Origin: a virus
Virus record (IMG/VR): IMGVR_UViG_3300020160_000363
Coordinates: 1 to 31,905 of that record
Strand: one strand, 5' to 3'
DNA: 31,905 nucleotides
Below are positions 1-31,905 of the stretch, piece by piece. Position 1 is the first letter of the stretch. The number at the start of each line of letters is the position of its first letter. The translations under genes were made by a program, and so were the position numbers. Under the pieces are notes generated by a model. It had not been told where the DNA came from and made no database searches. It saw only the letters and a program-made list of their open reading frames with translations.

Positions 1-781
1 CGACATACAAATTCTTACTTATACCAACGCCGCCAGTAACTACTAATGCACCTGTTGTTGACGACGTACTCTGTGTTCCTGAAGAATTCATCTCAACAGT
101 AGTAGTCACTATACTAGATTCTATCGATGATGAAACCATGAATAGTAATTGAGGAGTTGTTCCTGCAGTTAGTGTCCCTTCAATGTTGGCAGTTCTATAA
201 GAGGAATTACTTGGTTTGAAATCAATGTTGCCGCCACCACTTTGACCTTTAAGTTGTAAGAACCCTTGAACATCAAGATAATTACCAGATTTTGAAGTTC
301 CAGTAATAACACTAGATGCACCGCCTACACCTACACCTCCAGTAAATGTGGGACTACTAAACATTGTGGCTTTTGATTCATTAGTTACGTTACCTAATCC
401 CGCATGAGTGGCAGTAATGCCAGTTGGTGTGCCGGTAAATGCCGGGCTAGCGAACATCGTGGCTTTGCTTTCATTAGTAACACTGCCCAATCCCACGTGT
501 GTGGCTGTTATTGTGCCCCAACTTACCGCTGTACCGTTTGTGGTTAGATATTTGCCCGATTGTCCAGTTTGGGTTGGAATACCTGTGCTGGTAATATAGT
601 TTTGCGAAGTTACCCATGTTCTAGTTGCTAGAACACTCGAGCTACCTCCACTAGTATAGATCCTTAAACTTTGTGTATCGGTGTCGTAGAAAAACTCACC
701 GTTAGTTCCAGTTATTCGATCTAGATCTAAGGTTTTTCTGCCTAGTAATCGAATACTGCGTTCTGTTTTTGCTGTTGCCAT
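1..781 (-). CDS. Tail fibre protein, N-terminal part (3' end outside window)
   Basis: The reading frame is open from ATG at 781-779 to the window edge, about 260 codons. The N-terminus has the pattern of marine phage fibres: ITGTNGEFFYDTDTQSLRIY (about residues 23-42), then LATRTWVTSQNYIT. From about residue 85 it carries two copies of the VGLG(S/N)VTNESKATMF repeat, the same 31-residue unit found in the fibre gene at 28215-30917. After that comes a Ser/Gly/Thr-rich stretch. It lies downstream of gp41 and has its own late promoter (808-814) and a weak Shine-Dalgarno (AGGA). Inference: a trimeric distal fibre or baseplate-attached fibre involved in host contact. The receptor-binding end is not in the window, so the exact fibre type is unknown. 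Confidence 0.8.
   Translation of the reverse strand, partial: MATAKTERSIRLLGRKTLDLDRITGTNGEFFYDTDTQSLRIYTSGGSSSVLATRTWVTSQNYITSTGIPTQTGQSGKYLTTNGTAVSWGTITATHVGLGSVTNESKATMFASPAFTGTPTGITATHAGLGNVTNESKATMFSSPTFTGGVGVGGASSVITGTSKSGNYLDVQGFLQLKGQSGGGNIDFKPSNSSYRTANIEGTLTAGTTPQLLFMVSSSIESSIVTTTVEMNSSGTQSTSSTTGALVVTGGVGISKNLYV
359..512. repeat. Two copies of the same 93-nt unit in the partial fibre gene
   Basis: (A/G)AACAT anchors at 359 and 452 are 93 nt apart and encode the same VGLG(N/S)VTNESKATMF module as in the fibre gene at 28215-30917, about 29 kb away in the window. Confidence 0.85.
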
Positions 782-807
782 AGAATACCAGTCCTGTTAG
801 TAACTAG

Positions 808-814
808 TATTTAT
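808..814 (-). promoter_or_regulatory. T4-type late promoter for the fibre gene
   Basis: The minus strand reads AATAAATAC, close to the T4 late consensus TATAAATA. With T4 geometry the start is near 802, giving a leader of about 21 nt that includes the AGGA ahead of the ATG at 781. Confidence 0.6.
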
Positions 815-818
815 TTGT

Positions 819-2267
819 TTATTCTGATGTGTCGCCTAGATTATTTAAGAACTGGCGCAGTTTAGTACTGTCAGTTTGCGCTCTAATCTTAGGTATAGCA
901 ACTCCCTGATTAGGGTCGCTAATCTCACCAGTTTCAGCATCTACTGTAACGGGTGCGGTATTTTGACGTTTGATGTTGTCTAGAATAGCAGAACTCTTAG
1001 GACGGTAATCTCCATCGCCTTGTCCGTCTTCTCCAGCATCTGTAATACGTAGAGTATCCACATCAAACTCAAGATCGATCTTCATGCCTACGCCACTGCT
1101 TGAACGAGTTTTCATCAGTTGGATCTGGTACTTGCCACGCTCACGCATAGCACGACTTGTAAAGATACCAAACACATTATCCGCAGTTTGAATCTTACTT
1201 AGTCCGCCACTAATGTGACTGTGATCAAACTCAACTTCTTCTACAGCACCACGATTCAACTGTGCGGCTGTAACGCATACCACGTTCTTTTCCATGGCCA
1301 AGTTACGCAGTTCTTCACTTACAAACTTATCTTTAATGAACAAGTTTTCAGCACTAATCTTCTTAGAGATAGGCATCAGCAAGTCCAAATAGTCCACTAA
1401 AAGTATGTCTACCTTCTTGCCTGTTTTGATTTCAAACTCTTTCATGTAGCTTCGAATGTCGTTTACAGTCTTGCCAGAAGGCATATATTTGACCTGATAT
1501 GCTCCAGATTTCTTGCCAATCATGCGAACTTTCATATCTAGATTATCTATGTCTTTAAATATCTCTTTTGTTGAGATACCAGTGGTCATACTATCAATTC
1601 GCATACTGACCAGTGGTTCTGACAGTTCTAGAGTCAGATAGATAACATTCAGTCCTGCCAGCGCAAAATTCACGCCTAGATTGGCCAAAAACAGCGATTT
1701 TCCAGCTCCAGAACCGCCTGCAAAAATATTTAATTCTCCGCGATTAAATCCGCCGAACAACCGCTTATCTACAGTTTCCCAACCAGTCTTAACCTGTCCA
1801 TTTTTATCTTTGAGTCCCATTAGACGTGCTTTGGGATCAGCCCAATAGTCAGTGCCCATGTCTTTTTGTAGACCAATTTGTACTGCTTTCTTGATCAAAT
1901 CTTCTACAGGACCGTAGTCGCCTTTTTCCAACATGTCAGCTGATTCTAGAATAGCTCGCTCTAGTCCTTTGTGTTTAGTAAATGTTTCAAACTCTGCTAG
2001 CAACCAATCTAAGTGCTCGTCCTTGATCATTCCTGGATCTTTAAGTTCTACATGTGTAGCCGCATTAACCATGTCAAATGTTGGAATAGCATTGTGCTCA
2101 GTTACATAGTTGTTGATAAACTCTGCAGGGTTTTGTAGCTTACGATCAAATAGAGTATGATCAAAAATGCTTTGACAACGTACAAATGTTGCCGCATCTG
2201 CCATCATCATTTCTAAATATAACTTCTGAATGTCGTAACCGTAGTCTGTGTTTTGTCTTGTTGTCAT
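819..2267 (-). CDS. 41: Replicative DNA helicase gp41 (DnaB family)
   Basis: This is the hexameric 5'-3' helicase that unwinds the fork on the lagging strand and works with primase gp61. The protein has 482 residues (T4 gp41 has 475). A DnaB-like N-terminal helical region spans about 1-150. The RecA-like motor has Walker A GGSGAGKS (184-191), the TLELSE motif (about 212-217) with the catalytic Glu, Walker B VDILLVDYLDL (286-296) and the TAAQLNRG motif (333-340), followed by the SGGLSKIQTADNV segment typical of DnaB/gp41. The C-terminal tail is polar and probably flexible. It starts at an ATG one base after the primase stop codon, so the two are likely translated from one message. No missing key residue was seen. 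Confidence 0.95.
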   Translation of the reverse strand: MTTRQNTDYGYDIQKLYLEMMMADAATFVRCQSIFDHTLFDRKLQNPAEFINNYVTEHNAIPTFDMVNAATHVELKDPGMIKDEHLDWLLAEFETFTKHKGLERAILESADMLEKGDYGPVEDLIKKAVQIGLQKDMGTDYWADPKARLMGLKDKNGQVKTGWETVDKRLFGGFNRGELNIFAGGSGAGKSLFLANLGVNFALAGLNVIYLTLELSEPLVSMRIDSMTTGISTKEIFKDIDNLDMKVRMIGKKSGAYQVKYMPSGKTVNDIRSYMKEFEIKTGKKVDILLVDYLDLLMPISKKISAENLFIKDKFVSEELRNLAMEKNVVCVTAAQLNRGAVEEVEFDHSHISGGLSKIQTADNVFGIFTSRAMRERGKYQIQLMKTRSSSGVGMKIDLEFDVDTLRITDAGEDGQGDGDYRPKSSAILDNIKRQNTAPVTVDAETGEISDPNQGVAIPKIRAQTDSTKLRQFLNNLGDTSE

Positions 2268-2268
2268 A

Positions 2269-3237
2269 TTATTCCGTAAACCAATGTTTCATTCGTAATC
2301 TTATTTTAAGTTCCATTGACTCTGCTGCCTGCATAATCAAATAGGCAGTCCAAAGCTCTCCGTGTTTTCTCAGTGCATCATTACAATCTTTGACGCCATC
2401 TGCCCAATCGGGCATACTAACTGACCAGCCTAGTTCTATGGCTCGCTCTACTGTTCTTGCACCATCTGCATCTCTATCTGGTATAACAATGACTCGCTTG
2501 CCTAGACGATTAATCAGCATGGCCTGCTTGTCCATAATGTCTGCGCCCAGGATAGCTACACCGCCTATGCTTAGTGCATCTAGTGGGCCTTCTGCTACCA
2601 ATACCACAGGCCTGTCTGTGTTCTGTGCATCTAAGTTGAATACATACCCGGGCGTCTGTTCGCTTAGATATTTGGGCTTACCTTCTGTTATTTTACGACC
2701 AGTATAGCCAACTACTCTACCTTCAAAGCGAAAGGGTATAATCAATCTATCGGGTAGTTCCGGACTCCACATCCAGTCGCCCCTAATGTCAAAGCCTCGA
2801 GTTAATATATAGTCTGCTACTCCAATAACTGCTTCAGGATTCGACATCAGCGCCTGCTCAAGTGTTTGGCAGTCTGCGGGTAAGTCTTTATCGGGCAGTG
2901 TAGGAAGGCTAACTGCTTCTAGGATTTTTTGATCGCCTTCTACCTTAAGTGCTTCTAAACTTATCTTGGTAATAGCGTCATCTGGGGCTCCACACCATTC
3001 TAAGAACTGTTTCATCTTGCGAGTAAGATGCCGTCCGTTTACATAACTAGCTTTAAATCCGCAGTTAAAACAATGATAACTTACACCGTCTCCATGTCGT
3101 ATGATTCCGCCGCGTTGACGTGTGTCTGGAGTGTTTCCGTTATGGGGGCAACAAACCGCATTGAACTTTGTCCAACCACTTGGAGTGCTTTTGCGTTTTG
3201 CAGGGAGGTACGAATAGATTGCGTCAACTATACTCAT
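2269..3237 (-). CDS. 61: DNA primase gp61
   Basis: It synthesises RNA primers for lagging-strand replication within the gp41-gp61 primosome. The protein has 322 residues (T4 gp61 has 342). The N-terminal zinc-binding element has Cys29/Cys30, His32, Cys56 and Cys59 (CCPHNG and YHCFNCG). The TOPRIM fold shows LVAEGPLDAL (213-222, Glu216 and Asp220) and VIPDRDADGA (251-260, Asp254 and Asp256), the metal-binding acidic residues of DnaG-type primases. The gene ends one base before gp41 begins. Upstream, its ATG is 12 bases after the stop of a structural gene, so it may be read from the late message as well as from an earlier promoter not identified here. Confidence 0.93.
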   Translation of the reverse strand: MSIVDAIYSYLPAKRKSTPSGWTKFNAVCCPHNGNTPDTRQRGGIIRHGDGVSYHCFNCGFKASYVNGRHLTRKMKQFLEWCGAPDDAITKISLEALKVEGDQKILEAVSLPTLPDKDLPADCQTLEQALMSNPEAVIGVADYILTRGFDIRGDWMWSPELPDRLIIPFRFEGRVVGYTGRKITEGKPKYLSEQTPGYVFNLDAQNTDRPVVLVAEGPLDALSIGGVAILGADIMDKQAMLINRLGKRVIVIPDRDADGARTVERAIELGWSVSMPDWADGVKDCNDALRKHGELWTAYLIMQAAESMELKIRLRMKHWFTE

Positions 3238-3248
3238 GTATAGCTATT

Positions 3249-4346
3249 TTAGTTTCTTATGATGATTTTGTCAACCGGATTGGGTAGTCTTGATAGAGGG
3301 TCTGTTCCAATGCTCTCAAAGTAGCCTGCACCTTGAGCGGCGGATCCTGCCCAACTTATTTGATCAACGTTTCCTAAAGTAGGCACACTATTAACTATAC
3401 TAACCACAGTAATAATCAAATCATTAGTGCCGTCTAGGCCGCCTAATAGTGACCCTTTAATGGTTAATGTGTCGCCAACTCGATAGTATTGCCCTCTTAA
3501 TACTGCTACAACATTGGTGTAGAGTCCGCCGGATTTAGTTACAGTAAATCTAGCACCACTGCCTCCTACTAATGATCTATCTCTAGGTATGCGAAAACGC
3601 ACATATCTATAATCTCCAGTAACTATGACAGCATCATCGATGGGATCCCAAACGGCATCATCGACTGCTATAGTATCTACCAGTGTCCATTGTACATCAC
3701 CTGCATTGCTCTTATCATTAGTAGCGTAGACCATTACATTGCCATTAAATCCCGAGTTGGGATATATTTCGCATGTGATTGAGCGGGTTGGTGCAGTAGC
3801 ATAGTCTTCGTTTATTCTAGTGCCAAATTCACCAATCTCACTAAAATATGAGTTAGCATCAAACTCATAGTTGAATACATTAAGCTGGTCAACAAAGTCC
3901 GGAGCCGCATTATATCCGTCTAATAGCTCGCAAGTAGCAACAAGGCCAAACTGACTGTCTGAATACAATGGATAGTCTACGGTGGCCTTGGTCATTTTAA
4001 CTGCAACACCAAGTTGCTGAGGATCTATATTAGCAATAGTTGCCGCTGGTATTGCCACCGACATAGTTCCTATAAGATAAGCGCCACTCATATCTTGAGC
4101 CATGGTACCAGTTACTTCAAACAGCTTTTTACGATCGGCATCGAAGAACATGGCTGTGATAGTTGCACCAGTCACGTCCTGACGTCGTTGGTCTGAGTTT
4201 CTAATCTCAAACTCTATGGTATTTCTAATACCTTTGTATAACTTGATTGTTCTTGTGTACACTTGTCTAAACTCCGTGGTAAATCCCGCCATATCTGTCG
4301 TGACCGTGATCCTATTTGGTACTAAATAAAATTGAATTTTTTGCAT
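3249..4346 (-). CDS. Putative virion structural protein with BppU-like N-terminus
   Basis: I do not recognise a named family for the whole protein. The N-terminal 110 residues look like an immunoglobulin-like baseplate domain (VTGATITAMFFDADRKKLFE, typical of BppU-type modules). Residues about 264-340 form a beta-rich module with GARFTV, YYRVGDT and GSLLGGLDGTNDL that closely matches a segment of the tail sheath at 22747-25944. The middle is also beta-rich. I chose the ATG at 4346 (365 residues). An in-frame GTG at 4361 would add five residues; neither has a clear Shine-Dalgarno. A late promoter lies just upstream, overlapping the start of the divergent gene at 4384. Inference: a baseplate, tail or fibre-attachment component made late. 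Confidence 0.6.
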   Translation of the reverse strand: MQKIQFYLVPNRITVTTDMAGFTTEFRQVYTRTIKLYKGIRNTIEFEIRNSDQRRQDVTGATITAMFFDADRKKLFEVTGTMAQDMSGAYLIGTMSVAIPAATIANIDPQQLGVAVKMTKATVDYPLYSDSQFGLVATCELLDGYNAAPDFVDQLNVFNYEFDANSYFSEIGEFGTRINEDYATAPTRSITCEIYPNSGFNGNVMVYATNDKSNAGDVQWTLVDTIAVDDAVWDPIDDAVIVTGDYRYVRFRIPRDRSLVGGSGARFTVTKSGGLYTNVVAVLRGQYYRVGDTLTIKGSLLGGLDGTNDLIITVVSIVNSVPTLGNVDQISWAGSAAQGAGYFESIGTDPLSRLPNPVDKIIIRN

Positions 4347-4378
4347 TGGACTATTTTTCACTTATGAAGGTCATACAG

Positions 4379-4385
4379 TATTTAT
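4379..4385 (-). promoter_or_regulatory. Late promoter between divergent genes
   Basis: The minus strand reads CATAAATACTG. Predicted initiation is near 4373, giving a leader of about 27 nt to the ATG at 4346 or 12 nt to the GTG at 4361. The element overlaps the start codon of the plus-strand gene (ATG 4384-4386), so polymerase bound here would sit on that gene's translation start. Confidence 0.5.
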
Positions 4386-4758
4386 GGTAAAACTTACGGA
4401 AGAAATCAGAGAAAACTTCCCTTTTATATCGGTTGTACACTACGGCGGTATTGAATATGTTGGTGTAGTTATTAATCAAGATCAATACGTAACTAGTATC
4501 TATAACTACGAAGAGCTACGTACCGAACTGGATCGCAAAGTCTTTTTAGAGCTAGGTGAAGTATGGTGGTGGGAATCAAATCGTACTATTCCAATTAGCA
4601 TATTTCTAAAGAGCGAAATGGAAGCATTTCGATACAGTATTATGACTATGAATACTAAGGATGTTACTGTAGTATTTGGTCCAACTGTTAATCTGCATAA
4701 CATGAGTATCAAACGTGTAAAACGTAAAATGATACAGCTTGTACGCCCTAAGCGTTAA
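4384..4758 (+). CDS. Conserved-looking protein of unknown function, 124 residues
   Basis: This is one of only two plus-strand genes in the window. It begins MVKLTEEIRENFPF and contains HYGGIEYVGVVINQ (about 19-32), a Trp-rich GEVWWWESNR (about 58-67) and a basic C-terminus (SIKRVKRKMIQLVRPKR). The mixture of beta strands and a basic tail would suit a small nucleic-acid or ribosome-associated protein, but that is inference. It is near T4 RegA in length (122) but does not resemble it in sequence. A GAAGG sequence lies 13 bases before the ATG. Its stop codon overlaps that of the convergent gene at 4755 within the four bases TTAA. Codon usage looks like the rest of the window. Confidence 0.75.
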   Translation: MVKLTEEIRENFPFISVVHYGGIEYVGVVINQDQYVTSIYNYEELRTELDRKVFLELGEVWWWESNRTIPISIFLKSEMEAFRYSIMTMNTKDVTVVFGPTVNLHNMSIKRVKRKMIQLVRPKR

Positions 4759-5333
4759 TTATACCCGTAACTAACACCTTCGCAAATTAAATTCATCTGC
4801 ACTACTATTGCCATTGCGTAGGCTACGGCATGCGCTTTCTTAAAATAGTAGTCGTCATTCTCGGGCTTCGTCCACACTTCCTTCATAATCGTCGTCCAGT
4901 CCTGACCAATCAGGTGCCTCTTGGCCGGGCGGATCATAGCGAGGACCGCACTTAATTGTTCCACGGAAGTAGGGCAAGTCTTCCTCAGTACCGTCCCATG
5001 CCCGTTCAAATGAAATAACAGATTCGCAAAGTCGTCTTGTAAAAGTAAATCCCATAGCGGTTCAGTCTCCATAAGTTGCGTCAAGTGATCTTCACCTCGC
5101 ACACCTTCATAAACACCCACGTTTAGAAAGTCTATTTTAAAATACCCTCTATCTTCTGCTGTCTTATATTCGATAGTTGATAAGTTGTTACGCTCATCTT
5201 TAGGAATACTAGTAACGTATATACCAGTATTGTGAGGCTTCACTTGTCCGTTATCTATCCTACTAGCCGTAGTATGGTCAAATAATTCAAGGGCTCTAGT
5301 TCTATCACTAAAGTCAATGTCAATATCAGGCAT
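4755..5333 (-). CDS. Miniature DNA polymerase III alpha (DnaE/PolC)-like palm-fingers protein
   Basis: The 192 residues carry C-family polymerase landmarks in the right order. PDIDIDF (2-8) matches the DnaE PDFDVDF motif holding two catalytic aspartates. HNTGIYVTSIP (34-44) matches the HAGGVVIAP region. YFKIDFL (64-70) matches KFDFLGL with the third catalytic Asp (here Asp68). A segment from about 93 has the pattern LLxxD...FxL...G. PTSVEQLSAVLAMIRP (121-136) matches the fingers P-x-x-x-E-x-x-x-A-x-x-A-x-x-RP element, and FKKAHAVAYA (164-173) matches FNKSHSAAYA. The PHP, GRGS-loop, thumb, HhH, OB and tau-binding parts of full DnaE (over 1,000 residues) are absent. Family homology is inferred from motifs; activity is unknown. 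It may be an inactive relative, an accessory factor or a partner of another polypeptide. It is the last gene of its operon and overlaps the previous gene by 8 bases. Confidence 0.72.
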   Translation of the reverse strand: MPDIDIDFSDRTRALELFDHTTASRIDNGQVKPHNTGIYVTSIPKDERNNLSTIEYKTAEDRGYFKIDFLNVGVYEGVRGEDHLTQLMETEPLWDLLLQDDFANLLFHLNGHGTVLRKTCPTSVEQLSAVLAMIRPAKRHLIGQDWTTIMKEVWTKPENDDYYFKKAHAVAYAMAIVVQMNLICEGVSYGYN

Positions 5334-5520
5334 CGTTACCGTCCTTGTCCCATGTAGCTATTTTCTTCCACTGACTTAATCCGTCTGTTTCATATGGAGT
5401 ATATACTTCTCCAGTTTCTTTATCTACTAATATCCATTTACCAGGACACTTTGTTTTAATTGTTAGTGTCTTAGTTTTTTTTAATTCCTGTGCGACTGTT
5501 CCGTCTAGGAGCTTTCTCAT
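5326..5520 (-). CDS. Small protein of unknown function, 64 residues
   Basis: A short basic N-terminal half (QELKKTKTLTIKTKCPG) is followed by KWILVDKETGEVYTPYE and a terminal WKKIATWDKDGND. The central part reads like a single beta-hairpin domain of the kind seen in many small phage proteins (K-W-x-L-V-D-x-x-T-G-E-V-Y). It overlaps the upstream zinc-finger gene by 4 bases (ATGA-type) and the downstream DnaE-like gene by 8 bases, so the three are probably translated together. No function can be assigned. Confidence 0.75.
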   Translation of the reverse strand: MRKLLDGTVAQELKKTKTLTIKTKCPGKWILVDKETGEVYTPYETDGLSQWKKIATWDKDGNDA

Positions 5521-6254
5521 AATGATCCCTCATCTATTACCTGCTTAACTAACGTCAAGTCTGCTGGATAGGTCCTAAAACGTTTGGCCCAAAAGTCAGG
5601 ATTCATTACTTCAAAAATAATATTTAACTGTTCATCATTAAATTTGCTTAACATACTGCGTCCGCTTTCACTGTTCAATACTAGCCAAGGACTAATTTTA
5701 CCATCCTTAATATCATATACTGAACGATTCAGACTAACGTATTTAAAATAATGATTCCATTGGCTATTATTGTTATCTGCCCAATCCATCATAGTACTGA
5801 TGCTACGTTGTAGTGCTACTTCAGCAGGTTCTTTCTTAATTAGGTCTAATACATATTGATAATACAATTCTTCCCTGCACCAATGGTCAAGTTTAACTCC
5901 GCTAGTAACTACAAAATCTATATATCTATCTAGGTATAAGGGATTAACATTGTGTAGGAAACTGCCAAACTTTATAAATGCATTATAGTATTGACTCTTG
6001 GCAAATTCCTCATAGGTTTTTACATTTTTTACTTTTTGACTTAGTTGAAAAAATCTAATGTAGGTTTGATATCCTAACTGAACGTGCTTCTCAGATTTAG
6101 CCATATGCCTACGTTTTTGCTCGCACATATGCACAGCCAATGTAGATTCCTTAACATAGGCACTGTTACAATATTGGCATACATAGGGTTTGTCTACTGC
6201 GCTCAACTTGAATTTTATTCCTTTATGTTGTTTTTCAAATACATCTAAATTCAT
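5517..6254 (-). CDS. Zinc-finger-containing protein of unknown function, 245 residues
   Basis: Near the N-terminus is a C2H2-like finger: Cys26-x2-Cys29, then His42 and His50 (or Cys44), in the context YVCQYCNSAYVKESTLAVHM. The rest is helical with many aromatic residues (for example YEEFAKSQYYNAFIKFGSF and LYLDRYIDFV) and resembles no enzyme family I recognise. It is embedded in an overlapping operon: 4 bases with the 155-residue gene upstream and 4 bases with the 64-residue gene downstream. Inference: a DNA- or protein-binding factor acting with its operon partners, possibly in replication or late transcription. Similar ORFs seem usual in marine T4-like phages, from memory, not checked. Confidence 0.75.
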   Translation of the reverse strand: MNLDVFEKQHKGIKFKLSAVDKPYVCQYCNSAYVKESTLAVHMCEQKRRHMAKSEKHVQLGYQTYIRFFQLSQKVKNVKTYEEFAKSQYYNAFIKFGSFLHNVNPLYLDRYIDFVVTSGVKLDHWCREELYYQYVLDLIKKEPAEVALQRSISTMMDWADNNNSQWNHYFKYVSLNRSVYDIKDGKISPWLVLNSESGRSMLSKFNDEQLNIIFEVMNPDFWAKRFRTYPADLTLVKQVIDEGSL

Positions 6255-6718
6255 AAGATCTTTTTAATTTCTACATCGGTCATTCCAAGATCTCTAGCCA
6301 ACTCTTTAGCTTCTGCGGTAGACATAAGTGTTGCTTGTAATTCTAATTCATCCTCTTTCATACTAGGATATATAGACTCTAAAAACTTATAGATCTTACC
6401 ATCACCGGACTTCTTTTTATGTCCAATCCATTCGTGAAAGTAAATCTTCTTTTCATCATTACCGCACATAGCCAACAAATACCACAGTAGCTTAGGGTGT
6501 TTACTTAGGCTAAAATAATGTTTGTTAAAGTATTCGTTTGTTTTAAAAACTGCTAGTTCTTGTACATCTCGATTACTAGTTTTAACAGAACTAGCATATC
6601 TATTCAGTAAGAAAAAACTCACTTGCTTACGTTGTTCCTCATCGAGGTCGTTCCATAGATCTCTCGCGCCCATATCAATTGCGCCGGTTAAATCTTTAAT
6701 TGCTAGCTTGTCACTCAT
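6251..6718 (-). CDS. Unknown 155-residue protein, possible distant gp62 (clamp-loader small subunit)-like
   Basis: The protein is helical and charged. It shows FFLLNRYASSV (about 35-45), NEYFNKHYFSLSKHPKLLWYL (about 66-86), FHEWIGHKKK and a C-terminal series of short helices (KEDELELQATLMSTAEAKELA). The order N-R-x-x-S, then N-E-x-x-N, then a short helical K-x-x-W stretch, then an E-rich helical end, recalls marine T4-like gp62 small clamp-loader subunits as I remember them. The match is a pattern only and could be convergence. It overlaps the 59-residue gene upstream and the zinc-finger gene downstream by 4 bases each. Treat as unknown unless profile searches support gp62. Confidence 0.7.
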   Translation of the reverse strand: MSDKLAIKDLTGAIDMGARDLWNDLDEEQRKQVSFFLLNRYASSVKTSNRDVQELAVFKTNEYFNKHYFSLSKHPKLLWYLLAMCGNDEKKIYFHEWIGHKKKSGDGKIYKFLESIYPSMKEDELELQATLMSTAEAKELARDLGMTDVEIKKIL

Positions 6719-6894
6719 AACGGTTTATCCTTACTAAGTCTATATAACATTATAACACGATCCAAGGCCTTTTGTAAAGCGGGATTGGTAGGAGCCATTC
6801 GACGAATTTCTCCCCACATTTTACTTTCCATCAAGTGCTCGTGTAGTGGTCTGCCATCATTTGTTCTAGGGTCTTGTTTTTGGTTCAATGTCAT
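6715..6894 (-). CDS. Small protein, 59 residues, paralogue of the C-terminal half of its upstream neighbour
   Basis: The ATG is at 6894-6892 and the TGA at 6717-6715. The C-terminal part (MWGEIRRMAPTNPALQKALD then RVIMLYRLSKD) matches the end of the preceding gene product (LWQDIVEAGKTNPALQKTLD then RAVLIYQTIKD): same spacing, same NPALQKxLDR core. The stop overlaps the next start in an ATGA arrangement, and the start lies 29 bases inside the upstream gene. These overlaps and the sequence similarity are strong evidence that it is real despite its length. The function is unknown; the core looks like a short two-helix binding element. Confidence 0.75.
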   Translation of the reverse strand: MTLNQKQDPRTNDGRPLHEHLMESKMWGEIRRMAPTNPALQKALDRVIMLYRLSKDKPL

Positions 6895-7138
6895 CTTTAA
6901 TAGTTTGATAGATTAATACAGCCCGATCTAAAGTTTTTTGTAAAGCGGGATTTGTTTTTCCTGCTTCCACGATATCTTGCCAAAGTTGAGTTTCGAGTAT
7001 GTCATATTGCAATGGATCTCTATGTTCTGGCAAGTTATATCCTATAACTCGTCTTTCAGTTTTGCCAAACTCTCTAGCATATACAGTGCCGCCGTCGCGT
7101 TCGTATATGTATTTTGCACCAGGAGTTAGAGATCCCAT
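6866..7138 (-). CDS. Unknown 90-residue protein (MGSLTPGAKYIYERDGG family)
   Basis: I chose the ATG at 7138, one base after the upstream TAA at 7140-7142; an upstream in-frame TTG (7162) has no ribosome site. The product opens with MGSLTPGAKYIYERDGGTVY, a small beta-rich domain, then AREFGKTERRVIGY, and ends in a helical part with TNPALQKTLDRAVLIYQ, shared with the 59-residue protein that follows. As I recall, proteins with this opening occur widely in marine T4-like phages without assigned function. It is probably translationally coupled to both neighbours. Confidence 0.75.
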   Translation of the reverse strand: MGSLTPGAKYIYERDGGTVYAREFGKTERRVIGYNLPEHRDPLQYDILETQLWQDIVEAGKTNPALQKTLDRAVLIYQTIKDDIEPKTRP

Positions 7139-7139
7139 A

Positions 7140-7646
7140 TTATAATAATTTATAGTGGTCAATTATTTCGCTTTGGCGACTAATGTCTTTACAGAAAAAT
7201 GCACACATGGGTTTTTCGCCTTCATGTAATGGAACACTAAGTAATTGATTATTTTTCATCTTTGGAAAATACCATTTAACATCATTGTATACATTTACAA
7301 TTTCAATATTTGCATACCCGTGTCTAAAGGCGCTCAGTGGATTAAAAAGGAATGCTTCAAAGCCTCTATCATTTAAACTTGTTAACGGTAAAACTTCAAC
7401 TTCACTTCCACATTCGCTATCACCAACTGCAATGCTCCAATCAACTGGCATAGTAACTTCATGTCCACCGATATTTAGAACCATTGCTGGACTGTTAAAA
7501 CTTTCTAAAAATATCAACGGTATAAAAAAGAAGTCAGGGTTTTGCGGATCACTGTTATCTAGTACGCTAAAACGTATATCATCCTCCAACTCGTCGGGCA
7601 TTTTAGACAAATCAAATGTCTTATCGTCTAGTGTTAAAATCATCAT
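7140..7646 (-). CDS. Unknown 168-residue protein
   Basis: It begins MMILTLDDKTFDLSKMPDEL. The middle has VLNIGGHEVTMPVDWSIAVG, then a Cys-containing acidic turn (DSECGSEVEVLPL) and SLNDRGFEAFLFNPLSAFRH. Near the end is KPMCAFFCKDISRQSEIIDH. The pattern is a mixed alpha-beta globular protein with no catalytic signature I can identify. An AAGGA sequence lies about 14 bases before the first ATG. The gene is 17 bases downstream of the oxygenase gene and 1 base upstream of the 90-residue gene, so it belongs to the same operon. It looks like a conserved marine T4-like hypothetical, but I cannot verify this. Confidence 0.75.
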   Translation of the reverse strand: MMILTLDDKTFDLSKMPDELEDDIRFSVLDNSDPQNPDFFFIPLIFLESFNSPAMVLNIGGHEVTMPVDWSIAVGDSECGSEVEVLPLTSLNDRGFEAFLFNPLSAFRHGYANIEIVNVYNDVKWYFPKMKNNQLLSVPLHEGEKPMCAFFCKDISRQSEIIDHYKLL

Positions 7647-7663
7647 ATTATTATTGTTTTTCC

Positions 7664-8293
7664 TTATTGTTGTTCTCTTGGAACTAGTATAGCATCAAAT
7701 GCCATCACAGTCCTAGTGCCAGTTCCCTTCCACGGATAGACAGTATGGGGTAAATGACTTGGGAATAATATAACAGTTCCTTCTTTAGGAGTATATTTCC
7801 ACGTGTCATTCATTATAAACTTACTAACATCTTTAGTATGTGGTAATCTAAATAAAATCTGACTATCACTAGGTTTGCTTCCAGGTGCTAGATCCGGCGT
7901 TCTAATATAAATGTTTCCACTGAGATGGCCGCCTGGGTGGCTATGCATTTCTTGATAGTCGCCTTCATATTGCCTAATAGTCCATATGCTAGTAACTACC
8001 GGACGGCACAGTGCTAGTTCTTCTGCTCCGCTTTGTGCTGTTACTAGTTCTATGTATCCTTGACAAATACTTTCAATCCATGCAGTTAACCAAGTAACAT
8101 CTAGACCCAACGCATTAGGGTATACTTGTATTTGCTGGCCTCCACGAATGCTAATCAACGGATTATCTCCATCGTTTAACTCAGTACGTGAGTGTAATGC
8201 TTCCGACAAATTAAATATTTGACTGAACTGAAATGCCGGAACATCGTCAATGGCAAACACCATTGGTTGAAAGTAAGCTACTTTTAATGTCAT
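7664..8293 (-). CDS. Putative 2-oxoglutarate/Fe(II)-dependent oxygenase
   Basis: The protein has 209 residues. The iron-binding pattern of the phage 2OG-Fe(II) oxygenase family (PF13759-like) is visible: EMHSHPGGHLSGNIYI (115-130) supplies His117/His119, PSHLPHTVYPW (178-188) supplies the distal His183, and Arg194 (TGTRTVMAFD) is placed to bind 2-oxoglutarate. The double-stranded beta-helix strands between them include SQILFRLPH and EGTVILFPS. The substrate is unknown; members of this group in marine T4-like phages are usually unassigned. It starts 8 bases after UvsW ends and has AAGGAAA directly ahead of its ATG. Confidence 0.82.
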   Translation of the reverse strand: MTLKVAYFQPMVFAIDDVPAFQFSQIFNLSEALHSRTELNDGDNPLISIRGGQQIQVYPNALGLDVTWLTAWIESICQGYIELVTAQSGAEELALCRPVVTSIWTIRQYEGDYQEMHSHPGGHLSGNIYIRTPDLAPGSKPSDSQILFRLPHTKDVSKFIMNDTWKYTPKEGTVILFPSHLPHTVYPWKGTGTRTVMAFDAILVPREQQ

Positions 8294-8300
8294 ATTTTCC

Positions 8301-9764
8301 TTATTGTTGCCACGTTACTTTTTCTAAAGTAAACGGATACTTTGCTTCTTTATAAAACTTTTTTCTCTCAGTAAGGTGTCGTTTGGCATACTTGCAAGAA
8401 CTTGTTAGATCCCAGATCTGTACGAAGTCTTTATCTTCTGCTTTTCTAATACCTCGCCCAATGCTTTGTATAACTCTGACAAAGCTCTTTCCGGGTTCCA
8501 AAAGAACCAGATTAAAAATACGGGGGATATTAAGACCCACAGCGGCCACACCGTAAGTCGCCACAATAACCTTATTAGTGCTTGTTTTAATTTCATCATA
8601 TTCTTCTTTACGTTCAGTTAACTTAACATCTCCACTGACGAACACAGCATCTGGAATATGATCAATAATAAACTTTCCAGACTCAATTCTATTGACTAGA
8701 ATCAAGGTGTTACCACTTTCTTTAATATTACTGCACAGGTTAGAAATGTAAGTCATTCTATCACTGTCTGTTACCAAATATTTTAACTCGTCTTGGTAAC
8801 TACGAAACTCTTGTACGTCTACCATCTGCACAACATTCACGTGGCATTGACTTAGCACACCTTTTTCTTGTAGTGCATGTGCAGAGATTCTATTGATAAC
8901 TGGACCGATAGTGGCTAAAATACTTTGGAATTCAATGTCTGCTTTAGGTACTGTACCAGTAAGTCCCCAGCGGATAGGTGCATTGGCAAAGTTCATTGAT
9001 AACAATTTTTTCAGTACTTCAGCCTTGGCCTGATGAACTTCGTCAATGATAACACATACTACACCTTCAATGAACTCTGCTAAAGTAAGTGCTTCACTTT
9101 CAGCACCTTTCTTCTCTAAAATGTTCAAACTTTGCCATGTACATATAGTGTGTGTACGACCTATTTCTTTACGGTCACCAAAGTAAACACCTACATCTAA
9201 ACCCACGTTAACATAGTCTTCTTCAGTTTGTACCACTAGACTCTTGTTAGGAACAATGACCAGTGTACGTCCATAAGGTTCACATAATTTGCTTAGTGTA
9301 GCAGTAATAATGGTCTTACCAGCACCAGTTGCTAGTTCTTGTAATCCTTGTGGGCATTCCATAAATCCATTAACTGCTGTCAGCTGATAGTCCCGCAATA
9401 CGATAGGTTGTCCTGCAATGGGATGTCCTTCTGGCCATACCTTACCTTGATCAGCCCAATAATTCTCAGTGATCTTTTCAAACTCAAATTTGTGATTTTC
9501 TCTAAGATCTTCCACTTCTGCAACATCTACACCACACTCATCAAGTATAGGTAAAATAACATCTAGGTGATTGAGATAACCATTGCCACCGAGTCCAAAG
9601 AATGTAGTTGTGCCATCCCATCTGCCTAGTTTGTACTGAGGCATGTGACGTGCATAGGGCAATTCAAATTTTAATTTGTTAGAGATTTTACGTCTAACTT
9701 CAACACTTAGACCTTCAATCTTTATATTGACTTCATCTCTAATGATTATTTTACAACTGGGCAA
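8301..9764 (-). CDS. uvsW: UvsW helicase (SF2 RNA-DNA/branched-DNA helicase)
   Basis: It unwinds R-loops and branched recombination intermediates and helps switch T4 from origin-dependent to recombination-dependent replication. The 487 residues show an N-terminal DNA-binding domain ending in LGRWDG (46-51), motif Q (LRDYQ, 123-127), Walker A ATGAGKT (145-151), DEVH (241-244), LTGT (268-271) and motif VI QSIGRGIR (433-440). The start is TTG at 9764, not ATG: it has AAGGGAG nine bases upstream, and the next internal Met (residue 41) would remove the conserved N-terminal domain. The gene overlaps the previous one by 14 bases. Family identity is firm; the T4-like regulatory role is inferred. Confidence 0.93.
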   Translation of the reverse strand: MPSCKIIIRDEVNIKIEGLSVEVRRKISNKLKFELPYARHMPQYKLGRWDGTTTFFGLGGNGYLNHLDVILPILDECGVDVAEVEDLRENHKFEFEKITENYWADQGKVWPEGHPIAGQPIVLRDYQLTAVNGFMECPQGLQELATGAGKTIITATLSKLCEPYGRTLVIVPNKSLVVQTEEDYVNVGLDVGVYFGDRKEIGRTHTICTWQSLNILEKKGAESEALTLAEFIEGVVCVIIDEVHQAKAEVLKKLLSMNFANAPIRWGLTGTVPKADIEFQSILATIGPVINRISAHALQEKGVLSQCHVNVVQMVDVQEFRSYQDELKYLVTDSDRMTYISNLCSNIKESGNTLILVNRIESGKFIIDHIPDAVFVSGDVKLTERKEEYDEIKTSTNKVIVATYGVAAVGLNIPRIFNLVLLEPGKSFVRVIQSIGRGIRKAEDKDFVQIWDLTSSCKYAKRHLTERKKFYKEAKYPFTLEKVTWQQ

Positions 9765-10998
9765 TTTGTCTTGCTCCCTTAACTTTATTGTTTCTTACTA
9801 CGATGGAATTGTTATAATAATACACGGTAGACATGTCGTCTAAAAATGCAGAAGTTTTTCCAAAATCATGATTGCTTAACATTAAAGCAGTATTGGGGTG
9901 CCAGTCTGCTTTTAACAATGGTTTAGGTATTTTGTTCTTTGCAATGAACACTACCTTTGTGTCTGGCCCTATATAATTATTTAAGTGGTTATCTCTGACC
10001 ATTTGGTTAAATTCGTTGTAATTTTTTTGTCCATTATCAATTCTAAAAAACACAGTGATCTCACTGTTGAGAATTTTACCGGCTAATGCTGAAAAAATGG
10101 TGGCCACTTGCTCTAGTGCTTTATGGTCATCATCGACTAATACTAAAATTGGCCACTGATCAAGATTTTCAATTACACCAATAATATTATCAACTGGATA
10201 GGTGTCGGGACTAATTCTAAATCTAGTTGCTGAATTAGTTAATATATGTTTTGTCAACTCATTAGGTGAAAGTTTTGCAATTTTTTCAAGAATTTTTGCA
10301 TCTTTATGGTAGATACCACATTTTTTTAACTTGTCAATATAGCTGAGAAAGTTTGATTTTGTCTTGTCGGAAATTTTTGACTCAACATATTCTATGCAGT
10401 GTTTATTGGCATTGCGTATGACCACTTGCTCTTCATCTAGATCAACGTAAGGTACGAATTTTTCAGGATTTTCCTGAATTTTTTCAATTTCTTTAAAAAT
10501 CAGTAACAGCTCAGGATCAACATCAAAGTCACTGTCTTGGAACTCAGAGACTACTACTGAAACATTGATTTCATTCAACGGAATACTTTTTACTGTTCCT
10601 TGTTCATGAATCGTACCAACCAATTTTTCCTGAATTTTTGGCCATTTTTCCTGAAATGTTCGAGCTCTAGTACCTTTTATAGAAATTAACTTTTTGTTAT
10701 CATCATCAGTTGATATTAAAACCATCTGTGAGCGATCAATTTCTCTAAGAGGCAATCTCAGTGATTGTGTTGCTAATAGTGTGGTCACATCAATGTTGTT
10801 TTTTTCCAAATTTTCCTGATATTTTTTGATTTTTTTCAGGGAAAGCTCAAGTTGACGATCAGTCAATGCTAGGCCATTGGATACTTGACGTCCAATACTT
10901 TTTATAAGATTTTTTTCGTTGTAGTCTATTCGAATATTAATAATTCGTGGACGAACTCCGGCTAAAATTTCAATGGCATCTTCAACTGTTTGTGTCAT
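9751..10998 (-). CDS. Unknown 415-residue protein upstream of uvsW
   Basis: No enzyme motif is recognised. The N-terminus has EILAGVRPRIINIRIDYNEK, then a Lys/Glu/Gln-rich helical region in which QE(N/K) recurs (KKYQENLEK, FQEKWPKIQEKL, IQENPEKF). The C-terminal third looks like an alpha-beta fold (WPILVLVDDDHKALEQVATI, TKVVFIAKN, MSTVYYYNNSIVVRN), perhaps a degenerate nucleotide-binding or nuclease-like domain. It is the first gene after a sigma70-like promoter and is translated from an ATG almost on the predicted transcript start. It overlaps uvsW by 14 bases, which suggests coupled expression and a shared role in recombination or replication. Confidence 0.75.
   Translation of the reverse strand: MTQTVEDAIEILAGVRPRIINIRIDYNEKNLIKSIGRQVSNGLALTDRQLELSLKKIKKYQENLEKNNIDVTTLLATQSLRLPLREIDRSQMVLISTDDDNKKLISIKGTRARTFQEKWPKIQEKLVGTIHEQGTVKSIPLNEINVSVVVSEFQDSDFDVDPELLLIFKEIEKIQENPEKFVPYVDLDEEQVVIRNANKHCIEYVESKISDKTKSNFLSYIDKLKKCGIYHKDAKILEKIAKLSPNELTKHILTNSATRFRISPDTYPVDNIIGVIENLDQWPILVLVDDDHKALEQVATIFSALAGKILNSEITVFFRIDNGQKNYNEFNQMVRDNHLNNYIGPDTKVVFIAKNKIPKPLLKADWHPNTALMLSNHDFGKTSAFLDDMSTVYYYNNSIVVRNNKVKGARQIAQL
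9764..9780 (-). promoter_or_regulatory. Ribosome-binding site that sets the TTG start of uvsW
   Basis: AAGGGAG (minus strand, 9780-9774) is followed by nine bases and TTG. The next in-frame stop upstream is at 9797-9795 and no ATG or GTG lies between, so the TTG is the only plausible start that keeps the N-terminal domain. Confidence 0.7.
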
Positions 10999-11005
10999 AC
11001 TATGT

Positions 11006-11033
11006 ATTATACAGCCTTATTTTGTAAAGTCAA
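11006..11033 (-). promoter_or_regulatory. Sigma70-type early promoter for the 415-residue protein/uvsW operon
   Basis: The minus strand has TTGACT (11033-11028), a 16-base spacer and TATAAT (11011-11006). The predicted transcript start is within two bases of the ATG at 10998. A strong terminator (11044-11075) directly upstream isolates this unit from the uvsY operon. Confidence 0.7.
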
Positions 11034-11043
11034 GAGAATAAAG

Positions 11044-11075
11044 AAAAAAAGGTTATTATTTCTAATAACCTTTTT
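11044..11075 (-). terminator. Intrinsic terminator after uvsY
   Basis: AAAAAGGTTATTA pairs with TAATAACCTTTTT around a four-base loop (arms 11046-11058 and 11063-11075). On the minus strand it ends in seven Ts. It begins two bases after the uvsY stop codon. The symmetry would also let it work from the plus strand. Confidence 0.85.
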
Positions 11076-11076
11076 G

Positions 11077-11529
11077 TTAGAGGGTGGCATCTTCCATGCC
11101 AGCGACCCTAAGTTTTATGATGTTGGTTATTTGCCATTGTTTTTGGTCAAGTGCTTTGGTAATACCTAACCACTTGTTACGCAGTAAGGCAAATTCGTTG
11201 ATAATTTTTTCCATATCAACTACATCTGCTTCACCTTCGACATATTTTTCAACATCTCTACTACTTAGAGCGCGAGCATAGCTTTCTAGATACTTTCTGA
11301 AATGACTACTTTTTAATCTACGCAATTCTATGTTTAGATATTCTAAAATTGCCTCAATTTCCTGTAACTGTGTAAAACGTTGTTCCACTACACCGGGCAT
11401 ACTTGCCGCGGCTTTTTCTAAACTTCCAGTTATGCGGCATTCATATCTTGCAGTGATCAACTCAGCTTCAAAATATTCTACCGCATCTGGAATGTTACTA
11501 ATATCATTAGCAACTTTGTTATACCACAC
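11077..11529 (-). CDS. uvsY: UvsY recombination mediator
   Basis: UvsY loads UvsX on gp32-coated single-stranded DNA. The protein has 150 residues (T4 UvsY has 137) and is mostly helical and charged. The sequence IPDAVEYFEAELITARYE, GVVEQRFTQLQEIEAIL, the basic RRLKSSHFRKYLESYARAL (about 70-88) and the C-terminal NIIKLRVAGMEDATL follow the form I know for marine T4-like UvsY. It starts at GTG (11529) with GAGGAA five bases upstream inside the preceding gene's end. Position after uvsX and the 83-residue gene, and before a strong terminator, supports the call. T4 UvsY itself is too divergent for residue matching by eye. Confidence 0.82.
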   Translation of the reverse strand: MWYNKVANDISNIPDAVEYFEAELITARYECRITGSLEKAAASMPGVVEQRFTQLQEIEAILEYLNIELRRLKSSHFRKYLESYARALSSRDVEKYVEGEADVVDMEKIINEFALLRNKWLGITKALDQKQWQITNIIKLRVAGMEDATL

Positions 11530-11531
11530 AG

Positions 11532-11783
11532 TTATTCCTCGTCACTGTCGTAATCTTCACTCTCGTAATCGATTTCGTCTTCGCCGTCCCAGTCATCTAG
11601 ATAATACTCAATGGCGGCATCAAGATCCTCATCACCACCAATGGCGGCTTTGAGTACGTGATCACTTACACCGTTATCAGCTAGGATGTCAATGTACTTG
11701 CTTGCGACAGTTTCAATAGCTTTTTTGTCAAAAAACTCTTTCATGCCTGTCCAGATATCAATAATATGGTCTTCAGTCAACAT
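11532..11783 (-). CDS. Acidic 83-residue protein between uvsX and uvsY
   Basis: It opens MLTEDHIIDIWTGMKEFFDK, has SKYIDILADNGVSDHVLKAA in the middle, and ends in a very acidic tail (DDWDGEDEIDYESEDYDSDEE, about 62-82). The fold looks like a small helical bundle. The acidic tail resembles those that mimic DNA or compete for single-stranded DNA-binding proteins, so a role modulating UvsX, UvsY or gp32 is possible (inference). It overlaps the end of uvsX by 11 bases and ends two bases before uvsY starts, and its acidic 3' end carries the ribosome site for uvsY. Confidence 0.78.
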   Translation of the reverse strand: MLTEDHIIDIWTGMKEFFDKKAIETVASKYIDILADNGVSDHVLKAAIGGDEDLDAAIEYYLDDWDGEDEIDYESEDYDSDEE

Positions 11784-12861
11784 TTTCTAAGATCTCTCCC
11801 GTGTCTTGATCAATAGTTGGTTTTAGATTTTTGTTAGCAACAGCTTGGTTAAACTCAAGCATGATCTTATCCAGACCACCCTCTTCATTACGATCCCATT
11901 CTTTGCGATACATCTTCATTTCTGTACCATCTATTGAAACGTATTTAAGTCTGTTGCCATCTTTTGTCAAGATACCCTTGGCTTCACATAAGTCAACCAT
12001 ACCACTGTAAGGACTCATGCCTGTTTCATAAGGAATCTCAACTTGCACACTTTCAAATGGCTTTGCATAACGTGTTTTCATGATTTTACATGCGGCACGT
12101 ATACCATTTACCGTTGTAGTCTTATTACCATCTGCATCAGTCTTTAACTTCAACTTACGCATGGCAATAACAATAGAGCTTGCATAAATGAAACCTTGAC
12201 CACCTGAAATCTTGTCATCTGGATCAAACATATCCTGGCTTGCGTATGTGTGATTAGTACAAACTAATCCAACATTGTAGCTACCAAACATGTTTACGCA
12301 GTTACGAACTAAACTTGTAAGTGCTTTAGGTTTACGACCCATATCGCCCTTCATTTCGCCTGCTTCAAACTGATTAACGTCAGTTGGAGTTAACAACATG
12401 CCAAGTGAGTCAATGACAAATAATACTTTAGGACGAGTTGCTTCATCCATTGTTTTGTACTCTTTCATGAATTCACTGATAGTTTTCGCCACATCGTCGA
12501 TCATAGCCATGTTAAGTTTTAACAACTTATCTTCGCTAGTATTAACGCCTAGTGCGTGTAACCATGCTTCATCAAGAGCGTTTTCACTGTCAACAAGCAC
12601 TACATAAATGCCTTGCTCTTGTGCGGCTTTGATTAGGTTACCGGAACAAATATATGATTTACCTGCACCACTTTCGCCTGCAAGTACAGTAACTTTACCC
12701 AACGGAACACCTTTGTTGAAGTCACTGCTAATTAGATAGTTTAAGGCATAGTTGCCTGTAGAGATCCAGTCTGTTGGATCATTAAAACCGACGCCAAGCC
12801 CATCAATACTTTTTGTCAGAGTCTTTCTGAATTTCGAAAGGTCAAATGCTTTCGTAGCCAT
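11773..12861 (-). CDS. uvsX: UvsX RecA-like recombinase
   Basis: It catalyses homologous pairing and strand exchange for recombination-dependent replication and repair. The 362 residues (T4 has 391) show Walker A GESGAGKS (62-69), the VDSENALD segment (90-97) with the catalytic Glu, Walker B VLFVIDSLG (146-154), a loop L1 region with MKGDMGRKPKAL and the L2-like HTYASQDMFDPDDKISGGQG. The ATG has AAGGAGAAC just upstream. A CUUCGG hairpin separates it from gp32, and its 3' end overlaps the acidic 83-residue gene. Confidence 0.95.
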   Translation of the reverse strand: MATKAFDLSKFRKTLTKSIDGLGVGFNDPTDWISTGNYALNYLISSDFNKGVPLGKVTVLAGESGAGKSYICSGNLIKAAQEQGIYVVLVDSENALDEAWLHALGVNTSEDKLLKLNMAMIDDVAKTISEFMKEYKTMDEATRPKVLFVIDSLGMLLTPTDVNQFEAGEMKGDMGRKPKALTSLVRNCVNMFGSYNVGLVCTNHTYASQDMFDPDDKISGGQGFIYASSIVIAMRKLKLKTDADGNKTTTVNGIRAACKIMKTRYAKPFESVQVEIPYETGMSPYSGMVDLCEAKGILTKDGNRLKYVSIDGTEMKMYRKEWDRNEEGGLDKIMLEFNQAVANKNLKPTIDQDTGEILENVD

Positions 12862-12887
12862 ACGTTCTCCTTGTGTTTGTAGTTATG

Positions 12888-12909
12888 AAGGGGCACCGAA
12901 GTGCCCCTT
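12888..12909 (-). terminator. CUUCGG hairpin between gene 32 and uvsX
   Basis: AAGGGGCAC pairs with GTGCCCCTT, closing a minus-strand TTCG loop (C-UUCG-G, an exceptionally stable tetraloop common in T4 messages). No long U-run follows, so it may be a partial terminator or a 3' stabiliser that makes gp32 message more abundant than uvsX. Confidence 0.6.
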
Positions 12910-12917
12910 ATATGTGA

Positions 12918-13892
12918 TTACTGCTTTTGACGATTGCGAATCATCGCAAGGATGTCTTCTGCACGACCTGCACCTGCTGGAGCAGATTCTGCTTTTGGAG
13001 CAGATTGTACAGGAGCACTAACACGAGGTGTTGGCTCATCTGGGTCAATGTTGTGATCAGCAACTGGACCACTGGTTGCTTTGTTAGGATCACCAGTTGC
13101 CGCGCCCATACCCGCTGGACGGAAATATTGTCCCCATGCTTCTTTGTCAAACGGTTCACCGTCAACTGATGCTTGGAACATTTCCTTGATAACCTTTAAC
13201 TCAACATCACCTGGCTTCTTTGGAAGGAAGTCATTTAGATTGAACAAACCGTGAGCCTTAACTGAGTCAAGTTCTGCATCAGTTAACGGACGTTCACGAC
13301 GGCTCCACTTACTTGTAGAGTAGTCTGCGTATCCACCTTTGCTGGTCTTGGCTAACTTAAAGTCAACGCCGCGAGCAAAGTCTGTTGGCAATTCTTCCAA
13401 CTCTGGATCAACCAATGCTGATTTGATCAACTGGAAAATCTGAGGTCCGATGATAAATCTACGAACTGGATTCTCTGGATGATTGTCTTCCTTCAAGCCG
13501 TCTTCAGTAACAAAGCCCTGGAAAATGTAACTACGCTTCTTCCAATACTTACGACCCATGTCTTCTAGACTCTTGTCTTTGAACCAACCGCGAACTTCGC
13601 TGAGGATTGGACATGTTTCGCCGTACATTTCCATACAAGGTACTTGCACTTGTACTGGACGTGAGTCAGTTTCACCTTTGATCCCTGCGAATGGCAGTTT
13701 AATCATTAGGCGTTCTGCCCAGAAAAATGTATTATCGGAATTGCCGTCTGGTAAAAATCTTACTGTAGATTCTTTGCCCTGCTCGAGGTTCCAGAACGGA
13801 TAGATTGCGTTGTCTCCAACGGGGCGATCTCCGCCGCTTGATTTTGTTTCTTGTGCCTGAAGTTTTGCACGAATTTCTGCTAATGTGGCCAT
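12918..13892 (-). CDS. 32: Single-stranded DNA-binding protein gp32
   Basis: It coats and protects single-stranded DNA and organises replication and recombination complexes. The protein has 324 residues (T4 has 301). It has a basic N-terminus (ATLAEIRAKLQAQETK) for cooperative self-association, and a core with YPFWNLEQGKESTVRFLPDG, VPCMEMYGETCPI and KKRSYIFQGFV. The C-terminal region is Pro/Ala-rich and flexible, ending in a short helix (RAEDILAMIRNRQK). The T4 zinc ligands are only partly present: I see Cys86 and Cys94 but not the full His-Cys3 set, so zinc may be lost, as appears common in marine relatives. It has a good AGGAG site and a 154-bp leader region with palindromes. Confidence 0.93.
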   Translation of the reverse strand: MATLAEIRAKLQAQETKSSGGDRPVGDNAIYPFWNLEQGKESTVRFLPDGNSDNTFFWAERLMIKLPFAGIKGETDSRPVQVQVPCMEMYGETCPILSEVRGWFKDKSLEDMGRKYWKKRSYIFQGFVTEDGLKEDNHPENPVRRFIIGPQIFQLIKSALVDPELEELPTDFARGVDFKLAKTSKGGYADYSTSKWSRRERPLTDAELDSVKAHGLFNLNDFLPKKPGDVELKVIKEMFQASVDGEPFDKEAWGQYFRPAGMGAATGDPNKATSGPVADHNIDPDEPTPRVSAPVQSAPKAESAPAGAGRAEDILAMIRNRQKQ

Positions 13893-13941
13893 AATGTTTC
13901 TCCTATTGTTATGCCTATGTACTGCTTTTTTTGCCTTATAT

Positions 13942-13964
13942 TTGTTTTACACCGTGTAAAACAA
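13942..13964. repeat. 23-bp palindrome upstream of gene 32
   Basis: TTGTTTTACAC-c-GTGTAAAACAA, a perfect inverted repeat of 11-base arms around one central base, lies about 50 bases before the gp32 ATG. It could be an operator or the stem of an RNA hairpin in the gp32 leader. On the minus strand TTGTTT and TATAAG lie 18 bases apart across it, a weak sigma70-like promoter. Confidence 0.55.
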
Positions 13965-13995
13965 AAAGTGCATATATGTTATTATACGCACTTTT
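13963..13995 (-). terminator. Hairpin terminator after the 502-residue gene
   Basis: On the minus strand AAAAGTGC pairs with GCACTTTT around an AT-rich middle that can extend the stem, and TTTTTG follows. It separates the late transcript ending with the gene at 14047 from gp32. A second small hairpin (CCACA/TGTGG, 14016-14033) lies between the stop codon and this one. Confidence 0.65.
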
Positions 13996-14046
13996 ATTTA
14001 GTATTGCAACATCAAACCACAACTAAATGTGGTCAATATTACCGTT

Positions 14047-15555
14047 TTAATATTTTGCTAGTTCTTTAATACGAGCCAATGAATCCATCATAGGATCTAC
14101 TTGAGCCGGTACTTCTACCGGCTGTTCTTGTATTGCAGGAGTAGCCATACCCTGTGTCTTAGCACTTAGCTTTTCAACTACATAATGAGCAAACTGTCCA
14201 GCTTGTTCGCCGAACTTCTTCTCACATGCAATCTTAACACCTTCTTCTCCACGTGGGAATGTACCAGTTTGTCCGTCATACATTGATTGGATAAACTCAA
14301 CAACTTCTTTAGGAATAGCTTGTCTTGCTAGATGTCTTGCACGGCTTTGACCAGTGTGTACGGCACCGCTCTTGTCTGTTACATCGCCTGAATCTTTTGA
14401 GTACGGTCCATCAAATGGTACGTCATCTTCTGAATCCTTTTCGTGATCCAATGAACCGATCTCGTCAATTTGATCTTCAAATTCTTGGAACATGCTGTGC
14501 TCTTTTACTTCTTCGTCATCACATGAACATGGGTCTTCGTTGCATACTGAACACTCTGCTTCTTCTGCAACTAGGTCTTCATAGTTCAACTCGCCTTCAC
14601 GCTTTTCACTTACTAGTTTGTAGATGTATGGAAATACACCTTTGAGTTCTTCATTGAATGTACGAATAGTTAGTGCATCTACCCAACTGTTGATCATGTC
14701 TTCTGGAACTATCTGTGCTTCTACTGGCGCAAATGATTCACGGAAACTTTCATAGTGAGCTTGTTTTTGTAGGCTGGCAACTTCGTGTTTAACTGCGTCG
14801 ATGCGTTCCATAACACGTTCTGTAATGTCGCCCATAGCTTCTGCCATAACGCCACTACGTTGTGTATACTGTTTGAACTGACGTAGCTTGCTTAGTTCTT
14901 CGCTTAGTCCAGAGATATGATTGCCAATGCCATCATATGGATTTCCGCCGTTGGCTACGTGTACTGCCATAGCACGAGCACCATTCAAATGCTTTGCAGG
15001 GTAACGGAATCGTTCTCCACTTGAGCTTTCAATATAGATGCTTTCAATACGCTGTGTACGTCCAGCTGGATTAGCATAGTTAACTGGTGCGCTGTGCTTG
15101 ACAATAATCTTTGCCTCGCCTACGTCTTGGTAACTAGTCTTGCTTGTACCAAATAGTTTTGATTCACTCATTTTTTCTTCTCCGTTCCTTTGTGCTAGAT
15201 AAGCATAATCTCTTTTTTCTAAGTTTGATTTAGCGATATCGCGTGTGTCAAACTTTAATAAATTCTTTCTTGCAAATTGTCTTAACTCTTTCAAAAAGTC
15301 AAACCATTCATTTTTAACATCGTCACTGTGAGCATCTAACATAGATTCATCATAGATAACAGTTAATGCATCGTCGTCTATTTGCAAGTTAACACGACCT
15401 AACTCGTCGCCCTGCACCTTATAACTTACATCAAAGAATCTAGCAGTTTCAGGGTCAGTAGTTAATGAGCCATCGTCGGCGCCCATCTTTACGTTAGAGA
15501 AGCGACTACGTACTTTGTTAAACAAATCAGTTGATACAGAGGTTAAGTCTTTCAT
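14047..15555 (-). CDS. Acidic protein of unknown function, 502 residues
   Basis: I chose the ATG at 15555 (MKDLTSVSTDLFNKVRSRF). An upstream in-frame start at 15609 would begin inside gp17 and ahead of the late promoter. The protein is hydrophilic. It has a middle part with ESIYIESSSGERFRYPAKHL, a coiled-coil-like stretch (about 220-270), a Cys cluster CSVCNEDPCSCDDEE (about 347-361, C-x2-C-x4-C-x-C), an Asp/Glu-rich linker and a C-terminal domain rich in Lys/Gln. No enzyme motif is seen. The late promoter and position after gp17 suggest a virion or morphogenesis protein. No Shine-Dalgarno precedes the ATG, and the predicted late transcript begins on its A. Confidence 0.7.
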   Translation of the reverse strand: MKDLTSVSTDLFNKVRSRFSNVKMGADDGSLTTDPETARFFDVSYKVQGDELGRVNLQIDDDALTVIYDESMLDAHSDDVKNEWFDFLKELRQFARKNLLKFDTRDIAKSNLEKRDYAYLAQRNGEEKMSESKLFGTSKTSYQDVGEAKIIVKHSAPVNYANPAGRTQRIESIYIESSSGERFRYPAKHLNGARAMAVHVANGGNPYDGIGNHISGLSEELSKLRQFKQYTQRSGVMAEAMGDITERVMERIDAVKHEVASLQKQAHYESFRESFAPVEAQIVPEDMINSWVDALTIRTFNEELKGVFPYIYKLVSEKREGELNYEDLVAEEAECSVCNEDPCSCDDEEVKEHSMFQEFEDQIDEIGSLDHEKDSEDDVPFDGPYSKDSGDVTDKSGAVHTGQSRARHLARQAIPKEVVEFIQSMYDGQTGTFPRGEEGVKIACEKKFGEQAGQFAHYVVEKLSAKTQGMATPAIQEQPVEVPAQVDPMMDSLARIKELAKY

Positions 15556-15560
15556 AGTTG

Positions 15561-15567
15561 TATTTAT
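15561..15567 (-). promoter_or_regulatory. Late promoter abutting the ATG at 15555
   Basis: The minus strand reads AATAAATACAACTATG. With T4 geometry (+1 six bases after the last A) transcription would start on the A of the ATG, giving a leaderless message. The element overlaps the gp17 stop codon. Confidence 0.6.
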
Positions 15568-17162
15568 TAGAAACTGCTGGAAACGAATATAGGCATGGGC
15601 GGTTCCCAATCTTCAAAGTTTTCGTCCAAACTGTTGGACATAACGTCAAAAACCCTAGTATCCCAGTCAGCTAGTACTGCACTCATACGTACTGCTAGTA
15701 GCATGGCACTGACTAGGTCATCAGTTTCCCCTACTTTTGCTTTAAAAGTGATACCGTTGGCGATAAATGCCTTAAGTTCACTGATAAGCGGTTTGCTGGT
15801 AATTTTCATTTTATTTGTTTCAATTAGGTGCTTTAATCGGCTACAAATTGCAATCTTACTGCGGTGTGTAGTATTAAATCCCTTACGGAATTTACGAACA
15901 TGTCCTTTACGTATTGGTTCCGATACAAACAATCCTGGTATATTTTCCTCGCCCACGTTTTTAACCACTATCAATGCGGCTTCGCCTAGTGTGTTATTTT
16001 CAACACTCCAATAGATATTAGAACCATTCATTTTTGGACAACATTCAGCAATATATCTGTTAATGTCCATAAGTATTCTGATCTGTCCTTCTACTGCTGT
16101 AGTATTATGTTGCCATTCTGCTACCTGTATCATTGATGGTAATTCTATAACCTGTATAGCCGCATAGTTTCCGCCGGTGCCTAGCGCAGGATCTAATGCT
16201 ACAGCATATATCATATCGTCCGTTGGCTTTTTATACCAACGTACTTGTCCCATCTTTAGTATTGGCTCTTTGCCTTCCATTCCTGCAAGGCACAGACTGT
16301 TAATCAATGTTTCTTCATAGACTAAGAACTCGCATCCATATTCTCGACGAAATCGCTCTTCACCGATTCGTCCTAGTTCTACTTGTTTCCATGCATCATC
16401 ACGATCCGGATGTTCATTCCATTCTGCACGGAATCCGTGAAATCCATTAACACCTAATGCAGTTTCATTTCCGTGTTCGTCAAATTTCTTTTGGCTTTCT
16501 TTCCAAATGTTAGCAAATGTATCTTCGTCACTGTTAGGTGTACTAGTAATAATCGCACGTCCGCCAGTGGCTAGTGTTGGCGATATTGAAGTCCAAAACT
16601 CTTCAGCAATGTTAGGTTGTACGAAAGCAAATTCATCGCAATATAGTAGGGATATGGACATACCACGACCGGTGTTACCAGTAGTAGTAGCTGAAACAAT
16701 TCTAGATCCGTTGTCAAATTCAATACTCCCTTTGTTATAGTTAGTTACTCCACATCGTATATGATCTGGACAGTCTTCATATGCATAACGTATACGTTGC
16801 ATAATTTCCTGTGCACCTGTGTATTTGTGAGCGGCAACTAGGACAGTTTGGTCAGGATGAAACATAGCATACCATAACAAGTAGCCTGCCGCACAGGTAG
16901 TCTTACCACTTTGTCGAGGCAACATATTAATGTTAAAACGATGGTCGTGATAACTGTGCAACAGTCTTTCTTGATAGTCAAACGGATCAAATAATAACTT
17001 ACCCCGTACTGGGTGCTGAATATAGAAAAAGTTTTTTGCAAAATGCACATACCCAATATTGGGGTCAGCACATAGCATTAGATCCTGAATATGTTTTTCA
17101 GTGAACGTTTCTTGCCTGTTGGCTTTTTTAATTAATACGCCGTCTAGTGATTTACTTGCCAT
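15567..17162 (-). CDS. 17: Terminase large subunit gp17 (packaging ATPase/nuclease)
   Basis: The motor pumps DNA into proheads and cuts concatemers. The protein has 531 residues (T4 has 610). The ATPase has Walker A LPRQSGKTT (81-89), Walker B SLLYCDE (171-177) and the coupling motif STPN (207-210). The nuclease domain has VALDPALG with Asp324, SVENN with Glu388 and GETDDLVSAML with Asp481/Asp482, matching the T4 Asp401-Glu458-Asp542 triad. The gene starts 74 bases below a structural gene's stop, with a terminator between them. T4 gene 16 precedes 17 directly, but here three genes separate them. Confidence 0.95.
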   Translation of the reverse strand: MASKSLDGVLIKKANRQETFTEKHIQDLMLCADPNIGYVHFAKNFFYIQHPVRGKLLFDPFDYQERLLHSYHDHRFNINMLPRQSGKTTCAAGYLLWYAMFHPDQTVLVAAHKYTGAQEIMQRIRYAYEDCPDHIRCGVTNYNKGSIEFDNGSRIVSATTTGNTGRGMSISLLYCDEFAFVQPNIAEEFWTSISPTLATGGRAIITSTPNSDEDTFANIWKESQKKFDEHGNETALGVNGFHGFRAEWNEHPDRDDAWKQVELGRIGEERFRREYGCEFLVYEETLINSLCLAGMEGKEPILKMGQVRWYKKPTDDMIYAVALDPALGTGGNYAAIQVIELPSMIQVAEWQHNTTAVEGQIRILMDINRYIAECCPKMNGSNIYWSVENNTLGEAALIVVKNVGEENIPGLFVSEPIRKGHVRKFRKGFNTTHRSKIAICSRLKHLIETNKMKITSKPLISELKAFIANGITFKAKVGETDDLVSAMLLAVRMSAVLADWDTRVFDVMSNSLDENFEDWEPPMPIFVSSSF

Positions 17163-17176
17163 ATGTTTATTTAACG

Positions 17177-17204
17177 AAAAAAATAGACCCCGGAGGGTCT
17201 ATTT
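17177..17204 (-). terminator. Intrinsic terminator between the 134-residue gene and gp17
   Basis: AAATAGACCC pairs with GGGTCTATTT (arms 17181-17190 and 17195-17204) around a four-base loop. The minus-strand arm ends in seven Ts. It stops transcripts from the structural genes before gp17 begins, so gp17 may need its own promoter; a weak TTAAATA element is near 17166-17172. Confidence 0.8.
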
Positions 17205-17236
17205 GGCACCTTAGACAGGGTGCTAACTGCGACGAA

Positions 17237-17641
17237 TTATGCTGTTGTAAATGATGTTGGATCAGCTACTACTGTTCCGCTGATGTCAACGCTGTTAGGT
17301 CCAACTGCTGTAACTGCATACGTAAATGTAGATACTCCAGTTCTTACTGCGGGCGTTGCCGCACCAATTTGTCTAATGCGATGTTGCAGATCAGTTGCAC
17401 TGGTGCTAACGTCTGTAATAATATGCATTACACCGCCGTTAGCGTCTACTACAAAAAATGCCAAAGGATTAAGTTCGTTAACAATCTGTTCTACAGTTTC
17501 ATTAACGGCATCATCTTCTGCTTGAATGTTTATTGCTGCCGCACTTGTATTTCTTACTGTAATTTTAAATACCTTGGCGTTAAGGCCGTACAATGTACCT
17601 GCTGTACATGCTAAACCATTTACTCTAGTTACGATTGCCAT
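17237..17641 (-). CDS. Small probable structural protein, 134 residues
   Basis: It begins MAIVTRVNGLACTAGTLYGL and is mostly beta strand with Ala/Thr/Val-rich segments (NTSAAAINIQAEDDAVNETV, DISGTVVADP). The DLQHRIRQIG stretch near the middle is the only helical part. No enzyme motif. The beta-rich composition and its place between the head genes and gp17 suggest a virion protein such as a head decoration, but this is inference. The ATG at 17641 lies 12 bases after the previous stop, with AAGGAAAA just upstream. Confidence 0.65.
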   Translation of the reverse strand: MAIVTRVNGLACTAGTLYGLNAKVFKITVRNTSAAAINIQAEDDAVNETVEQIVNELNPLAFFVVDANGGVMHIITDVSTSATDLQHRIRQIGAATPAVRTGVSTFTYAVTAVGPNSVDISGTVVADPTSFTTA

Positions 17642-17652
17642 AATAGTTTTCC

Positions 17653-18651
17653 TTATTCCTTACCGCTGTAGTTCTTACCAGCTGTGTGTTTAATACCAGT
17701 TTTGGTCTTTTCAATAGTACCACCTGTTGAAGACTTTTTCTTTTCACCTTGTTTCATTCCTGCTGTGCCTTCTGCATCTTTCTTTGCACTGGCCACAGTT
17801 GGAAAAGCTTCTTTAACTTCTTTATCTTTAAATGCTTTCTTCATTGGCTCTTTCTTGTCGCCATCTTTGTCAGCATCAATATAATCTGGTTTAGCTTTGG
17901 CTTCTTTGATTTCTTTGTAACGTGCGTCTAGTTGCTGACGGATACTTTCCATTGGATTACCACCGCCGTTGACTTTAGGAGCTTCTTTACCTTTGCTTGC
18001 TAGGTCGTTACCTGTTGCTGTTACTGTGCTCACATCACCGTATTTTTCATCTGGTGCTGTAGTTGCTCCGCCAAATCCACCGTCTTGATTTTCATCAGCT
18101 AGTGTGTCAGCCATGCCACGTACTTCGTCAGCTACTTTCTTCATGTCATCTTTTGGAGCAGGTTCTTTGCTACCCATTGGAGATTTTACACCTGCATCGT
18201 CACCACCAGCTGAGGCACCAGGACCTACATCGCCTGGGGCTTTAGGAGCCATTGCAATACCAGCTTTCTTAACTAGTGCATCTAACGGATCCATGTCGCC
18301 TGATGGTTCACCACCGAAGCCTGGCTCATCTAAACTGATAGCTGGCATGTTCATTGGAGTTGGTGAAGACATAGTTGGCATTGGTGCCTGCGGCATCATT
18401 GGTGAACCTACTGGTCCTGCAGCCAATGGGCTTTCTGCCTTGTGCATTAGGTCTAACAAACTTTTGATCTGATCAATACCTTGAGCATTTAAACTAACGT
18501 TCATTGATACTGGAGGTGCTGATGGAATGTTATTCATTGGAGTTGGCATCATACCACACTCTGCTACAGTAGATTCTGTAACTGGTTTCTTACCTTGATC
18601 TATATCTCTGATACGACCAAAGAGTTTGTTAAAGTCTAAATCTGATTTCAT
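17653..18651 (-). CDS. Low-complexity Pro/Met/Gly/Lys-rich protein, 332 residues
   Basis: The N-terminal 35 residues (FNKLFGRIRDIDQGKK) are charged. A long stretch rich in Pro, Met, Gly and Ala follows (MMPTPMNNIPSAPP; GSPMMPQAPMPTMSS). A calcium-binding-like acidic loop, YIDADKDGDKKEPMKKAFKD (about 257-276), lies in the C-terminal third, and the tail is Lys/Gly/Thr-rich. Such D-x-D-x-D-G loops occur in EF-hand and dockerin sites. Inference: a structural or scaffold/internal head protein, largely disordered. It starts two bases after the upstream gene's stop. No enzyme signature is present. Confidence 0.7.
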   Translation of the reverse strand: MKSDLDFNKLFGRIRDIDQGKKPVTESTVAECGMMPTPMNNIPSAPPVSMNVSLNAQGIDQIKSLLDLMHKAESPLAAGPVGSPMMPQAPMPTMSSPTPMNMPAISLDEPGFGGEPSGDMDPLDALVKKAGIAMAPKAPGDVGPGASAGGDDAGVKSPMGSKEPAPKDDMKKVADEVRGMADTLADENQDGGFGGATTAPDEKYGDVSTVTATGNDLASKGKEAPKVNGGGNPMESIRQQLDARYKEIKEAKAKPDYIDADKDGDKKEPMKKAFKDKEVKEAFPTVASAKKDAEGTAGMKQGEKKKSSTGGTIEKTKTGIKHTAGKNYSGKE

Positions 18652-18652
18652 A

Positions 18653-19228
18653 TTATTTTCCTTTTACCGGTGATGGTATTGTATTTTGTTTAGAACCCAC
18701 CGGGCTAATACCTACACTAGCTTCGGGCATTGGAGATTCTTTTTCTTTAGGTTGTCCTGCACATAAATCTTTAGAATCTCTTGCGAGATCTTTTAAGAAA
18801 CTGCTTACATGCTTTTCTCCCACTAGATTCTGTGCTGTCTTATCAACTTCAGATTCTTGTGGCTCTCCTAAGACTGGAGTCATCTTTTCATTCATTTCTG
18901 CTTCATACTGTTCACTTGGATCGTTAGCAGTTCTTACTACTACTTGACACTTGCAAACTTGTGCGATGTAAGCTTCTAATACTTGCGGAGTTGTTGGATA
19001 GTGACACTCTAAATCAAACACAGTTACGTGTGAGTTCTTTAAATTTGGAAAATCTAAAGGAACATCTTGAATAGGTGTGCGCTTGCCTTTGCTTAGTTTG
19101 ACAACAGAAAACTTCTCCATTGCCGAGTTTAATTCAGAAGAAAAATCTTCAGACAAGTCTCCCGCGACTTTGATTTTAAACTCATAAGTCTTTTTGCTTT
19201 CTGTTAGATATTCTGTAAATGATTTCAT
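18653..19228 (-). CDS. Probable internal head/prohead core protein with capsid-targeting peptide, 191 residues
   Basis: The N-terminus MKSFTEYLTESK closely resembles the T4 capsid-targeting sequence MKTYQEFIAE|A, where the prohead protease gp21 cuts after (L/I)-x-E. Here the cut would fall after Glu10 (LTE|S). A ferredoxin-like alpha-beta domain follows (YEFKIKVAGDLSEDFSSEL; SHVTVFDLECHYPTTP), then a charged, disordered C-terminus (PKEKESPMPEASVG). I chose the ATG at 19228; an ATG immediately before it (19231) would add one residue. A late promoter is 18 bases upstream, with GGGGA just ahead. The targeting role is inferred from the peptide alone. Confidence 0.65.
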   Translation of the reverse strand: MKSFTEYLTESKKTYEFKIKVAGDLSEDFSSELNSAMEKFSVVKLSKGKRTPIQDVPLDFPNLKNSHVTVFDLECHYPTTPQVLEAYIAQVCKCQVVVRTANDPSEQYEAEMNEKMTPVLGEPQESEVDKTAQNLVGEKHVSSFLKDLARDSKDLCAGQPKEKESPMPEASVGISPVGSKQNTIPSPVKGK

Positions 19229-19245
19229 CATGATCCCCACTGTAG

Positions 19246-19252
19246 TATTTAT
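19246..19252 (-). promoter_or_regulatory. Late promoter for the 191-residue head protein
   Basis: The minus strand reads AATAAATACTACAGTGGGGATC. Predicted start near 19240, giving only 9-12 nt before the ATGs at 19231/19228, with GGGGA as a possible ribosome site. It overlaps the last codons of gene 16. Confidence 0.6.
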
Positions 19253-19752
19253 TTCATTTGCTTTAATTTTTCCAGCAGGCTATTTCGGTCAGTTATTAGC
19301 ATACCTTCACCGGCTACCATATTTTCTTCGCCCTGCGGCTTAGAATCTTGGTCAAGTTTTGCTTTTTTAATCTGTAATTCTATCATTTTTAGCTTTTTAT
19401 CAATTTTAGCTGACTTAGCATCAATGGCATTCTTAAGTGCAGACTGCGCTACTTCAAAAATTCTGCTGGAGTAACGTGCTTCTACGTTCATGCCAAGATC
19501 CATTAGATCGTCATAAGCATCTGTAGCACGTTGAGCTAGTGCATCAAACTCGCTGTCACTAGCATCTCCTAGTCCTTTTACAGAGGGCAATGCTGTGGCA
19601 ATTTTATCAATTTCTTCAATGTCGCGAAAGAAGTTGTCAGCTGGCATTTTACTGCGAGCTTCTTCTATTTCAGCTCGACTTGCGCTAGCTGACTTTTTGG
19701 CAATATCCTTGCTTTCGGGAAGATTTAAAAGTTCTTCTAATTTCTTTGTCAT
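19249..19752 (-). CDS. 16: Terminase small subunit gp16
   Basis: It recognises DNA and stimulates gp17 during packaging. The protein has 167 residues (T4 has 164). It is helical, with a central coiled-coil-like core (YDDLMDLGMNVEARYSSRIF through IDKKLKMIELQIKKAKLD, about 84-136) and a C-terminal MLITDRNSLLEKLKQMK, matching the gp16 pattern (coiled core, short C-terminal helix that follows an F/L-x-(G/T) turn). No DNA-binding motif can be pointed to by eye. It is 8 bases downstream of gp4 and has its own ATG at 19752. The assignment rests on length, fold pattern and the packaging neighbourhood. Confidence 0.75.
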   Translation of the reverse strand: MTKKLEELLNLPESKDIAKKSASASRAEIEEARSKMPADNFFRDIEEIDKIATALPSVKGLGDASDSEFDALAQRATDAYDDLMDLGMNVEARYSSRIFEVAQSALKNAIDAKSAKIDKKLKMIELQIKKAKLDQDSKPQGEENMVAGEGMLITDRNSLLEKLKQMK

Positions 19753-19760
19753 ATGAATAC

Positions 19761-20195
19761 TTATCGTTTTCCGTTATGGAAAATATCATTTTCGGAAACG
19801 ACTCTAAAGAATACGCCTGATTGTTTTGCCCATGCTCTTGCGGCTTCCCATTTTGCCATATTCAGTACAGCATGGGCCTGACTGTGTTTGCTACGGCCAG
19901 CTTCTGCTAGGCTAGTTTGTTTTAGGGGTTTAACTTCGATGATCTCAGCATGTACCTTACCATTCTTATCAACGTAGTTGATAAAGAAATCTGGAACATA
20001 TACGGTCTGTTTACCAGTAAATGGGTTACGATATGGAATTTTTATTGCTTCACTTGACCAGTTTTGTATAGCAGGGTTATTGTCGCAAAACTGCATGAAT
20101 GCCCATTCCCAACTGCTACGATATGTTGGAGTTTTATTTCCTATATACTTTGCCGGGTTCTTGGGTACAAACTTTCCCTGTACAAACTGTTTCAT
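19761..20195 (-). CDS. 4: Head completion protein gp4 (nuclease fold)
   Basis: In T4, gp4 acts in head completion, after packaging. The 144 residues (T4 has 150) begin MKQFVQGKFVPKNPAKYIGN, a characteristic opening. A TnsA/VRR-like nuclease core shows Glu30 (SSWEWAFM), Asp69 in VPDFFINY and Glu87-x-Lys89 in EIIEVKPLK, the E...D...ExK layout. Catalysis is possible but not shown. The gene overlaps the upstream 124-residue gene by 4 bases and precedes gp16 by 8 bases. Confidence 0.85.
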   Translation of the reverse strand: MKQFVQGKFVPKNPAKYIGNKTPTYRSSWEWAFMQFCDNNPAIQNWSSEAIKIPYRNPFTGKQTVYVPDFFINYVDKNGKVHAEIIEVKPLKQTSLAEAGRSKHSQAHAVLNMAKWEAARAWAKQSGVFFRVVSENDIFHNGKR

Positions 20196-20566
20196 ACTAC
20201 AATATTTCTTTTCTCAAGTAAGTCAGTAGTATCGTCTTTTTTGTATCCAAGTGTGGATATTTTTTGTCTATTATAATTCAATACTTGAGAAATTACCGCA
20301 GATATTTTAATTTCTTCTAACTTTCCTAATGTATCTAATAGTGTGAATACATTAACGTTATCTATTTTAGCCTGTTGTAATAATATGATCGCTGTTGAAT
20401 TACTAGCCAAGTCATCAAAACCGCGTTTCTGAAAAAATCCCACAACTGCATCTATTTCTGCCGCAGGAAATACCACTGGCTCGATAAAATACATGTCAAA
20501 GAAATGTTTGACTTCATCACTCGAGTCTGCGTTAATAATATTTAAGGGTAAGTTAGATATTGCCAT
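20192..20566 (-). CDS. Unknown 124-residue protein of the tail/packaging gene cluster
   Basis: It begins MAISNLPLNIINADSSDEVK, with VKHFFDMYFIEPVVFPAAEI and DAVVGFFQKRGFDDLAS, then NVFTLLDTLGKLEEIKISAV. It is predominantly helical. Proteins of this form occur in marine T4-like phages beside baseplate and tube genes, as I recall, but I cannot assign a function. It overlaps the tube-fold gene upstream by 14 bases and gp4 downstream by 4 bases, so it is part of a continuous late operon. Confidence 0.7.
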   Translation of the reverse strand: MAISNLPLNIINADSSDEVKHFFDMYFIEPVVFPAAEIDAVVGFFQKRGFDDLASNSTAIILLQQAKIDNVNVFTLLDTLGKLEEIKISAVISQVLNYNRQKISTLGYKKDDTTDLLEKRNIVV

Positions 20567-22010
20567 TTATCACCTGTGTTTTAATTAATTGGTATTGACT
20601 TTGTACTTCGGGTGCTCCGTTGATTACTTTGTCTAATGTTTCAGTTTCATACTTTGCTTTAGCACCTGCACTTAATGCATTCCATTTAGTGTTTATTTCA
20701 GTAAGATTTCCGGCGCCGATAGCTTTGCCAAATACTGCTGTTCTAGCTAAAGATGTGAGTGACCCGGGACGAGCATCAAAGAATGATCGCACCTTAGCAG
20801 GAGGTAGTGGTCCAAGTCCTTGCGTTATCTGTGTCTGATTAGCCGCAGTAAAATCGCCCTGACCTGCGCCGCCTGTTTTTGGAAATAGTACGTTTGCTAC
20901 ACCGCCGACGTTAACGCCAGTTGCTGAACTTAACGCTCCTGTTAGCAAATTAAATCCCTCTTGGCGAATACCTTCTGATGTTAACTTTTTAGAGTTATTA
21001 ACTACTGCCGCGCCTTTAATTAGTGTACCTAGTAATGCACCAGCACTACTAAATGCACTGCCACTGGAGATGGCTCCAACGACATCAACTGCACCGCCTA
21101 ATATGCCGCCTTGGCCAAATAGTCCAACCTTACCGCCACCGAGTAATGATAATGGGCTAGGACTCTTATCGTAAAATTCTTTAGCAAAGCCATCGGGGTT
21201 GCCGGTACTAACTTGACCTTGTCCGTAGATTACAGCTTCATACATAATGCTCATTTTATTTGCAGATGTATCTTGTCCGTTACTGTTATCTAGACTTTCA
21301 TGTTGCCAACCAGTTATGATAGGATTAACTAAAGTAAAACTTTGATACTGCTGTTTACTCAATTGAAATATCTGTATGGTACTAAAAAACGGAACTGATT
21401 GATCTCTATCAAGACCGTATCTATAAGTATTAAATCCTTGAGTATTATCTAATCGACTGTAGCCCGGAGGAACAGCTGATGAACTCGATCCAGCAGTGTC
21501 AGAAGTGCCGCCAAATAATTTTGTTATGCCAGGGACTACGGCATTTGCTATTGACGAGAAAAATCCTGTAGCACCAGCGCCACCTCCGCTTGCACTATTG
21601 TGACTTGAGTCTGCATAATAGTATCCGTAGTATAAACTCCATAGTGCAGTTGTAACTCCGAGATTATCATCATGAAACGAAATATTAATCGGTTCGTATT
21701 CTATTTTTGTCTGTGTAGCACGTTTTCTATTATATTGCTGTGCAACATCTACTTGTATTTTAAATTTAGGCAAATCAATTGACTTGACTAATAAACCAAC
21801 AGTCCTCTGATGTTGTTCTTTAAAATTAGTACCAGCTAATGGCACGTCATTAAAGTTAAAAACCACATGATAAAGAAATTTGGTTTTAGGTGCTAGTCTA
21901 AATGCACTAGTATTATATAATCTGGCCGCGTGAGCAAAGTCGCCAAGATTACCTTTTGGTCGAGAAAGGCCATTGCCTAAGTTATCTAAAAATCCGTCTA
22001 ATATACCCAT
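20553..22010 (-). CDS. Tail-tube-fold structural protein (gp19/gp54-like), 485 residues
   Basis: The first third has FAHAARLYNTSAFRLAPKTK, then LPKFKIQVDVAQQYNRKRAT and EYEPINISFHDDNLG, the same layout as the gp19 tube fold (central sheet with I-x-x-P-x-x, then N-x-x-R-x, then I-x-I-x-x-x-D-D). Compare TRPTLDFADVDIHVYNS and DITINLRDD in gp19 next door. The remainder is Gly/Ala/Ser-rich (GGGAGATGFFSS; GGAGQGDF). In T4, gp54 and gp48 share the tube fold and form the tube's base, so a baseplate-tube junction role is likely (inference). A late promoter sits six bases upstream of the ATG and no Shine-Dalgarno is present. Confidence 0.65.
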   Translation of the reverse strand: MGILDGFLDNLGNGLSRPKGNLGDFAHAARLYNTSAFRLAPKTKFLYHVVFNFNDVPLAGTNFKEQHQRTVGLLVKSIDLPKFKIQVDVAQQYNRKRATQTKIEYEPINISFHDDNLGVTTALWSLYYGYYYADSSHNSASGGGAGATGFFSSIANAVVPGITKLFGGTSDTAGSSSSAVPPGYSRLDNTQGFNTYRYGLDRDQSVPFFSTIQIFQLSKQQYQSFTLVNPIITGWQHESLDNSNGQDTSANKMSIMYEAVIYGQGQVSTGNPDGFAKEFYDKSPSPLSLLGGGKVGLFGQGGILGGAVDVVGAISSGSAFSSAGALLGTLIKGAAVVNNSKKLTSEGIRQEGFNLLTGALSSATGVNVGGVANVLFPKTGGAGQGDFTAANQTQITQGLGPLPPAKVRSFFDARPGSLTSLARTAVFGKAIGAGNLTEINTKWNALSAGAKAKYETETLDKVINGAPEVQSQYQLIKTQVINGNI

Positions 22011-22015
22011 AGTAA

Positions 22016-22022
22016 TATTTAT
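22016..22022 (-). promoter_or_regulatory. Late promoter abutting the ATG at 22010
   Basis: The minus strand reads GATAAATATTACTATG. T4 geometry puts the transcript start on the A of the ATG. A terminator at 22049-22074 separates it from gp19, so this gene probably depends on this promoter. Confidence 0.6.
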
Positions 22023-22048
22023 CGATTAGAATAAAGTGGAGAGATAAT

Positions 22049-22074
22049 AAAAAAGGACACCGAAGTGTCCTTTT
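22049..22074 (-). terminator. CUUCGG terminator after gp19
   Basis: AAAAGGACAC pairs with GTGTCCTTTT around a minus-strand TTCG loop, followed by six Ts on the minus strand. It shares the CACTTCGGTG core with the hairpin after gene 32. It should stop the tail-tube transcript. Confidence 0.85.
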
Positions 22075-22097
22075 AAAGCTCCCGGAATTAGTAACTG

Positions 22098-22721
22098 TTA
22101 AGCACCACCAGTTACGAATGTGCCTAAGCTACGTCCGACTGCTGTACCAACGCCTGTTCCTACTGGGCTTTGGATTGCATTATCATAACGAATAGCCAAC
22201 TGGATAGTTACTGGTTCGTTATTTGCATATGCTAGAGTTTGATAGTTTGCGTTCTTTACATAGCAACCATAGATTTCCCATGTTTCAAGAACGTTAGCTG
22301 TGTTAGCACCGTTACCACCGTCTAGAATTTCAATTCTAGTTGTGAATTTGTAATCGATACCAGAAGCCGCAGAACTTTGCTCATAGAAGTCAAATTGTTT
22401 CTGTAGTTGTTCGCCAACAAGCTTCTGCACTTGACCTGTAACGTCATCACGTAAGTTGATAGTGATGTCGTTCCATGTGTGCTTGCCTGCTAGACGCACT
22501 GTTGAGTTATAAACATGAATGTCTACATCAGCAAAATCCAATGTTGGTCTTGTGATATCGACAACTTGCTTTGTTAGCTCAGTTGTTGGTGTTGATACGC
22601 CAAAGTTTTCTAGTGATACTCTAAAACGATATTGCAGTTTAGGCATCAGCAAGCCTTGAGTGCTTGCTGATTGATCACTTACTAAGGGTACTGTTAGTTT
22701 GCTTAATGTTGAAATAGACAT
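22098..22721 (-). CDS. 19: Tail tube protein gp19
   Basis: It polymerises into the inner tail tube that carries DNA. The protein has 207 residues (T4 has 163); the phage_T4_gp19 pattern is seen in YRFRVSLENFG, TKQVVDITRPTLDFADVDIH, VYNSTVRLAGKHTWNDITIN, LRDDVTGQV and FTTRIEILDGGNG, with the C-terminal WEIYGCYVKNANYQTLAYAN. It follows the sheath gene by 25 bases, the standard order. Late promoter 22741-22747 and AAGGGAGA ribosome site are clear. Confidence 0.92.
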   Translation of the reverse strand: MSISTLSKLTVPLVSDQSASTQGLLMPKLQYRFRVSLENFGVSTPTTELTKQVVDITRPTLDFADVDIHVYNSTVRLAGKHTWNDITINLRDDVTGQVQKLVGEQLQKQFDFYEQSSAASGIDYKFTTRIEILDGGNGANTANVLETWEIYGCYVKNANYQTLAYANNEPVTIQLAIRYDNAIQSPVGTGVGTAVGRSLGTFVTGGA

Positions 22722-22740
22722 TTGTTGTCTCCCTTATTTG

Positions 22741-22747
22741 TATTTAT
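22741..22747 (-). promoter_or_regulatory. Late promoter for gp19
   Basis: The minus strand reads AATAAATACAAATAAGGGAGAC. Predicted start near 22735 gives a 14-nt leader containing AAGGGAGA. It overlaps the end of the sheath gene, so tube message can be made independently. Confidence 0.7.
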
Positions 22748-25700
22748 TAATTGCCTAACCCTGCAATCTCGCCAGTGTTCTTCAAGCGCACTGGAATGTA
22801 AATAAACTCCACTGCTTTTACTGGTTCAATAGCAATGTCTACGTGTAGTTCGCTACGATCAATTCTGTTAGGTGTATTGTTACTTTCGTCACAAACAACT
22901 AAGAAGTCGTATAGAGCACGTTGACCAACTAGTTCTAACAATAGGCTTTCAACCTGTTGTTTGATTTCGTCACGTGTAATCTTATCGTTAGGTTCAAAGA
23001 TATAAGGTTTAGCTAGTTTGTTCAACTGATTACGTAGGAAAATTACCAAACGTGCCACGTTAATACGATCTAATGCACTTGCGCCGTTAGCACGAGTCTT
23101 TTGACCAAAGTTAACTAGACCAGCGCCTGTAAAGAATGTAATTGGATTAACTTTTACATTATACAATGTGTCACGTTGTCCGTCATTTAGTGCAACTGAT
23201 TTAAACTCGCCTTCGCTTGTAACGTAACCAACTGCTGTTGCGTTTGTAACATTACCACGGCGTGTTCCTGCTGGAGCAAACCATGGATAAGCAACTTGGT
23301 CGTTTAGAGCAATAGTTCTTAAGATCATGTGGCTTGGAGGAACTACAACATTCTTTCCAAAGTTGTCACTTGTGAAGCCCCATGGATAGAACACACCTAG
23401 GTATTCATCAAAACTAACTAGACCGTTATCGTTATCTTCCAATGCGCCCATTAAGTTAGTGCCCCAGTTGTTTAGGTTAGTAGCACTTGGCTCTAATCTA
23501 GCTGGGCTATCACCAACAACAAATGCTGTTAAACCGCGATCGTTGTTTAGGTTAACTAGTTCGCCAATTAGCTCAGGATAACCTGGGCAAGCTAACAAGT
23601 TAAAGCTGTTACGTTCTGTATCGCGAATTTCTTGGTTTGTATTAACTATCTGTTGTAGGCTTTGAATAATAACTTTACGTTGTGCGTGACGACCAAAAGA
23701 ACCGCTGCCGTCTGTTTGATTTGCACTTTCTGTTACCCAACGATCTGGATAATATGCAGTCATTGTTTCGCCATCGCCTGCGCCAAAACGTCTGTTAATT
23801 GCAGTTGTGTCGATATAGTTACGAACATAACGCTTGACGTTAAATCCGCTACGACGAGTATTCCATAACAACATACCTTCTGGGTATAGTGCAGGATCTG
23901 GACAATCAAAATCAACAAAGTCTTCACTTAGTAAGCTACTAATGCTTGCTGGCTCGTAGGTGCTATTAGTTGGTTCACCAGTATCTGTCCAACGTGCGTC
24001 TGCAAACACAATACCATTTTCTGTTGTTTGATCAGTTACATCAACTAGATCCCAACGCTTGAAGCTATTATTCCAACGCTTCAATAATGGATAGTGTTCT
24101 AAGTCACTTGTGTCAACCCATAGATCAAGATCAACTGGAGTCGATGGAGCTGTTGGACTAACTGTTGGGCCATTAACGTTAGTAGCACTTGTTGGAGCGT
24201 AGTTTTTATAACCTTTCCATATTGTACCGTTGTTGATCATAATATCAACTTCGTCTACTACAGAGCTATACCATAATTGACCATCTGCTGTTTTAGTAGT
24301 TGGTGCAGTATCGCTGATAAAGTACATTACACCAACTGGTATATTAGACCAAGATGTTGTTGTGTTTCTATATCGTACTACAAATACTGCGTTTGAGGCA
24401 TCGTGTTGTACATATACTGTATTAACTTTGATACCTGAACCTGTGTAATTACGGTTAGCATCAGAAGTAGGATCGCCTGCAGGATTTATTAGAGTAAAGT
24501 TTAGTGGATCAATAGCTTTGTTTGCCGCTTGATCATTAGCGTATACAGGAGCATTTAATTGTTCCCACAAACGAGTTGCATTGTTGTATGTCTTAACACG
24601 CCATCTAGCACCAGCATTTGGTTCAGTAGTTTTAATCCATACAGAACCGGTTGGACGATTGTCTAAAGAAGTTTTGTATTGTGGAACTTGTGTGTGCTTG
24701 CTGATCTGTAGCTTAGGAGCCATGTGTTCTGTAGCAGAAATACCAAGTGCTGATAACAATGCACCACCTACATCAGCAGTACCTGTAAATGTAAATGTTG
24801 TAATTGCACCAGTTGATACTCCGGTAACTGTTATTTGAATATCATGGGTGGCATTTACACCGCCTACAGTTGAACCAAGAACTTTAATAACGTCACCAAC
24901 TGTGTAATTACTACCGCCTTGGGTTCTAGTTACTGTTGTGTATGTTCCATTTGTACCGTTGCGAACTACGGTAAACTGAGCTCCAGTTGCGGCTGGATTA
25001 GTTACGTTGTCTGGTACGTGTACAGTTGTTCTACCTAGGTATGTTACGCTAGATGGTTCTGAAATAGTTAAACTGTCAGTGCTTGCACTAACTGTAAAAA
25101 TTTCTAGTTTACCAACTGAATTTTTTCTAGCACCAAATGGTCCGCTAGCATTATTAATATCAGTAACTATGCTGTCAATGTTACCGCCTATAATTTCAAC
25201 GTTAACTGCGTTAATAGTAAGAGTAGAACTTGGTAACCCTGTTACTGTTCCGCTAGTTTGACTGATAGTAGGCCATGCTTTTACCCAAGCGTTTGAACCA
25301 ACAACTACCCATGAGCCGTTGCCTACTACAGGTGCACCGTTCGAATCGTATGCGCTCTTGTAGTAAGTTTCAACATACTCACCGTCTAGTGCTAGTCCAT
25401 ATGATCCAGCGGCTGCGGTAACATCGAGTGTGTTTAGATATACTTGTGGAACTTGATTAGTGAATGACTGACCACCAGCTGTTGCTGAACGTCCGTCCCA
25501 CTGGAAAATTCCGTATGTTGAGCTAGCAGTGTCTAACCAGAAAGTTCCATCTGCTGGTTCTCCGCCGGGCGCTTGTGCTCGTGCTTCTAGTTCTGTTAGG
25601 TTGATATCTGCACGAATAACTAGTGCAGAGTTACTTATTCCTAGGAATGAATATGCGGCTTGTAGGCCGTATTCGTTTAGTTCACCAGCATGAATTGGAT

Positions 25701-25944
25701 TGTTATTTGTATCCTTCTTGAATACTGGATCGCCGAATGTCTCAGCGAGTTCACGCTGACTTGTAATTGTATATACTGTGCCTGCTTTCGAAGCTGTAGT
25801 TCCTAAAGCTGTACCGGACCCTGATGATGGTGTCTTGTCTGCACTTGTGGCCACAACAAATAGTGGACGGGTGCCTGGTTCAGCGGTTGTGTAAAAACTT
25901 TCGTCGATTACAGAAACCTGTACGCCTGGTGATATTAAAGCCAT
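22747..25944 (-). CDS. 18: Tail sheath protein gp18, unusually long with an inserted surface region
   Basis: It forms the contractile sheath. At 1065 residues it is far longer than T4 gp18 (659). The N-terminal part has MALISPGVQVSVIDESFYTT and EYGLQAAYSFLGISNSALVI (91-110). The C-terminal conserved domain (about 680-1065) has LNDQVAYPWFAPAGTRRGNV, INVARLVIFLRNQLNKLAKP and a terminal PVRLKNTGEIAGLGN. Residues about 125-660 are an insertion with four repeated FWLDT/VWIKT/LWYSS/LWVDT elements (135, 435, 557, 608) and a module at 320-392 shared with the protein at 3249. The insertion probably decorates the tail surface. AAGGAG lies just before its ATG; a CTAAATATT late-like element is upstream. 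Confidence 0.93.
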   Translation of the reverse strand: MALISPGVQVSVIDESFYTTAEPGTRPLFVVATSADKTPSSGSGTALGTTASKAGTVYTITSQRELAETFGDPVFKKDTNNNPIHAGELNEYGLQAAYSFLGISNSALVIRADINLTELEARAQAPGGEPADGTFWLDTASSTYGIFQWDGRSATAGGQSFTNQVPQVYLNTLDVTAAAGSYGLALDGEYVETYYKSAYDSNGAPVVGNGSWVVVGSNAWVKAWPTISQTSGTVTGLPSSTLTINAVNVEIIGGNIDSIVTDINNASGPFGARKNSVGKLEIFTVSASTDSLTISEPSSVTYLGRTTVHVPDNVTNPAATGAQFTVVRNGTNGTYTTVTRTQGGSNYTVGDVIKVLGSTVGGVNATHDIQITVTGVSTGAITTFTFTGTADVGGALLSALGISATEHMAPKLQISKHTQVPQYKTSLDNRPTGSVWIKTTEPNAGARWRVKTYNNATRLWEQLNAPVYANDQAANKAIDPLNFTLINPAGDPTSDANRNYTGSGIKVNTVYVQHDASNAVFVVRYRNTTTSWSNIPVGVMYFISDTAPTTKTADGQLWYSSVVDEVDIMINNGTIWKGYKNYAPTSATNVNGPTVSPTAPSTPVDLDLWVDTSDLEHYPLLKRWNNSFKRWDLVDVTDQTTENGIVFADARWTDTGEPTNSTYEPASISSLLSEDFVDFDCPDPALYPEGMLLWNTRRSGFNVKRYVRNYIDTTAINRRFGAGDGETMTAYYPDRWVTESANQTDGSGSFGRHAQRKVIIQSLQQIVNTNQEIRDTERNSFNLLACPGYPELIGELVNLNNDRGLTAFVVGDSPARLEPSATNLNNWGTNLMGALEDNDNGLVSFDEYLGVFYPWGFTSDNFGKNVVVPPSHMILRTIALNDQVAYPWFAPAGTRRGNVTNATAVGYVTSEGEFKSVALNDGQRDTLYNVKVNPITFFTGAGLVNFGQKTRANGASALDRINVARLVIFLRNQLNKLAKPYIFEPNDKITRDEIKQQVESLLLELVGQRALYDFLVVCDESNNTPNRIDRSELHVDIAIEPVKAVEFIYIPVRLKNTGEIAGLGN

Positions 25945-26034
25945 TTTATGGTCTCCTTCTTACTGTTAATATTTAGCAGGTATTTGCTAAAACAGCTACT
26001 TATAAGACAGAGAAAAGGGCAGAAAAAGGGCTAG

Positions 26035-26042
26035 TATAAATA
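26035..26042 (+). promoter_or_regulatory. Consensus late promoter (plus strand) for the HNH gene
   Basis: TATAAATA matches the T4 late consensus in all eight bases. It ends four bases before the ATG at 26047, so the predicted transcript start falls on the start codon. Confidence 0.7.
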
Positions 26043-26046
26043 TAAG

Positions 26047-26382
26047 ATGCGACCACTATGCAATATATGTAAAGAACGGCCTTGTGCAGTCAACTACTAC
26101 AAGGACAAGAAGCCTTTCTATAGGCGTAAGTGTGATGGATGTGCTAGAGGCACAACACCTAGCCAGCCTCGTTGGTATCAGTTAGGCTATCGTAAGAAAG
26201 ATGCCTGTGAAAAATGTGGTTACAAGAGCAAGCATCAAGAACAGTTTAATGTCTTTCACATAGACGGCGATCTTAACAACTGCCGCCCTGCTAATCTTAA
26301 GACTGTGTGTGCAAACTGTCAGCGAGTCCTACATAAAGAGGGAGTTCGCTGGCGTCAAGGTGATTTGGTACCAGATTTCTAA
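26047..26382 (+). CDS. HNH-endonuclease-like zinc protein, 111 residues
   Basis: The N-terminal half has a Cys cluster (Cys5, Cys8, Cys13, Cys29, Cys32). The C-terminal half has CEKCGYK (54-60), the HIDGDLNNCRPANLKTVCAN segment (71-90, His71/Asp73/Asn83, with Cys88 and Cys91 closing the zinc site), which is the HNH pattern of free-standing nucleases. DNA cutting is inferred. It stands alone on the plus strand between the sheath gene and dNMP kinase, with its own late promoter, and its 3' end overlaps the kinase gene by 86 bases in opposite orientation. Such insertion and isolation fit a mobile endonuclease or a late DNA-processing enzyme. Confidence 0.75.
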   Translation: MRPLCNICKERPCAVNYYKDKKPFYRRKCDGCARGTTPSQPRWYQLGYRKKDACEKCGYKSKHQEQFNVFHIDGDLNNCRPANLKTVCANCQRVLHKEGVRWRQGDLVPDF

Positions 26383-26992
26383 CCTGTGAGTATAGGTCAT
26401 CTATAGTGGCATTGTTGTCTAGAATGTGATCAAACTTAGTACCTACCCAAGCAGTTTCGCTAGCATGAATCTTGCTACGTTTCATACGCTCACTGCTGAT
26501 AGCATAGCTCATGTTACGATCGCCCTCATTCATGTTTACAGCATCTTGATACCAATCGGGCAGTTCGCCGCGTTGTACCCATACTATTTGTCCACCTGCA
26601 GATCGTATTGATTTGATTTCATTAGGAAAGCGACAATCGCTGATAACAATGTCGTCTTTTGAGTTACGGAGTTTGTTTTCTAGACTAGCAATCCAAATAT
26701 CATCATGGAATGCTTTGCGGCATACTTCTGTGCCCCAATATTGCAGTATCCAACGCGGTGTTAGATTGGGCATTTTTAAGCGGTCTGCCCACCACGGATC
26801 TACTTGTTCGCGCCATTCACGTGCAGATTTTGTGCGCCCTTCTAGCATAGTACGGTCCCAATCAAATACATGTGCCACCGCATCTTTAAGACTGTTGGCA
26901 AAACTTTCTCGTCGAAATCCGTGAAAGTTAGTAAGATAATCGGCAACAGTATCCTTACCCGAACCAATAAAACCGCACACACCTATAATCAT
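26297..26992 (-). CDS. 1: Deoxynucleoside monophosphate kinase
   Basis: It phosphorylates dNMPs for the phage DNA pool (T4 gene 1, 241 residues; here 231). The P-loop GFIGSGKDT (7-15) follows the MIIGVC start. YWGTEVCRKAFHDDIW and IVISDCRFPNEIKSI match the family. The start at 26992 is preferred over an upstream in-frame start because TAGGAG lies six bases before it and the P-loop then sits at the usual place. About 25 residues at the C-terminus come from the antisense of the HNH gene, so the tail may be non-essential. It is transcribed from its own sigma70-like promoter. Confidence 0.9.
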   Translation of the reverse strand: MIIGVCGFIGSGKDTVADYLTNFHGFRRESFANSLKDAVAHVFDWDRTMLEGRTKSAREWREQVDPWWADRLKMPNLTPRWILQYWGTEVCRKAFHDDIWIASLENKLRNSKDDIVISDCRFPNEIKSIRSAGGQIVWVQRGELPDWYQDAVNMNEGDRNMSYAISSERMKRSKIHASETAWVGTKFDHILDNNATIDDLYSQVRNLVPNHLDASELPLYVGLADSLHTQS

Positions 26993-27013
26993 AACATCTC
27001 CTAACGATATGCT

Positions 27014-27042
27014 ATTATATAACAGTTTTATTACAAGGTCAA
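27014..27042 (-). promoter_or_regulatory. Sigma70-type early promoter for dNMP kinase
   Basis: TTGACC (27042-27037), a 17-base spacer and TATAAT (27019-27014) on the minus strand: near-consensus. The predicted start is near 27008, leaving about 15 nt before the ATG at 26992, with AGGAG in the leader. Confidence 0.8.
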
Positions 27043-27063
27043 ATATTTTTATGCCAAATATGT

Positions 27064-27276
27064 TTAGATTTGTTTTGATAACTCGACCCATTCTATGAGT
27101 ATGTCGTTAGTAACTTGCTCTATAGGTACAAAATTATCCATATTTGGTGGTGATAGTTGTAGTACGCTTTCAACGTTGTTTTCTTTATAAACAATCAACT
27201 TGATTACTCCAGCAAGATTGCTATCATTATCGCCTGAGTGTGTGCTAGATGCAACATTAATAATTTCAATGCTCAT
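27064..27276 (-). CDS. Small protein, 70 residues, unknown
   Basis: It begins MSIEIINVASSTHSGDNDSN, then a beta strand pair (AGVIKLIVYKENN), and ends FVPIEQVTNDILIEWVELSK. The ending, an acidic Phe-Val-Pro turn followed by a short helix with I-x-W, is seen in small phage proteins of the tail-assembly or capping kind (DUF7936-like). That likeness is weak. It overlaps the thioredoxin-fold gene by 11 bases. Confidence 0.65.
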   Translation of the reverse strand: MSIEIINVASSTHSGDNDSNLAGVIKLIVYKENNVESVLQLSPPNMDNFVPIEQVTNDILIEWVELSKQI

Positions 27277-27610
27277 TGTGTTTCCTTATTCTAGTTTCCC
27301 ACTCAGTTTGCCAAAATTCTAAACCTTTCTCAAACGTCTGTTGGTCAGGCACTCCTAGCCCTTCAAAAAATCGTGTACCATTATAAAATACAGATACTGA
27401 TGGAATAGCAGGGGGCGCAAATAAAGGAACATCATCTACGTGAACTTTATAAAACTTGTATTTAGAAAAATTTGATTCAACACAGTTGATCATTTCTAAA
27501 AAAGGAGTACAGTGCCTACATTCTGAATTCCACAATACCACTAGAGAAAGATATTCTCCCCCTACTGATTCTAGTTCTTTAGCAAGATTATCTAGGGCAA
27601 TTTCTATCAT
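27266..27610 (-). CDS. Thioredoxin-fold protein with CxxC motif
   Basis: The 114 residues have the thioredoxin layout: LVVLWNSECRHCTPF (23-37) with Cys31-x-x-Cys34, a second strand (YKFYKVHVDD), the cis-Pro region PPAIPSVSVFYNG (66-78, Pro70) and a final FFEGLGVPD. The active-site pair is CRHC rather than CGPC, so the redox potential may differ. Possible roles are reducing ribonucleotide reductase or forming disulfides in virion proteins; neither is shown. It starts one base after the previous stop codon. Confidence 0.78.
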   Translation of the reverse strand: MIEIALDNLAKELESVGGEYLSLVVLWNSECRHCTPFLEMINCVESNFSKYKFYKVHVDDVPLFAPPAIPSVSVFYNGTRFFEGLGVPDQQTFEKGLEFWQTEWETRIRKHNEH

Positions 27611-27611
27611 A

Positions 27612-28211
27612 TTACGACTTGTAACAAGCTCTTACTACAATCCACTGATAAGGAAATGATGCACCGCATTGCCAAAAATATCCTTGGGCAAGACTTTGAC
27701 ACATATAGACAGCGTTTCTTGTTGCTCCTGCTATTGTAACATCTAGCTCTCCGTAATTTGCCTGCCAAGCTGAAACCGGTACTGTTCCATCATATGGTGG
27801 TCTATACGTTCTTGCTACACCGTCACCGTAGACTGGCATCGCGGCGCTTGTTGCGTACACTCCGCCGTCAGTAAAATCGCTTTGGCATGCTGGAGGAGTT
27901 GGTTGAGCATCTACAGCAGTATTCGGAGGTCCGCTCCAACAATAAATTCCTACAGCTACTTGATCTAATCGTAATCGACCAGCAGAATCAACCCAGTTGC
28001 CCGTTTGTCTATAACCGGGGCCGGCGCGGTATACTGAGTTTCTTTCAGCTTCTGCATTATCTGGAAGGAATAGATCTTTACCAGTATTATTTTGTATTTT
28101 CATCCCCCTGTTATGATACCAAGTGGGGGCAGTATAATAGTTTGGGCCATCATTATATCCAGGCCCCCAACTGCGTACACTATCAGTTACTCCGTTGTTT
28201 AATCTTGCCAT
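27612..28211 (-). CDS. Small structural or fibre-tip protein, 199 residues
   Basis: It follows the fibre gene by three bases with a good AAAGGG site. The sequence is rich in Gly, Tyr, Trp, Pro and Asn (WGPGYNDGPNYYTAPTWYHN, then WSGPPNTAVDAQPTPPACQS), with several Cys residues (CW, CQS, CGAS, CYK). No coiled coil or enzyme motif is present. Its place directly after a tail fibre is that of the T4 gp38-type adhesin or fibre-tip genes, so receptor binding or fibre assembly is a reasonable inference. Unrecognised by sequence. Confidence 0.6.
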   Translation of the reverse strand: MARLNNGVTDSVRSWGPGYNDGPNYYTAPTWYHNRGMKIQNNTGKDLFLPDNAEAERNSVYRAGPGYRQTGNWVDSAGRLRLDQVAVGIYCWSGPPNTAVDAQPTPPACQSDFTDGGVYATSAAMPVYGDGVARTYRPPYDGTVPVSAWQANYGELDVTIAGATRNAVYMCQSLAQGYFWQCGASFPYQWIVVRACYKS

Positions 28212-28214
28212 AGA

Positions 28215-30917
28215 TTACCCTTTCAACTGTTTAGTTAGTTCCTCAACTTGTCGTTTAAGGTCTTTGACAGCGGCTACTAAGTTAGCAATAATTCCAGATG
28301 AACTGATTGCTAATGTTCCAGCATCTGTGGTTGTGACTGATTCTGGCATTACTGATTGTACATCTTGTGCCAATAATCCTAGATCTTTTTTACCACTTGA
28401 AATCCAATCAAAACTAACAGGACGTAGTGCATCTAATGTTTCCCAATAGTTGGTTAACGTACCTATGTTTGTTTTCAACGTTGCATCTGAACTGTAATAA
28501 AAAGCGGCTGCTGTGACAGTATTGTGCGTCACATCGTTTCCTGTACCAACGTTTTGATTCACAGTATAGTTACCAACGTTACTTAATCCAACTTCACTTG
28601 CTGTGTATGATGGTTTAGTAGCGGCTTTTGCCCAAGCATATACATCACTCGCCGGTAGTGTAGTTGGTATCGTTTGATCACCAGTATTTGTTCCAGAAGA
28701 TGTTCCGGAGAAGTTTGACGCTGTAAGAGTTCCGCACACAAATGCCTCATACGCAGTGCCGGGATTATTTACAATAGCGATTCTACCACTGGATTCCATT
28801 ACAATACTTGAAGCAACTAAACCACTCCAATGGAACGCTAGTCTAGGTGCGTAAGCAATAGCACCACCTTGAGAACCGCCTAGTCCTGCTTCACGAACTT
28901 GAATAGCAGAGCCATAAGAGGTGCCAGAATTACTCGAAGCTATATAACTACCACCTGCGCCGTAATGGTTAGTTGCAGTGCCTGCTGTTGAAGCTGAACT
29001 TACTGCTTTGTTTGCATCAGCAGTATTATCAACACTGCCTAGCCCTACATGTGCTTTTGTAACACCACTAACTGTACCAGTAAATGTAGGACTACTAAAC
29101 ATAGTGGCTTTTGATTCATTAGTTACATTACCAAGGCCAACCATTGTGGCGGTTACGCCAGATATTGAACCAGTTAATGTCCACGCCCCAGTTAATGTAC
29201 CAGCTGTTGTACTATCACCTGTTGTTATACTAGTTGCTTTTATTTTACCTTGTGTTGTATCAAATGTATCACCGTTCCAAAATAATCCGTAACTAGTGGA
29301 ACCACCTGCTTTATTGGCATATAAACTAAGTTGCGAACCACGATTACTTGCGGTTATAGCTTCGGTAGCCATCCACTCCATCCAACCTAAAGTAGTGAAT
29401 CCGCCTGTGCCGCCACTACCTATATGGCCTTGAGCACTTATATTAAGAACGTTATAATTATTTCCTGTTTGTGTTGGGGCATCAAAAGTTCCGCCGGAAC
29501 TTTTAAATTGTATTCCAGCTGGCCATCCACCTTCACTAGTAAGTGTTATTCCTCCAGCACCTGCAGTCTGCTTGATTGCCGGATTAGTAAACATTGTGGC
29601 TTTTGATTCATTGGTTACATTACCAAGGCCTACATGAGTGGCAGTTACACCACTAACTGTTCCGGTAAATGTCGGACTTGCAAACATTGTGGCTTTTGAT
29701 TCGTTTGTAACATTACCCAATCCCACATGAGTAGCAGTTACTCCACTTACAGTACCAGTGAATGTTGGACTAGCAAACATTGTTGCCTTACTTTCATTAG
29801 TTACATTTCCAAGTCCTACATGAGTAGCTGTAACACCTGCTACTGTGCCAGTAAATGTTGGACTTGCAAACATAGTGGCTTTTGACTCGTTAGTTACATT
29901 ACCAAGACCCACATGAGTGGCAGTTACACCTGCTACGGTACCAGTAAATGTAGGGCTTGCAAACATTGTGGCTTTAGATTCATTAGTTACATTACCAAGA
30001 CCTACATGAGTGGCAGTTATACCGGTCGGTGTTCCTGTGAACGCTGGATTTGCTAAGGGTGCTTTTAATCCCAACGCTGTTGATATTGTTGTACTAAAGT
30101 TAGCATCACTGCCCAATGCATCTGCTAGTTCTTTTAGAGTGTCTAATGCTGGTCCAGCACCGTTTACTAGATTACTTACTTCGGTTCTAACAAACTGCGT
30201 AGTAGCAACTTGAGTAGTATTAGTACCTGCTGTTGCTGTGGGTGCTAACGGAACTTCTGTGAATGTAGGGCTAGTGAACATAGTAGCCTTGCTTTCATTT
30301 GTCACATTACCTAAGCCAACCATTGCGGCTGTAACACCTGCTACTGTTCCGGTAAATGTTGGTGATGCAAACATAGTGGCTTTTGACTCGTTAGTTACAT
30401 TACCTAATCCCACATGAGTAGCAGTCACTCCTGCCACGGTGCCAGTAAATGTGGGACTACTAAACATAGTAGCTTTTGATTCATTAGTAACACTGCCAAG
30501 ACCTACCATTGTGGCAGTTACACCACTTACTGTTCCGGTAAATGTTGGGCTTGAGAACATTGTAGCTTTTGATTCATTTGTTACGCTACCTAATCCAACT
30601 TTGCTTGCGGCCAGGCTTGTTATCCATATGGGGTCAGCATATGATCCTGTAGTGTAAACACCATTAGTTACTGTACCTGCATTTCCTGTAATACTAGTTA
30701 CAGTAGGTACGCTAATAACACCGTTGACATCTACATTGATGCCGGTTCCTATTTTGACTATACCTTTAACTGTTTGAGATGCTGTGGGGCTGATAACATC
30801 AGCAATTGATTCTAATGTAGTTCTTTCACTGGTAGGGCCAGTTGGATCAATGACATACATTATAGTACTACCTGCTACTGAGGCAGCTAACGGTAGTTCT
30901 GTGATTTTTACCGTCAT
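28215..30917 (-). CDS. Tail fibre protein with 31-residue repeats and S74-type C-terminal chaperone
   Basis: The 900 residues begin MTVKITELPLAASVAGSTIM. The N-terminal two thirds are built of a 31-residue repeat (VGLG(N/S)VTNESKATMF then SPTFTGTV) in tandem blocks. A Gly/Ser-rich middle precedes the C-terminal autochaperone: SDATLK (810-815) with the putative self-cleavage Ser810 and Lys815, then LDALRPVSFDW, LGLLAQDVQSVMPE and a terminal coiled coil (VAAVKDLKRQVEELTKQLK). This is the pattern of the endosialidase/peptidase S74 intramolecular chaperone, which trimerises the fibre and is cut off. The N-terminus would attach to the virion. Confidence 0.85.
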   Translation of the reverse strand: MTVKITELPLAASVAGSTIMYVIDPTGPTSERTTLESIADVISPTASQTVKGIVKIGTGINVDVNGVISVPTVTSITGNAGTVTNGVYTTGSYADPIWITSLAASKVGLGSVTNESKATMFSSPTFTGTVSGVTATMVGLGSVTNESKATMFSSPTFTGTVAGVTATHVGLGNVTNESKATMFASPTFTGTVAGVTAAMVGLGNVTNESKATMFTSPTFTEVPLAPTATAGTNTTQVATTQFVRTEVSNLVNGAGPALDTLKELADALGSDANFSTTISTALGLKAPLANPAFTGTPTGITATHVGLGNVTNESKATMFASPTFTGTVAGVTATHVGLGNVTNESKATMFASPTFTGTVAGVTATHVGLGNVTNESKATMFASPTFTGTVSGVTATHVGLGNVTNESKATMFASPTFTGTVSGVTATHVGLGNVTNESKATMFTNPAIKQTAGAGGITLTSEGGWPAGIQFKSSGGTFDAPTQTGNNYNVLNISAQGHIGSGGTGGFTTLGWMEWMATEAITASNRGSQLSLYANKAGGSTSYGLFWNGDTFDTTQGKIKATSITTGDSTTAGTLTGAWTLTGSISGVTATMVGLGNVTNESKATMFSSPTFTGTVSGVTKAHVGLGSVDNTADANKAVSSASTAGTATNHYGAGGSYIASSNSGTSYGSAIQVREAGLGGSQGGAIAYAPRLAFHWSGLVASSIVMESSGRIAIVNNPGTAYEAFVCGTLTASNFSGTSSGTNTGDQTIPTTLPASDVYAWAKAATKPSYTASEVGLSNVGNYTVNQNVGTGNDVTHNTVTAAAFYYSSDATLKTNIGTLTNYWETLDALRPVSFDWISSGKKDLGLLAQDVQSVMPESVTTTDAGTLAISSSGIIANLVAAVKDLKRQVEELTKQLKG
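29589..30053. repeat. Five tandem 93-nt repeats in the fibre gene
   Basis: The anchor AAACAT recurs at 29589, 29682, 29775, 29868 and 29961, exactly 93 nt (31 codons) apart. Each unit encodes the VGLG(N/S)VTNESKATMF-type module. Third-base differences show that the copies have drifted while the protein repeat is kept. Confidence 0.9.
30276..30612. repeat. Four further 93-nt repeats in the fibre gene
   Basis: (A/G)AACAT anchors at 30276, 30369, 30462 and 30555 keep the 93-nt spacing. This block is separated from the first by a non-repeat segment of about 220 bp. An isolated unit is near 29097. Confidence 0.85.
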
Positions 30918-30922
30918 GGTTG

Positions 30923-31696
30923 TTATCCTATAATAAATGTATAGCCGCGCCCGCCTGCTACCTGTTGCATTAGATCAGTTTCTAGCTTTTCTATTTCTGC
31001 TGTACCTTCACCTTTGATTGCTGTACCGTTTAGGCTAGTGCCACCTTGTGGTCCTGCTATCTGTGCAAATTTTTCACGAGCATTGCCCAACATGATCTTG
31101 CAGTTGGCTAATGTATAGTCTTTAACCCATTGTGCCGCATAGACATCGTTTAGAATACCAATATCAGGACGATAGTTGTAGCAGTAAAGCATTAGTTCTT
31201 CGTCGTCAGTACGGGGACGTTGCAGTACAGTTAGCTTGTGACTTTGTGCATGCCATTTAAACTCAATAAACGATCCAAACATACGTCCAATCATTTCTTG
31301 GTACTGTGCAAATAGCTCATAGGTTAAAATGCCGCCCATGTTACTGCTGGCTAACAAATAGGTGTTGGTATAGGCCAAGTTGAATGGTTCAAAAATAGTT
31401 CCGCCCTGTCCCGAACCTGATCTTGATCCTACTGAGCGTCTAAATATCTGACGGACTTCTACAACTTCTTTGGGCAGTATATAAGTATTTTGATCCTTGA
31501 TTGTAGTTAAAAACATATAGCTTTCTTCTACACTGCTATCGCCGCGTTGACGGTATTTTGCCAGAGCACGTTGTAGGGCTGTTTCGTAGTGTATGGGATC
31601 TAGTTCTACATCGACCATGCCTTCGCCCAACATGGCCTTACAATACGTGTAGACTTCTGTTCGTGCTATTTGTAGTTCGTTTATTTCTTGTGGCAT
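30923..31696 (-). CDS. Probable neck protein (gp13-like), 257 residues
   Basis: It opens MPQEINELQIARTEVYTYCK, then LDPIHYETALQRALAKYRQR, EESYMFLTTIKDQNTYILPK, EVVEVRQIFRRSVGS and IFEPFNLAYTNTYL. The C-terminal half has YRPDIGILNDVYAAQWVKDY and AREKFAQIAGPQGGTSLNG. This is the layout I associate with the neck/head-tail joining protein gp13 of marine T4-like phages; gp14 is the alternative. It may sit at the portal-tail junction. Five bases separate it from the fibre gene. An AGAGAG site precedes its ATG and a TAAATAT late-like element is near 31711-31717. Confidence 0.6.
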   Translation of the reverse strand: MPQEINELQIARTEVYTYCKAMLGEGMVDVELDPIHYETALQRALAKYRQRGDSSVEESYMFLTTIKDQNTYILPKEVVEVRQIFRRSVGSRSGSGQGGTIFEPFNLAYTNTYLLASSNMGGILTYELFAQYQEMIGRMFGSFIEFKWHAQSHKLTVLQRPRTDDEELMLYCYNYRPDIGILNDVYAAQWVKDYTLANCKIMLGNAREKFAQIAGPQGGTSLNGTAIKGEGTAEIEKLETDLMQQVAGGRGYTFIIG

Positions 31697-31730
31697 TGTC
31701 TGCTCTCTTTTGTATATTTACCGTTATTGT

Positions 31731-31905
31731 TTAGGGTGGACTATTGGATCCATATAGCGGTATCCATAACCCGTCGAAATCAGAGTAGATAAACTCTGCT
31801 ACAACGCCACTTGAAATATCTCTGCCAAACACTCCAGGATTTACTGTAAGGGTAGCAAGGTTATAACCGTTGAAAATAACCAAACGCTGTCCAGGAACAC
31901 CGGCC
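31731..31905 (-). CDS. C-terminal end of a structural protein (5' end outside window)
   Basis: Fifty-seven codons are open to the window edge and end in TAA at 31733-31731. The sequence includes AGVPGQRLVIFNGYNLATLT, VNPGVFGRDISSG and WIPLYGSNSPP, a beta-rich ending common in phage fibre and baseplate proteins. It precedes the neck-like gene by 34 bases. The rest of the gene is not visible, so its identity is unknown. Confidence 0.75.
   Translation of the reverse strand, partial: AGVPGQRLVIFNGYNLATLTVNPGVFGRDISSGVVAEFIYSDFDGLWIPLYGSNSPP

Follow-up and report, generated by a model that had tools for sequence, protein, structure and literature searches.

What function could be served in a phage by a 192-residue protein that carries the palm and fingers motifs of the bacterial DNA polymerase III alpha subunit (DnaE, a C-family polymerase), when T4-like phages normally replicate their genomes with a polymerase of the B family (PolB)? 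Such a protein is encoded within a 31,905-nt stretch of viral DNA, positions 1 to 31,905 of the IMG/VR record IMGVR_UViG_3300020160_000363, referred to hereafter as the window. The original prediction, made from the sequence of the window, proposed 3 options for the protein: a polymerase fragment with a partner, a decoy of the host replicase, or a domain reused for another task.

A conserved phage protein with C-family palm and fingers motifs

The open reading frame (ORF), which we call part 2, has an ATG start and the N-terminus MPDIDIDF, and overlaps the ORF upstream by 8 nt (Table 1). It matches phrog_11778 ("DNA polymerase") with an E-value of 5.7e-66, residues 3–185 aligning with positions 8–193 of 197. 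Single-sequence searches against Pfam and PDB returned weak matches, which may be why many records label part 2 homologues as "hypothetical" or "putative membrane protein". Full-length matches were found in 90 phage records, nearly all of them jumbo phages of the RaK2, GAP32, 121Q, PA5oct, Atu_ph07 and SCTP-2 kind, and at least 552 IMG/VR loci contain part 2. Scanning 84,980 genomes of prokaryotes yielded just 12 matches, all on metagenome-assembled contigs assigned to scattered taxa, so that the family is essentially phage-borne, the 12 "cellular" matches being most likely misbinned phage DNA. One apparent short homologue, a match of the part 2 consensus to a Methylorubrum plasmid, proved to be an ordinary full-length DnaE.

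Given that large parts of DnaE are missing, the gene could be thought to descend from a full-length polymerase and to be in decay. However, it is intact in hundreds of phages, shows a dN/dS of approximately 0.06 and 0.09 in comparisons with 2 near relatives (contigs L003 and L005, respectively), and retains invariant catalytic residues and a conserved neighbourhood. This conservation refutes gene decay, to which we assign next to no probability.

All 5 motifs named in the original prediction are present in the order described there. Across 48 sequences, D3, D5, D7, H34, G37, K66, D68, R135, P136 and K138 are invariant, as are W146, W154, F164–K166, H168, Y172 and N181; this set includes the 4 aspartates (D3, D5, D7 and D68) whose conservation had been suggested as a check. 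The Asp, K-x-D, RP and FKKxH elements are retained even in the most divergent members seen, those of Slickus01 and contig L241. In an hhalign comparison, residues 33–138 of the 48-member part 2 profile aligned with residues 510–642 of Escherichia coli DnaE (E = 6e-8), pairing H34 with H511, K66 with K553, D68 with D555 and R135 with R639. By motif, D3 and D5 are equivalent to D401 and D403 of E. coli DnaE, and H168 of FKKAH to H760, the steric gate of DnaE (PMC8485763). The AlphaFold2 model of part 2 has a pLDDT of 90.8, and its PDB matches obtained with Foldseek at a probability above 0.1 are all bacterial C-family polymerases (best match, E = 5.4e-4, probability 1.0), with modest TM-scores of 0.35–0.48 by query length. 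A tRNA hydroxylase (8fhc), matched by the part 2 profile in PDB (E = 0.0074), was rejected, being devoid of the catalytic motifs and not found by fold comparison. Collectively, profile, structure prediction and conservation back the C-family palm and fingers assignment: part 2 is a real, strongly conserved protein that matches DnaE both by profile and by its AlphaFold2 model.

Table 1. Part 2, its motifs and its conserved neighbours in the window.
Feature	Position	Strand	Remarks
Convergent gene, phrog_11637	4384..4758	+	Overlaps the part 2 stop by 4 nt; 82/86 loci
Part 2, split C-family polymerase core (putative)	4755..5333	-	Palm strands and fingers remnant; phrog_11778
F164-H168 (FKKAH)	4830..4844	-	DnaE FNKSH with H760; F164, K165, K166 and H168 invariant
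R135-K138 (RPAK)	4920..4931	-	DnaE R639-P640; R135, P136 and K138 invariant
K66-I67-D68	5130..5138	-	DnaE K553-x-D555, third catalytic Asp; K66 and D68 invariant
H34-G37 (HNTG)	5223..5234	-	DnaE H511 region, preceded by the thumb in DnaE; H34 and G37 invariant
D3-I4-D5-I6-D7 of PDIDIDF	5313..5327	-	D3 and D5 equal DnaE D401 and D403; D3, D5 and D7 invariant
Zinc-finger-like neighbour, phrog_11058	5517..6254	-	85/86 loci; zf-C2H2 match weak, below cut-off

The reduction relative to DnaE is extensive. The spacing between PDIDIDF and HNTG amounts to ~25 residues, compared with ~105 in E. coli DnaE, showing that the thumb is absent. Part 2 also lacks the YQEQ and RRAMG motifs of the fingers, with RP and FKKxH present and invariant, and it contains neither the PHP and C-terminal domains nor anything past the FxKxH helix. 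Thus, the PHP, thumb and C-terminal domains are gone, as had been proposed; the GRGS loop is likewise gone from part 2 but not from the system, in which it is encoded by a separate gene.

A second gene encodes the GRGS half-palm

Searches with PF07733 showed that each of 6 complete jumbo phages has a second, distant ORF of ~170 residues, which we call part 1 (PHROG 11127, phrog_11127). Part 1 ORFs match positions 18–98 of PF07733, corresponding to the GRGS half-palm, and end there; the part 2 match starts at position 98. Positions 83–168 of the part 1 profile align with DnaE residues 287–393 (E = 9e-9), the last residue falling on N393, so that the split lies between N393, where part 1 ends, and P400, where part 2 begins. 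The AlphaFold2 model of part 1 has a pLDDT of 94.1, and C-family polymerases are its only credible Foldseek matches. Active-site residues of part 1 are invariant or nearly so within its family, and the PHP domain is absent from part 1, as it is from part 2.

The position of the split is highly uniform: all 83 IMG/VR part 1 ORFs read terminate 33–39 residues past the beginning of GRGS (exactly 33 residues in 73 of them), none is fused to part 2, and no intein was found on either side of the split. The arrangement is akin to the Synechocystis-type split DnaE known from cyanobacteria in that 2 distant genes are involved. However, the cyanobacterial halves are near-full-length, divided within the fingers and equipped with a split intein, whereas the phage pair is divided within the palm and has no intein. 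The cyanobacterial precedent nonetheless raises the possibility that the phage halves are spliced post-translationally by a split intein into one covalent mini-DnaE. With at most 39 residues following the GRGS start in part 1, and only a short leader preceding the first Asp in part 2, neither side offers space for an intein, and this highly improbable alternative was rejected.

Searches with PF07733 and phrog_405 detected both parts in all 6 complete jumbo phages, and, among the matches listed (79 of the 90 part 2 records and 82 of the 94 part 1 records), at least 69 of the 79 part 2 phage records also carry part 1. The 10 exceptions include duplicate entries of genomes in which part 1 was demonstrated (e.g., NC_019401 and NC_019526). 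Part 1 was not found in the 31.9-kb window, which is itself a genome fragment, and it is present in 3 large contigs (L013, L041 and L079) among the 12 window-related contigs searched, most of which are fragments. Part 2, in turn, occurs in 8 of 15 large part 1 contigs. The two largest part 1 contigs without part 2 (543 and 359 kb) are also missing phrog_11058, and we assume for this reason that the part 2 region is probably not covered in them, which makes these 2 contigs uninformative; more generally, large contigs with one part alone may be incomplete. According to the map distances in the records as printed, the 2 genes are separated by 11 kb in Slickus01, ~34 kb in RaK2 and GAP32, 43 kb in PA5oct, 116 kb in SCTP-2, 182 kb in Atu_ph07 and 224 kb in Phosso. 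The latter genome also has a weak phrog_405 match at 170115–170195 (E = 0.01). With a GRGS half-palm gene that ends at the split and co-occurs with part 2, a polymerase fragment with a partner is by far the best supported of the 3 options originally considered.

Genomic context and coexisting polymerases

Part 2 is flanked by genes for UvsW, UvsY and UvsX and for the primase and DnaB helicase. The phrog_11058 gene lies closely upstream of part 2, the most divergent phages included, and its product is a possible candidate for a functional partner of the split polymerase. The tail-to-tail order of phrog_11637 and part 2 is also found in 6 annotated phages and in Slickus01. Part 1 has the clamp loader and, likewise, a GroES-like gene in its vicinity, including in one relative of the window.

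Several other genes were noted in the course of this survey. The window contains a 64-aa ORF (5326–5520; 22 of 86 loci) matching only the C-terminal 53 of the 559 positions of phrog_4098 (E = 1e-13), and a tail-fibre-like protein of 900 aa (28215–30917) with approximately 10 stretches matching phrog_3030. A 2OG-Fe(II) oxygenase gene (7664–8293) is found in just 36 of the 86 related loci and has thus probably been inserted into the replication region, either as a mobile gene or within particular clades. Close to part 1 of PA5oct lies a gene for a protein annotated as "polyubiquitin-like" (L119:4809–5069).

A gp43-like PolB is encoded by all 6 complete jumbo phages searched, in line with the expectation for T4-like phages, and neither a PolA polymerase domain nor a PHP domain (PF02811) was found in the 6 genomes. 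Slickus01 (141 kb) combines both C-family halves with a polymerase divided over 2 adjacent genes; this main DNA polymerase (L228:2558–5196) consists of 567-aa and 311-aa products, both matching phrog_262.

A further alternative is that part 2 has no catalytic activity and instead plays a structural or regulatory role, or serves as a decoy by binding the Pol III of the host or the accessory subunits of that enzyme. The protein is small and most of DnaE is missing, and many T4-like phages are generally known to shut off host functions. Nevertheless, the catalytic Asp, Lys and His residues are invariant across very divergent phages, and the PHP domain and C-terminal tail, the regions contacting host subunits, are absent, with no PHP gene found in the 6 complete genomes. 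We consider a non-catalytic role improbable, and the host-replicase decoy put forward in the original prediction is disfavoured by the same evidence.

Discussion

Our analysis suggests, with a probability of roughly 0.6, that part 2 constitutes the second half of an extremely reduced DnaE-type core encoded by 2 genes; it would assemble with part 1 and, together with it, act as an accessory enzyme beside PolB. In this putative complex, part 1 would contribute the beginning of the palm together with the triphosphate-binding GRGS element. Part 2 would contribute the strand bearing D-x-D, the strand bearing K-x-D, which holds the third Asp, and what is left of the fingers, including the steric-gate His. 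The two chains would join non-covalently to form one active nucleotidyl-transfer centre. Such assembly appears most likely because the nucleotidyltransferase site is incomplete on either chain and complete on both together. C-family enzymes combine the triphosphate-binding GRGS and the metal-binding Asp residues in one site; given that the 2 sets reside on separate chains here, each being invariant or nearly so within its family, it is simplest to suppose that the chains come together and that the site is in use. The accessory role would probably be played at the phage replication fork or in recombination and repair, for instance, by filling short gaps, extending primers or synthesizing DNA at lesions. 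Because the thumb has been lost, the grip on DNA would have to come from other proteins, perhaps the zinc-finger-like neighbour or other components of the replisome. The absence of the thumb and of YQEQ/RRAMG, as well as the separation of the 2 genes, which are not adjacent, count against the split-enzyme interpretation. To a degree, so do the lack of part 1 in the window, a genome fragment, and the several large, possibly incomplete contigs in which one part occurs without its counterpart.

The thumb and the YQEQ/RRAMG fingers of C-family enzymes are needed for the binding of DNA and dNTP, and, with the thumb and central fingers absent, the sequence cannot tell primer extension from other nucleotidyl transfer. 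Hence, a domain reused for another task, as the original prediction phrased it, stays a candidate: the 2 chains could have given up templated DNA polymerization and, as a nucleotidyltransferase, transfer nucleotides to some other target, for example, a protein, the end of a DNA or RNA, or a nucleotide used in signalling. It is consistent with this that the palm and a fingers remnant are all that remains and that a full PolB replicase is already present, and repurposing has a precedent in a diverged phage PolA argued in 2024 to be an RNA polymerase (PMC11348598). However, part 2 invariantly retains the elements that DnaE uses for dNTP selection (the steric-gate His, the RP motif and the FxKxH helix), and both genes are located among replication genes, making a non-polymerase function rather unlikely in our opinion. 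An accessory polymerase that uses dNTPs is the reading favoured by the steric-gate His and the RP motif, along with the location of both genes near replisome genes. A more specific version of the split-core proposal, namely, a heterodimeric C-family polymerase of ~360 residues, devoid of thumb and PHP domain, with GRGS and the Asp triad acting in trans, serving throughout a large jumbo phage clade as a second DNA polymerase beside PolB, is tentative, and we rate its chances at somewhat below even. To our knowledge, a pair of this size would be the smallest C-family polymerase.

The proposed core shares with the DnaE proteins of E. coli, Thermus aquaticus (2hpi and 4iqj) and Mycobacterium tuberculosis (7pu7) the palm order GRGS, PDIDIDF, HxxG, KxDFL, RP and FxKxH, as well as the profile and fold matches obtained for both chains. 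Unlike DnaE, a single chain of ~1,160 residues, it is made of 2 chains (~170 and 192 aa) divided between DnaE residues 393 and 400, and lacks the PHP domain, thumb, YQEQ/RRAMG fingers and C-terminal domains. Phage-encoded C-family sites are also found in the full-length polymerases of phrog_405, e.g., in Pseudomonas phage nickie and in Streptomyces and Mycobacterium phages. These polymerases are contiguous (1,130 aa in the case of nickie dnaE), whereas the jumbo phages have 2 short genes together with PolB. DnaE palm fragment matches were detected in 1,304 phage records, and in 1,270 of these a single stretch covers at least 80% of the fragment. Further phage C-family polymerases that are short or split may exist, judging from phrog_13169 (463 aa, with a GRGS match near the C-terminus), phrog_12219 (823 aa) and phrog_11165 (782 aa). 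Distribution of a phage polymerase over 2 genes is likewise known for PolB, which is divided in this way in phage MIJ3 (PMC6892783) and in Slickus01; however, these polymerases belong to the B family, the Slickus01 genes are adjacent, and neither is related to the C-family pieces.

The individual pieces have not escaped attention. Databases already annotate each of them as "DNA polymerase", and in Phosso both are annotated as "DnaE-like DNA polymerase III alpha". The GRGS piece of phage CBB (CBB_328, 172 aa) was described as a Pol III alpha in truncated form, present alongside gp43 (PMC5259590), and that of Atu_ph07 (gp316) was listed as Pol III alpha (PMC6102473). Where the RaK2 paper deals with DNA polymerase, it names PolB alone (PMC3622015), and the sections found in the 2024 survey of phage polymerases mention no short or split PolC of this kind (PMC11348598). 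We found no paper in the open-licence literature that links the 2 genes or describes the pair as a split enzyme, although the novelty of the pairing is not certain. Separate annotation of the halves, with the uninformative labels often given to part 2, hides the system.

C-family replicases are, as a rule, big proteins built from multiple domains. The results raise the questions of why many giant phages that encode PolB keep a second, reduced bacterial-type polymerase core under strong selection and why the split point is identical in every genome examined. If the proposed assembly is real, this small pair would show the minimal needs of a C-family active site and would provide a tractable model for its study.
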